Source: Solobacterium sp.
Lineage (GTDB): Bacteria > Bacillota_I > Bacilli_A > Erysipelotrichales > Erysipelotrichaceae
DNA length: 64,000 nucleotides
Assembly: GCA_017510405.1 (NCBI GenBank)
Contig: JAFWNG010000008.1
Span: forward strand, 1-64,000
Reading direction: 5' to 3'
Each line of letters begins with the position of its first letter. Within the stretch, counting starts at the first letter, position 1. The notes beneath the pieces are model-generated. The model was not told where the DNA came from and ran no database searches. It saw nothing but the letters and a program-made list of their open reading frames with translations. Positions 1-64,000 of the stretch are shown piece by piece. Both the position numbers and the translations under genes were made by a program.

Positions 1-36
1 CACACTGCTTAACAGAGCTTTACCGATTCGTTTCAT
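1..36 (-). CDS. 5' end of an unidentified gene, cut by window edge
   Basis: Only twelve codons are visible, reading MKRIGKALLSSV. An AGGAGG ribosome site lies 4 bases before the ATG at 36, so the start is well supported. The basic then hydrophobic beginning would fit a signal peptide or membrane segment, but the product cannot be named. It lies downstream of ftsH behind the ftsH terminator, so it probably has its own promoter in the 37-211 interval. Confidence 0.6.
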   Translation of the reverse strand, partial: MKRIGKALLSSV

Positions 37-211
37 GAGTCCTCCTTTCATTGCCGGAAACCGTTATTGAAATGGCAATGACCAAAAAATAGTTTCTAAC
101 ACTACGTTTCCTATTCTATACCCCTCTTTCTTTTCTTTGTTCTTTTCACCCGCTTTTTTCACAAAGGTCTCACATAACCCGCGGTATAATCACACAATCT
201 TCACACAATTG

Positions 212-259
212 AAAAATGAGACCGCTTTCGGAAGAAGTTCCTTCCTGCAGTCTCATTTT
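212..259 (-). terminator. Rho-independent terminator after ftsH
   Basis: Ten-base arms, AAAATGAGAC at 213-222 and GTCTCATTTT at 250-259, form a perfect stem. It lies just past the ftsH stop codon and has a T-rich tail on the minus strand. Confidence 0.85.
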
Positions 260-262
260 GTT

Positions 263-2152
263 TTATTCGTTTCCGTCCTGTGTATCTGCCGGTTTTTCCT
301 CGACAGCAGGCTTCTTGTAGGAGAAGTCTTCTTCGATGGATTCCCCGTTTACGACTCTGTGGATCTGCTCCGCTGTCAGCGTTTCATATTCCATCAGAGC
401 AGCGGCGATCCGCTCCAGTTCAACACGGTGCGCATTGATCACTTCGATTGCCTTTTCATGGCATTCATTGACGATCTTGCGGACTTCCTGGTCGATCTCA
501 AACGCGACCTGACCGGAGACATTGCTCGGTGAGTTGTAGTCACGGCCGAGGAATACATTCTCATTGCCGGAGTCATACTTGATCGGTCCGAGATCGCTCA
601 TGCCGTACAGTGTGACCATGTCGCGGGCAATATTCGTCGCTCTTTCAAAGTCATTGACCGCACCGGTCGTAACGTCGTCGAAGAACAGTTCTTCCGCGGT
701 ACGTCCGCCCATATAAGAAGTGATGGAAGCGAGGAGGTCGCTCTTCGTATTCATCATTTTTTCTTCCTTCGGAGTCATCAGGTTGTAACCGCCTGCCTGA
801 CCGCGCGGGATGATCGTAACTTTCTGGACAACGATCGAATTCTCCAGATACAGACCGATGATCGCGTGTCCGCTCTCGTGATATGCGACGAGTTTCTTTG
901 TCTTTTCGTCGTATGTGCGGGATACCTTTGCCGGTCCCATCATGACGCGGTCGATCGCTTCATCGACGTGCTGCAGATGGATCTCATCGGAACGGTGGCG
1001 GACAGCCAGGATAGCTGCTTCATTCAGTACGTTTTCAAGATCCGCACCGGAGAAGCCAGGCGTCCGTTTCGCCAGCGCGCCGAGGTCCACGTCGGCAGCG
1101 AACGGTTTATTGCGGGCATGTACCCGCAGGATCGCTTCACGGCCGTTGCGGTCCGGAAGTGAAACAGTGATCTGACGGTCGAAACGTCCTGCCCGCAGAA
1201 GCGCCGGGTCAAGAACGTCCGGACGGTTGGTCGCCGCAACGACGACGATGCCCGAGTTGTCGTTCATACCGTCCATTTCGACGAGCAGCTGGTTCAGCGT
1301 CTGTTCACGTTCATCGTGTCCGCCGCCGAAGCCGGCGCCTCTCTGTCTGCCCACGGCATCGATCTCATCGATGAATATAATGCACGGCGCAGTCTGCTGC
1401 GCTTTCTTGAACATATCGCGCACGCGGCTCGCGCCGACACCGACAAACATTTCCACGAAGTCGGAACCGGAGATGCTGTAGAACGGAACGTTCGCTTCTC
1501 CTGCGCAGGCCTTTGCCAGCAGTGTTTTACCGGTGCCCGGATGACCGCAGAGCAGAATTCCCTTCGGAATGCGCGCGCCCATCTTTTCAAACCGCTTCGG
1601 ATATTTCAGGTAGTCGATGACTTCCGCCATCTCCTGCTTTTCTTCGTCGCAGCCTGCCACGTCGGTAAAGCGTACTTTGACCTTTCCTTCCAGACGCGCT
1701 CTGGAGCGGGAGAACTCGAACGCCTTGTTGTTGGAACTGCCGGCACCGCTCATGCGGTTGACCATCCAGATCGCCAGTCCGCCCATGAACAGGAACGGGA
1801 TCAGAGAGATCAGCGTATCCACAAACAGATTGGAAGCTTCGGAATCCACGATGCTCAGTTCACTGTCTGCGAGGGCGTCGATCACTTCTTCGATCTGCTG
1901 CGATGTGGACGGGATCGACGAAGTGAAGGAAACGGACTTGTCATCCTTGTCCTTATATACGCCCCGTACAATGGTGATATTGTCACCGATGGACAGAGCA
2001 GACTTCGTGATCTTCTCCTCTTTCAGAACTTTCTGGAACTCCCTGTAGCTCAGTTCGGATGACTTGGCGGGATTGTTCATGGAGAACAGACTCAGTACCG
2101 CAAGTATCACGATGAGATACGGGAGATACGATAGAATTCTGTTTTTCTGCAT
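263..2152 (-). CDS. ftsH: ATP-dependent zinc metalloprotease FtsH
   Basis: Membrane-anchored AAA+ protease that degrades misassembled membrane proteins and short-lived regulators. The 629-residue length is normal for the family. Two membrane segments (about residues 8-26 and 113-132) flank a short extracytoplasmic domain. The AAA module has Walker A GHPGTGKT (203-210), Walker B IIFIDE (about 258-263) and an arginine-finger region near 318-325. The zinc-protease motif HESGH is at 425-429. The C-terminus is acidic and low complexity. It is the last gene of the run tilS-hpt-ftsH, the usual order in Bacillota, and is followed by a strong terminator. Identification is secure. Confidence 0.98.
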
Positions 2153-2179
2153 TAACTGGTACTCCTTTATTTACAGAAT

Positions 2180-2725
2180 TTACTTATAGCAGTCTTCTTT
2201 CAGAACACCGATGTACGGCAGACAGCGGTATCTCTGGTTGAAGTCCATACCGTAGCCGACAACGAATTCATTCGGCACGTTGAATCCGATATAATCCGCT
2301 TCGATGCCGGTCGCACGGCGGGACGGCTTGTTCAGAAGCGTTGCGATCTTTACGCTTCTCGCACCTTTCAGATACATCGTCTTGCATACTGTGCTCAGTG
2401 TATTTCCGGTGTCTACGATATCTTCGATGATCAGAATATCCTTGTCCTTGATCGATCCGTCAAGGTCTTTCAGGATCTTGATGTCGCCCTGGGATTCTGT
2501 TCCCACATAGCTTGTAACATCCATGAAGTCAAACTGGATATCCAGATCAATATATTTGATCAGTTCGCTCAGAAATGGAACGGAGCCTCTCAGAAGTGCA
2601 ACAAGAAGCGGTGCCCGGCCTTCTGCACGGTAGTCTTCCGTGATCTGTCTGCCAAGTTCCATAGACCGTTTCTCGATCTGTTCCTTCGTGATCAGTACTT
2701 CTTTAATGTCGTTGTTTTCCCACAT
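2180..2725 (-). CDS. hpt: Hypoxanthine phosphoribosyltransferase
   Basis: Purine salvage enzyme that converts hypoxanthine or guanine plus PRPP to IMP or GMP in the cytoplasm. The 181-residue length is typical. The PRPP-binding motif IIEDIVDTGNT is near residues 97-107, and the family signature VALLRGSVPF precedes it. The start at 2725 is supported by a GGAGG sequence inside the 3' end of tilS. The reading frame overlaps tilS by 34 bases, implying translational coupling. It sits between tilS and ftsH in the conserved Bacillota order. Confidence 0.97.
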   Translation of the reverse strand: MWENNDIKEVLITKEQIEKRSMELGRQITEDYRAEGRAPLLVALLRGSVPFLSELIKYIDLDIQFDFMDVTSYVGTESQGDIKILKDLDGSIKDKDILIIEDIVDTGNTLSTVCKTMYLKGARSVKIATLLNKPSRRATGIEADYIGFNVPNEFVVGYGMDFNQRYRCLPYIGVLKEDCYK

Positions 2726-3954
2726 ATGTTTTCCTCCGTATTGTTTGATTGTATCACATAGATGTTATCTTTCGTAGAGTAATGATCGACGCTGCAGCCC
2801 AGTCCCGGCAGAAGAATGACTTTTCCGTTCCGGTCAGTCACGACCGGCCATGTCCGCCGCTGATACAGCGGGATATGCCGGTCGATAAAGAACCGGGCGA
2901 TCTTCTTTGTACCATAGCGCATGCGGATCGCGTCCCCGTCCCGGGGCGTACGTACCGTCACCGGCAGATCTTCTTCCGTGATATGCACCGCTTCCGTGGT
3001 CTTCCCGCTGTCCGCGATGCGATAGAAGCCGTGCTCAACGCACGTCATCGTTTCATAGACATGTTCATACGGCTCACTGACCGGGATCAGGAAGAAATAT
3101 TCATGGTCTGACGCCAGCTCCCTGTCACGCACTTCCAGCAGGAAGTCGTTCTTTGCGCAGATGACCGCATCCGTCTCCCGGAAATACCGCCGGGAATAGC
3201 CATAGATGCCGGCTCTCCGGTACAGTTCAAACAATACCAGCAGCCGCACGTCTTCTTCTGTTTCCCGATATGCCTGAAGCGCGCATTTCCCGCCGCTGAT
3301 CAGACCGGCTGCTTTGTCCCGCTGTTTCTGCAGGGCATCGTTTTTCTGCTCGATTTCCTGACGAAGAGCCTGCCGCTCTTCTTCCGTCAGTTCCTTCAAA
3401 ACCGTATGCCGGATACGGTTTCGCGTATACCGGTCGGACGCGTTGGACGAATCGATCCGGTAGCTCCATCCGTTCCGGTCGCAGTACTCCTGGAGTTGTT
3501 TCTTCGTACAGTCCAGAAGCGGACGTACCAGGGGAATGCCGTGATACCGTGACCGCGGACTGATCCCGTATGTTTCCGGGATCAGATCCTTTTCTTTCTG
3601 CATGATGTAGGTCTCCAGCAGGTCATCTTCCTGATGTCCCGTCAGGATGCCGGCATACCCGTATTTCCGGACGGTCTCCGCAAAGAATTCATAGCGGAAT
3701 TCCCGCGCGGAAGCTTCAAAGTTCTCACCGTCCGCCAGCACTGCATCCGCCGTATGGCACGCAATGCCGTCAGCCGCGCACATCTGTTTTACAAATTCTT
3801 CTTCCTCATCCGCTTCCGGCCGCACGTGATAATTCACATGCGCGCACGCAAAAGACACGCCTTCTGCCCGCATCCGATGGTACAGTGCGGCAGAGTCCGG
3901 TCCTCCTGAAAGTGCCAGAAGCCACGTGCCGTTTTTCAGTTCCGGAAAATCCAT
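2692..3954 (-). CDS. tilS: tRNA(Ile)-lysidine synthase
   Basis: Modifies C34 of tRNA-Ile2 (CAU) to lysidine so that it reads AUA. The N-terminal PP-loop motif SGGPDS is at about residues 16-21, followed by the N-type ATP pyrophosphatase domain (GHQEDDLLETYIM). A C-terminal TilS substrate-binding domain includes RTPRDGDAIRMR. The 420-residue length fits the family. The 3' end overlaps hpt by 34 bases, and 12 bases separate its start from the upstream PemK-like gene. It is close enough to the gene before it to share a transcript. Confidence 0.96.
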   Translation of the reverse strand: MDFPELKNGTWLLALSGGPDSAALYHRMRAEGVSFACAHVNYHVRPEADEEEEFVKQMCAADGIACHTADAVLADGENFEASAREFRYEFFAETVRKYGYAGILTGHQEDDLLETYIMQKEKDLIPETYGISPRSRYHGIPLVRPLLDCTKKQLQEYCDRNGWSYRIDSSNASDRYTRNRIRHTVLKELTEEERQALRQEIEQKNDALQKQRDKAAGLISGGKCALQAYRETEEDVRLLVLFELYRRAGIYGYSRRYFRETDAVICAKNDFLLEVRDRELASDHEYFFLIPVSEPYEHVYETMTCVEHGFYRIADSGKTTEAVHITEEDLPVTVRTPRDGDAIRMRYGTKKIARFFIDRHIPLYQRRTWPVVTDRNGKVILLPGLGCSVDHYSTKDNIYVIQSNNTEENICGKTTTLKKY

Positions 3955-3966
3955 GCTCCGATTGTA

Positions 3967-4485
3967 TCACGTTTTGGAAGGAAACAGGACATCCTTCAGC
4001 CTCTCCTGCACCTGATGGAACAGCTGCGAACGCGGCGATATATTCCCGATCACTTCGATGATCCTGGCAGTATTTACAAATTTCACATCATTGAGAAACA
4101 GCACCGACGGCTTGCGCAGTCCTTTCAGCCGGCCGAGGCGCATCAGATGCATACTGCCGCCGGGATTGTCTTTTTCGTCATACGCCTTGCGGTACGTGAC
4201 CGCGTTGCTCGTCATCGGCACGACCAGCGCCTTCTTGTTTGACAGCGCCATGACCAGGGCAAAATGCTGATAGCCGCTTTCATTCAGATAGACCTGCCCG
4301 AAGTCCACAAAACAGATATCGCCGCGGCGGACCTTGATTCCGAGATCCTCCCCGGAAAAACACTGACTGCGCACCATCCAGTTTGCTTCCGAGATCAGAT
4401 TGCGGCTGATATGCTGGGGATCCATTGCCTCATAGATCGTTGTCCGGCACCGGATGTATTCATTCCACGCTTCTTTTTCATTCAT
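3967..4485 (-). CDS. PemK/MazF-like protein without a neighbouring antitoxin
   Basis: 172 residues. After an N-terminal extension of about 50 residues comes a PemK/MazF-like barrel with RRGDICFVDFGQ, then PMTSNA and a C-terminal VIGNISPRS segment. Classical MazF toxins are about 110 residues and are paired with an antitoxin. Here the flanking genes are a glycosyltransferase and tilS, and no small antitoxin ORF is visible. It could be a chromosomally domesticated RNA endonuclease or a solitary family member. The ribosome site lies in the 3' arm of a hairpin (4492-4527) with seven Ts directly before the ATG, so expression may be structure-controlled. Confidence 0.8.
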   Translation of the reverse strand: MNEKEAWNEYIRCRTTIYEAMDPQHISRNLISEANWMVRSQCFSGEDLGIKVRRGDICFVDFGQVYLNESGYQHFALVMALSNKKALVVPMTSNAVTYRKAYDEKDNPGGSMHLMRLGRLKGLRKPSVLFLNDVKFVNTARIIEVIGNISPRSQLFHQVQERLKDVLFPSKT

Positions 4486-4527
4486 AAAAAAACTCTCCTT
4501 CGCTATACCTATTCACGAAGTGAGAGT
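4486..4527 (-). terminator. Terminator-like hairpin that contains the next gene's ribosome site
   Basis: On the minus strand ACTCTCACTTCG pairs with CGAAGGAGAGT, followed by seven Ts and then the ATG of the PemK-like gene at 4485. The 3' arm contains GAAGGAG, a good Shine-Dalgarno sequence at correct spacing. The same element could stop transcription from the glycosyltransferase gene or hide the ribosome site. The structure is seen directly; its regulatory role is inference. Confidence 0.7.
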
Positions 4528-4541
4528 ATTCCCCGCATGAT

Positions 4542-5489
4542 TTATTCTTTTTTCTGCGTTCTGTCGGTCTCCCGGATGATGTAGAGCGGCCGGTCCTTGA
4601 CTTCCATGTACGTCCTGGCAAGATATTCACCGATAATGCCGATGCAGAACAGCTGGATCCCGCTGCAGAACAGAATGATGCAGACAAGGGACGGCCAGCC
4701 GCTGGTCGGGTCGCCGAACAGCAGCTTGCGGACGATAACGAAGATGATTCCGACGACGGAGAGAAAGAACATGCCGATGCCGAACCATGACGCAATGCGC
4801 AGCGGCGAAGACGAATACCCGGTCAGCGCGTCCACAGCGTAGCGCATGAGTCCGGACAGCGACCACTTGGTCCTGCCGGCTGCCCGGGTGCGGTTCTCGT
4901 ATCCGATCCATTCCGTCCGGAATCCGACCCACTGGAACATTGCCCGGGAAAACCGGTTGTATTCCTGCATCTGCATCAGCGCGTCCCGTACCTGCTTCGT
5001 CATGATGCGGTAATCGCGGGCACCCTGCGGCATCTTTTCCCCGGCGCTGCTGAGAAGCCGGTAGAACCGGTTGGCGCACCAGCTGCGCAGACGGCTTTCA
5101 CCTCTGCGGTCTTTCCGGTACGCGGCCGCCGCGTCGCACTTTCCGGCAAGGATCATTTCCATCATCTCCGCCATCAGTGCCGGCGGGTCCTGCAGATCCG
5201 CGTCGATCAGTCCGACATAGTCTCCCTCAGCTGCCTGAAGTCCTGCTGCGATCGCGGCTTCCTTGCCGAAATTGCGGGCAAACGAAATGTAGCGGACATA
5301 ATCATGTTCCGCGCTCAGCCGGCGCAGACAGGCCAGCGTGCCGTCCTTCGAACCGTCATCGACGAATATATATTCCAGCTGTACCGCGAAACGTGTGAAA
5401 AGCTCACTGCGCACTTCTTCCGTCTCACGGAAAAAATCCGGCAGTACTTCTTCTTCATTAAAGCATGGGATGATCAGACTCAGCCGCAT
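4542..5489 (-). CDS. GT2 family polyprenyl-phosphate glycosyltransferase (DPM1/GtrB-like)
   Basis: 315 residues. The N-terminal GT-A domain has MRLSLIIPCFNEE, DDGSKDGT and DADLQDPP, the nucleotide- and metal-binding motifs of GT2 enzymes that charge undecaprenyl phosphate with a sugar. Two C-terminal membrane helices (about 230-252 and 265-288) complete the GtrB/DPM1-type layout. The ATG at 5489 is preferred because GGAGGAG lies five bases before it; a TTG four codons upstream lies before that site and is unlikely. The sugar and acceptor are not deducible. It lies between the DUF1146 gene and the PemK-like gene, each junction carrying a hairpin. Confidence 0.88.
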   Translation of the reverse strand: MRLSLIIPCFNEEEVLPDFFRETEEVRSELFTRFAVQLEYIFVDDGSKDGTLACLRRLSAEHDYVRYISFARNFGKEAAIAAGLQAAEGDYVGLIDADLQDPPALMAEMMEMILAGKCDAAAAYRKDRRGESRLRSWCANRFYRLLSSAGEKMPQGARDYRIMTKQVRDALMQMQEYNRFSRAMFQWVGFRTEWIGYENRTRAAGRTKWSLSGLMRYAVDALTGYSSSPLRIASWFGIGMFFLSVVGIIFVIVRKLLFGDPTSGWPSLVCIILFCSGIQLFCIGIIGEYLARTYMEVKDRPLYIIRETDRTQKKE

Positions 5490-5499
5490 AGTCTCCTCC

Positions 5500-5524
5500 A
5501 AAAAGAGAGGCTTTCACCTCTCTT
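5500..5524 (-). terminator. Intercistronic terminator touching the DUF1146 stop codon
   Basis: Eight-base stem AAGAGAGG/CCTCTCTT with a six-base loop and five Ts on the minus strand. It overlaps the stop codon of the upstream small gene and directly precedes the GGAGGAG site of the glycosyltransferase. It probably attenuates rather than isolates the two genes. Confidence 0.7.
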
Positions 5525-5726
5525 ACAACCTGTACAGGAAGGACAGAAAGAACGAGCCGGCAAGATACGCCAGTGCGCAGACCAGCAGAACATACAGGAT
5601 CTGCGCCTGTCTCACATGTCCCTGTTTCAGACATTTCTCATAATCCAGCGCGCCCATGGCGTACCAGGAAACAAGAAAGAATACCAGGTATACCGCCGAA
5701 TTGACGATAAACCGTACCAGATCCAT
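5523..5726 (-). CDS. Small DUF1146 (YwzB-like) membrane protein
   Basis: 67 residues with two hydrophobic helices (about 6-24 and 42-63) joined by a charged loop containing DYEKCLKQGHVRQAQILY. The pattern W-A-hydrophobic-EK-QA-LYVLL-FF matches the short DUF1146 family, which in Bacillota often lies near the F1Fo ATPase and upp genes. Function is unknown. Its ATG shares the last base of the upp reading frame, so it is probably co-translated with upp. Confidence 0.8.
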   Translation of the reverse strand: MDLVRFIVNSAVYLVFFLVSWYAMGALDYEKCLKQGHVRQAQILYVLLVCALAYLAGSFFLSFLYRL

Positions 5727-6346
5727 TACTTCGTACCGAAGATACGGTCGCCTGCGTCACCCAGACCCGGAACGATATAACCGATCTCATTGAGGCGCTC
5801 ATCCAGTGCCGCAAGATAGATATCAACGTCCGGATGCTTTTCCTGAACAGCCTTGACGCCTTCCGGAGCGCCTACCAGGCAGACCAGCTTGATGTTGTTC
5901 GCACCGCGCTTCTTTACCATGGAGATCGCGTCGCATGCGCTTCCGCCGGTTGCGAGCATCGGGTCAACGACCAGTGTGATCGCTTCATCCAGGTTCTTCG
6001 GGAACTTGGCGAAGTATTCGACCGGTTCCAGTGTCTCTTCGTTGCGGTACAGACCGATGAAGCCGACTTTGGCTGTCGGTACCAGTCTGCGGATGCCGTC
6101 CAGCAGGCCGATGCCGGCGCGCAGGATCGGAACGATCACGACTTCCTTGCTCAGTTCATAGCCGACGCATTTTGCCATCGGTGTCTCTATATCGATCGGC
6201 CGTACCGGCAGATCACGGCAGACTTCATATGCCATGAGCTCAGCGATCTCATCCAGCAGTTCGCGGAAATCCTTCGTTGTTGTCTGCTTCATGCGCATCT
6301 GTGTCAGTTTATGTGTAATTAAGGGATGATTTAATACTTCCAGCAT
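5726..6346 (-). CDS. upp: Uracil phosphoribosyltransferase
   Basis: Pyrimidine salvage: uracil plus PRPP gives UMP. The 206-residue length matches the family. The PRPP loop [12 protein letters not shown] is near 128-139, and the uracil-binding C-terminus [17 protein letters not shown] is intact. A GGAGGAAG site precedes the ATG at 6346. A promoter with TTGCAT, 18-base spacer and TATCAT lies at 6375-6404, so upp appears to be the first gene of the minus-strand block. Confidence 0.97.
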
Positions 6347-6374
6347 TTTTTCTTCCTCCGGTTTCTTCCTAACA

Positions 6375-6404
6375 ATGATATTCCATAAACGTTTCTCAAT
6401 GCAA
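6375..6404 (-). promoter_or_regulatory. Likely sigma-A promoter of upp
   Basis: On the minus strand TTGCAT (6404-6399), an 18-base spacer and TATCAT (6380-6375) lie about 30 bases before the upp start codon. Confidence 0.55.
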
Positions 6405-6410
6405 TATTAT
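6381..6410 (+). promoter_or_regulatory. Possible divergent promoter for the GT1-like gene
   Basis: TTCCAT at 6381-6386, an 18-base spacer and TATTAT at 6405-6410. It predicts a start near 6417 and a leader of only about 17 bases before the ATG at 6434. It interleaves with the upp promoter. Confidence 0.4.
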
Positions 6411-6433
6411 TCAGTTTGTTGTACCATAACCTT

Positions 6434-7519
6434 ATGAAGATCCTGATCGCACCCTGCATCATTTATCCGAAGGAGTCCCCGGCGTATACCCTGACCCGGA
6501 ATCTGACGGAACTGTTTGCGGCCGCCGGCGATACCATCGCCATCAGCGCGGACAAAGCAAATAGTTTTAAGCATTCCTCGCTGTATCCGTACGTTCCGCT
6601 CAAGGCACCGCGCTTCAACTTCCATGCGGATAACCGCTCCTACGAGGAGTATCTCTACTCACTGGGTGCTTCTTCCCGCAAATACCTGCAGGAGGACACC
6701 AGCCTGCTGATCGAAGCAATCGAGCACTTCAAGCCGGACTGGATCCTTTCCATCGACCGCACCGCCGCGCTGATCGCCGCCCGCGCCACAAAGACGCGCT
6801 GTGCTGTATTTATCAATTCGGCAATGTACCGCAATTCGTACTTCCCGGCAAAGTGCCTGCGGGCAGTCAACGAGGTCCTTTCGGACATGCAGTTTGAGCA
6901 GGTTTTCGATCTGAAGTCGCTGCTTGACCGCTGTGATCTGCGCCTGCTGTTCTCGCCGGAATCCATCCAGCCGTTCCTGTATACGACTGCTTCGTTCCGT
7001 TTCAAGGCCATGTCATGCGAACCGTCCCGCAGCCGTCTTCAGCCGCATATCTCGGTATCGCTGCACCGCCTGAACGAATCCCCGGGATCGATCTACCGGC
7101 TGCTGAACGAAGCCTTCAAAGGCGCGCCGTACCAGGTATACGCAGGATTCCATAATGCGCATCTTCTGACGGAAGAAAACATGCACTACATCGACATGTC
7201 GCGCAAGGATATGGTAAATGACGCCATGGCAGTCATTCATGACGGCAATGAATATCTCTTCCATGAGTGCATTGCCCGCGGCATCCCCCAGCTGATCATC
7301 GCCAGCCATGAATATCCGCGTCTGTTCTTTGCCCAGACGGTACGCCGCAACGGCATCGGCGATTATATTTTCGAAGAAGATCTCGACGTTTCCGCTCTGT
7401 ACGAAGGCTTCCGCAAGATCACCGACGACACGGTGGTCCGCCGCTGCACCGCCCTGCAGAAAGATGCCGAGCGTCTGCCGGATCTGCACATGATCCGCTA
7501 CATACTGGAAACACGTTAA
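6434..7519 (+). CDS. GT-B fold glycosyltransferase, UGT/MGT-like (GT1-type)
   Basis: 361 residues from the ATG at 6434 (MKILIAPCII). The C-terminal half carries a GT1/GT28-like donor site: VIHDGNEYLFHECIARGIPQ, then a conserved proline/isoleucine turn and NGIGDYIF. This resembles the HGG-x-E-x-G-x-P pattern of macrolide and diglucosyl-lipid transferases. No secretion signal is seen, so it probably works on the cytoplasmic face. No Shine-Dalgarno sequence precedes the ATG, and the frame can extend only to two TTG codons at 6416-6421. It stands alone, divergent from upp and closed by its own terminator. The substrate is unknown. Confidence 0.75.
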   Translation: MKILIAPCIIYPKESPAYTLTRNLTELFAAAGDTIAISADKANSFKHSSLYPYVPLKAPRFNFHADNRSYEEYLYSLGASSRKYLQEDTSLLIEAIEHFKPDWILSIDRTAALIAARATKTRCAVFINSAMYRNSYFPAKCLRAVNEVLSDMQFEQVFDLKSLLDRCDLRLLFSPESIQPFLYTTASFRFKAMSCEPSRSRLQPHISVSLHRLNESPGSIYRLLNEAFKGAPYQVYAGFHNAHLLTEENMHYIDMSRKDMVNDAMAVIHDGNEYLFHECIARGIPQLIIASHEYPRLFFAQTVRRNGIGDYIFEEDLDVSALYEGFRKITDDTVVRRCTALQKDAERLPDLHMIRYILETR

Positions 7520-7521
7520 CG

Positions 7522-7548
7522 GTCAGTTCACGATGAACTGACTTTTTA
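7522..7548 (+). terminator. Rho-independent terminator
   Basis: GTCAGTTCA and TGAACTGAC form a nine-base stem with a short loop and a TTTTT tail, just after the GT1-like gene. Confidence 0.85.
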
Positions 7549-7560
7549 ATTTGCGCACAG

Positions 7561-7588
7561 AAAAAGGCAGGCCGTTTCCGGTCTGCCT
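7561..7588 (-). terminator. Rho-independent terminator after the DUF4214-GH25 gene
   Basis: On the minus strand AGGCAGACCG pairs with CGGCCTGCCT around a GAAA loop, followed by TTTTTC. It starts six bases beyond the stop codon. Confidence 0.85.
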
Positions 7589-7594
7589 GAAAGT

Positions 7595-10207
7595 TCATCT
7601 GCTGAAGTGGGAAGGATCCACATACATGACATCGCGGTCCAGCGGTGTGCATGTATACTGGTGCAGGTGTCCCATACCCTGAAGATCGATCTGCATCGTG
7701 CCGTCGCCGTTGCCCCAGTGGGCGATCCAGCGTCCGTAGGAAGACACTTCGCTGCCGATCAGATCCATCGAGCCGAACCACCACCAGCTGTACGACGCGT
7801 AGATGCCTGCGTAGTAGCCGGCATTGCGGATCTTTTTGCAGAAGGTATCACAGATCCCGGTGACCAGTTCCTTGTGGAAGAACGCACCGTTGGTCTGTCT
7901 CTTTTTCCATGCGTCCGCATCTTCCATGTCGAACCAGATACCCAGTTTCAGATTGTTCAGCGCGCCGACATTCTTTTTGATCTCCGCGATCCGCTGCAGA
8001 ACAAAGTCCGCTTCTTCCGCAGCCGACGCCTCGGACAGCGCGTAGCTGTAACAGTACAGTCCGTACGGTATGCCGTACTGTTCGCACTGGCGGATATACT
8101 CCTCGCAGCGTTCATCCGCAGTATCCGACCAGGAGATCCGCAGGATCAGGAAGCTTCCCTCAAACTGTTTCAGGTCGATGTCTCCGTTCCACTGACTGAG
8201 GTCATAGCCTTCCATATACAGTTTCGTCATTTTGGTGATCTCACCGGTCTCACTGTCGATATGGAAGTAATAGCCGTACATCTTGCAGTCATTCTTCACC
8301 ATGACTCCGTCGGAATCGTACAGGACCTGAATGGTTCTTCCGCTTCCGTCCGGTGCCGGTATGGTAACGACACCGCTGATCGACGAGCCGAGATTCGATG
8401 CATATGTCCCGGCTTTAATGCCGAGTTCTCTGCATACATCTTTGAATTCGGAAGAGTCGATGAACATCCGGATCACATCGCCGGTTCCGAGACCTTCCTC
8501 CATGCTTGTCAGCCAGCTCTGGATCTGTGCTTCCGTTCCGGCATGTCCGAGCAGGCCGATGAACAGGCTTTCCACAAATCCCCGATTTCCCGGGAATTTG
8601 TTTTTATATTCCGGACTTCCAAGGATGATCTTCAGAACATCCGCGGCAGTACCGTCTGTCAGAAGTGATTTTGTACGGTTCTCAATACCGCCCGCGTCGC
8701 CGCTGCGGCCAAGGAATGTTTTATACAGACCGTTGACGAAGGAAGTCACATTGTAGTTTTTATCTGCGTATCTGTCCGATACATAGCTTCCCGGTTCCAC
8801 TTTCATTGCCGAGCACCTCCTCCGGAACTCCGCCGAGCCGATGAGTCCCTGCAGCACGATCCGGAAAGTCTGTCCGTTTTTCATCCGGGACGCCCACGAA
8901 GCAGTCTCTGCATCTGACGCAGTTCTTCCGAGCAGAAGCTCATACATCGCTTTTACACAGGCTTCCGGCGACTTCGCCAGGGCAGCGAGCGCATCGCCGT
9001 CTTTCCATTCCGTGATCACATCCGCCGCTGTTGTGCTTTTCTTCAGCAGCGCAGATACCTTTGTTTCCAGTTCATCCGCGTCACAGTCGGCGCCGGCCAT
9101 CTTCCGGTGCGCGTTCATGATCATCTTTGTGAGATCACGGTTCACGTCCACCGCCCGGTCGCTGTAGAATTTTCCGGCACTTAAGCCGATGGCAGCGCAT
9201 TTTCTGCTGAATTCCGCCGAATTCAGGAATCCCTGCAGCAGGATCTTATACGACTGTCCGTCTTCCATGAAGGCAGCCCAGTCCGCGATCTCTTTCGCCG
9301 ATCCTTCCCGGCTCAGAGCGGTACGGTACAGGATCGCCGCATAGGTCTTCGGATCCGGGAAACGCGACATGAACTCTTTGCTTTCAATGAATCCGCGTAC
9401 AGCCGTCGCTCCGGGCAGGCCGCCGACAAGCGCCCGGATCCAGTTTTCCAGTCCCGGCGCATCGCATCCTCTTTCCAGGATCGTCAGATACAGGTTTGCG
9501 ACAAACTTCGACACATCCGGATACCGGTCTGCCATCAGATTCGATACATATCTGCCCGGCTGGATCCCGATGGCGCTGCAGCGTCTTCCGAATTCCTGCG
9601 AGCCGATAAATCCCTGCATGATCACTCCGTACGAAATGCCTGAATTCAGCCGGTTCGTCCACGACGTGATCTCTTTCTCCGCGCCGTTGCGTCCCAGTAT
9701 GGACTGGTACATCATGGTCACAAATGTCCGGTTGTCCGGGAAATGCGTCTGGAACTCCTTGCTCATGACAAAGCTGACGATGACGTCCGCCGCAGTCATG
9801 CCGCGGGACAGAGCATTCGTCCACGTCCGCATTCCTTCCGTGTCTTCATCGCGTTTCAGAATAACGTTGTAGAGACTGCGCACAAAGACGCCGGCGGAAT
9901 CCCCGGTCACCGCATTCAGCGGATCCACGTATTCCTCCGCTGCCGGTTCGCCGCTTTCCTCCGCAGGTTCTTCTGCGTCTTCCCCGGTCTCTCCGGCGTT
10001 TTCCTCCGGAATCGTTTCTTCCGGTTCTTCGGCAGTCTCTCCGTTTTCTTCCGGGATTTCTTCTTCTGTTATTTCTTCTTCCGGGAGTTCCTCATTGTTT
10101 TCCTGCATTTCTTCTGTTTCCGCCGGCGTTTCCGCTGTTTCGGCATGTACCGGCGTCAGTGATGTCAGCACCGCCAGAGCGGTAAGCAATGCAATCCGCT
10201 TTTTCAT
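7595..10207 (-). CDS. Secreted DUF4214-repeat muramidase with C-terminal GH25 domain
   Basis: 870 residues. A signal peptide (about 1-24, ending VHA) leads into a Glu/Pro/Thr-rich acidic linker to about residue 110. Four paired DUF4214 modules follow, each recognised by an LGR, a W and an EF...C motif. The last 210 residues are a GH25 lysozyme-type domain: YDLSQWNGDID opens it and the catalytic DxE is in WFDMEDAD. GH25 enzymes cut the MurNAc-GlcNAc bond of peptidoglycan. The ATG at 10207 follows AGGAG; an upstream GTG overlaps that site and is rejected. No LPxTG signal is present, so surface retention would have to rely on the repeats. A paralogue with the same chassis and a different enzyme is at 59107-61584. 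Confidence 0.9.
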   Translation of the reverse strand: MKKRIALLTALAVLTSLTPVHAETAETPAETEEMQENNEELPEEEITEEEIPEENGETAEEPEETIPEENAGETGEDAEEPAEESGEPAAEEYVDPLNAVTGDSAGVFVRSLYNVILKRDEDTEGMRTWTNALSRGMTAADVIVSFVMSKEFQTHFPDNRTFVTMMYQSILGRNGAEKEITSWTNRLNSGISYGVIMQGFIGSQEFGRRCSAIGIQPGRYVSNLMADRYPDVSKFVANLYLTILERGCDAPGLENWIRALVGGLPGATAVRGFIESKEFMSRFPDPKTYAAILYRTALSREGSAKEIADWAAFMEDGQSYKILLQGFLNSAEFSRKCAAIGLSAGKFYSDRAVDVNRDLTKMIMNAHRKMAGADCDADELETKVSALLKKSTTAADVITEWKDGDALAALAKSPEACVKAMYELLLGRTASDAETASWASRMKNGQTFRIVLQGLIGSAEFRRRCSAMKVEPGSYVSDRYADKNYNVTSFVNGLYKTFLGRSGDAGGIENRTKSLLTDGTAADVLKIILGSPEYKNKFPGNRGFVESLFIGLLGHAGTEAQIQSWLTSMEEGLGTGDVIRMFIDSSEFKDVCRELGIKAGTYASNLGSSISGVVTIPAPDGSGRTIQVLYDSDGVMVKNDCKMYGYYFHIDSETGEITKMTKLYMEGYDLSQWNGDIDLKQFEGSFLILRISWSDTADERCEEYIRQCEQYGIPYGLYCYSYALSEASAAEEADFVLQRIAEIKKNVGALNNLKLGIWFDMEDADAWKKRQTNGAFFHKELVTGICDTFCKKIRNAGYYAGIYASYSWWWFGSMDLIGSEVSSYGRWIAHWGNGDGTMQIDLQGMGHLHQYTCTPLDRDVMYVDPSHFSR

Positions 10208-10250
10208 GAGCACTCCTTTCTGTTTTCTGTGTTATCTGGCAATTGTATCC

Positions 10251-11468
10251 TCACGGAAGCGGGAAGTGTCCGGTCATTTCAATGACTTCTTCCCGGATGC
10301 GTGCCTTGACTTCTTCATTGTCGCGGTTCTTCAGTGCTTCCGCGATCCATTCACCGACCATGCGGAACTCTTCTTCTTTGAATCCGCGTGTTGTCATTGC
10401 GGCAGTGCCGAGACGGATGCCGGATGTGATATTCGGTTTCTGCGTATCAAACGGGATCGCATTCTTGTTTGCCGTAATATTGACTTCGTCCAGTGTGACT
10501 TCCGCTTCTCTGCCGGTGATGCCCATGGACATCGTATCGACCAGGATCAGATGGTTGTCGGTACCGCCGGAAACAAGACGGAAGCCGTTGTCCTGCAGTG
10601 TCTTCGCGAGCACCTGGCAGTTGGCCATCAGCTGACGGATATATTCTTTATATGCCGGTGTGCTTGCTTCATAGAAGCAGGCTGCCTTTGCCGCAACGAT
10701 GTGGCAGAGCGGACCGCCCTGCATGCCCGGGAAGATTGCCTTGTCCACTGCCTTGGCATACTGTTCCCTGCACAGGATCATGCCGCCGCGCGGACCGCGC
10801 AGTGTCTTGTGCGTCGTTGTTGTGACAAAGTCTGCGTACGGCACCGGGTTCATATGGTAACCGGCTGCGACCAGTCCGGCAATATGCGCCATGTCGACCA
10901 TGAGATATGCACCGACAGTGTCGGCGATCTCACGGAACTTCCGGAAATCCAGTTCGCGTGCATATGCGCTTGCGCCGCATACGATCATCTTCGGTTTGAT
11001 CTCTTTTGCATATTCCATCACTGCGTCATAATCGATGCACTCTGTATCTTTATCCACGCCGTAGGAGTAGAAGTCATACAGTTTGCCGGAGAAAGATACC
11101 TTCGCTCCGTGCGTAAGATGCCCGCCGGCAGCCAGATCCATGCCGAGGACTCTGTCGCCCGGCTGCAGTACTGCCATATAAACACCCATGTTTGCCTGTG
11201 AGCCGGAGTGCGGCTGTACATTCGCATGATCCGCGCCGAACAGCTTGCATGCGCGGGTTCTTGCCAGTTCTTCTATTTCATCCACATTCACGCAGCCGCC
11301 GTAATAACGCCGTCCCGGATATCCTTCCGCGTACTTGTTTGTCAGGATCGAGCCTGCTGCTTCGCGTACTTCTGCCGAGCAGAAGTTCTCGGATGCGATC
11401 AGTTCGATGTTGTGCGTCTGACGCATGTGTTCTTTTTCAATCAGTGATTCCAGAATTTTGTCTTCCAT
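10251..11468 (-). CDS. glyA: Serine hydroxymethyltransferase
   Basis: PLP enzyme converting serine and tetrahydrofolate to glycine and 5,10-methylene-THF. The 405-residue length is typical. The PLP lysine lies in [13 protein letters not shown] near residue 226, and AGGHLTHG and [10 protein letters not shown] are conserved substrate-site segments. The start is three bases after the tsaC stop codon, so the two genes are co-transcribed, an arrangement common in Bacillota. No terminator was seen between it and the DUF4214-GH25 gene. Confidence 0.97.
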
Positions 11469-11472
11469 ATCT

Positions 11473-12078
11473 CTACTTCTCCTTCTGTATCTGAGCGATC
11501 TGTTCCTGACTTACAGGTCCTTCCCGCAGTATTCGTATCGTATCTCCGCTGCAGTCGATGATCGTACTTGCCTTCGCAAATGACGGTCTTCCTTCCACGA
11601 CCGCATCCAGATCCGGGCATGCTGTCATGATCTCCTGCAGATCGCGGCACACCGGTTCTCCCGAACGGTTCGCGCTGGTCATAAAGACCGGACATCCTGT
11701 CGCGCGAATGATCCGGTACAGGGCATCGGACGAAGCCATGCGCACTGCCACCGTATCCATACCGCCGTTGACATATGCCGGCACATGTTCTTTTTTCTTC
11801 AGAACAAGCGTTACCGGACCGGGCATGAACGCGTCGATCAGCTTTCCTGCTTCTTCACTGACATACGCGATCGATTCGATCTGTTCGCGGTCGCAGCACA
11901 TCAGCGGGAACGCCTTGTCTTTCGGGCGGTGCTTCACATTGCGCAGATTCTCCTGCGCCTGCCGGGAATCCATGCGTGCACATACGCCGAATACCGTGTC
12001 GGTCGCGATCGCGATCACACCGTCATTCCGCAGTATCTGTGCAGCTGTATCAATATCCGTTTCCTGAAGCACTTTCAT
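11473..12078 (-). CDS. tsaC: Threonylcarbamoyl-AMP synthase (Sua5/YciO/YrdC family)
   Basis: Makes threonylcarbamoyl-AMP from threonine, bicarbonate and ATP, the first step to t6A37 in ANN-reading tRNAs. 201 residues from the ATG at 12078, preceded by an AAGGTGG site. YrdC-domain landmarks are present: [22 protein letters not shown] and TSANRSGEP. It matches the short TsaC form without the extra Sua5 C-terminal domain. The frame stays open for about 150 more codons upstream, but that part lies antisense to ltaE and lacks a ribosome site. It is first in an operon with glyA. Confidence 0.93.
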
Positions 12079-12129
12079 ACGTCCACCTTCCCTGTCTATG
12101 ATATTATACACAACGAGGTGATGATTACC

Positions 12130-13158
12130 ATGATACGTTTTGACAGTGATTATATCGAAGGCTGCATTCCGGAGATCCTGGAGGCGCTTGCAAAAACAAA
12201 CAGTGAACAGACCGTCGGCTACGGGGAGGATCCGCATTGTGAACATGCCCGTGAGCTGATCCGCAAAGCGATCGGAAAAGAAGACGCCGACGTCCATTTC
12301 CTTGTCGGCGGCACGCAGGCCAACACGACCGTGATCGCCTCTGTGCTGCGTCCCCATCAGGGAGCGCTCTGTGCCGAGACAGGACATATCGCATGTCACG
12401 AGACCGGCGCGCTGGAAGCTGCCGGACATAAGTGCCTTACGCTTCCCACCGAAGACGGCACGATCACGGCGGAGCAGGTCGAAGCTGCGATCCAGGCACA
12501 CTACAGCGATGAATCGTTCGAGCACATCGTACAGCCCGGACTCGTATACATCTCCTATCCGACGGAAAGCGGCACGCTGTATTCCCGAACACAGCTGAAG
12601 GCTCTCTATGAGACATGTCAGAAATATGACATTCCGCTGTTTATCGACGGCGCCCGTCTCGGCTACGGCCTCTGTTCCCGATACAGTGACCTGACCATGC
12701 AGGATATTGCGTCATTCAGCGATATTTTCTACATCGGCGGCACAAAGGTAGGCGCCCTGTTCGGTGAAGCTGTTGTCATAACCAATCCGAAATATAAAAA
12801 AGACTTCCGCTACCACATCAAGCAGAGAGGCGGAATGCTGGCGAAAGGCCGCATGCTCGGCATCCAGTTCGAAGAACTCTTTACCGATGACCGCTATATG
12901 AAGATCTCCCGCCACGCCATCGCAATGGCGGAAAAGCTGACCGACGGGCTGCGCGCGAAAGGCGTTGAATTCCGCTATGAAGCAGTCACCAACCAGATCT
13001 TCCCTGTTCTTTCCAACGCTAAGATTCAAGAACTGCGTGATGCCGGTTTCTCTTTCCACACGTGGGGAGCTGTCGACGAAGACCGTACAGCGGTACGCTT
13101 CGTGACCAGTTTCATGACGCCGGAAGAGAACATCGAAGCGCTTCTCGCCCGGTTCTGA
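12130..13158 (+). CDS. ltaE: L-threonine aldolase-type PLP enzyme
   Basis: 342 residues, beta-eliminating lyase/threonine aldolase family, cleaving threonine or allo-threonine to glycine and acetaldehyde. The PLP lysine is in YIGGTKVGALFGE, and FIDGARLGYGL supplies the PLP-binding Asp region. The opening MIRFDSDYIEG is typical. The ATG at 12130 is chosen over the one at 12121 because GAGGTGAT lies seven bases before it. It faces away from tsaC-glyA, so two glycine-producing enzymes (GlyA and this one) sit on opposite sides of one short divergent promoter region. Confidence 0.9.
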   Translation: MIRFDSDYIEGCIPEILEALAKTNSEQTVGYGEDPHCEHARELIRKAIGKEDADVHFLVGGTQANTTVIASVLRPHQGALCAETGHIACHETGALEAAGHKCLTLPTEDGTITAEQVEAAIQAHYSDESFEHIVQPGLVYISYPTESGTLYSRTQLKALYETCQKYDIPLFIDGARLGYGLCSRYSDLTMQDIASFSDIFYIGGTKVGALFGEAVVITNPKYKKDFRYHIKQRGGMLAKGRMLGIQFEELFTDDRYMKISRHAIAMAEKLTDGLRAKGVEFRYEAVTNQIFPVLSNAKIQELRDAGFSFHTWGAVDEDRTAVRFVTSFMTPEENIEALLARF

Positions 13159-13178
13159 TCAATCAGTCATATTTGCAG

Positions 13179-13215
13179 AATATCCTCCGGATGGATCTCC
13201 GGAGGATATTTTTCT
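13179..13215. terminator. Terminator between convergent ltaE and lipase genes
   Basis: ATATCCTCCGG and CCGGAGGATAT form an eleven-base stem followed by TTTTT on the plus strand. It may act in both directions. Confidence 0.8.
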
Positions 13216-13230
13216 GCATGTTTTCGCCTT

Positions 13231-15894
13231 TTATGATTCCGCAGCAGTCTCCGCCGGGTCATCCGGCTGCGCAGCCGCTTCCGCACCGTCATCCGATGCA
13301 TAGGAAGGCTCTGCCGGAACAAGACGCGGCATGATCACTCTGGTATTGTAGCTGGCCAGTGTGGCAACAGCAGCGTAATAGACGCCGAGCGACAGCATAT
13401 GGCTCAGGAATGTCGTACCGTTGATAATGTTATTCATCAGCAGGATACCGGATATGAACAGCAGCAGCGATCCTGTGAAGATCCGCCGGTCCTGGTTAAA
13501 CGAAGAGGTCACCATCGCAAGCGCAGCCCAGAGATACAGGATCCCAACAATACGCAAGACTCCGAACTCTCCCTCTATGACCGTCATGCTGCCGATGCCG
13601 GCAACACACAAAACGATCCAGTTCACGATCTGGCGTTTTTCCGGTTTTTCTTCTTTCACATATGCCCACGTCAGAAGTATATACGCGGCGATATGCAGCA
13701 GGGATCCGTACAGACTCAGCGTCATGGTCAGATCCGCCAGCATGAGAGCCAGCAGACCGAGAATGACGAATCCGCCAAGTTTTGTCCGCCGCTTCAGCCA
13801 GCCGAAGAAGGACATGAGCACCGACAGCAGACCGATCGCAGACTTGAAGATCAGCAGTACTTTTCCGGAATCCGGGAACAGTTCGGCGTAGAACTGCATG
13901 ATTACAAACAGCAGCATGATCGAGAACGCGCAGATAAACGGCAGCGCCCGGTATTTCGTTCCCGCCGGGATCCAGCCAAGACGCACTCTTCGCTTAAACC
14001 GCAGTTTTCCGATGGAATACGCAATCCAGAGGAACAGCAGAGAAATAAATCCCATCACGCCGGCTATGAAATACAGCACGGTCCTGCGCCAGTTCGTCAC
14101 GAAGTATTTCGGCCGTGACAGCTGGGTAATAAATGTTGTTTTTGTGGTGATCGGAGTCGAATCCAATCCTTCCATGGCTTTTGCGGAAGTAGATGTTATA
14201 TGCGTGTTTCCGTCTGCCGTAAAGGTGATGTTTATATCCTGCGGCTCCTCGATCGGAATATAATACAGCGTTGCCGCATCCGGACTCTGTCTGCCCGCCG
14301 AATAATCGGTTTCCATAAACGACATCATGGTGTCCTTATCTGTCCTGTCGACACGCAGACTGTACTCCGCATCGCGGGGGAAAAAGATCCGTATATCCGA
14401 TTCTGTATAATCCATATACACGTTTCCTTCCGGTGCAACACGTTCTTTTTTCGGAAGTATTTCGACCATCTGGTCCTCTACATCCAGATACTCGAATGCT
14501 TTGATCTTCTCCAGTTCGATCCCGTCCCGCATCAGCGTCAGATCGGCAGGAGTATCTACAAACAGAATGGTGTATTTTGTAGCGTTCTGATACAGCAGGT
14601 CTCCCGAATCCGCCGAGAAGATCCAGGATACATACAGTTCCGGCGTATGCGCCTGCAGCATGTTCGCACCAATGGACGCCGAACGGTTCCAGCGGCGGAA
14701 TATGCTTCCGGAGTCAACGAAGTCACGGGCAATGAGCGTCAGATAGTTCAGCAGCATATCTGCGTCTTCCTGTGTCGTTTCATTGATAAAGATCGAATCG
14801 TTCGCAATCTCCAGAAGACGGGATAGGATATTGACCGGATTGCGGTCTTCCCAGATATGAATAAGCTGATACTGCAGGGCAGCCGTATACAGCGCCGAAG
14901 ACGGACACAGCGTCAGCAGATAGGAAAGAATGTCACGGATCATCCAGTCGGTCTCTTCGTTATACCAGTAGTCGATCCCGGTGATTTCTTTGTATACGGC
15001 ATCGGCGCGGGCACGCTTTATTTTGAAGTCAGAGTCGGTCTCGAGTGCCGGCAGGAACAGTGTCGTACCATACCGCTCATAGCCCCAGTCCGCATAAGGC
15101 ACCATGGGCACCGGATCCTGTTTTCCGACGATATTGTAGATATTCCGGTAACGGTCATAGTCCTCATCAATAACTGTGCGCGGCGTCGCATAGGTATAGG
15201 CAAAGACGGTCTCCTGGGAGAAGGTGTCGGAATCGGTCAGGCGGGCTGCCGTGATATTGGAGATTGCGGCGGCGCGGCTGAATCCGGAGATCCACACTTT
15301 CATCGGACCGGTAAGATGATTTGCCGCAATATAACCGAAGATACGGTCATAGATCAGACGGGAAGAGCGGTCAAATCCGTCATGCATTTTGCCGTTTCCA
15401 ATGCTGAAATTGGATTCCCATTCATCCACATATCCCTGTCCGCAGACACCGACTGCAATCAGTTCAAATGACTCATCCCCGTCTGTGATCTTCTGATGCC
15501 CCATGACGGTGGATACTGTGTACATGTTGGGATCCTTATCATAGTCATCACTGCGGAGATCACGGAAATGCGCTTCGGTCAGGAAGTTTGTAAGGTTCAT
15601 ATCCGTACTTGTAAAACCCTGTTCAACCGATGAATTCGGCCGGAATGCCGACGTAGCCAGTCCCAGTGACAGTTTGGCAAGATCATGCGAATAGATCCGC
15701 GCGTCCTGACAGAACCACTGCGGATTGAACGGCACTTCCATCGTATGATTCTTTTTCGTCGTCAGAGTATAGAAACGTGAATGGATCATGATCGTCTGAT
15801 CATCATCCTCCTCTGCCTGAACAGGAACCATACACAGTATCAGTGTCAGTACACACAGTAAAACTGCCAGAAATTGTTTCCACGTTTTTCTCAT
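13231..15894 (-). CDS. Secreted lipase-like hydrolase fused to a YhhN-like membrane domain
   Basis: 887 residues. The signal peptide is about 1-27. The next 350 residues resemble class 3 lipases: the nucleophile elbow is KVWISGFSRAAA with Ser near 208, and YNIVGKQDPVPMVPY carries a candidate acid Asp. A beta-rich linker follows to about 620, then eight to nine membrane helices to about 865 and an acidic tail. The helices follow the spacing of YhhN/TMEM86 lysoplasmalogenases (ALMLADLTMT, HIAAYILLTWAY, FISGILLMNN), but the second acidic SD site reads SG here. The hydrolase assignment is moderately sure; the YhhN relation is inference. AGGAAG precedes the ATG. Confidence 0.7.
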   Translation of the reverse strand: MRKTWKQFLAVLLCVLTLILCMVPVQAEEDDDQTIMIHSRFYTLTTKKNHTMEVPFNPQWFCQDARIYSHDLAKLSLGLATSAFRPNSSVEQGFTSTDMNLTNFLTEAHFRDLRSDDYDKDPNMYTVSTVMGHQKITDGDESFELIAVGVCGQGYVDEWESNFSIGNGKMHDGFDRSSRLIYDRIFGYIAANHLTGPMKVWISGFSRAAAISNITAARLTDSDTFSQETVFAYTYATPRTVIDEDYDRYRNIYNIVGKQDPVPMVPYADWGYERYGTTLFLPALETDSDFKIKRARADAVYKEITGIDYWYNEETDWMIRDILSYLLTLCPSSALYTAALQYQLIHIWEDRNPVNILSRLLEIANDSIFINETTQEDADMLLNYLTLIARDFVDSGSIFRRWNRSASIGANMLQAHTPELYVSWIFSADSGDLLYQNATKYTILFVDTPADLTLMRDGIELEKIKAFEYLDVEDQMVEILPKKERVAPEGNVYMDYTESDIRIFFPRDAEYSLRVDRTDKDTMMSFMETDYSAGRQSPDAATLYYIPIEEPQDINITFTADGNTHITSTSAKAMEGLDSTPITTKTTFITQLSRPKYFVTNWRRTVLYFIAGVMGFISLLFLWIAYSIGKLRFKRRVRLGWIPAGTKYRALPFICAFSIMLLFVIMQFYAELFPDSGKVLLIFKSAIGLLSVLMSFFGWLKRRTKLGGFVILGLLALMLADLTMTLSLYGSLLHIAAYILLTWAYVKEEKPEKRQIVNWIVLCVAGIGSMTVIEGEFGVLRIVGILYLWAALAMVTSSFNQDRRIFTGSLLLFISGILLMNNIINGTTFLSHMLSLGVYYAAVATLASYNTRVIMPRLVPAEPSYASDDGAEAAAQPDDPAETAAES

Positions 15895-16007
15895 ATTGTT
15901 TTCTTCCTATACGCTTTATTGTACCATTCTCTGTCCGTTTGATTGATGCAGTTTTTTGTTCATTCCGGCTGTTTTCGCATATAATTAGCGGATACAGGAG
16001 GAACACT

Positions 16008-16730
16008 ATGGGCGGTCTTGGCACTCTGATCAATACAGCCGGCATTATCCTCGGCGGATTGGCCGGCGGAATGACGCGGAAACTGTTCGGTGAAACACAG
16101 CAGGAATCCCTGACGAAAGCCTGCGGGATCTCTGTCATGTTTCTGGCAATTGCCGGTGCCATGGAGGGAATGCTCGCAATCGAAAGAAATACGATCGTCA
16201 GCGGAAAAGCCATGTTTATTGTCCTGTGCATAGCCCTCGGCACAGTGATCGGCGAACTGCTCGATATCGAAGCAGCTTTTGAACGCTTCGGCGAATGGCT
16301 GAAAAAGAAGTCCGGAAACAGCGGTGACGCGAAGTTTACCGACGCCTTCGTCACAGCGTCCCTGACGGTATGCATCGGCGCGATGGCGATCGTCGGTTCG
16401 ATCCAGGACGGCATCCTGCACGATCCTTCCACGCTTTCCGTCAAAGCCGTGCTAGACTTCATCATTATTGCCGTCATGACGTCTTCCCTGGGCAAAGGCG
16501 CTGTGTTCTCCGCCATTCCGGTCTTTCTCTTTCAGGGCAGCATTACCCTGTTTGCACAGATCCTGTCGCCGCTCATGACCGCTGAAGCCATTGCGAACCT
16601 CTCACTCGTCGGATCGATCCTGATCTTCTGCGTCGGCGTCAATCTCGTCTTCGGCAAAACGATCCGCACGGCAAACTTCCTGCCGGCTGTCCTGCTGGCA
16701 GTGATCGCCGCCTATCTTCCGTTTTTCTGA
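16008..16730 (+). CDS. DUF554 family membrane protein
   Basis: 240 residues from the ATG at 16008, directly after AGGAGGAA. About seven hydrophobic helices are visible. The family opening GGLGTLINTAGIILGGLAGG and the repeated glycine-rich segments TVCIGAMAIVGSIQDG and SILIFCVGVNLVFGK identify DUF554 (YdfK/YqgA-like). The biochemical role is unknown; transport is often suggested. It is a single gene with its own terminator, divergent from the lipase gene. Confidence 0.9.
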   Translation: MGGLGTLINTAGIILGGLAGGMTRKLFGETQQESLTKACGISVMFLAIAGAMEGMLAIERNTIVSGKAMFIVLCIALGTVIGELLDIEAAFERFGEWLKKKSGNSGDAKFTDAFVTASLTVCIGAMAIVGSIQDGILHDPSTLSVKAVLDFIIIAVMTSSLGKGAVFSAIPVFLFQGSITLFAQILSPLMTAEAIANLSLVGSILIFCVGVNLVFGKTIRTANFLPAVLLAVIAAYLPFF

Positions 16731-16734
16731 TCTC

Positions 16735-16758
16735 AGATCCCGTACAGGATCTATTTTT
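16735..16758 (+). terminator. Rho-independent terminator after the DUF554 gene
   Basis: AGATCC and GGATCT pair around a short loop and are followed by ATTTTT. Confidence 0.7.
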
Positions 16759-16824
16759 GCGGGAAAACGAAAGATCGCGGAACAGATTCCCGGGCGTACG
16801 CGCTCTCCGGTACGGAAGCGCAGA

Positions 16825-16850
16825 ATAAAAGACCGGTACTGTGACCGGTC
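16825..16850 (-). terminator. Rho-independent terminator after the OYE gene
   Basis: On the minus strand GACCGGT and ACCGGTC flank a six-base loop and are followed by TTTTATT, ten bases past the stop codon. Confidence 0.8.
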
Positions 16851-16859
16851 CGGCTGGTT

Positions 16860-18782
16860 CTAGATGGTATATGCCAGTTCAAATGCACTGCGCGTCGCGT
16901 TGAGGAAGTTGGCAGCCCGCTCGTTATTGCCGATGCGGTATGTCTCATATCCCGCTTCCAGAAGCTGTGTATAGAGGTCCAGTCCCATCTTTCTCTGACC
17001 GGCACATACCGCAGTAAGATCCACTGCTATGGTATGACGCACATGACCAGCGTCTTCGTATTCGACGGAGTCTGTATTGATCTTCTTTACCGCCACGGAT
17101 GTCAGGACAGTCGCATTCTTATTCAGATAATCCTTCAGAAGCATCGTATGGAACAGTTCGCCGCCGCTGCAGATATCCCCAAGCATCTCCAGGATGACTG
17201 CTTTTCCGCCTTCCAGAACGATCCTGTGCGCCAGCTCCGCGCCGGCAACACCGCCGCCGATGACCGCGACGGTCTGTCCCGGCTTTGTTTCAATTTTCCG
17301 GGAAATGACATCGGCTCCGTTCACCGCGTTTTCAATGCCTGCGATCGGCGGCATCGCAAAGACAGCGCCGGCCGCGATCACGACCTGATCGGGATGAAGG
17401 TCATTGACGTATTCCAGATCCACATTCTGGTTCAGACGGATCTCTACGCCCCTGCGGACGCATTCCGCTTCAAACCAGTCCAGTGCTTTGAGAACAGCTT
17501 CTTTGTGCGGCGTCATGCCGGCAAGCTTCATCTGACCGCCCACGTGGTCTTCTTTTTCCGCCAGAATGACTTTATTGCCGCGGCGTGCGGAAATGATCGC
17601 GAACTGCATGCCGGAGATACCGCCGCCGACAACCAGCACGGTCTTCGGTTCCGCCGTCTTCGGTACGTTGTTCTCACTCTGGAAATCCTCAAATCCCACA
17701 TACGGATTGATGGAACAGCGCGTGATCTCATTTCTTGTCAGAAGCGCACCCATACAGCCGTCAAAGCAGGACAGGCACGGACGGATCTCATGGATCCGGT
17801 CCTGCATGATCTTATTCGGCCATTCCGGATCGCACAGCAGCTGTCTGCCGACGCATACCAGATCGGCGCTGCCGTTCTTTATGACATCGGCGCAGAATTC
17901 CGGTGTTTTCAGTTTTCCGACGATTGCGACCGGGATACTGACTTTCTTCTTCACTTCTTCAGCATACGGGATGTACAGGCCTTCTTTTGCCCACTGCGTC
18001 GGATTGGTATCCATCGGCGGATTGAAACCGGAGGACATATTGACCATGTCCGCGCCGGCCTGTTCGCACATGTACGCGATCTCCGCGGCTTCCTGCAGAG
18101 TATTGCCCGGGTTGTCCACCGATCCCAGACGCACGCTGATGAGGAACGGATAGCCGCACTTTTCGCGGATCCCGCGGATGATCTCGCCGACCATGCGGAA
18201 CCGGTTTTCAATGACGCCGCCGAATTCATCTTCTCTCCGGTTGATCGCCGGGTTGAGGAAGCAGTTCAGAAGGTAGCCGTGCGCCGCGTGCAGCTCGATC
18301 CCGTCGTAGCCTGCCAGTTTCGCGTTGTATGCGCAAACGATGAAATCCTGAATGACTTTCAGCACTTCTTCATGCGTCATCGCTCTGGCGCCGTTGAAGT
18401 CCGACGGACATACCGACTGTCTTCCCTCACAGTTGATCGGATTGGACTGGAAGCCGGCATGGTTCAGCTGCAGGATGATCTTTGTGCCGAAGGAATGCAC
18501 GACATTGGTCATGTCATGCAGGAATGTGATGGAATCCGGTACGTCCATGCGCAGTTCCCGCGGTCCGTTCTTTCCTTCCGGCCACGAAGTATCTGCGCAT
18601 TCCTGGATGATCAGGCCGACGCCGCCCTTGGCGCGGTTGCGCATATAGGGCATCAGTTTCGGCGTGACAGTACCGTCGAAATTGAACGCACAGGTGTCCA
18701 TCGGCGGCATGACGATACGGTTCTTCAGTTCGATCCCGCCGACGCGGATGGGCTGAAATAATGCTTTGACATTCTCTTTCAC
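16860..18782 (-). CDS. Old-yellow-enzyme/2,4-dienoyl-CoA reductase-type FMN-FeS-FAD oxidoreductase
   Basis: 640 residues. An N-terminal FMN-binding TIM barrel (1 to about 340, beginning PIRVGGIELKNRIVMPPM) is followed by a 4Fe-4S cluster motif CLSCFDGCMG with a fourth Cys in RCSINP. An FAD/NAD(P) Rossmann part follows with VVGGGISGMQ and VIGGGVAGAE. This is the enoate reductase/FadH/BaiCD layout, which uses NAD(P)H to reduce activated C=C bonds. The substrate cannot be read from sequence. The start is GTG with AGGAGG before it. It lies 18 bases after the radical SAM gene and is probably co-transcribed with it. Confidence 0.9.
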   Translation of the reverse strand: MKENVKALFQPIRVGGIELKNRIVMPPMDTCAFNFDGTVTPKLMPYMRNRAKGGVGLIIQECADTSWPEGKNGPRELRMDVPDSITFLHDMTNVVHSFGTKIILQLNHAGFQSNPINCEGRQSVCPSDFNGARAMTHEEVLKVIQDFIVCAYNAKLAGYDGIELHAAHGYLLNCFLNPAINRREDEFGGVIENRFRMVGEIIRGIREKCGYPFLISVRLGSVDNPGNTLQEAAEIAYMCEQAGADMVNMSSGFNPPMDTNPTQWAKEGLYIPYAEEVKKKVSIPVAIVGKLKTPEFCADVIKNGSADLVCVGRQLLCDPEWPNKIMQDRIHEIRPCLSCFDGCMGALLTRNEITRCSINPYVGFEDFQSENNVPKTAEPKTVLVVGGGISGMQFAIISARRGNKVILAEKEDHVGGQMKLAGMTPHKEAVLKALDWFEAECVRRGVEIRLNQNVDLEYVNDLHPDQVVIAAGAVFAMPPIAGIENAVNGADVISRKIETKPGQTVAVIGGGVAGAELAHRIVLEGGKAVILEMLGDICSGGELFHTMLLKDYLNKNATVLTSVAVKKINTDSVEYEDAGHVRHTIAVDLTAVCAGQRKMGLDLYTQLLEAGYETYRIGNNERAANFLNATRSAFELAYTI

Positions 18783-18800
18783 AGTTATTCCTCCTCTGTC

Positions 18801-19679
18801 TTACAATGTCTTTTTACGGCTGCGCATACGGGCAAGCCGGTCCAGATCGCCGCTTTCGATCATCTGATCGATCGCCGCGAGGATCTGCGGTTTCCGTTTC
18901 AGGAAATCCGGTCCGCTCAGATTTACGGACGATGTATGATGTGTGATGAAGAAGCAGTCACAGGTCAGATTTTCCACAAAGATACGAAGTTCTTCGAGCA
19001 TCTCTTTTTCTGACAGCGGCGAGAACGTTCCTTCCTGCGCCTCTTTGAGCAGCGGCGTTCCCGGAAACAGCGTGAGTCCGCCGGTACCGACCACTGCCGG
19101 ATGACAGCGGCTGAAGATCTGTGCGGAATGCAGCGCATGTTCATGACTGTGTTCCCTGCCGGCTACGCCGTTCAGAAAGGTCATCCAGTACGTGATCCCG
19201 GCTTCATCCAGTTTCCGGCACTGTTCCATGATGTCTTCCGCGTGATACCCCTTGTCGATCCTGTCCAGCGTCCAGTCATCGCCGCTTTCCACGCCCAGGT
19301 TGACTTCACACATTCCCTTTTCGCGCAGGATCCTCAGCTGTTCAACGGTCTTATTGCGCACATTGGTCACCCGCGCCGCCATGGTCATGATCTTTACGTC
19401 GGGCAGATACTGATGAACCAGATCACAGATGTGATCCAGCCGGTCAAAGCTCATGCAGAAGGGATCAGCACCGATCAGCTGCAGGCGTTCCGTATGCGGT
19501 TCGTACATGGCGATCTCCGCCAGATCTTCTTCGATCCATTCCAGCGGGGAAAGCCGGAACGGCACGTCTTTGTACATCGTGCAGAACTTGCAGCGGTTGT
19601 GCGAACATCCCTGCGTGATCTCCAGCAGCGGTGACGGGGGTTCATACGGATTTCGATAAAGCGTTCCTGTGTAATGCAT
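18801..19679 (-). CDS. Radical SAM protein with CX4CX2C cluster motif
   Basis: 292 residues. The cluster motif is CSHNRCKFC near residues 25-33, with four residues between the first two cysteines instead of the usual three. It is followed by TMYKDVPFR, a pattern I associate with COG1032-like proteins. LGVESGDDWTLDRIDKGY is a typical SAM/substrate-side segment. The reaction is unknown. AAGGAG precedes the ATG. It heads an operon with the OYE-type reductase and is divergent from a TetR regulator with twin operators, so both are likely its regulatory targets. Confidence 0.85.
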   Translation of the reverse strand: MHYTGTLYRNPYEPPSPLLEITQGCSHNRCKFCTMYKDVPFRLSPLEWIEEDLAEIAMYEPHTERLQLIGADPFCMSFDRLDHICDLVHQYLPDVKIMTMAARVTNVRNKTVEQLRILREKGMCEVNLGVESGDDWTLDRIDKGYHAEDIMEQCRKLDEAGITYWMTFLNGVAGREHSHEHALHSAQIFSRCHPAVVGTGGLTLFPGTPLLKEAQEGTFSPLSEKEMLEELRIFVENLTCDCFFITHHTSSVNLSGPDFLKRKPQILAAIDQMIESGDLDRLARMRSRKKTL

Positions 19680-19716
19680 CTTCTGTCTCCTTCTGTTTTT
19701 ATTGTGAAAGGAAGAC

Positions 19717-19781
19717 TTGCTTCAATCCATTTACAAAAGTATATTTATGTAAGAAATTATTACATTTTATTTGTTTTGTAA
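19717..19781 (+). promoter_or_regulatory. tetR-family promoter with two 22-bp TTAC-N14-GTAA operators
   Basis: TTGCTT (19717-19722), a 17-base spacer and TATATT (19740-19745) form a plus-strand promoter. Two sites of identical length, 19731-19752 and 19760-19781, each begin TTAC and end GTAA, 29 bases apart centre to centre. The first covers the -10 box. They sit in the divergent interval between the radical SAM gene and the regulator, as expected for an autoregulated TetR protein. Confidence 0.65.
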
Positions 19782-19797
19782 TAACAGAGGAGTGTAT

Positions 19798-20349
19798 ATG
19801 TCAGACCGTACGAAGATATGGATCGCAGAGACAATGAAGGAACTGATGAAGCAGAAGCCGATCGACAGAATACGCGTCACGGAGATCTGCCGGGCAGCCG
19901 GCATTCAGCGGCCGACGTTTTACTATCATTTCAAAGACAAGCAGGATCTGATCGCATGGATCTTCTTTCAGAACGCCGTGGACATCGATATCGTGGATAT
20001 CGAAGCTGCCGCGGAAGCCATGCGGAAAATGAAAAAAGAGCTCTCCGTTTTCTATCAGAGAGCTTATGCGGACGTTTCCCAGAACGCCCTGACACATTAT
20101 ATTCTGGAGTATTTTACCGAACGGTATACGCAGATCACCATGGCGAAACTGCACACGGACCGGCTGGATACGGATCTTGCCTTCTGTATCCGCATGTACT
20201 GTTACGGTACTGTCGGAATGACCATGGAATGGGCACTGTACGACAATATTACGCCGGCAGAGACTGAGGTGGAAATGATGTTCCATGCCATGCCGGCTCC
20301 GCTCCGGGCTGTACTGCTTACTGAGGACGATAGATCTCAAACGGCTTGA
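19798..20349 (+). CDS. TetR/AcrR family transcriptional regulator
   Basis: 183 residues from the ATG at 19798, with AGAGGAG ten bases upstream. The N-terminal helix-turn-helix is typical: RIRVTEICRAAGIQRPTFYYHFKDKQDLI (positions about 20-48). The C-terminal ligand domain is of the TetR_C_8 kind seen in dihydroxyacetone-kinase-type activators. Two 22-bp palindromic sites overlap its promoter. The divergent radical SAM/OYE operon is the natural candidate target. Its last 32 bases overlap the 3' end of the convergent zinc-ribbon gene. Confidence 0.9.
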   Translation: MSDRTKIWIAETMKELMKQKPIDRIRVTEICRAAGIQRPTFYYHFKDKQDLIAWIFFQNAVDIDIVDIEAAAEAMRKMKKELSVFYQRAYADVSQNALTHYILEYFTERYTQITMAKLHTDRLDTDLAFCIRMYCYGTVGMTMEWALYDNITPAETEVEMMFHAMPAPLRAVLLTEDDRSQTA

Positions 20350-21073
20350 TCACTGCCCGGCACGCCTTGCAGCGGCGTCTTCCCGACATGGTCATGCGCA
20401 GATCCCGGCCGAAACAGTACGGACAGTATTTCAGATCGTTCCACTGTTCCACGGCTTCGTCCGCCGCGCTGCTGTAGAAATCCTCCGAGGCAGAAGCGGG
20501 CTTTGCCAGCTGTATTGCAGTCATGGAAGAAGCGTCTTCCGGTGTTTCCGCCGCGATCAGAAGGTCGCACAGAACAAATACCGGCGTCAGGATTGGATGT
20601 CCTTCCTGCGGTTCGACGAGTGTCCAGCACATACTGCGGGGATCCCCGTCAAAGCAGATGCCGCGGCTCTGCAGTTCCTGCGCTGCCGTTTCCCCGGCTC
20701 TGACGATACGGGAAAGCGAAGGTGCCGTCCCGGTCAGCGCCTGTTTCCATGCCGCCGGGTCGATCCTGCCGTCATGGATCAGCGGCAGTGCCGCTTCATA
20801 CAGCTTTGCCTTTCCGGCGACGGCTTCCGCCGCAATGCTTTTATAGGCACGGTTGCGCAGGGTGCCGAACCGCGTGTTCTCCGTATCTGCTTCCGCAGCT
20901 TTTTCCAGAACCTGCTTCACGTCAAACAGAGGGCTGCAGCTCAGGACCGGCACATGTGTTTCTTCCATACAAGTCAGAATATACTGCGCATATTCCTGCC
21001 ATGCTGCTCCGTTCTCCGAATCATTTTCACACTTTTTTCTCAGCTGCTCTGCTGCTTTTGCTCTATCTTCCAT
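20318..21073 (-). CDS. Unknown protein with C-terminal zinc ribbon (paralogue of next gene)
   Basis: 251 residues, not assignable to a family I recognise. The C-terminus has four cysteines in CPYCFG...CKAC spacing (about residues 216-241), a zinc-ribbon fold, followed by VIKPFEIYRP. It is clearly related to the gene at 21118: both share a helical middle, EQWNDLKYCPYC/GQWENMDYCPYC and IKP endings. It lacks the N-terminal ribbon of its neighbour. The ATG at 21073 follows AGGAGAAG; the open frame further upstream overlaps the neighbour and is rejected. Function is unknown. Confidence 0.75.
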   Translation of the reverse strand: MEDRAKAAEQLRKKCENDSENGAAWQEYAQYILTCMEETHVPVLSCSPLFDVKQVLEKAAEADTENTRFGTLRNRAYKSIAAEAVAGKAKLYEAALPLIHDGRIDPAAWKQALTGTAPSLSRIVRAGETAAQELQSRGICFDGDPRSMCWTLVEPQEGHPILTPVFVLCDLLIAAETPEDASSMTAIQLAKPASASEDFYSSAADEAVEQWNDLKYCPYCFGRDLRMTMSGRRRCKACRAVIKPFEIYRPQ

Positions 21074-21117
21074 ATCGTTCTCTTCTCCTGAAAAAAGCAG
21101 ATATGCAGGGATATCTG

Positions 21118-22071
21118 CTAAAAGTCCATAGGTTTGATCGTTCTGCCGCAGTCCGCGCAGACTTTTTCTTTCTTCAGCATTTTTCTGCGTACGTTTCTGC
21201 TGTAGCAGTACGGGCAGTAGTCCATATTCTCCCACTGACCGATCAGCTGGCCGACCGCATCATCAAAGAATTCTTCTGTGTCGGTGATCACATGCGCGCA
21301 CCGGATCAGAACGGCAGGCATTCTTTCCTCCGGTTCATCGGTCGGATACCCGATGATGACATCCGACAGCGCAAAGACCGGATAGTATACGCCGCTGCCG
21401 CGCCACGGCGTGATGAACGAAAAGCACTGTTCTGTCCTTCTCGCATCGTAGGACATATTCATATCCTGCATGCGCCGGGCAATTGCTTCACCGGCATCAA
21501 ATACCGCTGTCATCTCATCGGATGCTTCACAGAGATAATCCTTCAGATCATCATACGGCACTGTCAGCGGGTCATAATGACCTGCCAGTGAACACTGATG
21601 CAGCGAACGGAACAGTGACAGATCACCGCGGATGATCTTTCTCGCCATCTCTCTGTACGCAGCGTCCTTCCGTTCCCGGAACGACGGATCCGCGTTTTCA
21701 CCGAGGCGGAAGATCCGCGGCGTGTCAAACAGCGTGCTTCCCCGGAAGGCAATGCGTCCCTGTTTCCGCATATACGCAATAACTGCGTCAAGCCAGGTAT
21801 TCCAGATCTCTTTCCGTTCCGAGCATTCTTCAGCGAGTTCCCGCAGAAGATCATTGGCGCCGGAAAAATTGCCCATATCAAAGGTTGCGCGGACGTCTTT
21901 CAGCTTCTGCTTCAGTTCTTCCGTGCCGGGTGACGCTTCCGTTTTTCCGTTCAGCATATTGCCGAACTCCGAAGGCGTATATTCCGCACCGCACCCGGTG
22001 CAGCGGAAAAACCCGTTTTCTGTATACCGGATATCTGTACTGCCGCATTTCCTGCAATGAATGACTGCCAT
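21118..22071 (-). CDS. Unknown protein with zinc ribbons at both ends
   Basis: 317 residues. The N-terminal ribbon CRKCGSTDIRY...CTGCGAEY (about 6-31) and C-terminal ribbon CPYCYSRN...CADCGRTIKP (about 286-313) flank a helix-rich middle with tetratricopeptide-like spacing at about 55-120 (FSGANDLLRELAEE). No enzyme motif is visible. It precedes the shorter paralogue, suggesting a tandem duplication with loss of the N-terminal ribbon. It lies downstream of the LCP/sortase genes with an 11-base gap to the beta-helix gene, so it is probably in that operon. GGGGGA precedes the ATG. Confidence 0.8.
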   Translation of the reverse strand: MAVIHCRKCGSTDIRYTENGFFRCTGCGAEYTPSEFGNMLNGKTEASPGTEELKQKLKDVRATFDMGNFSGANDLLRELAEECSERKEIWNTWLDAVIAYMRKQGRIAFRGSTLFDTPRIFRLGENADPSFRERKDAAYREMARKIIRGDLSLFRSLHQCSLAGHYDPLTVPYDDLKDYLCEASDEMTAVFDAGEAIARRMQDMNMSYDARRTEQCFSFITPWRGSGVYYPVFALSDVIIGYPTDEPEERMPAVLIRCAHVITDTEEFFDDAVGQLIGQWENMDYCPYCYSRNVRRKMLKKEKVCADCGRTIKPMDF

Positions 22072-22081
22072 AGTCCCCCTC

Positions 22082-22741
22082 TTATTTCTTTGGTACGATC
22101 ACACCGCCTGTCTTATAGATGCTGGCGTGCGGAACGACGCCTCTGACGCAGCATACCGGATAGACATTGGAATGCCGTCCGATCACCGTTCCCGGATTCA
22201 TGACGGTATTGCAGCCGATCTCAGCGTAGTCACCGAGCATCGCGCCGAATTTCTTCATACCGGTCTCGATGTCTTCCTCCGAGGAATGTACGACGACCGG
22301 CAGACGGTCTGCCTTGACGTTGGAAGTGATGGATCCTGCACCCATGTGGGCATAATAGCCGAGGATGGAATCGCCGACATAGTTATAATGCGGAACCTGA
22401 ACATGATCGAACAGAATGACATTTTTCAGTTCCACGGAGTTTCCGACTACGCAGTTTTCGCCGATCAGCGCCGAGCCGCGTACAAATGCGCAGTGACGCA
22501 CTTCCGTATTCGGACCGACGATGCACGGTGCTCCGAGATATGCGCTCGGGAACACGTTCGCGGTCTTATGGACCCAGACGTTTTCCGATACTTCTGTATA
22601 CTCGGCCGGATCCAGCGTTGCGCCGAGTTCAATGATCATCTGTTTGATTCCCTTGAGTGCTTCCCACGGGTATTCAAACTGTGTCAGGTAGTCTTTTGCG
22701 GCCGTATGGCCGAGATCATACAATTCCGGAATGGTATACAT
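22082..22741 (-). CDS. Left-handed beta-helix protein, GlmU C-terminal-like
   Basis: 219 residues. Hexapeptide repeats (for example VWVHKTANVFPSAYLGAPCI, TEVRHCAFVRGSALIG, VGDSILGYYAHMGAGSI) build a left-handed beta-helix from about 50 to 210. The order and the YVGDSILG...GAGSITSNVK stretch resemble the acetyltransferase half of GlmU or sugar-phosphate pyrophosphorylase-like proteins, but there is no nucleotidyltransferase domain. It may be a sugar acyltransferase or a structural homologue. It sits between an LCP gene and the zinc-ribbon genes with short gaps and a GAGGAGGAG ribosome site. Confidence 0.8.
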   Translation of the reverse strand: MYTIPELYDLGHTAAKDYLTQFEYPWEALKGIKQMIIELGATLDPAEYTEVSENVWVHKTANVFPSAYLGAPCIVGPNTEVRHCAFVRGSALIGENCVVGNSVELKNVILFDHVQVPHYNYVGDSILGYYAHMGAGSITSNVKADRLPVVVHSSEEDIETGMKKFGAMLGDYAEIGCNTVMNPGTVIGRHSNVYPVCCVRGVVPHASIYKTGGVIVPKK

Positions 22742-22752
22742 AATGCTCCTCC

Positions 22753-24291
22753 TCAGTATCCGTTTTCTTCCGTATAGAAACTGCCTTCCGGCATTTCCTG
22801 CTGTTCCACGATGTTTCCGCCGACCACTTCATTGATCACCTGTTTCACGAACTCGATCTGGTTCGGATACGGGTATACGATCGACAGCGGCGTTGACGGC
22901 ACAGAGGCACAGTATTCCGTACCTACCCCGCCCTCAACGTGATAATTCACAATATTCCATGTGATGTTCTCACTGAGCTGCTTGCGGCACAGCGCATAGA
23001 TGGAATCACTCGGCAGATTTGTCAGGAATGTTCCGTTCAGCGCCGCCAGCAGATCGTTGAAGTGTGAGATCACTTCAGCGCTTGTCAGCTTGGAAATGAT
23101 TGCTTTCATGACCAGCTGCTGGTGCATGTTTCTGCCGAAGTCGCCGTCCGGCAGAGTCTTCCGTTCGCGCACATAATGCAGTGCCCGGTCGCCGTCCAGA
23201 TGCAGCGGACCTTCCTCAAAGTACATATCGTAGTTGTCCCAGAAATGGAACGCGTACGGATTGTCCACATCCACACCGCCGAGCGCGTCGATGATCTTCA
23301 TGTATGTGGTGAAGTTGATCAGCACATAGTTTTCGATCGGCTCATCCAGATATGAGCTGAGTCCGTTCAGGGTGTTGTCGATCGTATGCAGACCGAGATG
23401 CGTCAGTTTATCGCGGGCGTCTCCGAGCGCAGGATTGGGCACATAGGAGTCGCGCGGCAGGGAAACGATGGAGATCTGGTGGGTATTCGGATTGACCGTA
23501 ACGACCATATCCACGTCTGTCCGGCCGATGAGGCTCAGTTCTCCGGTCTCATCATTTCCGCCGAAGAAGATGCTGAACGGTTCTTTTGTTACTTTGGAAC
23601 GCGATTCCGTCGTGCCGTCCATCGTCCGGGTAACTGTATAGATCTTGATCGTGTCGTTTTTGAAGTTCTCAAATCCTTCGATATCTGCCACGATGGATTC
23701 ATACGCTTCGCTCATGATCAGCAGGTCGCCCTCATTCTGATAGAGGGAATACACCGCTTCCTGCACCGATGCACGATCGACGGTCTTCAGCTGCACACCG
23801 AGCTTCGTGCGGATCTCATCGACCGCATACAGCTGGTTTTCCGTATCGGAGCTGACCGTGGTAATGAAGCGGCCGTCCGTATAAGCGCTGAGATCCTCAT
23901 AGGTACCCATGGCATCCCAGAAGATATCGTTATGAGCATTCTTGTATTCACTTGTCAGAACGTAGACGGAGATCTTCACCTTATTGCCGGTGATGGAATT
24001 GAACAGTTCCGAGATCTTGTCGGTATAATACGGCATCAGAAGCGACGCTATGAGCACCGCCACGGTCAGTACGCTGTTCAGAATGCGGATGAAACTGTTG
24101 CGCGGGGTCGCCTTGGCCGAAAGCACATACAGCAGGGCAAGAGCCAGCAGGATCACGCCTGCCGCCAGGAATGTCCACCGCAGCGGAAACATCGGCATTC
24201 TGGCAAATTCAAATATAAACAGCCCGCACGCAGCAGCCAGCAGGAGCCACAGGAATACCGGATTGATGCGACGTTTTCTTTTTCGAGTCAT
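22753..24291 (-). CDS. LytR-CpsA-Psr (LCP) family wall-polymer ligase
   Basis: 512 residues. Three N-terminal helices (about 11-29, 34-55 and 70-88) are followed by an accessory extracellular domain and an LCP domain from about 245. The LCP core has [34 protein letters not shown] and [18 protein letters not shown], giving the Asp and Arg residues that bind polyprenyl pyrophosphate and magnesium. LCP proteins transfer lipid-linked glycopolymers to peptidoglycan. A longer paralogue is at 36252-38081. It is second in an operon after sortase B (15-base gap). Confidence 0.92.
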   Translation of the reverse strand: MTRKRKRRINPVFLWLLLAAACGLFIFEFARMPMFPLRWTFLAAGVILLALALLYVLSAKATPRNSFIRILNSVLTVAVLIASLLMPYYTDKISELFNSITGNKVKISVYVLTSEYKNAHNDIFWDAMGTYEDLSAYTDGRFITTVSSDTENQLYAVDEIRTKLGVQLKTVDRASVQEAVYSLYQNEGDLLIMSEAYESIVADIEGFENFKNDTIKIYTVTRTMDGTTESRSKVTKEPFSIFFGGNDETGELSLIGRTDVDMVVTVNPNTHQISIVSLPRDSYVPNPALGDARDKLTHLGLHTIDNTLNGLSSYLDEPIENYVLINFTTYMKIIDALGGVDVDNPYAFHFWDNYDMYFEEGPLHLDGDRALHYVRERKTLPDGDFGRNMHQQLVMKAIISKLTSAEVISHFNDLLAALNGTFLTNLPSDSIYALCRKQLSENITWNIVNYHVEGGVGTEYCASVPSTPLSIVYPYPNQIEFVKQVINEVVGGNIVEQQEMPEGSFYTEENGY

Positions 24292-24306
24292 ATAGTTCGT
24301 CTCCTG

Positions 24307-25059
24307 TTATCCGGCTCTTTCCATCCTGCACAGCAGCGCATATCTGCCGTCTTCCACATTGTAGGAACACGTCGAAAGCAGTGCTGTACGGTCGCCTGCC
24401 TGCAGAACAGTATCCGAGACAAAGGTCGAGCCGGAGGTAAAGTAATTCACATACTGTATGAAGTCGGCATCGTCCGCAAATTCAAAGCGGACATACGGGT
24501 CGGTACCGGTCGTGAAGATGCCGGCAGCGGGATAAAGGATCCAGCGTCCGTCCGGCGTATCCAGAACGATCTCACGGTGCGTATCATACCATTCCTGAGA
24601 TTCGTACTTCTGCACATCCGCAAACATCGTACCGTTGCGCATATGATGTCCGTACATAACGATATGTTCTTCATCTGCGCGCACATTGTGACTGTCAAGG
24701 AAAATACAGCCGCTGTTGTTGTACGTCCCGTCAAACAGATGCCGCAGATACCAGTCATTGCCCTTTTCATAACTGTAGACGACCGGATAGCTGATCTCTG
24801 AATCAGCCAGGGAGATCCAGCCGGCAATGTCCGGATTGATATTCCGCAGGTAGTCGAAATCGATCGTTTCTTCTTCCGATCCGTCCGCGGCCGGGACCAG
24901 CGCGTCTTTGTCGATCTTATGATACGCAGCACTTCCCTGACTGTACTCAGACATTGTCTGATACAGCATCCACCCGGAATAACACGCACCGCAAAGGGAC
25001 AGGATCAGCAGAAATGTTATAAGCATATTCCCTGTCCGGGACAGTTTTCGTTTCTCCAT
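24307..25059 (-). CDS. srtB: Class B sortase
   Basis: 250 residues with one N-terminal helix (about 12-34) and an extracellular sortase domain. The catalytic triad is visible: His in MYGHHMRNGT, Cys in LLSTCSY, and Arg in GRYALLCR. The TLSTC-type context and size place it in class B, whose members attach proteins with NPxTN-like signals. No such signal was found on the large secreted proteins of this window, so the substrate lies elsewhere. A strong promoter (25088-25116) starts the operon sortase, LCP, beta-helix, zinc-ribbon genes. Confidence 0.93.
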   Translation of the reverse strand: MEKRKLSRTGNMLITFLLILSLCGACYSGWMLYQTMSEYSQGSAAYHKIDKDALVPAADGSEEETIDFDYLRNINPDIAGWISLADSEISYPVVYSYEKGNDWYLRHLFDGTYNNSGCIFLDSHNVRADEEHIVMYGHHMRNGTMFADVQKYESQEWYDTHREIVLDTPDGRWILYPAAGIFTTGTDPYVRFEFADDADFIQYVNYFTSGSTFVSDTVLQAGDRTALLSTCSYNVEDGRYALLCRMERAG

Positions 25060-25087
25060 TTCTGCTCACTCCCTTCCGGTCAGAACA

Positions 25088-25116
25088 ATAATACTGTTAT
25101 TCATGAATGCTTTCAA
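25088..25116 (-). promoter_or_regulatory. Sigma-A promoter of the sortase-LCP operon
   Basis: TTGAAA (25116-25111), a 17-base spacer and TATTAT (25093-25088) read on the minus strand, about 30 bases before the sortase start codon. Confidence 0.7.
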
Positions 25117-25136
25117 GTTAACGAATGACAGGCGCG

Positions 25137-25595
25137 TCACTCTGTCTCTGCGCCTTTCAGAATGCAGTTGATCACATTGCCGTCCATCGTAAAATCAAAT
25201 TCGCCGGTGACCGTGATCTCGTCGCCCATCGCCGGGAAATCATCGGGATAGCGCATTTCTTCCGCCGGAATGAACTGGATCCCCTGCGCGCAGCATGCCA
25301 GCGCATCCTGGATGACGCAGCCGTACTGCAGTTCACCGGTCTTTTCGTCCGTCCGTGTGGCGAACAGCCCGCGCATTTTCACGGTTTTGCGGCGGTATTT
25401 TTCCGGGGATGTGACCATGTCATAGACCTGGGCATAGACCATATTGCCGGAAAGATCCGTCAGATCGACATCTACCCCGCTGCCGTTGTTTTCCGGTATG
25501 GAAACATTCTGCACCGTTGTTTTTCTGCAGGCGCCGTTCATTGTGATCAGACAGGTGCAGATCAGTGCGAACAGTATCATGCGGATCCGTTTCAT
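25137..25595 (-). CDS. Putative lipoprotein with YcgQ/DUF1980-like OB domain, zinc operon
   Basis: 152 residues. The N-terminus MKRIRMILF...MNGAC looks like a lipoprotein signal, although N at -3 makes a weak lipobox. The rest reads like a small OB-type barrel: YRRKTVKMRGLF, then QYGCVIQDALACCAQGIQF with a vicinal Cys pair, then GDEITVTGEFDF. This pattern recalls the C-terminal domain of the YcgQ (DUF1980) family. Its start overlaps the znuB stop by four bases (ATGA), tying it to zinc uptake. A role as an extracellular zinc-handling partner is inference. Confidence 0.65.
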   Translation of the reverse strand: MKRIRMILFALICTCLITMNGACRKTTVQNVSIPENNGSGVDVDLTDLSGNMVYAQVYDMVTSPEKYRRKTVKMRGLFATRTDEKTGELQYGCVIQDALACCAQGIQFIPAEEMRYPDDFPAMGDEITVTGEFDFTMDGNVINCILKGAETE

Positions 25596-26419
25596 ATGTG
25601 TTTCTCCAGTATGCAGCAGATGCCGAATACAAGCACCTGCACTGCCACGATGGCAGAACCGACCGGCAGATCTGTCAGGATCGCCAGAATGAGTCCGGCA
25701 AGCGCGGAAACGACGCCCAGCACTGCCGAAGCGATCGTGACATTGCGGAAACTGTGATACAGCCGCATCGCCGAAAGCGCCGGGAAAATGATCAGTGCCG
25801 AGCAGAGCAGCGAACCGACCAGGTTCATTGCCAGGACAATGATCACCGCCGTGATCACTGCGATCAGCAGGTTGTAGCGGTCTGCTTTTGTACCGCACGC
25901 TTGCGCAAAGGATTCATCAAAGGTCACCGCGAAGATCCTGTTGTAATACAGGACATACATTGCCAGCACCGCCGCAGCCAGGACGATGCACAGCCATACT
26001 TCACGGATACTCAGCGTAAGGATCGACGTCGATCCGAACAGTGTGCTGCAGACATCGCCGGAAAGATTGGACGATGTCGGAAACATATTCATCAGCAGAT
26101 AGCCGAATGCAAGTGCCGCAACGGAGATCATGGCGATCGCCGCATCCCCGCGGATCTTCTTATTCTGTCCGGTCCTCAGAAGCAGAACTGCACTGATCAC
26201 CGTTACCGGCAGAACGACAAGCATGTCATTCGATACATTCAGCACGCCGGCAATGGCGATCCCGCCGAAGGCGACATGGGACAGTCCGTCACCGATAAAA
26301 GAGAAGCGTTTCAGCACCAGCGTCACGCCGAGCAGTGAGGAACAAAGCGCGATCAATACGCCGACGATCAGCGCATAGCGGACGAAAGGATACTGCAGAT
26401 ATGTAAACAGTCTTTCCAT
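25592..26419 (-). CDS. znuB: Zinc ABC transporter permease
   Basis: 275 residues, about eight membrane helices, ABC-3 family. Characteristic segments are FSFIGDGLSHVAFGGIAIA, the conserved loop with a His facing the pore, and FDESFAQACGTK. The ATG at 26419 overlaps the end of znuC. The longer open frame upstream lies over znuC and is not used. Together with znuA and znuC it forms a complete metal importer. Zinc rather than manganese is inferred from the linked Fur-type regulator with Cys clusters and from the YcgQ-like lipoprotein. Confidence 0.92.
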   Translation of the reverse strand: MERLFTYLQYPFVRYALIVGVLIALCSSLLGVTLVLKRFSFIGDGLSHVAFGGIAIAGVLNVSNDMLVVLPVTVISAVLLLRTGQNKKIRGDAAIAMISVAALAFGYLLMNMFPTSSNLSGDVCSTLFGSTSILTLSIREVWLCIVLAAAVLAMYVLYYNRIFAVTFDESFAQACGTKADRYNLLIAVITAVIIVLAMNLVGSLLCSALIIFPALSAMRLYHSFRNVTIASAVLGVVSALAGLILAILTDLPVGSAIVAVQVLVFGICCILEKHI

Positions 26420-26420
26420 A

Positions 26421-27146
26421 TTATTCCCCGCTTTCTTCCGTTCCGAGGAAGTATTTCCCCATGCGGCTGTTTGTATACGCTTCTTTTGTTCCGAAGAAGA
26501 TATTCTGTCCGATATGCAGAATATGCGTCGCTTCCTGAACAGCCGAGGCGATATCATGCGAGATCATGATGATCGTGATCCCGCTTCGGTTCAGCTGGCG
26601 GATCATTTCATACAGTTCCATGGACACTTTCGGATCGAGTCCTGTGACCGGTTCATCCAGCAGAAGGACCTGCTCTGCCGCACACAGCGCCCGCGCCAGA
26701 AGCACGCGCTGCTGCTGGCCGCCGGACAGTTCCCGGTAACACCTGTCTTTCAGATGCGTGATGCCGAGCCGCGCCATCGCTCTGTCTGCCCGTTCTTTTT
26801 CTTCTTTCCGGTAAAACGGATATCTGCCGGTACGGTTCAGACATCCGGACAGTACGATCTCTCTTACCGACGCCGGAAAATCCCGCTGGACCACAGTCTG
26901 CTGGGGCAGCCAGCCGATCGCGTTGTCCTTCAGAGCGGCTGACCGTTCGATCGTTCCGGCAAGCGGTTCCTGCAGGCCGAGCAGTGTTTTCATCAATGTT
27001 GTCTTGCCGGACCCGTTTTCGCCGACGATGCACAGATAATCCCCTGCCTGCACCGTAAAGCTCAGATGTTCGATGATCGCTCCGTCTTCATAACCAAGCG
27101 ATACATCTTTCACATCCAGCAGAGTTTCTTTCTTTGTTTTTGTCAT
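26421..27146 (-). CDS. znuC: Zinc ABC transporter ATPase
   Basis: 241 residues with Walker A GENGSGKTT (about 40-48), signature LSGGQQQR, Walker B VLLLDEP and a switch His in MISHD. The sequence is closest to the ZnuC/MntB group rather than drug exporters. The start overlaps the znuA stop by four bases and the end overlaps the znuB start region, so the three are translationally coupled. Confidence 0.94.
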   Translation of the reverse strand: MTKTKKETLLDVKDVSLGYEDGAIIEHLSFTVQAGDYLCIVGENGSGKTTLMKTLLGLQEPLAGTIERSAALKDNAIGWLPQQTVVQRDFPASVREIVLSGCLNRTGRYPFYRKEEKERADRAMARLGITHLKDRCYRELSGGQQQRVLLARALCAAEQVLLLDEPVTGLDPKVSMELYEMIRQLNRSGITIIMISHDIASAVQEATHILHIGQNIFFGTKEAYTNSRMGKYFLGTEESGE

Positions 27147-28105
27147 TGCAGTGCTTCTTTCAGTACTTCCAGATTCTCTTCCATGACGGAAAGATAGCTC
27201 TTTCCTCCGGCGATGTCTTTCGCCGTCACTGACTGCATGGAATCCATTGTCAGGATCATCTGGTCTTTCGTCTTTGTCGTATCTCTTATCGTCTCTGCAA
27301 TCTTTGCGGCAGAGCCTTCGATCGTCAGGATCACCTTCAGAGACAGTTCATCTGTCTTGTCCGCAAGGAACGTGACCGTTTCAAAACTTGCGCCGGTCTC
27401 AGCGGAACATCCCGGGAACGCTGCGTAATACTGCAGACCATAGTCATCCGTCATATAGCGGAACGGGAAGCGGTCCGCAAACAGCAGGGTGTTCCGTTCG
27501 GAAGAGTTTACCGCCTGCTCATACGCTTTGTCCAGTTCTTCCAGCTTTGCCGTATACTCTGCCGCATTGGCTTCGTATTCCCGGCTGTGTGAGCCGTCGA
27601 GCCGGACCAGGGCTTCCGTGATCTCACCGGCAAGGATCTTCGCATTCCGAAGAGAAAGCCACACATGTTCGTCTGCTTCACCTTCTTCTTCCTCTTCTTC
27701 CTCTTCCTGCATTCCTTCCACGGTCTCTTCTTCTTTTACCCGTTCACCGAGCACATCGAGAAGACAGATCGTTTCCATGTCCGGATTCGTTGCCTGTGCC
27801 AGGACGTCATCGACCCATTCATCCGAAGGTCCGCCGATATAGATCAGAAGGTCACAGGAGGCGATCTTCTGAATATCCTGTACCGAAGGCTGGTAGCTGT
27901 GCAGATCAACGCCTTTATCTGTCAGAAGCGTCACTTCCGCGCTGTCCGTATTCTTTACAGTCTCGCATGCCCAGTCATACGCCGGAAACACTGTCGCAAC
28001 GATCTGCAGCTTTCCGCTGTCTTCCGTCTTTTCCGCACTGCTTCCGCAGGCTGTCAGCTGTCCCAACAGAACCAGGGAAAGCAGTCCTGTAAGTAAACGT
28101 TTCAT
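27143..28105 (-). CDS. znuA: Metal-binding lipoprotein of the zinc ABC transporter
   Basis: 320 residues from the ATG at 28105 behind GGAGG. The lipoprotein signal ends LTAC-G. It is an A-I type substrate-binding protein: TVFPAYDWACE, VDLHSYQPSVQD with a metal His, EHVWLSLRNAK with the second His, and a later Asp/Glu region. The usual mobile His-rich loop is replaced by a run of glutamates (EEEEEEEEGEADEHVW, about 147-162), with only one His. It could still bind zinc, but the acidic loop is unusual. It overlaps the regulator gene by four bases. Confidence 0.92.
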   Translation of the reverse strand: MKRLLTGLLSLVLLGQLTACGSSAEKTEDSGKLQIVATVFPAYDWACETVKNTDSAEVTLLTDKGVDLHSYQPSVQDIQKIASCDLLIYIGGPSDEWVDDVLAQATNPDMETICLLDVLGERVKEEETVEGMQEEEEEEEEGEADEHVWLSLRNAKILAGEITEALVRLDGSHSREYEANAAEYTAKLEELDKAYEQAVNSSERNTLLFADRFPFRYMTDDYGLQYYAAFPGCSAETGASFETVTFLADKTDELSLKVILTIEGSAAKIAETIRDTTKTKDQMILTMDSMQSVTAKDIAGGKSYLSVMEENLEVLKEALQ

Positions 28106-28527
28106 TTCAAACCTCCGGCACACGTTTCGCAGACCCCGTAGAATACCGTGCGAAGCGGATCCAGGGTGAAACCGTGCTCTTTCTGAAGATGACCGGCAAT
28201 GCTCTCAAGCTCTTCACAGTGCATATGGATGAGCCGACCGCATTTTTCACATTTGCAGTGGAAACACGCATGTTCATGCACATGTCCGTTTTCGCCGACA
28301 TATTCGAAACATGCCGGTGTGTTTCCGTCGATGACATATTTATTCAGGATCCCTTCGTCCACCATCTTCTCCAGCTGGCGGTATACCGTCGCCTGTCCGA
28401 TGGACGTCCCGTTTGCGCGCAGATAGTCGCATACCTGTGCTGCGGTGATATGCCCGCTGCTGTTTTCTTTCATATATTTCAGAAGGATCTCCCTCTGTTT
28501 TGTTTTATAGATCGGTCTTGAAGTCAT
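28102..28527 (-). CDS. zur: Fur-family zinc repressor (Zur-like)
   Basis: 141 residues from the ATG at 28527 with GGGAGGTG upstream. It has a winged helix (QATVYRQLEKMVDEGI) and a metal-binding C-terminus rich in His and Cys: HVHEHACFHCKCEKC and CETC form the structural zinc site of Fur proteins. First gene of the operon regulator-znuA-znuC-znuB-lipoprotein. Zur is preferred over Fur or PerR because it is co-transcribed with a zinc-type importer. Two palindromes at 28542-28568 and 28593-28609 are likely its own operators, giving feedback control. Confidence 0.88.
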   Translation of the reverse strand: MTSRPIYKTKQREILLKYMKENSSGHITAAQVCDYLRANGTSIGQATVYRQLEKMVDEGILNKYVIDGNTPACFEYVGENGHVHEHACFHCKCEKCGRLIHMHCEELESIAGHLQKEHGFTLDPLRTVFYGVCETCAGGLK

Positions 28528-28541
28528 ATAAAACACCTCCC

Positions 28542-28568
28542 ATAAATTGAGAACAGTTCTCAATTTAT
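28542..28568. promoter_or_regulatory. 27-bp perfect palindromic operator of the zinc operon
   Basis: ATAAATTGAGAAC, a central A, then GTTCTCAATTTAT: thirteen-base arms around one base. The 7-1-7 core TGAGAAC-A-GTTCTCA has the geometry of Fur-family boxes with changed bases. It overlaps the predicted -10 box and ends just before the ribosome site. Confidence 0.75.
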
Positions 28569-28609
28569 CACAGGCGTATCGTTTTGTCATCAAAAATGAT
28601 AATCATTTT
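28564..28609 (-). promoter_or_regulatory. Zinc operon promoter with second Fur-type box
   Basis: TTGATG (28593-28588), an 18-base spacer and GATAAA (28569-28564) form a candidate promoter. A second perfect palindrome, AAAATGAT-A-ATCATTTT, occupies 28593-28609, touching the -35 box. It matches the classical Fur consensus TGATAATNATTATCA at 14 of 15 positions when read from 28597. Confidence 0.6.
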
Positions 28610-28627
28610 CAAATTTAAAAAAGGGAA

Positions 28628-29086
28628 TCATTCCGATTCCCCTGCTGTATCCGGTATATGTATGCGGTGATACGCTTCGTCCAGCTCCTGCTTTGCTTTC
28701 TTCGCCTTCGCTTCGGCATTGGCTTCGGAGATCTCATCCTCCGGAAGGATCTTCATGATCGTGTCCGTGATCTCCGCGAACTGCTTCAGCGCCTCTGCCA
28801 GCCGTACGCGGATCTTTCGGATCTCTTCAAAGTTCCAGCTGCTTTCCAGTTTGATATAGTTTTCCACGATGGTATTGAGATACGGCAGATACCGGTCGTA
28901 AAACCGGTCCAGTTCCTTCTCACCGCTGTCAAACCAGTACTGCAGGTCACGCAGATCCCGCAGTTTCCGCAGCAGTTCATTAATGCCGTTTTCGATCTCC
29001 GCATCATGAATACGGTCTTTTGCCTCTTCAAAATACGATATATATGAAGCAGCCTGCTTCATATGCAGTTCTTTTCTGTCTTCCAT
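28628..29086 (-). CDS. XpaC-like cytoplasmic helical protein
   Basis: 152 residues from the ATG at 29086. Almost wholly helical and charged. The stretch LDRFYDRYLPYLNTIVENYIKLE matches the signature region of XpaC (5-bromo-4-chloroindolyl phosphate hydrolysis) proteins, which in Bacillota usually accompany telA. No telA-like gene follows here. There is no Shine-Dalgarno sequence: TATGAT lies six bases before the ATG, so the message may be leaderless if that is the -10 box. An internal ATG at 29062 is the alternative start. The function of the family is not established. Confidence 0.7.
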   Translation of the reverse strand: MEDRKELHMKQAASYISYFEEAKDRIHDAEIENGINELLRKLRDLRDLQYWFDSGEKELDRFYDRYLPYLNTIVENYIKLESSWNFEEIRKIRVRLAEALKQFAEITDTIMKILPEDEISEANAEAKAKKAKQELDEAYHRIHIPDTAGESE

Positions 29087-29159
29087 AGGATAATCATAGC
29101 GGAAAAACGTCCCGCCCGTCCCGCAAAATGCTAAAATATAAAAGGGGGAAGCAATAAAA

Positions 29160-29825
29160 ATGAAAATGAATGAAGCACTTCTTTCACAGCTGAAAAACAC
29201 ATACCGCGTCGTCGAAAATGATATCGGCGAAGACGCAAAACTGAGTGCAAAGGGAATGACGTTCCGTCTGCGCACCTTCGAAGCCGAAGGTCTCGGCCAT
29301 GTGTGCCTGCTGTCCATGAGCGGTATGCTCGGACTGATGCAGATGCAGACATTCGTACTGAGTCCGGAGACGATCGACCTGCCGCTTCTCAACATGGATC
29401 GTGTCTCTGTACTCAGCCGGAAAACACAGATGGTGGAGTTCTACCGCACGCTCCTTACACCGGAGTCAGATGATAATTTCGCTGAGTATATGTGGATCAA
29501 GAACAAGGACACCGATCTGAAGGACTATGTGTCCGGCGAACACTGGTACGACAGCCTGCTGGCTCCGTATTCCTACGCAAAGGTATCAACCGGCATCAGC
29601 ATAAAGCGCTTCGACCGCACCTGTTCGGAATACATGCGTGAGTACATCCGCCGCTGCCGTATTGAAAAGCCCTGCAGTAAAGAAGAAAAAATGGAGAAGA
29701 CGCGCGCTTTCGCTCAGCAGCTGATCGATGAAGGCGGTCCGGCTGTCAGTCAGTTCCGGAAACTGTTCGGCGATGAAGTCACCAGCCGTATCGTTCTCCA
29801 CCACATGTACGGTCTTCCGCTGTAA
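29160..29825 (+). CDS. Unknown protein, weak resemblance to ferredoxin-dependent bilin reductases
   Basis: 221 residues with no signal peptide or membrane segment. By eye the order of motifs recalls the FDBR fold: a hydrophobic strand, then DLPLLNMDRVSVL (compare the catalytic P-x-F-G-x-D loop), EHWYDSLLAPYSY (compare P-W-x-x-x-F-S), a helical EYMREYIRRC, and a C-terminal SQFRKLFGDEVTSR followed by YGLPL (compare the L-x-K-x-FG-E-x-A-x-R-Y ending). The resemblance is weak and may be chance. A GGGGGA ribosome site precedes ATGs at 29160 and 29166. It is divergent from the XpaC-like gene. Confidence 0.6.
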   Translation: MKMNEALLSQLKNTYRVVENDIGEDAKLSAKGMTFRLRTFEAEGLGHVCLLSMSGMLGLMQMQTFVLSPETIDLPLLNMDRVSVLSRKTQMVEFYRTLLTPESDDNFAEYMWIKNKDTDLKDYVSGEHWYDSLLAPYSYAKVSTGISIKRFDRTCSEYMREYIRRCRIEKPCSKEEKMEKTRAFAQQLIDEGGPAVSQFRKLFGDEVTSRIVLHHMYGLPL

Positions 29826-29875
29826 CAGGATCTGCCTCGTTTTACACTGCAGATCATAACGCTCCGATCTCAAAG

Positions 29876-29931
29876 AAAAGGCACCTGGTCCTGCCCGCTT
29901 CATGATGCGGGTATGACCGGTGCCTTTTTCC
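29876..29931. terminator. Bidirectional terminator between convergent genes
   Basis: AAAAGGCACC pairs with GGTGCCTTTTT, with an inner CCCGC/GCGGG stem. A-rich and T-rich flanks on each side suit both directions. Confidence 0.85.
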
Positions 29932-29948
29932 TGTTCAGCTTTTCTGTT

Positions 29949-32900
29949 TTACTCGATGCCGCATTCCTTCATGATCGCATCGAACTCTTTCGAGTTTGCA
30001 AATCCCATCATGACTTCATCACGGCTCATACCGGACTTCAGCCGGTTCACCCAGTCGTTGAATCCTTCCGGTTCCGGTTCTCTGCCCAGGAATGTACGAT
30101 ACAGGATCGTGACATACTCTTCGTCCGTCGTCTTCTTGTTCAGGAACTCCGGTGAATGGAAGAAGCCTGTCGTTGCTGTATAGATCGCTTCTGCTTTCTT
30201 GTTGGATGCACTCAGAATCCTTCTGCACCAGCTGTTCAGTCCGCCTGCTTCTGCCTTTCTTCCCAGTGCCTTTGTATAACAACGGTTCACGAACTTCGTC
30301 ACGCCCGGATTCCGGTCTCTCCATTCTGTCAGTTCGATCTTGCCCGGTGTAATGCCGTATTTTGCACACAGTTCCGCAAACTCTCTGCTCTCTACGAATC
30401 CCTTCAGGATGAAGTTATTGGACACGCCGCTGCCGCGCAGATCTGCCCAGAATGCTTTGCCTTCCGCTTCACTTTCACGGTCCAGGATCACTGCATAGCA
30501 CTTCTCGACCCACTCTTCATCCGTCAGTTCCATGTCTTCCATTTCCGGACTGTTGAAGAAGCCCTGTACGGTCTGTGCCGCTGTAAGCTTTCCGGAACGC
30601 AGCCAGCCTGTCCAGTCTTTGAATCCGTGCTCATCTGCTTTTCTGCCCAGGCACATGCTGTACAGTCTTCTTACGAATCCGTTGATTGGATCTTCAGATG
30701 TCACTGTGCATTCCGCCGTGTAGCCGCCGTCATTTGTCGTCACGGTGATCACTGCTGTCGAAGGATCTTCCATGCCGTTGTCCGCCACTGCTGTGACTTT
30801 TCCGTTTTCATCCACAGTCACAACACTCGGATCACTGCTCGACCATGTTACGCTCTTATCATCTGCGTTTTCCGGCAGAACAGTCGCTGTCAGTGTTTCG
30901 GATTCGCCGACCTTCAGTGCCAGTTCTGTCTTATCCAGTTCAACGGACGTTACCGCGACCGTTTCGATCACCGGGATCTCTTCGGTCTCTGTCTCACCGC
31001 ATCTTCTGCATTTCCTCTGTCTGAGGCCCGGTTCGGTCTTTGTCGGTTCCTTGACGACTTCCCACTCTGTCCAGTCATGTCCGACCGGCGCAAGTTCTGC
31101 AGTCCTGGTCTGTTTCGTGAAGAGGATATTGCGGAAAACGGCCGTATAGAGTTTTTCGCCTGGCGTTTCACATTTTGGTTCAACGGTTACCGTCTCCGTC
31201 GTCCGTACGGTTTCTGTCACGACATGGCCGTGATCACGTTCACACACCGCTTTTGCAGTAACCGTACTGCAGTCTTCTGACCATTCATATTCCGGTTTCT
31301 GATATACATGGCCGAGGGCCGGTATCTCCTCTGTTTTTGTATGAGACGGATCCCGTCGGCAGGTATACGTGCGGATCCCCGTTTCCTCACAGGACGGTGC
31401 TTTTGTGACCGTGCCGTCGTCCCAGTCATGTCCGAGCGCTGCCACAGTTTCATTTTTCGTCTGTGCGGTAAATACTTTGTTTTCGAATACCGCTGTGATC
31501 ACGATGATCCCTTCGGTCTCACAGGCCGGCTCAAGTGTAGTTTTTCTTGTTGTTGTGACGGTTTCCGTGATGACATGCGAAGGATCATGTTCACATACTG
31601 CAGATGCAGAAACCGAATTGTTATCCTCGGACCAGATATATTCGGCATTGCCGTATTTATGGCCGAGAGCCGGAATGATCCAGCTTTCTTCTTCGATCTC
31701 CTCTGTCCCGTCCATGTCCGCAAAGTACTTCCCGCACTTATCACAGACCCAGTATTCACTCCGTCCGTCTTCTTCGCACTTTGCCGGTATCGCTTCTTTG
31801 TGGATCAGATGGTGTGTATGTCCGAGCGGTGGTACAGCGCGTGTTTCTTTTTCCCCACATCGCTGACATGTGCGCTCCTCTTCGCCTGCTTCTTCTTCTG
31901 AAGCTTCTTTTACAATGATCCATTCACCCCACGCATGGCCGAGGACAGCAATCTCTTCTGTCTTCTCCTGTGTGCTGAACAGCGCATTGCGGAAGACTGC
32001 TGTCAGTCTTCGTTCCCCCGCCTCGGCGCAGGCGGCTTCTTTGACGATTTCTTCCTCCGGCACTGCTGTTTCCCGGATGGAATGCGAAGGATCGCGCCGG
32101 CAGACAGCTTCCGCAGTGACTTCACTGTTATCCTCTGCCCATGTATATACCGGGTCTCCGTAAATATGATCCAGTGCCGGTATCGTCTCTGTCTTTGTAT
32201 GTGAATGGTCTCTCTGGCACGTGTATCTGCGGGTGCCTTCCTTTTCGCATTCCGGCGGCGTGACCACAGTGCCTTCATCCCAGAGATGTCCCAGCGGCTC
32301 CATTACCGCTGTCTTTGTCTGTTTCGCGAACTGCGCATTGCGGAAGACCGCCGTATAGATTCTTTCACCTGGCGTTTCACACGTCGGTCTTACGCGGATC
32401 GTTTCCGTTGTCTGCACGGTTTCCCTTACGACATGTTCCGGATCATGTTCGCAGACAGCTTCTGCGGTAACGGTACTGTTGTCTTCTGACCATACATACC
32501 GCGGCTCCTGGTACTTATGACCAAGTGCCGGAATTTCTTCTGTTTTTGTATGAGACGGATCTCTCCGGCATGTATAGGTGCGGATGCCCGGCTCTTCACA
32601 GCCCGGTTCTTTTGTGACCGTGCCGTCGTCCCAGTCATGTCCAGGGGCATCCAGTACCACTTTCCTGGTCTGTGTCTCAAACACTTCGTTTTCAAATACA
32701 GCAGTAAGGGTCTTTTCGCCTGCTGTTTCACACTTTGGCTCTACGGTCACTTCTTCTGCTGTCTGCGCAGTTTCTTCGACCGTATGATTTTTATCACGTG
32801 TACAGACGGCTCTGGCATTTACTGTACGAAGATCCTCGGACCATGTGTATTCCGGCGTACCGTACGAGTGTCCGGATGCAGGAATGCTTTCTTCTTTCGT

Positions 32901-35426
32901 ATCCGTATACGTCTGTCCGTCAAAGCTGACCTCTGCGGTATAGGCTTTCACACCGTCCTCCGTGCAGGTCGGTTCCGTGACTTCGACAGTGATCTCCGCC
33001 GAGACTTCTTCCGTTATGGTTTCATCCTGTTCACTGACGAAGACAGCTGAAGCCTGACTGAAGTCTTCGTTCCATTTCCATTCCTTCAGGACATATGTCA
33101 GTTTTTCCCATTTTGCCTTCAGGATCAGATCTTCCGTCACAGGCTGAGTGAAATCATATTCTGTTTCCCCGTTATACCATCCGGCAAATACATATCCCTC
33201 TTTTTCCGGATCCTCCGGTTCTGGAACCATGTGTCCGCTGATCACAGGAACTTCCGTGACACTGCCGCTGCCATCATCAAACGAAACGGTGTACGTGGTG
33301 TAAATACCCCACTTCTGCAGTTCCCTGTCATATGTATAGGTATCACCTTCCGCAGAAGCGGATGTATCCGTGTATTCCTCTTCCGCACCGGCATACGGAC
33401 TGCCGTTGTGCAGTCTTGCGGAAGTGACCGGGATCTCGGTATAGCTGATCGATGTATTTGCCTGTACAGCCTGGTAGGTTGAAGACGCCGATGTCGTATT
33501 CGTAAACACAACAGAGCCGGTTCCCTCAGAGGATATGATGTCCGCTCCGCCTGCTGTCGTACAGAATCTGCCGGCCGCTTCCAGAGTGCCGTTGACATCC
33601 AGTTTCGCATCCGCCATCCTGGCAGCGCTGAATTTATTCGCATTGGCGCGTGTCGGTGAATAGTAACTGTTGCGCAGATCTACGCCCGGATACAGGAATT
33701 TGTTTCCGATCCACTGGTCACGGTCATAGACGTACACCGACTTTCCGGACGCGATCTTCAGCACCGCTCCGGAATCGATGATTCCTTCAAAGCCGGGGAT
33801 CAGACAGATGTCCTGATTGCATGTCGTTGTTCCGGAATGAAAACGGATCGTCGTATTTTCCATCAAAGGCAGAACATAGCTGGCGCTGTTGATCGAAATC
33901 CCCACGTTCATACTGAAACTGTTCAGCGAGGAACTGCCGTAGATGTCATAGAAGTTCCGGTCTGCGGCAGGATCGTACCGCATCGTCAGACTGCCGCCGT
34001 CGGTCAGTGTGAATAACGCTCCGGAGCTGCCCGCAAACGTAATATTCGGCGTCTCCGTCATTCCCTGTACCGTTGCTGTACCGACAACATTCAGTGCCGC
34101 TCCGTACAGGATCGTCAGGGGTGCTTCGATGTTCTGTACATAATACTGTGATACCGGGAATACCCTCTCATCGTTGTTGTGCATGGCAGACGTCGCCGTT
34201 CCGCCGCGTATATCGCAGATCTCAAACGGTTCGTATACCTTCGAACCGGGATTTGCGGTAACCGTTCCCGCACCGGTGATATAGCCCCAGCAGTACAGGA
34301 AAGATCCGCTGTTCAGTGCGATCGAACTGCCGCTGTTCATGGCGATCCAGCCGAACGCTCCGGTATTGGCTCCGGTATAGCCGTTGTTATGGGAGTTCAG
34401 CCGGCCGCCGGCCGCAAGAGTGCCGTTCACAATGATCCGGGCGCCGGATGCCATCGTCAGTTTCCGGAACGCAGAGGGTGTTGACGGAGCAGAACTCGTC
34501 ACAAGGACCGGATCCTGCCGGATGAGCGTCGAAGCATTGTCATACGGGATCAGCACGCTTTTCCCGGCAGGGATCGTATACGTTCCCGCAGACAGTGTGC
34601 CGCTGTCCATGAGCGTGATCTTTTCCGTATCTGCGCTCTCCGCAAATGAAACTGCTTCATTCAGATCAGTAAACCACTTTTCGCCTGCTTCCCATACCGG
34701 CGCATCTGTCGGAATGAATACCGGCCGGATCGTCTGCGGAGTTTCAAAATACGCTCTCCACTGAGTATCTCTGCTTAAGAAAGCTCCCTGTGTTTCAGAG
34801 TACCAGCCTTCCAGCTTATATCCGCCTGCCGGCTGTGCAGTGAGCAGATAGGATTCCGTGGAATTCCGCGTGATCTGCTTTGTTTCCGTGATCGTTTCCG
34901 AATCGACCTGATACGTACCGTTTGCCTCTGCCGGCCGGAATGTTGTCGTTACAGACGCCGATGTGATCAGGGAAATATTGGTAAGACTGACAGATGAGGT
35001 GTACGCACCGGCATTTCCGGAAAGAATGACCACTGTTACAGATCCCCCGGCCGGGATCTCACGGACAAAGCTGCCGGCCGCGGTAACCGCCGTACCGTCG
35101 ATCTTCACCGAGCCTCCCGCAGCCAGGACCGGTTTGGAATAATCAAAAGAAAGCTGTGCCGCGGACGATCTGCGGTTTGTCAGGGTCAGTGTCGAAGTCT
35201 GCGATGCGGCGTCATCACATGTTCCTTTCGCCTTTCCGGTCGCCGATCCGCTGAGACTGTTTCCGGCAGCGCTCCAGGAACCGCTGTCATAACTCACGGA
35301 AAGACCGGATATGCCGACATCCAGGTCAGCTGCCAGGACAGGAACTGCCGAAGCAGGCAGATACGCAATGAACATCACACTGATGATCACCAGTTTCAAA
35401 AACCTTCTGACAATACTTCTCAACAT
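29949..35426 (-). CDS. Giant secreted surface protein (repeats, Big_2 and DUF4214 domains)
   Basis: 1825 residues. A signal peptide (about 1-32) precedes a beta-rich N-terminal half with parallel-beta-helix-like text (residues about 300-650). An InlB-type B-repeat (VSFDDGSGSVTEVPVISGH to AGWYNGE, about 710-770) follows. Then come about six bipartite repeats with motifs YTCRRDPSHTKTEEIPALGH and AVCEHDPEHV (about 820-1480), a Big_2-like domain (VAVTSVELDKTELALKVGE, about 1490-1570) and two paired DUF4214 modules to the end. No LPxTG or SLH is visible. Adhesin or surface-layer roles are inference. The start at 35426 overlaps the Lgt-like gene by seven bases, behind GGGGGA. Confidence 0.88.
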   Translation of the reverse strand: MLRSIVRRFLKLVIISVMFIAYLPASAVPVLAADLDVGISGLSVSYDSGSWSAAGNSLSGSATGKAKGTCDDAASQTSTLTLTNRRSSAAQLSFDYSKPVLAAGGSVKIDGTAVTAAGSFVREIPAGGSVTVVILSGNAGAYTSSVSLTNISLITSASVTTTFRPAEANGTYQVDSETITETKQITRNSTESYLLTAQPAGGYKLEGWYSETQGAFLSRDTQWRAYFETPQTIRPVFIPTDAPVWEAGEKWFTDLNEAVSFAESADTEKITLMDSGTLSAGTYTIPAGKSVLIPYDNASTLIRQDPVLVTSSAPSTPSAFRKLTMASGARIIVNGTLAAGGRLNSHNNGYTGANTGAFGWIAMNSGSSIALNSGSFLYCWGYITGAGTVTANPGSKVYEPFEICDIRGGTATSAMHNNDERVFPVSQYYVQNIEAPLTILYGAALNVVGTATVQGMTETPNITFAGSSGALFTLTDGGSLTMRYDPAADRNFYDIYGSSSLNSFSMNVGISINSASYVLPLMENTTIRFHSGTTTCNQDICLIPGFEGIIDSGAVLKIASGKSVYVYDRDQWIGNKFLYPGVDLRNSYYSPTRANANKFSAARMADAKLDVNGTLEAAGRFCTTAGGADIISSEGTGSVVFTNTTSASSTYQAVQANTSISYTEIPVTSARLHNGSPYAGAEEEYTDTSASAEGDTYTYDRELQKWGIYTTYTVSFDDGSGSVTEVPVISGHMVPEPEDPEKEGYVFAGWYNGETEYDFTQPVTEDLILKAKWEKLTYVLKEWKWNEDFSQASAVFVSEQDETITEEVSAEITVEVTEPTCTEDGVKAYTAEVSFDGQTYTDTKEESIPASGHSYGTPEYTWSEDLRTVNARAVCTRDKNHTVEETAQTAEEVTVEPKCETAGEKTLTAVFENEVFETQTRKVVLDAPGHDWDDGTVTKEPGCEEPGIRTYTCRRDPSHTKTEEIPALGHKYQEPRYVWSEDNSTVTAEAVCEHDPEHVVRETVQTTETIRVRPTCETPGERIYTAVFRNAQFAKQTKTAVMEPLGHLWDEGTVVTPPECEKEGTRRYTCQRDHSHTKTETIPALDHIYGDPVYTWAEDNSEVTAEAVCRRDPSHSIRETAVPEEEIVKEAACAEAGERRLTAVFRNALFSTQEKTEEIAVLGHAWGEWIIVKEASEEEAGEEERTCQRCGEKETRAVPPLGHTHHLIHKEAIPAKCEEDGRSEYWVCDKCGKYFADMDGTEEIEEESWIIPALGHKYGNAEYIWSEDNNSVSASAVCEHDPSHVITETVTTTRKTTLEPACETEGIIVITAVFENKVFTAQTKNETVAALGHDWDDGTVTKAPSCEETGIRTYTCRRDPSHTKTEEIPALGHVYQKPEYEWSEDCSTVTAKAVCERDHGHVVTETVRTTETVTVEPKCETPGEKLYTAVFRNILFTKQTRTAELAPVGHDWTEWEVVKEPTKTEPGLRQRKCRRCGETETEEIPVIETVAVTSVELDKTELALKVGESETLTATVLPENADDKSVTWSSSDPSVVTVDENGKVTAVADNGMEDPSTAVITVTTNDGGYTAECTVTSEDPINGFVRRLYSMCLGRKADEHGFKDWTGWLRSGKLTAAQTVQGFFNSPEMEDMELTDEEWVEKCYAVILDRESEAEGKAFWADLRGSGVSNNFILKGFVESREFAELCAKYGITPGKIELTEWRDRNPGVTKFVNRCYTKALGRKAEAGGLNSWCRRILSASNKKAEAIYTATTGFFHSPEFLNKKTTDEEYVTILYRTFLGREPEPEGFNDWVNRLKSGMSRDEVMMGFANSKEFDAIMKECGIE
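30975..32960 (-). repeat. Tandem coding repeats in the giant surface protein
   Basis: Bipartite repeats with Cys/His motifs of the form Y-T-C-x-R-D-x-S-H and A-V-C-x-x-D-x-x-H recur about six times. Two stretches near 31400-31433 and 32609-32642 are identical over about 34 bases at an offset of 1209 bases (403 codons), showing recent duplication or gene conversion. Confidence 0.8.
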
Positions 35427-36082
35427 AAATGATCCCCCTGTTTTTTATGTTTTCGAATCTCAATATAGATGCTGTAGCCAATCAGAACACTGATCAGAGA
35501 CCACAGATGTGCCAGATGAAACAGTGTGTTTCCTTCCCGGAAGAACTCCTCCGCAAAGCGGAATACTCCGTAGCTCATCATCAGGACCGGAAACAGTTCG
35601 CCGGTAAATCCTCCGTTCTTTCTGAACGTCTTCATCAGAACAAACAGCATGACCGCATAAAACAGCAGTTCCGCTTCCCGTACCGGCCAGTGCAGACCGG
35701 TACTGCCAATTGGCGTTCCCCCGCAGCATCCGTTCATCAGACAGCGTATTCTCTGCAGAAACTGTGAAGGAATGACATAGACCGCATAGGAATCGAAGAT
35801 ACAGCGCCGGTCCTGCCGGTATACTGCGTACAGCAGGCATGGCGCAAACAGATAGACTCCGTATGTACTGACTGCACCAATTGAGAATCCCCGCCCGGAT
35901 ACCGCCTTCTCAAATGACGCGAATAAAAGTACGGAGATCACACTGAGTGCCGAAAAAACAGCACAGCGGAACAGCGCCGCTGCGGTCTGCCGCCGCTGCA
36001 TATACTGCATCAGCGGGTATCCGGCCTGGATCCCCAGAATTACAGCACCGTAAACAGAGTATTTCATTAATAAGTCGATCAT
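35420..36082 (-). CDS. Lgt-like (prolipoprotein diacylglyceryl transferase family) membrane protein
   Basis: 220 residues from the ATG at 36082 (GGGGAAGAC upstream). About six to seven helices. RIRCLMNGCCGGTPIG and WPVREAELLFYA correspond to the R-x-x-C-F-x-x-G-C-C-Y-G and H-P-x-Q-L-Y-E segments of Lgt-like proteins, and GVFRFAEEFFRE to the conserved C-terminal Arg region. Compared with true Lgt it is short, and its signature is of the cysteine-rich variant type, so it may modify another substrate. It is translationally coupled to the giant surface protein, which suggests a shared role. Confidence 0.75.
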   Translation of the reverse strand: MIDLLMKYSVYGAVILGIQAGYPLMQYMQRRQTAAALFRCAVFSALSVISVLLFASFEKAVSGRGFSIGAVSTYGVYLFAPCLLYAVYRQDRRCIFDSYAVYVIPSQFLQRIRCLMNGCCGGTPIGSTGLHWPVREAELLFYAVMLFVLMKTFRKNGGFTGELFPVLMMSYGVFRFAEEFFREGNTLFHLAHLWSLISVLIGYSIYIEIRKHKKQGDHLC

Positions 36083-36202
36083 TTTGTCTTCCCCGGAGAA
36101 AACGCTTTTTTCTATCTGCATTCACGATTATAGCACCTGCCTGTCCGTTCGGAAAACCGTTTATACGCGACACGGACGACAGACACGACAGCTCTTCGGA
36201 AA

Positions 36203-38141
<1,939 letters not shown>

Positions 38142-38186
38142 TCACTGCAAGAGCAGGATTTTTCTTTTATATCCTGCGTTTCTTCG

Positions 38187-38210
38187 GGAAAAAGAAAAGG
38201 ACTTGCGTCC
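38187..38210 (-). terminator. Short terminator after the small XRE gene
   Basis: GGAC-GCAA-GTCC is followed by TTTTCTTTTT on the minus strand. A second hairpin (GCAGGAT/ATCCTGC at 38152-38176) lies just beyond. Confidence 0.55.
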
Positions 38211-38218
38211 ATTACAGC

Positions 38219-38449
38219 TTATTTATAGCGGATCACATGCACCAGTTCGTCGATCGTCATGCCGAGCGCCTGCGACAGAGCCAGCGCCGTTGCGATCTCC
38301 ATTCGTCCTATATCTCTCTTCATTCCGTTCAGAAGTGTCGTATAGGGAACATCGGCGAGCTTCGCTGCCCGGTAGGCGGTCAGTCCTTTTTCTGTCAGCA
38401 GGATCTGCCAGGCTTTTTTCTGCTGGGAATCATTCCGGATCTCATCCAT
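38219..38449 (-). CDS. Small XRE-type helix-turn-helix protein
   Basis: 76 residues from the ATG at 38449 preceded by GTGAGGT. It is essentially one helix-turn-helix domain: GLTAYRAAKLADVPYTTLLN forms the recognition region, and LSQALGMTIDELVHV is the usual closing helix. No effector or membrane domain. It lies between the YkuK gene and an LCP gene. The inverted repeat at 38102-38127 is a possible nearby target, by inference only. Confidence 0.8.
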   Translation of the reverse strand: MDEIRNDSQQKKAWQILLTEKGLTAYRAAKLADVPYTTLLNGMKRDIGRMEIATALALSQALGMTIDELVHVIRYK

Positions 38450-38543
38450 GCGGTATACCTCACAAGGTATGATACACTGTTTTTCCCCGGAAAGCAATTT
38501 TACATGGGAAAAGGCCTGTATATATGGGATATACAGACCTGTA

Positions 38544-39065
38544 TCACTTGGAGTACTTGTCCGCAATGCTGGACGCAGCGTAAGAATCCGGCTTGATCTC
38601 GCAGTCGTAGCCCATTGCTTTTACCCAGCCTTCCAGCTCGTTGATGTATTCACGGGTCGGGCCCTGCTTGCCTACATCAATGTGGACAGTCAGATGTACA
38701 TTGGACTTTTCGTCTGTGATGTCGAAATCCTTCTCCAGCAGTGCTTCCAGCAAAAGTTCTGCGGCATCCAGCGAGATCTGCGTCTCCGTGTGCAGCTTGT
38801 ACTGAAGCTGTCCTTTGCGGAACGGTTCATGGTACATCGTGCGAACGAAGAAGATACCGCCGTTGTGCAGACGGTGCAGCGTGACAGCCAGTACGATCTT
38901 TGTTTCATCGTATGTCTGGGAGTCGGTGCCGATCGCCAGGACGTACTCCTTTTCCGGCTCTTTGCCGATCCAGCTTACGATCTTGTCCGCCATGTCGCGG
39001 AATGCCATAACATGTCCGCTGCCGTCACGGAAACGTGTATCCATTGTCAGTTTCAGCTCGCTCAT
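38544..39065 (-). CDS. YkuK family (DUF458) RNase H-like protein
   Basis: 173 residues. IGTDSQTYDETKIVLAVTLH near the N-terminal third carries the Asp of an RNase H-like fold, and VHIDVGKQGPTREYINELEGWV is the second signature of the YkuK/DUF458 family. These proteins are common in spore-forming and related Bacillota and lack a proven function. A GGAGGT site precedes the ATG at 39065. The first tRNA of the array ends only 22 bases upstream of its start, so its mRNA could arise by processing of the tRNA precursor. Confidence 0.88.
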   Translation of the reverse strand: MSELKLTMDTRFRDGSGHVMAFRDMADKIVSWIGKEPEKEYVLAIGTDSQTYDETKIVLAVTLHRLHNGGIFFVRTMYHEPFRKGQLQYKLHTETQISLDAAELLLEALLEKDFDITDEKSNVHLTVHIDVGKQGPTREYINELEGWVKAMGYDCEIKPDSYAASSIADKYSK

Positions 39066-39087
39066 TTCCGGTACCTCCTTTCTTCAG

Positions 39088-39159
39088 CGGTCCCTGCAGG
39101 ACTCGAACCTGCAACTTCCGGTTAACGGCCGGGCGTTTTCCCATTGAAACTAAGAAACC
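39088..39159 (-). tRNA. tRNA-Asn(GTT), divergent
   Basis: Acceptor GGTTTCT/AGGGACC, D-stem GTTT/AAAC, anticodon loop CCGTTAA giving GTT, T-arm GCAGG-TTCGAGT-CCTGC, discriminator G, no encoded CCA. Position 33 is C rather than T, and 27-43 is a C-A mismatch. Last gene of the array and nearest to the YkuK gene. Confidence 0.75.
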
Positions 39160-39210
39160 ATTCGTGTCGGACAGAAGCAGTTCTGTCATCTGTACAGGCC
39201 GCGCTGCGGT

Positions 39211-39282
39211 CTGTTTCCGCCGGGTATGATCCGACATCCCCTGATGATCATCAGGTGTATTAGCCGCTTATACGAAGAAACA
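39211..39282 (-). pseudogene. tRNA-like gene with abnormal anticodon loop
   Basis: Acceptor TGTTTCT/GGAAACA, D-stem GTAT/ATAC, and T-stem GTCGG/CCGGC are intact. The T-loop is ATCATAC, with the same A54/T58 exchange as the Thr copies of this array. The anticodon arm is two bases short: CCTGA/TCAGG leaves a six-base loop TGATCA, so no anticodon can be assigned. Either a decayed tRNA or a non-decoding tRNA-like RNA. Confidence 0.55.
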
Positions 39283-39317
39283 AGCTGCACAGAACCATCA
39301 CCCTCCATCCGGCACAG

Positions 39318-39391
39318 TGCCTCCCGCCGGGTACGATCCGGCAGTCTCCTGATTACAAGACAGGTGCGTTCTCCATTTCTGCCAGAGAGGC
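39318..39391 (-). tRNA. tRNA-Thr(TGT), divergent T-loop
   Basis: Acceptor GCCTCTC/GGGAGGC with discriminator A. Anticodon loop CTTGTAA gives TGT, with a T-T mismatch at 31-39. T-arm GCCGG-ATCGTAC-CCGGC has A54 and T58 in place of T54 and A58. The D-stem is weak. Nearly identical in body to the genes at 39717 and 39921, which carry other anticodons. Confidence 0.65.
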
Positions 39392-39422
39392 ATTTTTTAT
39401 GATCCGGACAAATGTCCGGAAG

Positions 39423-39495
39423 TCGACAGGGCGGGATTCGAACCCGCAGACATCTGTTTCTAAGACAGACTGCTTTGCCGGTTTGCTACCTGCCG
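39423..39495 (-). tRNA. tRNA with TAG anticodon and short variable arm (copy 1)
   Basis: Acceptor CGGCAGG/CCTGTCG, discriminator A, canonical T-arm GCGGG-TTCGAAT-CCCGC, anticodon stem TCTGT/ACAGA with loop CTTAGAA, so the anticodon is TAG (reads CUA). Leucine tRNAs are class II, but here the variable region is only five bases, so identity is uncertain. Identical to 39824-39896. Confidence 0.65.
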
Positions 39496-39541
39496 ATGAT
39501 CGGTGCTGGGCACCGGTAATACATCGTCCCCTCCCGGGGAG

Positions 39542-39612
39542 TCAGAGTGGAAGGATTTGAACCCTCATATCGCGGTCCCAGGCCGCGGGTCCTGCCATTG
39601 GACGACACCCTG
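39542..39612 (-). tRNA. tRNA-Pro(TGG) with C33
   Basis: Acceptor CAGGGTG/CACTCTG (C1-G72, A73 as in bacterial Pro tRNAs), D-stem GTCC/GGAC, anticodon stem CGCGG/CCGCG, loop CCTGGGA giving TGG with G37, T-loop TTCAAAT. Position 33 is C. Its 5' end is one base from the 3' CCA of the next tRNA. Confidence 0.75.
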
Positions 39613-39613
39613 A

Positions 39614-39689
39614 TGGTTGCAGCGACGGGATTTGAACCCGCATTGTACGGCTTATGGGGCCGCTTCGGAACCGTTCCGGATACGCTGCG
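39614..39689 (-). tRNA. tRNA with CAT anticodon, initiator-like ends, C33 (copy 1)
   Basis: Acceptor CGCAGCG/CGCTGCA leaves a C1-A72 mismatch as in bacterial initiator tRNA, A73 and an encoded CCA. Anticodon loop CCCATAA gives CAT with C33. T-loop TTCAAAT is canonical. The D-arm is abnormal and the three-GC initiator anticodon stem is absent, so initiator function is doubtful. Confidence 0.6.
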
Positions 39690-39716
39690 ATAAATTACGG
39701 TGCTTTTCAGCACCAG

Positions 39717-39790
39717 TGCCTCCCGCCGGGTACGATCCGGCAATCTCCTGCTTACTGGGCAGCTGCGTTCTCCGTTTGCGCCAGAGAGGC
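39717..39790 (-). tRNA. tRNA-Thr(AGT), divergent T-loop, C33
   Basis: Same body as the other Thr copies: acceptor GCCTCTC/GGGAGGC, A73, T-loop ATCGTAC. Anticodon loop CCAGTAA gives AGT with C at 33. An A34 Thr anticodon is unusual in bacteria. Confidence 0.6.
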
Positions 39791-39823
39791 ATTTCTTTTA
39801 TGATCCGGACAAGTGTCCGGAAG

Positions 39824-39896
39824 TCGACAGGGCGGGATTCGAACCCGCAGACATCTGTTTCTAAGACAGACTGCTTTGCCGGTTTGCTACCTGCCG
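39824..39896 (-). tRNA. tRNA with TAG anticodon and short variable arm (copy 2)
   Basis: Identical in its 73 bases to the copy at 39423-39495, including the loop CTTAGAA and the following hairpin CCGGACA/TGTCCGG (one loop base differs). This shows a recent segmental duplication. Confidence 0.65.
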
Positions 39897-39920
39897 ATAT
39901 ACGGTGCTTTTCAGCACCAG

Positions 39921-39994
39921 TGCCTCCCGCCGGGTACGATCCGGCAATCTCCTGTTTACGATACAGGTGCGTTCTCCGTTTCTGCCAGAGAGGC
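39921..39994 (-). tRNA. tRNA-Thr(CGT), divergent T-loop
   Basis: Acceptor GCCTCTC/GGGAGGC, perfect anticodon stem CCTGT/ACAGG, loop ATCGTAA giving CGT with normal T33. T-arm GCCGG-ATCGTAC-CCGGC. It has the best-paired anticodon arm of the three Thr copies and may be the parental form. Confidence 0.65.
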
Positions 39995-40013
39995 ATATTT
40001 CCCTTCCGGGAAG

Positions 40014-40086
40014 TCAGAACGAAAGGATTCGAACCTTCATCTCACGGTTCCGGACCGCGGATCCTAAGCCATTGGACGACATTCTG
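40014..40086 (-). tRNA. tRNA-Pro(CGG) with C33
   Basis: Acceptor CAGAATG/CGTTCTG, A73, D-stem GTCC/GGAT, loop TCCGGAA giving CGG. C33 is present as in the TGG copy, and position 37 is A instead of the G expected in Pro tRNAs. T-loop TTCGAAT is canonical. Confidence 0.7.
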
Positions 40087-40087
40087 A

Positions 40088-40163
40088 TGGTTGCAGCGAC
40101 GGGATTCGAACCCGCATTCTACGGTGTATGAGGCCGCTTCGGAGCCGTTCCGAACACGCTGCG
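40088..40163 (-). tRNA. tRNA with CAT anticodon, initiator-like ends (copy 2)
   Basis: Same acceptor (C1-A72), A73 and encoded CCA as the copy at 39614. Anticodon loop CTCATAC gives CAT with T33, but the anticodon stem is broken by a C-A pair at 31-39. The D-arm can form a six-base hairpin TTCGGA/TCCGAA. One base separates its CCA from the Pro gene. Confidence 0.6.
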
Positions 40164-40208
40164 ATGAAAGACTGTGCTGACAAACTCCTTGTCATATTCA
40201 CACAGTCA

Positions 40209-40281
40209 GTACCCGCTGGCGGGGTCGAACCGCCATTGCAGCCTTATCAGGACTGAGTACTGCCTTTATACGAAACGGGTA
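40209..40281 (-). tRNA. tRNA-Ile(GAT)
   Basis: Acceptor TACCCGT/GCGGGTA, D-stem GTAT/GTAC, anticodon stem CAGTC/GGCTG with loop CTGATAA giving GAT, T-arm GGCGG-TTCGACC-CCGCC. The discriminator is C, not the A expected for isoleucine. First gene of the array, starting one base after a terminator T tract. Confidence 0.7.
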
Positions 40282-40282
40282 G

Positions 40283-40326
40283 AAAAAGGAAAGAGCGGTA
40301 TACCTGATCCGGTATGCCGCTCTTTC
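40283..40326 (-). terminator. Strong terminator directly before the tRNA array
   Basis: GAAAGAGCGGCATACC pairs with GGTATACCGCTCTTTC (one G-T), then a TTTTT run ends one base before tRNA-Ile. A transcript from the small ORF upstream would have to read through it to reach the tRNAs. Confidence 0.8.
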
Positions 40327-40350
40327 ACTGGACGAAATGACGCTCACGCA

Positions 40351-40449
40351 TCATTTCGGACGGGTGCTTTTACGGCATGCGGAAAACATATCACTTCCCA
40401 TCGGGAGGCTCAGAATCAGTTCAAATGTTCTCGTATTTGTATTCTTCAT
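40351..40449 (-). CDS. 32-residue ORF of unknown function upstream of the tRNA array
   Basis: ATG at 40449, eight bases after AAAGGAG, stop TGA at 40351. The product begins MKNTNTRTFELILSLPMGSD and ends with a basic tail (CRKSTRPK). No family recognised. It is followed by a CGAAATGA/TCATTTCG hairpin overlapping the stop codon and by the terminator at 40283-40326. Upstream are TTGACA and two perfect ACCTTATAAGGT palindromes, so it is probably a regulated transcript. It could be a real small protein or a leader peptide; no coding statistics are possible at this size. Confidence 0.45.
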   Translation of the reverse strand: MKNTNTRTFELILSLPMGSDMFSACRKSTRPK

Positions 40450-40466
40450 CTCTGTTCTCCTTTACC

Positions 40467-40502
40467 ACCTTATAAGGTACATTACCTTATAAGGTTTGTC
40501 AA
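40467..40502 (-). promoter_or_regulatory. Twin ACCTTATAAGGT operators with TTGACA
   Basis: Two identical 12-bp palindromes (40467-40478 and 40484-40495) are five bases apart. TTGACA (40502-40497) abuts the distal copy. No good -10 box lies at 17 bases; TATAAG lies 22 bases from it inside the proximal palindrome, suggesting an activator-dependent or overlapping arrangement. Confidence 0.6.
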
Positions 40503-40576
40503 TCCTTTCTTTGGAAGCTCTTTTTTCTTCCTGTCTGTATAGTACCTCGTCGGCAGAAGCGTTCCTCGGAGGGGGT

Positions 40577-40609
40577 AAAAAAAAGATCTGTGCTGTTTCA
40601 CACAGATCT
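40577..40609 (-). terminator. Rho-independent terminator after gmd
   Basis: AGATCTGTG and CACAGATCT form a nine-base stem followed by eight Ts on the minus strand. It closes the polysaccharide operon. Confidence 0.9.
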
Positions 40610-40619
40610 CTGCGGATAC

Positions 40620-41663
40620 TTAGTTCCGGGCAGCTGCTTCCTTCTTTGCCAGTTCCAGGTCATGTTCAGCCATGATCCGGCACAGTTCTTCGTAGGAAGT
40701 CTTCAGCGGGTTCCAGCCAAGCACTGTCTTTGCCTTTGTAGGATCGCCCCACAGGTCGACAACGTCGGTCGGACGGTACCACTGCGGATTGACGCATACC
40801 AGCATCTTGCCTGTCTTCTTGTCGTAGCCCTTTTCTTCCAGGCCTTCGCCTTCCCATCTCAGATCGATGCCGACATACTTGAATGCGAGTTCTGTGAACT
40901 CACGTACGGTATGCTGTACACCGGTAGCGATGACGAAGTCATCCGGCTGTTCCTGCTGAAGGATGAGCCACATGCATTCGACATAGTCCTTGGCATAGCC
41001 CCAGTCACGCTTGGAATCCAGGTTGCCGAGTTCCAGATGATCCTGCAGACCGCATGCGATACGGCCGGCTGCCAGTGTGATCTTACGGGTAACGAAGTTG
41101 TCGCCGCGGCGCTCAGACTCGTGGTTGAACAGGATGCCGTTGCAAGCGAAGATGCCGTATGCTTCACGGTATTCACGGATCATCCAGAAACCGTACTGCT
41201 TGGCAACTGCGTACGGGCTGAACGGATGGAACGGTGTGTTTTCGTTCTGCGGTACTTCTTCGACCTTTCCGTACAGTTCGGAAGTGGATGCCTGGTAAAC
41301 GCGTGTCTTCTTGTCCAGATGGTTGATATGGACAGCTTCCAGAATACGCAGAACGCCGAGCGCATCTACGTCACCGGTATATTCCGGGGCATCAAAGCTG
41401 ACGCCGACATGGCTCTGTGCAGCCAGGTTGTAGATCTCATCCGGTTCTACCTGACCGACGATGCGGATCAGAGAAGAGGAATCGGAGAGGTCGCCTTCAT
41501 GAATGCGCAGTTTGTTTTCTGCCAGAAGGTGATCGATACGCTGTGTTGTCGAGACCGACGAACGGCGGATAATGCCGTGTACTTCATATCCTTTCTCGAG
41601 AAGGAATTCTGCGAGGTAGGATCCATCCTGTCCGGTAATTCCGGTGATCAGTGCTTTTTTCAT
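40620..41663 (-). CDS. gmd: GDP-mannose 4,6-dehydratase
   Basis: 347 residues. Short-chain dehydrogenase fold with NADP motif [14 protein letters not shown], catalytic SSSLIRI and [10 protein letters not shown] (Tyr-x-x-x-Lys), and GDP-mannose contacts such as NHESERRG. It makes GDP-4-keto-6-deoxy-D-mannose from GDP-mannose. It is the last gene of the polysaccharide operon, next to manC and the Rmd-like reductase that supplies the following step. The start is [11 protein letters not shown] at 41663. Confidence 0.97.
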
Positions 41664-41695
41664 ACTGTAGTTTCTCCTTTATATATCTCAGTTAT

Positions 41696-42775
41696 TTATA
41701 ACAGTTCTGTTCTTCCGTTTTCTTCCAGCTGGGCCATGACGGTCTTGATCTCACCGGCATGTTCCTTATCGCAGATCAGGATCGCGTCCTTCGTATCCAC
41801 GATAATGATGTTCTCAAGGCCGACTGCTGCGATCAGCTTGTCTTCGCCCTGAATGATGCAGTTCTTCGAGCTGACGGTGATGACATCGCCGGCAACGATA
41901 CTGCCGTCCGCGTTCTCTTCCTGCAGACGTCCGACGGCCAGCCAGGAACCGACGTCATCCCATCCGAAGTTGCCCGGGATGACATAGATGTTCTCCGCTT
42001 TTTCCAGCACGCCGTAGTCGATGGACTGGGACTGCATGGCGCGGAATTCCTTCTGCAGCACACGGTCGTAGTCCTCGGTGGCGATGGCATCGCGGATCGT
42101 CATGAGCTTTGCGTATGTATCCGGCATATAGGCTTCCAGATCCTTCAGGATCGTGGATACCTTCCAGACGAACTGGCCGGCGTTCCAGAGATACTGGCCG
42201 CTCTTGAGATATTCGCGCGCTTTATCGATATTCGGTTTTTCCACGAAGCGGTCGACGGCGAACGCGGACTTTTTCCGGCTGTCCGGAATGTATTTTATAT
42301 AGCCATAACCGGTCTCCGGATAGTTCGGCGTAATGCCGATCGTCACGATGCTCTTCGATCCTTCCGCGATCTCGCAGGCATCATTCAGTGTTTCCCGGAA
42401 GATATCCGGCATGCGGATCTGGTGGTCGCTCGGAAGAACGATCATGACCGCGTCGTCGTATTTCTGCGCAATGTGCACGGCGCCGAGACCGATGCACGGA
42501 GCGGTGTTGCGGCCGACCGGTTCACACAGAATGTTTTCTTCCGGAATGCCCGGCAGCTGCTCTTTCACGAGCTCACGGTAATCTTCGTTTGTGGAGATAT
42601 AGATATCTTCCATGCGGATGACCGGCAGTAAGCGCTCAACGGTGAGCTGGATCATTGTTTTGCCGTCACCGGTCAGCGACAGGAACTGCTTCGGCAGACT
42701 CTTGCGGGAACGCGGCCAGAAGCGGGTGCCTCTTCCGCCTGCCATGATCAGGACTGTTTTTGTTAATTGACTCAT
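41696..42775 (-). CDS. manC: Mannose-1-phosphate guanylyltransferase
   Basis: 359 residues, single-domain type without a C-terminal isomerase or cupin. The pyrophosphorylase signature MAGGRGTRFWPRSRKSLPKQF is intact at the N-terminus, and FVEKPNIDKAREY supplies the sugar-phosphate site. It makes GDP-mannose for Gmd next door. A second, longer ManC-type protein is encoded at 57668-58978. The gap to gmd is about 30 bases, so the two are co-transcribed. Confidence 0.95.
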   Translation of the reverse strand: MSQLTKTVLIMAGGRGTRFWPRSRKSLPKQFLSLTGDGKTMIQLTVERLLPVIRMEDIYISTNEDYRELVKEQLPGIPEENILCEPVGRNTAPCIGLGAVHIAQKYDDAVMIVLPSDHQIRMPDIFRETLNDACEIAEGSKSIVTIGITPNYPETGYGYIKYIPDSRKKSAFAVDRFVEKPNIDKAREYLKSGQYLWNAGQFVWKVSTILKDLEAYMPDTYAKLMTIRDAIATEDYDRVLQKEFRAMQSQSIDYGVLEKAENIYVIPGNFGWDDVGSWLAVGRLQEENADGSIVAGDVITVSSKNCIIQGEDKLIAAVGLENIIIVDTKDAILICDKEHAGEIKTVMAQLEENGRTELL

Positions 42776-42825
42776 AGTTTGACCTCTGTATAATCGTATG
42801 AATTATAGCATAAGAACCGTGGTTC

Positions 42826-43776
42826 TTATACACGGCTTCGCCACCAGTCCAGGGTTTCCTGGATGGTCGTGTCCAGAGAGATCTCCGGCTTCCATCCCGT
42901 GCATTCCTGCAGCTTGGTGATATCCGCTTCAATGATCGGCACATCGATCGGACGCAGCTTCTCCGGATCGACGTAGACTTCGATCTCACATTTCGCATGG
43001 GAGAGGATCTGATCGAGGATCGAACGGATCTGCACCGCTTTGCCGGAACCGACGTTATAGGTCTCGCCGGCTTTTCCGAGCTTCATCAGGAGCACATAGG
43101 CGCGCACAACGTCGCGGACATCGGTAAAGTCGCGCATCGCCGCAAGATTCCCGACGTGGATCACCGGTTCTTTCAGTCCCTTTTCGATCTCTGCGACCTG
43201 TTTTGAGAAGTCGGCCGTGACGCCGATCGGCGCCTGGTTCGGTCCGGTGTGATTGAAGGAACGGGTACTCATGATCTCAAGTCCGTATCCCTTCGCATAC
43301 AGTTTTCCGATCATGTTCTGGCATACCTTTGTAACGGCGTAAATATTGCCGGGACGGGTATTGTTGTCCTCAATGATCGGCACTTCGTCTTCTTTGACGT
43401 GACCGTACTCTTCTCCGGATCCGATCAGAAGCACGCGCGGCTTCTTTTCCGCCCGGCACAGCGCATCCAGCAGATTGACGGCACCCTTGATATTGATATC
43501 GATGGTCAGCTGGGGATTCTTCCAGGACAGTGCCACGGAGCTCTGCGCTGCCAGATGGAACAGATAGTCCGGCTGTACTTCCTGCAGAAGCGCATCGATC
43601 TGTTCCGGTGCCGTAATGTCGAGATCGCATACGGTGATCCCGTCTTTCGCGATGACTTCGCGCGGCATTTTGGTCGCCGTGATCTTCCAGGATGGTTCGT
43701 CCCGCTGTATGCAGTCGATCAGGTGTCCGCCGACAAAGCCGGCAGCCCCGATGATCAGTACATTCTTTTCATCCAT
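42826..43776 (-). CDS. rmd: GDP-4-keto-6-deoxy-D-mannose reductase (Rmd-like)
   Basis: 316 residues. Extended SDR with IGAAGFVGGHL, catalytic Tyr/Lys in YAVTK, and the Rmd-type block RSFNHTGPNQ, RDFTDVRDVVRAY, GETYNVGSGKAVQI. This is the GDP-D-rhamnose-forming reductase pattern rather than GDP-L-fucose synthase, which is an epimerase-reductase with a different signature. The start is placed at 43776 because GAGGT lies eight bases before it; an ATG two codons earlier is too close to that site. With Gmd it completes GDP-mannose to GDP-D-rhamnose. Confidence 0.85.
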   Translation of the reverse strand: MDEKNVLIIGAAGFVGGHLIDCIQRDEPSWKITATKMPREVIAKDGITVCDLDITAPEQIDALLQEVQPDYLFHLAAQSSVALSWKNPQLTIDINIKGAVNLLDALCRAEKKPRVLLIGSGEEYGHVKEDEVPIIEDNNTRPGNIYAVTKVCQNMIGKLYAKGYGLEIMSTRSFNHTGPNQAPIGVTADFSKQVAEIEKGLKEPVIHVGNLAAMRDFTDVRDVVRAYVLLMKLGKAGETYNVGSGKAVQIRSILDQILSHAKCEIEVYVDPEKLRPIDVPIIEADITKLQECTGWKPEISLDTTIQETLDWWRSRV

Positions 43777-43798
43777 AGTCATTACCTCTTCTTCTGTA

Positions 43799-44971
43799 TT
43801 ATACATGACCTTCGATCAGTTCCCGAATCTGTTTCAGCACCGTATCCCAGGAATACCGCTCCGAGACGTATTTCTGCCCGGCCAGGCCGATCATCTTCCG
43901 TTCTTCCGGACGTTCCTGAAGACGGTTGAGGATCCCTTCAAATTCGAAGTAATCCCGGTAGTAAAGGCCGCCGTTGGACAGGACGCAGTGATCCCGGGTC
44001 ACTTCGCACGCTGCGTTCACCACCGCCGGCACGCCGAGCGCCATCGATTCCAGTACGACCATCGACAGGCTTTCGAACCGGGACGGCAGCACCAGGCACA
44101 GCGCGCCGGCCATGACATCGTATTTTTCCTGCTCCGGCACAAAGCCCAGCGATACGATATGTTCGCTCTTTTTCAGTTTGATCGATTCCCGACCGCACAG
44201 CACCAGTTTCAGATCCGACGCATTGCGTTTCTTATATTCCTCAAAGTATTTCACCAGCACCGGCACGAGTTTTCCTTCGTCCACCCGTCCGACATAGGTA
44301 ATATAATTTCCCAGGTCATATTTTTCCCGGGTGCCCTCCGCATCCGTAACGGCAGGCACTTCGATCCCGCAGCCGCCCACGACATGCGGCACGTCGCCGT
44401 TGTGGAAGATGCGCTCACAGAGGCGGCGCTCCGCTTCCGTGAGATAGATGATCCCGGCACATTCCCGGAATATCTTCTGCAGGCTTTTCATGAATATATA
44501 CTGCTCATCATGCGCGGTCGGCACCAGGATGGCTTTGTCCGCCACTTCCGGCAGTCCCGCCACGGTCGTCCAGTACAGATACGTGAAGAAGATAAATGCG
44601 TCGTAGCTGTCTTTTTCCCGTTTCAGAGCCTCCGCAAGATCCGGACAGTACGGTCCCTGGGCGATCAGCCATTCAGTCTCCTTTGCTTCGTTTCCGCACA
44701 CTTCCTTGCGGAATACCGCATTGAGCGGATCGGTCTTCTTCCGGTCACGCTCCTGAACAGCAGAAAAACGGTATACGCGGATACCGTTGATCACCTCTTC
44801 ATTTGCCGTATATTCATTCTTCCAGGTGATATAGTCTTTTGCCCTGGATGTCATGACGCTGACATCATAGTACCGGGACAGATGTTCTGCCATTTCCCGG
44901 CACAGCAGCTCCGCACCGCCGTTGACTTCCTTCCCGTATCGCTGGATGACAAAGCAGATCTTTTTCTTCAT
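43799..44971 (-). CDS. GT4 family glycosyltransferase (paralogue A)
   Basis: 390 residues, GT-B fold. The opening ICFVIQRYGKEVNGGAE and the donor-site E-x7-E in FESLSMVVLE define GT4. It is closely similar to the protein at 53105-54283 and related to that at 46714-47904, indicating duplications within the locus. No membrane helix; it would act at the inner face of the membrane. The gap to the next GT4 gene is one base. Sugar specificity is unknown; D-rhamnose is plausible from context. Confidence 0.88.
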   Translation of the reverse strand: MKKKICFVIQRYGKEVNGGAELLCREMAEHLSRYYDVSVMTSRAKDYITWKNEYTANEEVINGIRVYRFSAVQERDRKKTDPLNAVFRKEVCGNEAKETEWLIAQGPYCPDLAEALKREKDSYDAFIFFTYLYWTTVAGLPEVADKAILVPTAHDEQYIFMKSLQKIFRECAGIIYLTEAERRLCERIFHNGDVPHVVGGCGIEVPAVTDAEGTREKYDLGNYITYVGRVDEGKLVPVLVKYFEEYKKRNASDLKLVLCGRESIKLKKSEHIVSLGFVPEQEKYDVMAGALCLVLPSRFESLSMVVLESMALGVPAVVNAACEVTRDHCVLSNGGLYYRDYFEFEGILNRLQERPEERKMIGLAGQKYVSERYSWDTVLKQIRELIEGHV

Positions 44972-44972
44972 A

Positions 44973-46052
44973 TCACTTTCCCGAAGCGATGAAATTCCTC
45001 AGATAGGTCATGAACTGGTCCATGATCACTGCATTGTCGAAATCCTTCAGACGGGCGTCCTGACCGGCGATGATGGTCCGGCGCAGTTCTTCGTCCTTTA
45101 CGACCCGGTCGATGAGACCTGCGACTTCCAGCATATTCTTTTCCTGGAACAGGATGCCGCTGCCGCCGAGCGTCGACGGAATGGCCGTGGAATCATACGC
45201 GATGATCGGAACATGAAAAAACATGGATTCCGCAAGCGGAACACAGAAGCCTTCATGTTCGCTCATGCACAGGAATACATCGGCGATGGTGTAGTACGCC
45301 AGGATCTCCGTGAACTTGATGTGGCCCATGAGATAGACGTCTTCCACACCGATGCTTTTGATGTAGCTGCTCAGCCGGCGGTAATAGATATCCGTATCGA
45401 AATATTTGCCGATGAGGAACAGCCGCGCGTCCTTGTCATAGTATTTCTTGTACAGCGCAAACGCGTGGATGATATCTTCCTGCTTCTTGTTCGGCGCCAC
45501 ACGGCCGACGAACAGGATATTTGCGCCCGGCTGATTCTTGTATCTCCGGATCACTTTTCTGTCCGGTTCTTTTTTATAGTCGTCAAATGCGATCAGGATC
45601 GGCAGTACGTCGATCGGACATGTAAAGCCGTAGGAGATCAGATCCTGTTTATTGAATTCCGAGTCTGCCAGGCAGTAGTCGAAAAGATCGGCGCATGTCT
45701 TCAGTTCCGCAAGACCGTTCTTGCAGTTGTTGTATACAGCCGCGTCATAGTCCTTGAAGAAATGGCTCGGCGTAATGTTGTGATAGATGCAGATCTTTTT
45801 GCATTTCGCTTTGCGGATATTCGGCAGGAATCTCCAGCCGATGGAAAAATGATAGATAATGACGTCATCTTTCGCCGGCTCTTCCCACTCTTTGATCGTT
45901 TTGGAATCGGTGCTTTCCAGTCTGTAATCCAGTATTTCCGCATAGATCACGGACTTATAGCCGTTGCTCTTCAGCGCCCGGTCGATCGCGATCACTTCGT
46001 TGCCGATCGCATCGCCGTGGGTCAGGCAAGGCAGCATCTGTATGATTTTCAT
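44973..46052 (-). CDS. GT4 family glycosyltransferase
   Basis: 359 residues. MKIIQMLPCLTHGDAIGNEV opens the acceptor domain. The donor domain has NILFVGRVAPNKKQEDIIHAF and the E-x7-E motif EGFCVPLAE. This resembles the D-rhamnosyl and mannosyl transferases WbpY/WbpZ in general layout, though assignment to a linkage is not possible. It lies between a GT4 paralogue and the coiled-coil gene at 46116 in the same transcript. Confidence 0.88.
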   Translation of the reverse strand: MKIIQMLPCLTHGDAIGNEVIAIDRALKSNGYKSVIYAEILDYRLESTDSKTIKEWEEPAKDDVIIYHFSIGWRFLPNIRKAKCKKICIYHNITPSHFFKDYDAAVYNNCKNGLAELKTCADLFDYCLADSEFNKQDLISYGFTCPIDVLPILIAFDDYKKEPDRKVIRRYKNQPGANILFVGRVAPNKKQEDIIHAFALYKKYYDKDARLFLIGKYFDTDIYYRRLSSYIKSIGVEDVYLMGHIKFTEILAYYTIADVFLCMSEHEGFCVPLAESMFFHVPIIAYDSTAIPSTLGGSGILFQEKNMLEVAGLIDRVVKDEELRRTIIAGQDARLKDFDNAVIMDQFMTYLRNFIASGK

Positions 46053-46115
46053 ATAACCCTCCTCTTAGTAAGGACTGTTCATTTATTCGTATTGTATGAA
46101 GCTGCGCTTACTCTG

Positions 46116-46652
46116 TTATTTCTTTTCCAGTTCGCTGATCTTTTCTTCCAGCTGCGCGATCCTCTGCGTCAGTGCCTCCACGGTATCCATCAGATCCATG
46201 TTCTTCTCGAGAAGACTGTTGACAGACTGCAGTTCCTCTTCCATTTCGGCAACTTTCTTATCGTTGTCGTTGATATAGTTGCGGACCTGGTTCGCGCTCT
46301 TTGCCGTCATCATATTGAAATCGTTCTGATCGCTTACGATCGGATCGATAAAGAAGCGGATCAGCTTCCGGATCACGCGCTTAATAAAGACGACCAGAAA
46401 ACCAAGTACGCCTGTGCCCTGGATCGGATGCCAGACCTGTACCTGGAAACAGCGGTTCATATAGTCATTCGCGTCCGCCAGCGCGTCGGAATTAAACGGT
46501 CCCAGATCATTGGATAAAACAGCCACACTTTCCGGCATCGGAATATCCTCGAAGGATAATACTTCGTCCCGCAGTCCCCGGTTATCGATATCGGCGCGGA
46601 TCTCCTCCATGATTTTTGTGACATCAACATTTATCTCTTTATTGTTTTCCAT
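46116..46652 (-). CDS. Small membrane-associated coiled-coil protein of the polysaccharide locus
   Basis: 178 residues. The N-terminal motif VTKIMEEIRADIDNRGLRDEVLSFEDIPMP is followed by a hydrophobic amphipathic stretch (about 84-104, VLGFLVVFIKRVIRKLIRFFI), a segment FNMMTAKSANQVRNYI, and a coiled coil to the end (about 125-178). I recall the N-terminal motif at the start of methyltransferases and glycosyltransferases in Bacillota glycan loci; here it stands alone. It shares this layout with 54270-54761. A scaffold or chain-length ruler role is inference. Confidence 0.7.
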   Translation of the reverse strand: MENNKEINVDVTKIMEEIRADIDNRGLRDEVLSFEDIPMPESVAVLSNDLGPFNSDALADANDYMNRCFQVQVWHPIQGTGVLGFLVVFIKRVIRKLIRFFIDPIVSDQNDFNMMTAKSANQVRNYINDNDKKVAEMEEELQSVNSLLEKNMDLMDTVEALTQRIAQLEEKISELEKK

Positions 46653-46713
46653 AAGCAGTGATATTTCTCCTTTCCTGCTGACGATCGAAACATGCTTCGT
46701 CAGGACTCGTTTT

Positions 46714-47904
46714 TTATTCCCGGGTCAGTTCTGAAAAAAACGACATGAGTTTTTCAACGATCCTGTTCCAGCTGAAATTGCTCAGAACATACTCTCTTCC
46801 GTTTTCTCCCATCGTCCGGGCAATGTCTTCGTGCGTCAGAATATAGTCCAGGCCTCCTTCGAATTCGAAGTAGTCTTTGAACCACAGACCGCCGTTGGTT
46901 TCCCGGCAGAAGTTCTTCGTGACGGCACAGTCTTCGTGGACCATGACCGGACGTTTTCCAAGCCAGCTTTCCATGATCACGATGGAAAAGCTCTCATGCA
47001 CGGACGGATTGCACAGCAGGGACGCTGCGGCGCAGGCATCGTGCTTATCCTGCAGATCCACAAATCCGAGATCGATGATCCTGTCCTTCAGACGCTCCGG
47101 GATCGTGACGTCGCCGCCGCCGATCAGCACGAGCTTCAGATCACTCTCCGGGTGACGCTTGATATACATCGCGTAATACTGGATCAGCAGATAGATATTC
47201 TTTCCGACATCCTTGCGTCCCGCATACAGGATGAACGGTTCGCGGATATTGTACTTTTCGCGGAAATGTTCCGGATACGATTCAAATTCCGTATCCACGC
47301 CGGCGCCGGCAATGATCTGTTTTGCCTTCGACAGATCGAAGACCTGATTGGCAAGATCGTGTTCCGGCTTCGAAAGATAGATCATTCCCCGGACGCTCTC
47401 AAATGCCTTCCGGTATATATCCATGTGAATATACGCTTCCTCGTGGAAGCACGGGATCAGTACGCTCTTTTCCGGACATGCCAGGATACCGTAATAATTC
47501 GTCGAGAACATATACGGGATATAGATGAACAATGCGTATTCATCTTTATGCGCTTTGATGTATTTATACAGAAGAGGACTATTGACGAACTCTTCCATGA
47601 ATGTCTTTTCTTCTGCCGCAGAGACCTGCTGGTTGTTCATGAGACGGATATTGATCGCGTCAAACTTCGCCGCGTCTCTCTTGCGCACCGGAAAACGTCG
47701 GACAGTCACGCCGTTGATGACCTCGATCCCTTCCGGATAGAAATTCTCACCCCAGTCGCTGTTGAACTGCTTCACACAGGTCGTCAGTACTTCCAGATCC
47801 ACGCCTGCCTTTGTCAGGTGGGTGACGATCCCGCGCAGTTCACTTTCAGCACCGCCGGTTATATTCGCTGCGTACCAGGGTATAACAAATGCCAGTTTCT
47901 TCAT
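46714..47904 (-). CDS. GT4 family glycosyltransferase (paralogue B)
   Basis: 396 residues. The opening LAFVIPWYAANITGGAESEL parallels the other two long GT4 paralogues of the locus. The donor site has FILYAGRKDVGKNIYLLI and E-x7-E in HESFSIVIMES. It is more diverged than the 43799/53105 pair. It directly precedes the coiled-coil gene and follows wzt, in the same operon. Confidence 0.88.
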   Translation of the reverse strand: MKKLAFVIPWYAANITGGAESELRGIVTHLTKAGVDLEVLTTCVKQFNSDWGENFYPEGIEVINGVTVRRFPVRKRDAAKFDAINIRLMNNQQVSAAEEKTFMEEFVNSPLLYKYIKAHKDEYALFIYIPYMFSTNYYGILACPEKSVLIPCFHEEAYIHMDIYRKAFESVRGMIYLSKPEHDLANQVFDLSKAKQIIAGAGVDTEFESYPEHFREKYNIREPFILYAGRKDVGKNIYLLIQYYAMYIKRHPESDLKLVLIGGGDVTIPERLKDRIIDLGFVDLQDKHDACAAASLLCNPSVHESFSIVIMESWLGKRPVMVHEDCAVTKNFCRETNGGLWFKDYFEFEGGLDYILTHEDIARTMGENGREYVLSNFSWNRIVEKLMSFFSELTRE

Positions 47905-47916
47905 ATTTATTACCTG

Positions 47917-49203
47917 TTACTGCTCATACCATTTTGTTTCGTAATGGATGATTCCAGCTTCGTTCCACCGTTTCACAACGGTGATCTTCATATATTCATT
48001 GTAGTAATCGCACGGCGTGGTGTCCGCTTCTATGATCGAACACTGCAGGATATATTCGCCGCCCATCAGCCACAGCGGATTGCTTTCAAAGTATACAGTT
48101 CCCTCTGTTTTGCCTTTGGTATTAACCTTCACGTCGCATAACCGTGTATTTGTACCGAAGATCCACAGACCGTCCAGGGTATAGATACCCATGCCGAAGA
48201 TCAGTTCATCCATAGGCTCATTGATCTGATAGTCGAACCGGAGATAGAATTTCTCTTCCGGATACAGCGCGTCGACCGGCTTCAGTTCATGGTTCAGCAG
48301 TTCGCAGCTGCGGATCACCGCCTTCTGGTTGCCGAAATGCTTCGCGGTCGGATCCATTGTGACCGGATCCTTTCTTTCTGCCGGATCGTTTTTCTTCACA
48401 CCGTCCGCAGGCAGACCTGCCAGTTCCATCTGACGGCGGCGTTCTTCGTTGATCGCCAGGATCCGCTGGTTGTTCATATACGCCAGATATGTGTCAACGA
48501 CATCCGAGCTCTTGCCCTGGGTGACGATCTTTCCCTTATTGATCCAGATCGCTTTGGAGCAGAACGATTTCACGGTATTCATATCGTGCGTGACCAGAAC
48601 GATCGTCACGCCGCTCCGCTTCAGTTCCTGCATCCTTCCGTAGCACTTCGCCTGGAAATTCGCGTCACCAACGGCAAGGATCTCGTCGATCAGCAGGATA
48701 TCGGCATTGACATTGATCGCAATGGCAAATGCCAGACGCATATACATACCGGACGAATAGGTACGCACCGGGTTGTCAATAAAGTCCCACAGTTCCGAGA
48801 AATTGATAATGTCATCCAGACGGTCATCGATCTCTTTCTTTGTCAGTCCGAAGATCGAGGCGTTGATGTAGATATTCTCTCTGCCGCTCATGTCCGGGTG
48901 GAACCCGGCGCCCAGTTCGATCAGCGAGGATACTCTGCCGCGCATTTCGATCGTTCCGCTGTCGGGATACATGATCTTCGTAAGCAGTTTTAAAGTCGTT
49001 GACTTTCCGCAGCCGTTGTGGCCGATCAGGGCAACGGCTTCACCGATCTCAACATCAAAGGAGATCCCGTCCAGGACTACTCTGTTCGTGCTTTTTCTGC
49101 GCTTTGAAAACAAAGCCAGTTCTTTTAATGTTCTGCCTTTATCCAGATAGACTTTAAAAGACTTCGTTACGTCTTTTACTTCGATTGCATTTTCTGGCTT
49201 CAT
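47917..49203 (-). CDS. wzt: ABC polysaccharide exporter ATPase with C-terminal Wzt domain
   Basis: 428 residues. The ATPase part has Walker A GHNGCGKST, signature TYSSGMYMRL, and Walker B ILLIDEILAVGD. After residue about 240 a linker leads to a C-terminal beta-sandwich of the Wzt_C type (AVIRSCELLNHELKPVDALY to CSIIEADTTPCDYYN). In O-antigen systems of the O9a type this domain binds the capped end of the finished chain before export. The C-terminal domain therefore hints at a terminated polymer here. Confidence 0.93.
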   Translation of the reverse strand: MKPENAIEVKDVTKSFKVYLDKGRTLKELALFSKRRKSTNRVVLDGISFDVEIGEAVALIGHNGCGKSTTLKLLTKIMYPDSGTIEMRGRVSSLIELGAGFHPDMSGRENIYINASIFGLTKKEIDDRLDDIINFSELWDFIDNPVRTYSSGMYMRLAFAIAINVNADILLIDEILAVGDANFQAKCYGRMQELKRSGVTIVLVTHDMNTVKSFCSKAIWINKGKIVTQGKSSDVVDTYLAYMNNQRILAINEERRRQMELAGLPADGVKKNDPAERKDPVTMDPTAKHFGNQKAVIRSCELLNHELKPVDALYPEEKFYLRFDYQINEPMDELIFGMGIYTLDGLWIFGTNTRLCDVKVNTKGKTEGTVYFESNPLWLMGGEYILQCSIIEADTTPCDYYNEYMKITVVKRWNEAGIIHYETKWYEQ

Positions 49204-49980
49204 TTATAACTCCTCCGCAAAATGTACTTTTAATCTGGAGAAGGTCTGGTATCCGACAAACAGAATGACGATGCCGAAGATCACAGCACTGATCAGCGTT
49301 TCCAGCTGAGGAACCCGTCCGTAATACAGAATATCCCTGTAGGCAACAATGATCGGCGTCATGGGATTCAGCCGGAACAGCGGGACCAGTTTTTCCGGGA
49401 CATTTTCCAGACCGTACATGACCGGTGTCGCAAACTGCCATGCCATGACGATGATTCCCATAAAGTACTCAACGTCACGCCAGTACACCGTAACACTGCT
49501 TACGAGCAGCGCCGAGCCCAGCGCAACAAAGTATTCGATGATCATGACCAGCGGCATCCAGACCAGCGCTTCGAAGCGGATCGGATAACCGGCGATCAGC
49601 AGGACCGCCAGGACGACGATCATACTGAGGCACATATTGACAAACTGACTGGTCACGAAAGATACCGGTATGACTTCCCGGGGGAAATAGATCTTCTTCA
49701 GCATATCTCCCTGGGCCCGGATACAGCCGGCTCCGGCTGAGACACATGAGCTAAAAAAAATCCACGGCACAAGGGCAACAAACAAAAACAGATAAAAGTC
49801 TTTGATGCCGTTTCTTAAAATGATCGAAAAGACCATTGTATACACCATCAGCTGCAGCAGCGGGTTTATAAATGTCCATGCAAATCCGAGAACCGAGCCT
49901 TTGTATCTTCCGCGCAGATCGCGGTGCACCAGAGACCGGATCATTTCTCTGTATGCATAAAGTTCATTAATGATCTTCAT
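49204..49980 (-). CDS. wzm: ABC polysaccharide exporter permease
   Basis: 258 residues from the ATG at 49980 with GGAGAG upstream. About six helices, ABC-2 family. The N-terminal MIRSLVHRDLRGRYKGSVLGFAWTFINPLLQL is typical of Wzm/TagG-type permeases, and GDMLKKIYFPREVIPVS marks the cytoplasmic loop that contacts Wzt. It is immediately adjacent to wzt. It moves undecaprenyl-linked polymer across the membrane. Confidence 0.94.
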   Translation of the reverse strand: MKIINELYAYREMIRSLVHRDLRGRYKGSVLGFAWTFINPLLQLMVYTMVFSIILRNGIKDFYLFLFVALVPWIFFSSCVSAGAGCIRAQGDMLKKIYFPREVIPVSFVTSQFVNMCLSMIVVLAVLLIAGYPIRFEALVWMPLVMIIEYFVALGSALLVSSVTVYWRDVEYFMGIIVMAWQFATPVMYGLENVPEKLVPLFRLNPMTPIIVAYRDILYYGRVPQLETLISAVIFGIVILFVGYQTFSRLKVHFAEEL

Positions 49981-51199
49981 ATATACTCTCCACTGTGGTT
50001 TTCCATAATGCACTGACTTCTTCGATGCGCGCATCGGAATTCATATATTCATACGCATTTCTGCGGATCGTGTCGTAGAAGTCTCTGTCCTCATACAGAT
50101 GCCGGAGCGCTTCGCCGGCACAGTCCGTATCCGGTACTGCCCAGAAGTAATTCTTCTTGTATGGATACAGGTTCTTTCCGATCTCCCGCAGGACATACGG
50201 GATCATGCAGGCGCGCGTTTCATCTTGGAACTCCGTATTGGCCGAATAATTCGTCGCAACGGTAGGAACGCCCAGCTTCATCGCTTCCGCAAGCACCAGT
50301 CCGTACCCTTCCGAACGATGCAGGGACACATATACGTCACAGCATCTGATCAGACTGTTCACTTCCTTCTTCGGCAGCATTTCCCGCACAAAGTAGATCT
50401 CATAGCCTTCCAGATCCTTCTTCAGCGCATCCAGTTCTTTGTCCGACGCGTTGCCGATCTTGATGACAAGAGCGGTTTTGTCCTCTGCCGTAAAGGCTTT
50501 CTTATACGCTTCGATCACGCCGTACGGATTCTTCCGTTCCGAGATCGAATTGGAATCAAACAGCATCAGCACGAGAAAACGGTCCTCCGGCAGGCCGAAG
50601 TGCTCTCTGCCGCATGTCTCGTCATACGGCGCTTCCACCGCGTACGGGATCGTGCGGACCGGTTTGTCCGTCACCCGGCGGACAGCTTCGGAAACGAATT
50701 CCGCCGGTGTCCAGATCTCATCGAGCTGAGCGATCATCGGCACCCACTCCTCCGGGAACTCCTGCATTTCCCACAGCCAGTACGCGACGTTGTAATGTCC
50801 CTGCCAGACGTTCCGGTCAAGGATCTGCCACGCTTTGTGGAACTCATGCATATTGATATGGAACAGGTTGATGCCGTATTTGTATTCCGTGCTGAGACGG
50901 TCGTCGAACTCATGGTTGTCCCGGTTCAGCTGGGCAGTCGGCGCAAAATCGATAAACGCATGCGGAATGCCTGCACGCTCGATCGCCTTCGCCGTCAGAC
51001 GGCAGCTCTGTCCGAGACCGGATTCCTGCGAAAAACTTCCGATAAGATTAATTCCCATCGGAAAATCGTTTCTGCAGAACGGGACGCGCTCGGTAGCTTC
51101 CATCGTCCGGATCACTCTCTGGTTCAGAACAGACCGTACGTTGCGGATCACATTTGCCGGTACAACTTTTTTAATCGCCTTCTTTATATTTGCGTTCAT
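49967..51199 (-). CDS. GT4 family glycosyltransferase
   Basis: 410 residues. It begins with a basic, partly hydrophobic stretch (about 1-35) that may bind membrane. The GT-B core has MGINLIGSFSQESGLGQSCR, a gene-family opening seen in multifunctional rhamnan transferases, and the E-x7-E motif EGYGLVLAE. It overlaps wzm by 14 bases and the upstream GT4 gene by 29, implying coupling of synthesis and export genes. Confidence 0.88.
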   Translation of the reverse strand: MNANIKKAIKKVVPANVIRNVRSVLNQRVIRTMEATERVPFCRNDFPMGINLIGSFSQESGLGQSCRLTAKAIERAGIPHAFIDFAPTAQLNRDNHEFDDRLSTEYKYGINLFHINMHEFHKAWQILDRNVWQGHYNVAYWLWEMQEFPEEWVPMIAQLDEIWTPAEFVSEAVRRVTDKPVRTIPYAVEAPYDETCGREHFGLPEDRFLVLMLFDSNSISERKNPYGVIEAYKKAFTAEDKTALVIKIGNASDKELDALKKDLEGYEIYFVREMLPKKEVNSLIRCCDVYVSLHRSEGYGLVLAEAMKLGVPTVATNYSANTEFQDETRACMIPYVLREIGKNLYPYKKNYFWAVPDTDCAGEALRHLYEDRDFYDTIRRNAYEYMNSDARIEEVSALWKTTVESIYEDH

Positions 51200-52295
51200 A
51201 ATCCTTTTTTACACACCGGTCAAGAAACTCGCAGTACCCTTTCGCTATCGTTTCCTCACTGTAGCGATCGACAACTGCCTGTGCTTCCGCCGGGTCTCTC
51301 TCCGGTATTTCTTCCAGCATCTTTTCGGCAAGTCTTACAGCCGCTTCCCAGTAAGATGTATGGACCGGAGTATATGTTACAGCGCTGCCGACGATCTCTC
51401 TCAGCGTTTCGAGATCTCCGGCAATTACTGGTTTATTATAATTCATCACTTCCACAATTGGAATGCCGAAGCCTTCCGCTCTGGACGGGAAGACGAAGCA
51501 CGAACAGGCCGCATATTCCGCTGCTTTCTCTTCTTCGCTGATATAGCCGAGATACTGAATTCCCTCGGTCGTTTTCTGCAGTTCTTCCAGCTGCTTCAGA
51601 ATGCCGTCTTCCCGGATCTTGCCGGCAAGACGCAGCCCTTTCTGACCGCCGCGCTCGCGGTAGATGCGGTACGCTTCCAGCAGAATATCGGTTCCCTTGC
51701 GGGTCTCCATATTGCCGATATACAGGAAGCTGTCGTTATCCGTGACCGGCAGTTCCGGCAGACGCGGCACAACGATGTAGCCGACAAAGTGCGGTATCGC
51801 CCGCATCTTCGGGAAATACCGGAATGTCTGTTCCTGTGTATCCACGGAGTTGAATACAAAGGCATCGAAGTACTTCATCGACTGCTGGATGCCGAAGCGG
51901 AAATAATGCGGATACACTTTTCCGAAGTGCTCCGGATCGGAAAGCGGAAACATATCGTGGATCGTAGCGATCATCACGCCGTACGGATTCTCCGTTCTGA
52001 CCGGGATCATCGTATTGCCTTCCCAGAAAACGTCCGGGCGGACGGAATGGATGCATTCCTGTACAAACCGGTAATAGCCCAGCAGAGCCGTGTTTTTGGA
52101 GACCGGCTGTCCGTATTCGTAGATCACGGCTCCGGCCTTCTGCAGTTCCTTCATCTGGTCTGACACACAGACATCGGTAACGATCGATACCGCATAGTCT
52201 TTATTGGGCATGATTGCTTTAAGAAGCGTGTAGATATAGATGCCGATCCCGCTCGGCTTCGTGCCGAGCGCACGTCCGTCCATCAGTATTTTCAT
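51171..52295 (-). CDS. GT4 family glycosyltransferase
   Basis: 374 residues, WbpX/MtfB-like in overall form: MKILMDGRALGTKPSGIGIY, then FLYIGNMETRKGTDILLEAY and the donor motif EGFGIPIVE. It ends with a lysine-rich tail (KDYERKYKEGD) and overlaps genes on both sides (4 and 29 bases). Likely mannosyl- or rhamnosyltransferase by context only. Confidence 0.88.
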   Translation of the reverse strand: MKILMDGRALGTKPSGIGIYIYTLLKAIMPNKDYAVSIVTDVCVSDQMKELQKAGAVIYEYGQPVSKNTALLGYYRFVQECIHSVRPDVFWEGNTMIPVRTENPYGVMIATIHDMFPLSDPEHFGKVYPHYFRFGIQQSMKYFDAFVFNSVDTQEQTFRYFPKMRAIPHFVGYIVVPRLPELPVTDNDSFLYIGNMETRKGTDILLEAYRIYRERGGQKGLRLAGKIREDGILKQLEELQKTTEGIQYLGYISEEEKAAEYAACSCFVFPSRAEGFGIPIVEVMNYNKPVIAGDLETLREIVGSAVTYTPVHTSYWEAAVRLAEKMLEEIPERDPAEAQAVVDRYSEETIAKGYCEFLDRCVKKDYERKYKEGD

Positions 52296-53104
52296 GCTTT
52301 TCTCAGCCTCCTGTATGCCGCGCTGCGCAGTCCGTCCGGCAGCCGCGTCATAATAAATGTCAGTGTCAGAGCCTTCACATATTCCGCTTCCGACAGATAC
52401 CCGAGTTCCTTCTGCAGACGGCGCAGTTTGCGGTACTGCTGGAAATAGCGCTTTCCGCCTCTGCGCGCCGCAAAGTTCTGCCCAAGCCGCATCTGTACGA
52501 ACACTTCCGGTATATTCTCTATTTTCATTCCCATTGCCAGCATGCGGCTCCAGAGATCATAGTCTTCCAGCCAGGGAAAATGGCGGTATCCGCCTGCCTT
52601 GCGGACGGCGTCCGTACGGAACATCACCGTCATATGGTTGAGAGGATTCCGTACCTTGCCGTATTCATATACTTCTTCGTACGAAGACGGCATATGCTTT
52701 CGCCGCAGGATCACGCCTTCTTCTTCAAATTCCTCGATATCGCCGCCGACCGCTGCCGTATCCGGATGTTCTTTCAGGTATGTATATTCCTTTTCCAGCC
52801 GGTCCGGGCACGCGATATCATCCGCGTCCATGCGGGCGGTGAATTCCTGCGAACAGTGCTTCAGGCCTTCCAGCAGAGCGATGCCGAGACCGTTGTTCTT
52901 CTGCAGCGGAACGCGCACGATCGGAACGCTGCAGGTCTTCTGCAGCTGTTCCAGCAGAGCATACAGTTCTTCGGTCAGAGGTCCGTCCTCGACAATGACG
53001 ATCTCATCCGCTTTCATTGTCTGTTCGGCTATGCTCTGTACCGCTTTCTCCACATATGCCGGCACTTCTTTTGCATATAAACTCATTAATACCGAAATAC
53101 CCAT
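52292..53104 (-). CDS. GT2 family glycosyltransferase
   Basis: 270 residues, GT-A fold. The opening ISVLMSLYAKEVPAYVEKAV, the nucleotide motif VEDGPLTEEL, and the metal-binding DADD in ARMDADDIACPDRL are typical of GT2 enzymes that build surface glycans. No membrane helix. It is the only GT2 in the operon, so it probably adds a distinct residue, such as a primer or branch sugar. Confidence 0.9.
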   Translation of the reverse strand: MGISVLMSLYAKEVPAYVEKAVQSIAEQTMKADEIVIVEDGPLTEELYALLEQLQKTCSVPIVRVPLQKNNGLGIALLEGLKHCSQEFTARMDADDIACPDRLEKEYTYLKEHPDTAAVGGDIEEFEEEGVILRRKHMPSSYEEVYEYGKVRNPLNHMTVMFRTDAVRKAGGYRHFPWLEDYDLWSRMLAMGMKIENIPEVFVQMRLGQNFAARRGGKRYFQQYRKLRRLQKELGYLSEAEYVKALTLTFIMTRLPDGLRSAAYRRLRKA

Positions 53105-54283
53105 TCAGCCTCCGCAGACCTCTTCGATCAGGTCTGATAATTTCAGCATGATCGTTTCCCACTGGTAGTTTTCCCGGACATATGCCCGGCCGTTCCTGCC
53201 CATTTCTCTGCGTACATCCGGATTCTTTTCCAGGTAGTACAGATGCTTGAAGAACTCTTTGCGGTCTAGGTACGCAAGACCGCCGTGGGAATGATCACAG
53301 TGCGCTTTCAGCACTTCGCACTGGCCGTTGACCAGTACCGGCTTATCCATTTTGAAGGCTTCCAGTACGACCATGGAAAGACTCTCGTACTTCGAAGGAA
53401 GCACCAGCAGGTCACATGCGGCAAGGCCGTCGAATTTATCCTGCTCGTCCACAAAGCCGAGGGATACCACGTCATCTCTCTTCGGCACTTCGATCACTTC
53501 TTTTCCCATCAGAACGAGCTTCAGAGAGGAAGGATACTCTTCCTTATAGATCGAGAAGTCCTCAAACAGTTCTTCACAGTTCTTGCCGGCGTCAATGCGT
53601 CCGACATACAGGATGAAATTTTTCAGCCCGTATTTCTTCTCAAACCGTTCCGCCGATACGTCGGAAGGCACAGTAACGCCTGCCCCGCCGATCAGGCACG
53701 GGATATTGTAGTTTTCAAACTTCATCCGGATGAGCTGCCGTTCTTCCTGGGTGGAGAACAGGATCGCCCGCGGTGATTCAAACAGCCGGCGGTACGCACT
53801 CATGCTCAGGAACGGTTCATCGTGGGCAAACGGGATCAGGATTGCCTTGTCCTTCACTTCCGGCAGACCGATCACCGTCGGATAGTACAGATAGGTGAAA
53901 AACAGGAAGCACTCAAAATCATCGTAATGTTCCTTCAGCCACCGGATCATACCCGGTACATACGGTCCCTGGCTGTCGATCCATTCCGGTTCCTCGTCTT
54001 CTTCCATATCCATCTGCATGAACCGGTCATTGATCTCCTGGAACGCATCCATGTCTTTTTCCCGCTCCAGAGAGAACCGGCGCACTTTTACGCCGTTGAT
54101 CGTTTCTTCGTCAGCGGTATACCAGTCTTCCCATGTCATATAGTCCAGAGCTTTGGTGGTAACGACCAGCACGTCGTACCAGTCCTTCAGCCGCTCGGCA
54201 TACATCCGCGTCAGCGCTTCGGCACCGCCGTTTACTTCCAGTCCGTAGCGCTGCACAACAATACAGATCTTACGCTTCTTCAT
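53105..54283 (-). CDS. GT4 family glycosyltransferase (paralogue C)
   Basis: 392 residues from the ATG at 54283. It is a close paralogue of 43799-44971: compare ICIVVQRYGLEVNGGAEAL, DYMTWEDWYTADEETINGV and YESLSMVVLE. The alternative start is a GTG four codons earlier; neither has a strong ribosome site, and the gene overlaps the coiled-coil gene by 14 bases, so translation is probably coupled. Confidence 0.87.
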   Translation of the reverse strand: MKKRKICIVVQRYGLEVNGGAEALTRMYAERLKDWYDVLVVTTKALDYMTWEDWYTADEETINGVKVRRFSLEREKDMDAFQEINDRFMQMDMEEDEEPEWIDSQGPYVPGMIRWLKEHYDDFECFLFFTYLYYPTVIGLPEVKDKAILIPFAHDEPFLSMSAYRRLFESPRAILFSTQEERQLIRMKFENYNIPCLIGGAGVTVPSDVSAERFEKKYGLKNFILYVGRIDAGKNCEELFEDFSIYKEEYPSSLKLVLMGKEVIEVPKRDDVVSLGFVDEQDKFDGLAACDLLVLPSKYESLSMVVLEAFKMDKPVLVNGQCEVLKAHCDHSHGGLAYLDRKEFFKHLYYLEKNPDVRREMGRNGRAYVRENYQWETIMLKLSDLIEEVCGG

Positions 54284-54761
54284 TGCTGTTTTCACTCTTA
54301 TTCAGCTGTTCTCTGAGTTCGCGTACTTCCTGTTCAAGACGGATGATCCTGGTCATCATCCGTTCGGTACGGACATCATTGGCTTCCATCGCCGATCTGA
54401 CCTTGGCTACATCTTTCTCCGGATATATGACAGCTTTATTCACATTGCCCTCGATCATGCGCTTGATCTGGACATCATGTCTGTTGATCTTCGCTTCCGA
54501 GTCCCAGACGAACTGCGTGATCTGGTTTACAGTCCTTACAGTATCCGCGTTAAAGCGCATCTGCTGTTCAATGACGCCGCGCATTGCAAAGCCGAACAGA
54601 CGGATCATGACTCTGTAAAAAAACCCACGGATCCCCTTTGAAGATACCTGTGGAATGACGATCACATAGTCCCTGTTCATCTCATCGTTCTGTTTGCGCA
54701 TTTCTCTGCTGCTGTATACTCGCGCCTTGCGGCTCTTCTTTTCGCTTACTTCTTTATCCAT
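54270..54761 (-). CDS. Small membrane-associated coiled-coil protein (second copy of the type)
   Basis: 163 residues, first gene of the polysaccharide operon. A basic N-terminus is followed by an amphipathic hydrophobic segment (about 47-66, IRGFFYRVMIRLFGFAMRGV), then QQMRFNADTVRTVNQITQFV and a long coiled coil ending ELREQLNKSE. The FN...NQ segment and order match the protein at 46116-46652, though overall identity is low. GGAGG precedes the ATG. Probably a scaffold for the glycosyltransferases; inference. Confidence 0.7.
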   Translation of the reverse strand: MDKEVSEKKSRKARVYSSREMRKQNDEMNRDYVIVIPQVSSKGIRGFFYRVMIRLFGFAMRGVIEQQMRFNADTVRTVNQITQFVWDSEAKINRHDVQIKRMIEGNVNKAVIYPEKDVAKVRSAMEANDVRTERMMTRIIRLEQEVRELREQLNKSENSNEEA

Positions 54762-54832
54762 AGCTTCCTCCGGTCGATCTCTTATCGATCCAATCGCTTC
54801 AGCCCGGTCCCCGGGTCAAAACTATCGTTGAT

Positions 54833-54861
54833 ATCATATAATTTAATATTCTCAATAGCAA
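54833..54861 (-). promoter_or_regulatory. Promoter of the polysaccharide operon
   Basis: TTGCTA (54861-54856), a 17-base spacer and TATGAT (54838-54833) on the minus strand. The predicted leader before the first gene is about 65 bases and contains a small GGTCCCCGGG-type hairpin. Confidence 0.65.
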
Positions 54862-54905
54862 TAGCACAGCCGCCGGAAAACCCTGCCTGTGCCTTCCCTG
54901 CCTAC

Positions 54906-54940
54906 GGAAAACAGCCTGCCGGAGTATGCTCTGACAGGCT
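54906..54940 (-). terminator. Rho-independent terminator after pgm
   Basis: AGCCTGTCAGAG pairs with CTCCGGCAGGCT around a four-base loop, followed by GTTTT on the minus strand. It separates the sugar-phosphate operon from the polysaccharide operon. Confidence 0.75.
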
Positions 54941-54967
54941 GTGTATTCTGTTTTATGCAGCAGTGGA

Positions 54968-56656
54968 TCAGCTCATGAACTGTTCGAGATAGCCGCTGAT
55001 GCGCTTCTCCAGTTCTTCCGCGGCTTCTCTGTTTTCCGCTGTGATCGAGATATAGGTCTTGAGCTTCGGCTCGGTGCCGCTCGGACGGACAACGACCGAG
55101 CATCCGTCGGCGAGAAGGAATTTCAGGACGTCGCTCTTCGGCAGACCGTCCAGTCCCTGCGCGTAGTCGAGGCAGGTCTGTACCGCTTTTCCGCCGAACT
55201 CCGCCGGTGTATCCCGGAAGGACTTCATGATCTTCTGCATCTTCGCGAAGCCTGCCGATCCGTCGAATTCATAGGAATGCAGGGTGTTGAGGCAGTAGCC
55301 GTATTCCGCATACAGTTCCTTCAGCTTATCCAGCATGGAAATACCCTGTGTCTTGTACCATGCGAACATTTCCGCGATCATGAACGCCGCGTCGACTGCG
55401 TCTTTGTCGCGTACATATGTACCGGTCAGATAGCCGTAGCTCTCTTCAAAGCCGCAGATATAGTCGCTTTCATGTCCCTGTGCTTCCAGTCTGCCGATCT
55501 GTTCGCCGATGAACTTGAAGCCGGTCAGGACGTTGATCGTCCGCACGCCGTAGTGCTCGGCGATCTTTTCCGCCAGATCCATCGTGACGATCGTTTTGAC
55601 GAATACCGGTGTCTCCGGCATTTTGCCGAGGGCGATGCGTCTGGAACAGATGTAGTCCAGCAGAAGCAGGCCGGTCTCGTTGCCGCTCAGCAGTACATAT
55701 TCGCCTTCGCTGTTGCGCACCGCAATGCCGCACCGGTCGCAGTCCGGATCGGTCGCCATTAATAGGTCTGCGTTGTATTCCTTCGCATATTTCATGCCAA
55801 GCGCCATCGCTTCGCGGATCTCCGGATTCGGATACGGGCAGGTCGGGAAGTTTCCGTCCGGCTGTTCCTGTTCCTTAACGACCGTAATGTTCGTATATCC
55901 GCTTTCCTTCAGCGTACGCAGTACAGGCTTGAGGCCGGTTCCGTTCAGCGGGGAATACACGATTGCGACATCCTTATTGATCTTTGTATCGCCGACAAGA
56001 GACTGTGCTTTGACTTCTTCCACGAATGCCGTATACACATCTGCGCCGATATATTCGATCATGCCGGCCTTCATGCCGTCTTCGAAACTTACTTTACGGA
56101 CATCTTTGAATGTATCGATCGCTTCGATCTCTTTCAGGATCTCAGCCGCGGCTTCCGTCGTGATCTGGCAGCCGTCGCTTCCGTACACTTTGTATCCGTT
56201 GTATTTCGACGGGTTGTGGGACGCCGTTACCATAATGCCGGCGGCGCACTTCAGTGCCCGCACAGCAAAGGACAGACACGGTGTCGGCATCAGTTCGTCG
56301 TAGATATACACATGGATGCCGTTTGCCGCAAAGACGCCGGAAGCCACCTGCGAGAACAGATCGGATTTAATGCGGGAATCGTAGCTCACCGCGATCTTCC
56401 GGTCTTCTTCCGCGAAGTTCTTAATTACATAATTGGCAAGTCCCTGGGATGCTTTGGCTACGGTATAGATATTCATCCGGTTCGTACCGGCACCGATCAC
56501 ACCGCGCAGTCCGCCGGTTCCGAAAGCGAGATCCCGGTAGAACGCATCTTCCATTTTCACCGGATCATCTTTCATGCTTTCCAGTTCACGGACAACATCC
56601 GCGTCTTCTGAGGCATTCGCCGCCCAGATCTCATACAATGCTTTTACATCACTCAT
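54968..56656 (-). CDS. pgm: Phosphoglucomutase/phosphomannomutase
   Basis: 562 residues, the long alpha-D-phosphohexomutase form common in Bacillota. The catalytic phosphoserine lies in GIMVTASHNPSKYNGYKVYG (Ser near 147), magnesium site DPDCDRCG, sugar loop GFEESYGYL, and phosphate-binding RPSGTEPKLK. It interconverts hexose 6- and 1-phosphates, here most likely mannose for GDP-mannose, with glucose also possible. Last gene of the operon manC2-manA-pgm. Confidence 0.94.
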   Translation of the reverse strand: MSDVKALYEIWAANASEDADVVRELESMKDDPVKMEDAFYRDLAFGTGGLRGVIGAGTNRMNIYTVAKASQGLANYVIKNFAEEDRKIAVSYDSRIKSDLFSQVASGVFAANGIHVYIYDELMPTPCLSFAVRALKCAAGIMVTASHNPSKYNGYKVYGSDGCQITTEAAAEILKEIEAIDTFKDVRKVSFEDGMKAGMIEYIGADVYTAFVEEVKAQSLVGDTKINKDVAIVYSPLNGTGLKPVLRTLKESGYTNITVVKEQEQPDGNFPTCPYPNPEIREAMALGMKYAKEYNADLLMATDPDCDRCGIAVRNSEGEYVLLSGNETGLLLLDYICSRRIALGKMPETPVFVKTIVTMDLAEKIAEHYGVRTINVLTGFKFIGEQIGRLEAQGHESDYICGFEESYGYLTGTYVRDKDAVDAAFMIAEMFAWYKTQGISMLDKLKELYAEYGYCLNTLHSYEFDGSAGFAKMQKIMKSFRDTPAEFGGKAVQTCLDYAQGLDGLPKSDVLKFLLADGCSVVVRPSGTEPKLKTYISITAENREAAEELEKRISGYLEQFMS

Positions 56657-56674
56657 TTTCTTATCTCCTGTCTG

Positions 56675-57664
56675 TTAACAATTCACTTTCAGAAACTGTG
56701 CTCTTCCGTGGATCCGGATCCCGGTACTGTCTGCCGGGATAAAGATCGTATCACCGCGGAAGAAATTCAGCTGTTCTCCGTCTTCCGGGATCAGCACGCC
56801 GCATCCGTCGATGCACATGAGCACTTCGAAGGAATTGTGTCCGGTCGCAAACCGGTACATATTCCGCAGGCGCTCGGTATTGATCAGAAGACGCTCCACC
56901 TGGAAGTATTTGCAGCGGGAAAGCAGCTCGGACGCATATCCCGGCTGGTAGCGCAGTACGCGCATCGGCTGGGTAGGCTTACTGCTGCTTTTCAGATTTG
57001 CCACTTCCAGCGCCTTGGCGATATGCAGCGGCCGCTTGTTGCCGTGCTTATCGGTGCGGTTGTAATCGTAAAGACGATAGGTCAGGTTGGAACTTTCCTG
57101 GATCTCCGCGATCAGTGCGCCGGCTCCGATGGCATGTACCGTGCCGGGAGTGATGAAGAATACGTCGTTCTTCTTCACGTCCACTGTCTGCAGATACTTT
57201 TCGATCGTACCGTCTTCCAGGTATTTCGCCAGCGACTCTTTTTCGATGTCGCGGTGGAAGCCGTACACAAGCTTCGCGCCCGGCAGAGCATCCACAACGT
57301 ACCACATCTCGGTCTTGCCGAGCTGTCCGTTCTCATATTTCATGGCATATTCATCGTCCGGATGTACCTGTACCGACAGATTCTTCTTGGCATCGATGAA
57401 TTTGATCAGGATCGGCAGTCCGCCGTCGGCGCTGACAGGGTGCGTACCGATAAATTCCGGATGTTCGTGCAGAACGTCGATCAGCTTTTTCCCGGTAAAT
57501 TCACCGGAAGCCACGGTACTCGGTCCGTCCGGATGCGTCGAGCATTCCCAGGACTCCGCAAAGGGATCCAGATCGATATTCTTGGAAAAGTCATCCCTCA
57601 GACGCGTACCGCCCCACAGGTAGTCCTGTCCGTACGGCTGCAGTAAAAACGGCTGGTTCTTCAC
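56675..57664 (-). CDS. manA: Mannose-6-phosphate isomerase, class I
   Basis: 329 residues, cupin-type zinc enzyme. The metal and substrate segments are visible: SVQVHPDDEYA with a metal His, KTEMWYVVDA with a metal Glu, FITPGTVHAIGAGALIAEIQ with the second His, and YDYNRTDKHGNKR. It converts fructose-6-phosphate to mannose-6-phosphate, feeding Pgm and ManC. The gap to the second ManC gene is three bases. Confidence 0.95.
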   Translation of the reverse strand: MKNQPFLLQPYGQDYLWGGTRLRDDFSKNIDLDPFAESWECSTHPDGPSTVASGEFTGKKLIDVLHEHPEFIGTHPVSADGGLPILIKFIDAKKNLSVQVHPDDEYAMKYENGQLGKTEMWYVVDALPGAKLVYGFHRDIEKESLAKYLEDGTIEKYLQTVDVKKNDVFFITPGTVHAIGAGALIAEIQESSNLTYRLYDYNRTDKHGNKRPLHIAKALEVANLKSSSKPTQPMRVLRYQPGYASELLSRCKYFQVERLLINTERLRNMYRFATGHNSFEVLMCIDGCGVLIPEDGEQLNFFRGDTIFIPADSTGIRIHGRAQFLKVNC

Positions 57665-57667
57665 GTT

Positions 57668-58978
57668 CTACTCCAGTTCAAACTTTCGTTTGTCACTTGT
57701 TGTGATCTCATCGCCGCACTGGATCTCGATCACATCCAGCGTCGTAATCGCAATGATCGTATGCCGGCATCCCGCCTGCATCGTGATCACGTCGCCTGCC
57801 TGCACCGGCTGTTCCATGCCGTCGACGATCGTCCGTCCCCATCCGGAGACGACAGCCCAGATCTCATCGCGGTGTTCGTGGGAATGGTAGCTCATCCGCT
57901 TGCCGGCATGAATGGTCAGCTTGATCGTCATGGAGCCGTCGCTGACGTCCAGTACCTTGAAGTTGCCCCAGGATTTCTCCGCGAACATGACTTTTTCATT
58001 GATCTGATCGACATACGGACGGATATCTTCCGCGCTGTCTCTCGAAGTAACGAGGATACCCTGCTGGGATGCCGAAATAACAACGTCCTTCACCCCTGCC
58101 GCAAGCACCGGAATATCCATATCGTTGATGATATTCACATTCTCACATGCCGGCGTCACGATGCCGTTTCCGATGATCGTCTGTTCCGTAGCTTTGCTCA
58201 ATGCGTTCCACGTTCCCAGGTCATCCAGCTTTGTATCGCTGCGAAGCACTGCCACGTACGGATTGTTTTCCAGCACCGCATGATCAAAGCTGATCGGCGT
58301 CAGCTGCGCGTATTTGTTGTACAGATCGTCGTAGTCTTCATAGTCGATCCGCTCATGCGCAAGATGCAGCACATAACTCATACGGAACGCAAAGATGCCC
58401 GCATTCCAGAGTGCGCCTTCTTCGATGTATTTCCGGGCGGATTCTTCATCCGGCTTCTCGCGGAATGCCTTTACCGTACTGATGCGGTCATCGGTATGAG
58501 GCAGGATATAGCCGTACTGCGTGCTCGGACCGGTCGGCTCCGTTCCCAATAACATGATTCCGGGACCGTTCACCACTTCCCTGCTCAGTTCTTCCAGTGC
58601 ATGAAAAAAGCTGTCATCGGTAAACAGGTCTACCGGACATACTACGACCGGTTCGGAAGGATCCACTCTGCGTACATCCTTCAGATACTCCAGTGCCAGC
58701 ACGACGGCCGGGAATGTATCCCTGCGCATCGGCTCTGCGGAAAGACCGATCGTATGTCCAAGCTGATTGAACAGCGTCGAAGCCTGCGAACGCGACGTAG
58801 CCACGGTGATCAGCGCATCCGGGTCAATTGCCCGTATCTGCCTGTAAATTCTCTGGATCATGGACTCATTTTGTCCGATCTTATTCTGAAATAGTTTTAT
58901 AAACTGTTTGGAGCGTACGTCATTGGAAAGAGGCCACAGATTCTTTCCCGACCCTCCGGACAACAGAATGATATTCAT
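57668..58978 (-). CDS. ManC/AlgA-type nucleotidyltransferase with C-terminal cupin
   Basis: 436 residues. An N-terminal sugar-phosphate nucleotidyltransferase domain (to about 330) is followed by a mannose-6-phosphate isomerase-type cupin (SYHSHEHRDEIWAVVSGWG, DVITMQAGCRHTI). The signature reads SGGSGKNLWPLSNDVRSKQF instead of the GTRLWPLSR...PKQF pattern, so the usual Arg and Pro are replaced. Activity as a GDP-mannose pyrophosphorylase is likely but not certain. First gene of the operon with manA and pgm. Confidence 0.85.
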   Translation of the reverse strand: MNIILLSGGSGKNLWPLSNDVRSKQFIKLFQNKIGQNESMIQRIYRQIRAIDPDALITVATSRSQASTLFNQLGHTIGLSAEPMRRDTFPAVVLALEYLKDVRRVDPSEPVVVCPVDLFTDDSFFHALEELSREVVNGPGIMLLGTEPTGPSTQYGYILPHTDDRISTVKAFREKPDEESARKYIEEGALWNAGIFAFRMSYVLHLAHERIDYEDYDDLYNKYAQLTPISFDHAVLENNPYVAVLRSDTKLDDLGTWNALSKATEQTIIGNGIVTPACENVNIINDMDIPVLAAGVKDVVISASQQGILVTSRDSAEDIRPYVDQINEKVMFAEKSWGNFKVLDVSDGSMTIKLTIHAGKRMSYHSHEHRDEIWAVVSGWGRTIVDGMEQPVQAGDVITMQAGCRHTIIAITTLDVIEIQCGDEITTSDKRKFELE

Positions 58979-59005
58979 ACCTGCCTACCTCCGGTTTCTT
59001 CATTA

Positions 59006-59034
59006 ATGATAAAGCATATTGCGGTTTTTTTAAA
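59006..59034 (-). promoter_or_regulatory. Promoter of the manC2-manA-pgm operon
   Basis: TTTAAA (59034-59029), a 17-base spacer and TATCAT (59011-59006) lie about 30 bases before the start codon, with a GGAGG ribosome site between. Confidence 0.55.
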
Positions 59035-59070
59035 GGATGCCGGTGGATGTGCTTCGTCCGCTCAGCCGTA

Positions 59071-59100
59071 AGAAAGGATCTGCACTGATCCTGCAGATCC
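59071..59100 (-). terminator. Rho-independent terminator after the DUF4214-C39 gene
   Basis: GGATCTGCA and TGCAGATCC form a nine-base stem with a loop of seven and a TTTCTT tail, six bases past the stop codon. Confidence 0.8.
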
Positions 59101-59106
59101 TCTCCG

Positions 59107-61584
59107 TTATTTATAAAACGCATAGCTTACATAGCCGCCGCGCAGATCGTATTCATCCGTACTGAGCTGGCTGAAGATGTTTTCAATGGAATACTTTCCG
59201 GTCGTCCCGAGCGGATCGTATACATTGCAGGCGCCTGCCGAAGATCCCCAGAGCACGATCTCATGCGTCTTTCCCGGTGTTGCGACAAAGTAGCCCAGGC
59301 CGACGATGACTGTAACGATATAGCCTTTGGACAGTGCATCGTTCAGCTTCTGCAGCGTATTGATCCCGTAGCATTTCACGCCCCAGTGATCCGCCGCGTA
59401 CTTATTCGCTGCCCCGCTGCCGCCGTGCGCCAGCCGGCCGAACTCATTGGTATTGGCATACAGCCACTGCGCCACTGCCGGCGGCAGGATCTCTTTGTCC
59501 AGTATGCCGCTCAGCGTCATGGCAATGGACGTCGGCACACACCCGGTCGCACCCAGGCTGTACCCGTTGAACGTCATATCTGCCCAGCGGGAATCCTTCT
59601 GCAGATAGTGCACCGGCTGATACTGTGTGACCGTCTGTGACGCAGGCACTTCTTTCAGGATGCCGAGTGTATCGCACCGTTTCAGGAACTCTGCCGAATA
59701 CAGGAACTCATTCAAAACAGTTTTCCGGGTCATTCCGTTTTCCAGATGGGTGATCCAGGAACTGCCGACGGAAGAGTCCTTCCGCTTTCTTCCCAGCACA
59801 CATTCATACAGAACGCTGATATAGTCCTGGTTATTCAGGTTCCGGTTTGTAAATTCCGGCGAATTAATAAAATACCGCGCATACTGGGCACCGGACATCT
59901 GCTTCTTTACCAGCGTTTCGACTTTCTTTTCCAGTTCATCCTGCTTGAAGCCGCGGCCGAGGGCAATCCGGTAGAAGGAAGACGCAAAGCACGTGATCGA
60001 ATAGTATTTATCCACATACCAGGAAGACGTATAGGAGCCCGGCTTCACACCCATTTCCTCGCACGCTTCTTTGAATTCTTTTGAACCGATAAATCCCTGC
60101 ATCATCGCCCGGTACGTCTGGCCGTTGTTCATCCGTTCCGCCCAGGAACTGACCTCCTCCGGTTTGCCGTCCCGCATCAGGATAGCTCTATACAGCATGC
60201 GGACAAAGTTTTCGTTGGCAGGCATCTTCTTCTGGAACTCCTGACTGCCGAGAATGCCGGTGATGATCTCCGTCGCCGCAGTTCCGCTGAGCAGTTTTCC
60301 TACCCAGCCTTCCAGACCTTTGAATTCTGCGTCGCGGTTCAGGAAGATCCGGTACAGTCCCATGACGAACTTTGTGACCGCCCGGTTCACATCCACTTTG
60401 TACGTTGACCGGTAAGTACCGCGTTCGATTCCGATCGCCTGACATTTCCTGCCGAATTCCGCGGAATTCAGGAATCCGCTCATGACCAGCCGATAGGTCT
60501 GGCCGTCGTCCATCTTCGCCGCCCAGCCTTCGATCTCTTTATCGCTGCCGGTCCTTCCCAGGACCGCTTTGTACATGATCTGCACAAATGTACGATGATC
60601 CGGGAAAGCCGACTGGAATTCTTTGCTTTCAACGAAACTGCTTACGATCTGGGCACCGGTCATCCCCTTTGTCAGGGCAGTGATCCAGTTTTCCAGACCC
60701 GGCGCGTCACAGCCGCGGCGCAGAACGTTCATGTATATATCCGCGACAAACGACGCGATCGCCGGATGCCGGTCAGCCATCAGATCCGATACGAACCTGC
60801 CGGGCGTGATGCCGATGGAAGTGCATCTTGCCTTGAACTCCGGCGATCCGATAAATCCCTGTATGATCTTGCCGTACGATACTCCGGAATTCAGCCGGTT
60901 TGTCCAGGACGTCACTTCCGCTTCGCTTCCCGGCCGGCCGAGGATCGCGCGGTACATCATTGCCGCAAACGATTTATTGTTTGGGAAATGATTCTGGAAT
61001 TCATCCGAGAATATGATCGAAGAAATGATATCCGCTGCGGCAGTGCCTTCCTGCACCTGCGCCGTCCACTTTGCCAGTTCTTCTTCCGCCGGTTCGCGGG
61101 ACAGCGTGACGCTGTACAGACTTTTCAGGAAACCGTCCAGTTCGTTGGCGCCTTCTGCTGTTTCCGCAGTTTCTCCGGCTTCTTCCGGTTCTTCGTCACC
61201 CGGTGTCTCTTCCGGTTTCGGATCCTCTTCGGAAGGTTCTTCCGGTTCCGGCGTCTCTTCCGGTACCGGTGTTTCTTCAGGAACCGGTTCCTCCTCCGGT
61301 TCAGGAACCTCTTCCGGTTCCGGTGTTTCCTCAGGTTCCGGCGTCTCCTCCGGTACCGGTGTTTCTTCAGGCTCCGTTATTTCTTCTGTGTCCGGGGTCT
61401 CCTCCGGTGTTTCTTCCGGTTCTTCCTCAGAAGCTTCCTCTTCTTCGGGGAGTTCTTCCTCTTCCGGGATTATTTCTTCCGCTGTTCCGTCATCCTTTTC
61501 CGGTGTTTCTTCAGCATGCAGATAAATGCTTTGATTCCATACCAGTGAAACACTCAGCAGTATCTTCAGAATTCGATGCATCAT
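59107..61584 (-). CDS. Secreted DUF4214-repeat protein with C-terminal C39-like peptidase
   Basis: 825 residues. The signal peptide is about 1-24, then a long Glu/Pro/Thr linker (about 30-145), four paired DUF4214 modules (about 148-640), and a C39_2-like papain-fold domain. Its catalytic Cys is in GATGCVPTS, His in GKTHEIVLWG, and Asp in NVYDPLG. It has the same chassis as the GH25 protein at 7595 with a different enzyme. Substrate is unknown; peptidoglycan stems or surface proteins are likely. No LPxTG. GGAGGGTGA precedes two consecutive ATGs. Confidence 0.88.
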   Translation of the reverse strand: MMHRILKILLSVSLVWNQSIYLHAEETPEKDDGTAEEIIPEEEELPEEEEASEEEPEETPEETPDTEEITEPEETPVPEETPEPEETPEPEEVPEPEEEPVPEETPVPEETPEPEEPSEEDPKPEETPGDEEPEEAGETAETAEGANELDGFLKSLYSVTLSREPAEEELAKWTAQVQEGTAAADIISSIIFSDEFQNHFPNNKSFAAMMYRAILGRPGSEAEVTSWTNRLNSGVSYGKIIQGFIGSPEFKARCTSIGITPGRFVSDLMADRHPAIASFVADIYMNVLRRGCDAPGLENWITALTKGMTGAQIVSSFVESKEFQSAFPDHRTFVQIMYKAVLGRTGSDKEIEGWAAKMDDGQTYRLVMSGFLNSAEFGRKCQAIGIERGTYRSTYKVDVNRAVTKFVMGLYRIFLNRDAEFKGLEGWVGKLLSGTAATEIITGILGSQEFQKKMPANENFVRMLYRAILMRDGKPEEVSSWAERMNNGQTYRAMMQGFIGSKEFKEACEEMGVKPGSYTSSWYVDKYYSITCFASSFYRIALGRGFKQDELEKKVETLVKKQMSGAQYARYFINSPEFTNRNLNNQDYISVLYECVLGRKRKDSSVGSSWITHLENGMTRKTVLNEFLYSAEFLKRCDTLGILKEVPASQTVTQYQPVHYLQKDSRWADMTFNGYSLGATGCVPTSIAMTLSGILDKEILPPAVAQWLYANTNEFGRLAHGGSGAANKYAADHWGVKCYGINTLQKLNDALSKGYIVTVIVGLGYFVATPGKTHEIVLWGSSAGACNVYDPLGTTGKYSIENIFSQLSTDEYDLRGGYVSYAFYK

Positions 61585-61631
61585 TTCACCCTCCCCATAT
61601 CGATCCGTAAAGCCGTTATCCCGCTTTCAGA

Positions 61632-62390
61632 TCATTTGTTCTGCAGCGTTACTGGCGGCAGTCCTTCCGCAAGAACCCGGAGTTCTGCCCGTTCCTCTTC
61701 CCGCACATCCTTGTTGTTGCCATTTATAACAGTATCATAATTTCCGTTCAGAATACCTGTCGTTACCAATACAAAACCGTTCATTCGATCCGTGACCATT
61801 CCGCCTTTGATAACACCTTCCTGTCCTTCCGGAAGAATCGTATAAGTGATCAGTGAAAATCCGTCGGTCACCGCATAATTTTTATTCATCCAGTAAACTC
61901 CGTACCGGCTGTTCTCCGCCTTGACTGGATACGTCAGGATCTCATTCGCAATCTTCAGGTCAATACTGATCCGCGAATCGTTTCCTTCCATCCATCCGGT
62001 GATCTGCGGTACTGTATCCGGAAGAAGCGTCCGGATCCGGAATACGATGTCTTCGTTTTTTAACGTATCACGGATCGTGAAACATGTATACCCGGAGTCC
62101 TCTTTCACTGCCTTCACAAAGACCAGGTGCGGATCCAGACGTTCCCGGCTGACATCCTCACCACCAACGGAATAATGGTACAGAGATTTGACCACTTTTT
62201 CATCCGCCACAGTATAATACGTACCGTTTTCCCAATACTGTTCCATTGTGATTTCTTCGGTCTGTTCCTCCTGCGAATCGTTTTCCTGCGTGTCATCTCT
62301 ATCCGGTTCTTCCGGAACCGGTATCAGCGACTGCGCTGTACAGCCTGTCAGAAACAGCGCTACCGCCAGGATCCATTTATTTCTGCACAT
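61632..62390 (-). CDS. Lipoprotein of unknown function
   Basis: 252 residues from the ATG at 62390 (GGAGAAAATAC upstream). The lipobox FLTGC is at about 13-17. An acidic Glu/Asp/Gln linker follows, then a beta-rich domain with no family I recognise (YWENGTYYTVADEKVV, GVYWMNKNYAVTDGFSLITY). It overlaps the upstream membrane regulator by 14 bases, so the pair is co-translated. It may present or sense an envelope ligand for the regulator; inference. Confidence 0.75.
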   Translation of the reverse strand: MCRNKWILAVALFLTGCTAQSLIPVPEEPDRDDTQENDSQEEQTEEITMEQYWENGTYYTVADEKVVKSLYHYSVGGEDVSRERLDPHLVFVKAVKEDSGYTCFTIRDTLKNEDIVFRIRTLLPDTVPQITGWMEGNDSRISIDLKIANEILTYPVKAENSRYGVYWMNKNYAVTDGFSLITYTILPEGQEGVIKGGMVTDRMNGFVLVTTGILNGNYDTVINGNNKDVREEERAELRVLAEGLPPVTLQNK

Positions 62391-63282
62391 GTATTTTCTC
62401 CTCCATTTCTGTATCCTTCCTGCGTTTCCGTTCCAGGATACAACATTCAAAGATTACCAGCGTCACGATACATACTGTCTGGATCATCCGTAAGATCCGG
62501 GAAAAGATATCTGCCCTGGGTGCCCACTGCAGAAATGCATTCCCTTCCAGAAGTCTGAGTTCATTCAAATCACCGCTGATGGATGCCGCACTATCAGCGC
62601 AGTACAGCAGCCCGCAGAGGCAAAGCAGTCCGATCATACAGGCTGCCCTGCTTTCTTTTCTTCCTGGTACCGCAAATGCATACAATACCAGCAGCGCAGA
62701 GACGATCGTCAGCCCGTCGCTGAACAGCGGCCAGATACGCTGCAGACCCTGCAGATCTGCATAGTGTTCCATCAGTGCCTGCAGTACCTGCGGGTCCAGG
62801 CAGATCTCGATCTCCGACAGAACAAAACAGAAGAAGATAAACCCTGCCGCTTTTGGCGCTGCCTTTTCTTTCAGACTTAAAATCAGTCCGGTGACCGACG
62901 TGATCACGACAAGTATGTCGCCTGCTCCAAGCTGATTCATCGCTGACGTTCCTGTTCCGAAGAGCACCAGTTTGAATATCATCTGCAGCAATGCCACTGC
63001 GGCAGCCACAGAAAACAGAACGATCTCCGTTTTCCGGTGGGCATCTTCCCGTGTGATCTGTGTGCTTTCCGTATGGATCCTGTAATCTTCATCGGAAAGA
63101 AGTTCATTGTAACTCATGCCAAGTGTTTCGGACAGGATACGCAGACTGGAGATATCCGGGATTCTCCTTCCTGCTTCCCAGTTGGACAATGTGCCTGCAG
63201 TGACACCGAGCTGTTTTGCAAGTACTTCCTGTTTGATCTGATGAGATATCCTGTACTCCCTCAGTTTTTCTCCGATCCTCAT
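62377..63282 (-). CDS. XRE-family regulator with C-terminal membrane domain
   Basis: 301 residues from the ATG at 63282 behind AGGAGG. The N-terminal helix-turn-helix (about 1-65) has LAKQLGVTAGTLSNWEAGRR and LSETLGMSYNELLSDED. After a linker come about six membrane helices (from about 88 to 280). Such membrane-tethered XRE proteins are common in Bacillota. A 26-bp inverted repeat about 70 bases upstream is a probable operator. It is followed by the lipoprotein and then the DUF4214-C39 gene. Confidence 0.85.
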   Translation of the reverse strand: MRIGEKLREYRISHQIKQEVLAKQLGVTAGTLSNWEAGRRIPDISSLRILSETLGMSYNELLSDEDYRIHTESTQITREDAHRKTEIVLFSVAAAVALLQMIFKLVLFGTGTSAMNQLGAGDILVVITSVTGLILSLKEKAAPKAAGFIFFCFVLSEIEICLDPQVLQALMEHYADLQGLQRIWPLFSDGLTIVSALLVLYAFAVPGRKESRAACMIGLLCLCGLLYCADSAASISGDLNELRLLEGNAFLQWAPRADIFSRILRMIQTVCIVTLVIFECCILERKRRKDTEMEEKIHVQK

Positions 63283-63351
63283 GTCCGTTCCTCCTGACTG
63301 CAACATAATCTGTCTTCTCAGTATTCTCAAGAATTTGAAGTTTTCCAAATG

Positions 63352-63377
63352 AAAAGTACAGAAAACGCAGTACTTTT
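63352..63377. promoter_or_regulatory. Inverted repeat upstream of the XRE regulator
   Basis: AAAAGTAC and GTACTTTT are separated by ten bases. This 8-10-8 geometry suits a helix-turn-helix dimer and may be the regulator's own operator. Apart from it, no gene was found in 63283-63490. Confidence 0.5.
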
Positions 63378-63490
63378 CGCGCTGTAATGCACCACCGGAA
63401 GCACTGCGGTCTCTTTCATGCCCGGAAAAAACGGCAGATCATCATCACCTCTGAACAGTAAGACGCAGTCTGCCGCAAAAAAGTCACATA

Positions 63491-64000
63491 TTATTTATAA
63501 ATTGCATAGAAAACATAGCCGCCGCGCAGATCATAGCTGTCAAAGCTTCGCTGCGACCATATGGAAGAGATCGAATATTTGCCGGTCTTTCCAAGCGGAT
63601 CGTATACATTGCAGGATCCTGCGGACGATCCCCACAGAACGATCTCATGGGTCGTACCCGACCCGGTAAACGTACCCGGTCCGACAATGGCGGTAACGAT
63701 ATATCCTCTGGCCAGCGCATTTGTGAGCGCTGACGCGGAATCGATGCCGTAAGCGGACGCATTCCATGCTTTTGCGGCATACAGATTGGCTGCGCCGCTG
63801 CCGCCGTGCATGATCCGGTTGTATTCCTGCGTATTGTTATAGAGCCAGCGGGCAACGGTATCCGGATAGATCGATGTGTTGAAGATCCCGCTCAGCGCCA
63901 TGGCGATCGACGTCGGAACACATCCGGTCCTTGCGATGGTATAGCTGCCGATCCTTACGCTTCCCCAGCGGGAATCCCCCTGCAGATAGCGCCACGGCGT
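63491..64000 (-). CDS. C39-like peptidase domain, 5' part cut by window edge
   Basis: At least 169 residues; the frame is open to base 64000. It is paralogous to the C-terminal domain of 59107-61584: YLQGDSRWG, ARTGCVPTS with the catalytic Cys, HGGSGAANLYA, GTTHEIVLWG with the catalytic His, VYDPLGKTGKYSI, and the end GGYVFYAIYK. The first visible internal ATG (63901) lies inside the domain and is not the start. The missing N-terminus may hold a signal peptide and DUF4214 repeats as in the neighbour. No clear terminator follows. Confidence 0.82.
   Translation of the reverse strand, partial: TPWRYLQGDSRWGSVRIGSYTIARTGCVPTSIAMALSGIFNTSIYPDTVARWLYNNTQEYNRIMHGGSGAANLYAAKAWNASAYGIDSASALTNALARGYIVTAIVGPGTFTGSGTTHEIVLWGSSAGSCNVYDPLGKTGKYSISSIWSQRSFDSYDLRGGYVFYAIYK

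Follow-up and report, generated by a model that had tools for sequence, protein, structure and literature searches.

Why should a bacterial chromosome that holds a full set of tRNA genes carry in addition a dense run of divergent ones, and what would turn them on? The question is raised by a locus of a Solobacterium sp. genome (G000 hereafter), in a window of 64,000 nt, by which we mean the whole stretch of DNA that was analysed. Like the other genomes used here, G000 is a draft MAG.

A second set of tRNAs

ARAGORN called 11 minus-strand tRNAs at 39087-40280 (about 9 per kb), which accounts for eleven of the twelve tRNA and tRNA-like genes counted by an earlier sequence-only reading of the locus; the twelfth is a degenerate tRNA-like copy, seen by eye alone, for which neither ARAGORN nor Rfam gave a call. 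From 39087 upward the array reads:

39087-39159, minus strand: tRNA-Asn(GTT), the last tRNA of the array, with C33 (ARAGORN and Rfam)
39212-39281, minus strand: degenerate tRNA-like copy, with a 6-nt anticodon loop and an ATCATAC T-loop (read by eye)
39317-39391, minus strand: tRNA-Thr(TGT), with A54/U58 (ARAGORN)
39422-39495, minus strand: tRNA-Leu(TAG), same sequence as the copy at 39823-39896 (ARAGORN)
39541-39612, minus strand: tRNA-Pro(TGG), with C33 (ARAGORN)
39614-39689, minus strand: tRNA-Met(CAT), initiator-like, CCA encoded (ARAGORN)
39716-39790, minus strand: tRNA-Thr(AGT), with A54/U58 and C33 (ARAGORN)
39823-39896, minus strand: tRNA-Leu(TAG), phage type, without long variable arm (ARAGORN)
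39920-39994, minus strand: tRNA-Thr(CGT), with A54/U58 in the T-loop (ARAGORN)
40013-40086, minus strand: tRNA-Pro(CGG), with C33 (ARAGORN and Rfam)
40088-40163, minus strand: tRNA-Met(CAT), initiator-like C1-A72, CCA encoded (ARAGORN)
40209-40280, minus strand: tRNA-Ile(GAT), the first tRNA of the operon, with an orthologue in G004 (ARAGORN and Rfam)

All 11 tRNAs pass the Rfam tRNA gathering score, with 39.0 to 53.0 bits. Among the 76 tRNA matches found genome-wide, the majority of those outside the window array score above its members (maximum 76 bits). The divergence claimed from the sequence alone is real, but the statement that nearly all members deviate at normally invariant positions was too strong: when positions 8, 14, 18/19, 33, 53:61, 54, 55, 56 and 58 were checked, at least one deviation was seen in 8 of the 11 tRNAs, the exceptions being both Leu copies and Ile. 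Over the three controlled arrays of the genome (see below), deviating tRNAs amount to 14/27 versus 1/45 for the canonical ones, and C33 alone to 9/27 versus 1/45 (P = 4e-4). Other peculiarities among the accessory tRNAs are a His without G-1:C73, a Leu without long variable arm and Thr T-loops with A54/U58. Charging of the accessory His and of the type-I Leu is uncertain, because the usual HisRS and LeuRS identity features are missing.

In keeping with the sequence-only reading, which a lack of other Ile, Asn, Pro, Thr and fMet copies would have refuted, the array is not the ordinary set of the cell: G000 has a full canonical tRNA set elsewhere, separate Ile, Asn, Pro, Thr and initiator Met copies included. 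Three operon-like arrays of this genome have one common control layout: the window array (C25a) and, outside the window, C25b (C25 77515-78355; His, Glu, Arg, Arg, Phe, Glu, Ser, Gln) and C3 (C3 20565-21381; Cys, Tyr, Lys, Val, Arg, Ala, Lys, Asp). A further group on C20 (Gly, Gly, Trp) does not show this layout; with neither operator nor leader, it was left out of the regulon together with a lone Leu(CAG) on C3. The three controlled arrays and the C20 group cover all 20 amino acids, initiator type included, and the array anticodons almost all duplicate canonical ones of the same genome.

The estimated contamination of the draft genome is 3.74%, and the array contigs could in principle have been binned from another organism. 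We find this barely credible. Both C3 and C20 bear canonical as well as accessory tRNAs, and C25 encodes a sigma factor whose homologues are spread through the genus, with an 87% orthologue in G004, one of its members; contamination was judged unlikely on these grounds, and the layout moreover recurs in independent MAGs and in record JAFYHC010000065.1.

G004 also has a shorter version of the window array (Leu-Thr-Pro-Ile) at the same locus, next to the gene for a YkuK-family protein. As judged by this comparison, the window array is inherited, because G004 holds it at the same locus, and later grew through duplications in which anticodons changed (Thr TGT/AGT/CGT, Pro TGG/CGG). The stems of the array tRNAs are mostly intact, some of them preserved through paired changes relative to the G004 orthologues, which argues that most members are not decayed.

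As to the origin of the tRNAs, the clearest phage-type case is the array tRNA-Leu(UAG), which is of type I, lacking a long variable arm and having GCAAA..GG.AAAGC as its D-arm. The pattern formed by its D-arm and anticodon loop occurs in 31 viral contigs, mostly carriers of tRNA arrays, and in 0 of the 391 other genomes sampled from the phylum (392 with G000). More generally, 24 of 31 accessory tRNAs were better matched by a phage tRNA than by a canonical one, versus 13 of 45 canonical tRNAs, with small margins and a phage reference set that is the larger one. The window array thus probably derives from phage-type tRNAs. Broader similarity searches were negative: a plasmid search with the array gave no match, phage blastn with the array gave short tRNA matches only, and nothing was found when viral sequences were scanned for the Thr variant, the promoter or a 29-nt element.

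The flanks of the array are ordinary bacterial genes (those tested are LCP, Lgt-like, GDP-mannose and glycosyltransferase genes), in line with the remark that no phage or mobile genes were in sight. No integrase, structural or conjugation genes were found around the window array, and the other arrays likewise lie amid mostly housekeeping genes. A prophage or island at the present site was rejected, because the flanks are bacterial and the locus is common to G004. Decaying relics of a phage array in the chromosome would account for the phage-type members, the low tRNA scores and the one degenerate copy, but the same locus in G004 with stems preserved by paired changes, growth by duplication with anticodon shifts, and leaders that follow array content (below) make this very unlikely.

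Control region of the arrays

The region 40283-40502, upstream of the window array, was read as promoter, operator, leader ORF and terminator. These predicted features, and those of a nearby gene for a helix-turn-helix (HTH) regulator, which the sequence-only reading had passed over, are as follows:

40497-40502, minus strand: -35-like hexamer TTGACA of the array promoter (combined promoter/operator pattern; -10 hexamer weak)
40484-40495, unstranded: operator palindrome ACCTTATAAGGT, copy 1, exact match
40467-40478, unstranded: operator palindrome ACCTTATAAGGT, copy 2, exact match
40351-40449, minus strand: leader ORF encoding MKNTNTRTFELILSLPMGSDMFSACRKSTRPK up to its stop, with an AAAGGAG Shine-Dalgarno; includes N, T, L, I, P and M, which are array identities
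40283-40325, minus strand: intrinsic terminator between leader and first tRNA; hairpin of about -25 kcal/mol, then CCTTTTT
38457-38468, unstranded: operator-like palindrome ACCTCACAAGGT, lying in the HTH gene promoter; the G004 copy is ACCTCATAAGGT
38222-38449, minus strand: HTH regulator, Cro/C1-type (XRE), 76 aa, stop codon at 38219-38221

Each array shows the same order of elements, read along its strand: a TTGACA that ACCTTATAAGGT overlaps or follows, a Shine-Dalgarno, a short ORF of 30-45 codons, an intrinsic terminator and the tRNAs. The promoter/operator pattern has three matches in the 3.27 Mb of G000, each upstream of a tRNA array, and one in G004, at an array; three further matches among 70 genus genomes have no tRNAs nearby. 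A generic promoter scan listed no promoter at the window-array leader region, and the predicted array promoter therefore rests on conservation of the pattern. The terminator at 40283-40325 was missed by a simple terminator scan, probably because of its internal mismatch and late T run.

The HTH gene is present in 4 of the 70 genus genomes, always near a tRNA array. Two of the four carriers (G059 and G079) are new, and in both the HTH copy adjoins arrays. The Pfam match of the HTH protein itself is below the cut-off, those of its homologues above. This protein is probably the repressor acting on ACCTTATAAGGT.

Leader peptides and the predicted RNA switch

When the leaders of G000 are set against their arrays, the composition of each appears to follow that of the tRNAs downstream. 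The window leader (MKNTNTRTFELILSLPMGSDM followed by FSAC) precedes Ile, Met, Pro, Thr, Leu and Asn tRNAs; the C3 leader (MMKAVMNIRRRYDKSYCKCAAYSADV followed by FSAR), Cys, Tyr, Lys, Val, Arg, Ala and Asp; and the C25b leader (MMKEIARRHEIESFRSEYQRSHSYV followed by FYVC), His, Glu, Arg, Phe, Ser and Gln. Over the three, 47 of the 69 residues before the F fit their own array, and 0 of 200,000 shuffles scored as high. Independent tests were needed because the idea of a match came from looking at these very leaders; the fresh ones are those on G059 and on phages.

A leader ORF with a Shine-Dalgarno was found seven times in G000 and G004 together, and also in G059 (A and B, that of B being weak) and G079. 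For eight leaders from three species (C25b-1 and the G079 leaders were omitted), 91 of 185 residues match, a value that 0 of 300,000 shuffles reached, and the true leader-array pairing ranks 1 of 40,320. For five leaders the codons were checked as well: of 72 sensor codons that specify array amino acids, 67 can be read by a tRNA of the array. The match is weak for C25b-1 (8/21) and weaker for G004 alone (P = 0.025), and at the codon level it is not significant for the C110 leader of G004 (P = 0.31). No array-matching leader was found at the canonical tRNA clusters of G000. As for the fresh G059 case, leader B (MMEEILRSYIEQAYRADDHSYAFV followed by FSAC) holds all 8 amino acids of the array downstream (His, Phe, Arg, Arg, Ala, Asp, Glu, Ser, Ser, plus Tyr by eye).

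In phages, a blind scan of viral contigs with tRNA arrays ranked first the leader of contig L088, VKHLLSSSLSLSSLCYLLSG, which lies upstream of Leu, Tyr, Cys and Ser tRNAs. The array tRNAs can read every one of its 16 codons that run from TTA to AGC, and these codons take in 11/11 anticodons. The leader is the best of 57 ORFs (P = 6.9e-7, the minimum over 200 swapped-pair rounds being 8.8e-6) and comes with a predicted terminator and antiterminator. A second phage lineage, L100 with its relative L092, gave a value of 2.5e-4. Most of the phage arrays scanned yielded no matching leader.

It makes most sense to regard the array tRNAs as decoding tRNAs whose shortage is sensed, because the leaders match their decoding identity at the amino-acid and codon levels. 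The same match speaks against two suggestions of the sequence-only reading, a pool of decoy tRNAs and a non-decoding RNA system. That the arrays distract tRNA-cutting enzymes, or serve some tRNA-dependent side pathway, would suit the odd identity elements of the His, Leu and Thr members, but accessory tRNAs that together cover all 20 amino acids and the initiator type, and leaders that sense decoding by the same identities, render it extremely unlikely.

Leader-peptide attenuators are classical sensors of amino-acid starvation. The operon might accordingly respond to uncharged tRNA, with its tRNAs or YkuK acting in a stringent-type response; against this, each leader follows the tRNAs of its own array, down to the codon type in phage L088, and extra uncharged tRNA gives no relief from starvation. 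We regard a starvation operon as quite improbable.

Whether ribosome position could govern the terminator was assessed by simulation: a ribosome was set at each codon, the RNA downstream was folded, and codon-shuffled leaders served as control. In 10 out of 10 bacterial leaders a ribosome placed ahead of the FxAC segment left the 5' arm of the terminator more sequestered than one past it (combined z of 8.7 against the codon shuffles). Five leaders switch at full equilibrium, which 0 of 60 shuffles do. The signal is strongest for G004 C110, G059 A and C25b-2, the first two being the cleanest, with a terminator probability mostly of 0-0.2 before the FxAC point and of 0.84-0.95 after it. The window leader itself favours the terminator at all stall positions at equilibrium (0.90-0.96), and it switches in the co-transcriptional measure only (0.52 versus 0.20, P = 0.067). 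Both phage leaders behave alike in the folding simulation. The Rfam scans gave no match to a T-box or any other known riboswitch; a T-box was rejected, its conserved leader structure being absent from the Rfam matches. Taken with the leader-array match, these predictions make attenuation by a leader that reads the tRNAs of its own array a well-supported proposal.

A response to tRNA loss?

We are fairly confident that the window array is an operon of a regulated accessory tRNA set, governed by a repressor and a leader-peptide attenuator, which senses tRNA loss and supplies substitutes. The common promoter layout, the leader-array match and the potential for an RNA switch, in several species and in phage arrays, are established at the level of sequence; the steps that would join them can be put as follows. 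A Cro/C1-type repressor, probably the HTH protein, would act on ACCTTATAAGGT in the array promoter. Transcripts that start nonetheless would meet the attenuator, whose leader has many codons specifying amino acids of its own array. With uninterrupted translation the ribosome would cover the FxAC segment, the terminator hairpin would form and no tRNAs would be made. Were a charged tRNA missing, the ribosome would stall on a sensor codon and the FxAC segment would pair with the 5' arm of the terminator, letting RNA polymerase continue into the tRNAs and, in the window operon, YkuK. The output of the array, if charged and decoding, would then replace the scarce tRNAs. That stalling turns the array on in cells is what we infer from the way leader-peptide attenuators ordinarily work and from the direction of the switch.

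The likeliest trigger in nature would be that anticodon nucleases, or RNA damage of another kind, destroy the tRNAs of the host; the phage-type bodies and altered anticodon loops of the substitutes may then make these less easy to cleave. A loss of this kind is the best fit, because a new tRNA cures it and does not cure amino-acid starvation, because C33 is enriched in the controlled arrays, and because phage tRNAs have been proposed to act in this way (PMC10264068) and there is a link to Ro60. The latter is limited to G059 and G079. In G059, the ACCTTATAAGGT operator precedes a Y-RNA-like sequence (30 bits, under the Rfam cut-off of 69) and a Ro60/TROVE gene; in G079, an array, Y-RNA-like sequences and a TROVE gene stand in a row. 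By association only, these neighbours are consistent with a response to RNA damage like that of the RtcR repair operon (PMC7790460).

A simple feedback on tRNA supply is a less likely alternative: the evidence on the attenuator fits any tRNA shortage, that due to codon demand included. Extra tRNAs would then aid translation, the leader holding tRNA dosage constant with no role in damage. We hold such a codon-supply array to be unlikely, since nearly all the anticodons are already canonical in the same genome, and the C33 enrichment, the phage-type bodies and the Ro60/Y RNA link favour damage over demand. The wider form of the tRNA-loss reading, a regulon in which leaders measure destroyed tRNAs and induce nuclease-resistant substitutes, along with YkuK or Ro60/Y RNA depending on the species, with the same device in some phages, seems to us evenly balanced between true and false. 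If true, it would explain a deployment of phage tRNAs only when the host cuts its own.

Several parts of the proposed system are known: accessory tRNA arrays, leader-peptide attenuation, and XRE regulators near tRNA arrays (PMC5966550). The tRNA array units of Mycobacterium chromosomes, plasmids and phages resemble the present arrays by their dense accessory tRNAs and phage links (PMC5966550). They are defined by at least 20 tRNAs at 2 or more per kb (Tran 2016; Morgado 2018; PMC5966550), a number that the 11 tRNAs of the window array do not reach despite their density, and the words 'promoter' and 'leader' are absent from the main text of PMC5966550. Phage tRNAs described by van den Berg 2023 (PMC10264068) evade host anticodon nucleases, were proposed as substitutes for destroyed host tRNAs and have changed anticodon loops as here; unlike them, the present set is chromosomal, common to related species and provided with its own predicted operator and attenuator. 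In Salmonella, damaged tRNAs regulate through RtcR an operon with Rsr and Y RNA that repairs RNA (PMC7790460). This operon ties a damaged-tRNA response to a Ro60 orthologue and Y RNA, as the G059 and G079 neighbourhoods may do, whereas here the sensor would be a ribosome on a leader and the output new tRNA.

The leader-peptide attenuators of trp, his and pheST share with the arrays a short ORF rich in regulatory codons, an intrinsic terminator and, by prediction here, an alternative antiterminator pairing and control by ribosome position. What differs is that tRNA genes are controlled, by codons which those tRNAs read and for several identities at once. T-box riboswitches, too, control terminators in Bacillota in answer to the state of tRNA, as proposed here, but they bind the tRNA directly, while the sensing proposed here goes through leader codons. 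Among the open-licence papers searched there was no report of tRNA genes attenuated through their own codons, which accords with the suggestion that the array is part of an undescribed system, and the response as a whole stands a fair chance of being a system of a new kind. If the reading is true, these would be to our knowledge the first tRNA genes controlled by stalling on the codons that they read, in effect a self-correcting tRNA supply; phage and accessory tRNAs, the purpose of which has been debated for decades, would gain a testable logic, that of being made on demand upon host tRNA loss. A leader peptide that spells its array is also a sequence signature by which such systems could be found elsewhere.

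The window operon may extend beyond its tRNAs, into the following gene:

38544-39065, minus strand: YkuK-family RNase H-like protein (PF04308)

It is probably co-transcribed with the array, because it starts 21 nt past tRNA-Asn and has its own Shine-Dalgarno. YkuK was rejected as a general gene of the genus, in which 2 of 60 genomes have it, in both cases directly after an array of the window type.

A structured RNA among the array tRNAs

Four species share a structured RNA, roughly 110 nt long, that either adjoins the array tRNAs or lies between them. Changes on both sides were seen in 17 of its 31 predicted pairs, it closes with an almost invariant AAGATCGATGGACTTGTATCGGC, and no Rfam family was found for it.

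Loci of the structured RNA (L-numbers, stretches of DNA examined)
L054:14094-14206
L054:14647-14760
L070:7956-8070
L071:11181-11300
L140:955-1070
L140:1210-1335
L141:8041-8155

Y-RNA-like sequences and Ro60/TROVE genes

The Y-RNA-like sequences score about 30 bits with the YrlA model, i.e. below its cut-off. At two of the loci listed they precede Ro60/TROVE genes, and in G059, another genome of the genus, the operator of the tRNA arrays also heads a Y-RNA-like sequence. A Ro-like protein is encoded inside the tRNA region of Streptomyces phage Sham (L147:11419-13053).

Y-RNA-like sequence loci (YrlA model, below cut-off)
L071:19488-19586
L141:8411-10396
L150:3284-4891

Leaders in phage arrays and further loci

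In two viral contigs, the phage tRNA arrays (L088:2030-4200 and L100:1520-3000) have leader peptides matching their own tRNAs, and terminator/antiterminator potential is present in both. One more operator with an Asn-rich leader, followed by a tRNA-Asn and a degenerate tRNA-like gene, lies in C17 of the congeneric genome G004 (L121:312-1000). A GmrSD-type restriction protein is encoded near the C3 array of the source genome (L071:12923-15160). G022, of the same genus, gave 59 tRNA matches, far more than the 41-45 that are usual for the genus; neither the promoter/operator pattern nor the HTH gene was found there.

Odd features of the accessory tRNAs

A54 and U58 are exchanged in the T-loops of the accessory Thr tRNAs (window 39317-39994), of the G004 tRNA-Ile and of two tRNAs in viral contig L104. 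In the accessory tRNA-His, C1-G72 and A73 replace G-1:C73, an arrangement kept in three species.

Further loci
L065:1578-1652, A54/U58 exchange
L065:1774-1845, A54/U58 exchange
L054:14283-14355, tRNA-His with C1-G72/A73
L070:8179-8253, tRNA-His with C1-G72/A73
L140:1358-1432, tRNA-His with C1-G72/A73
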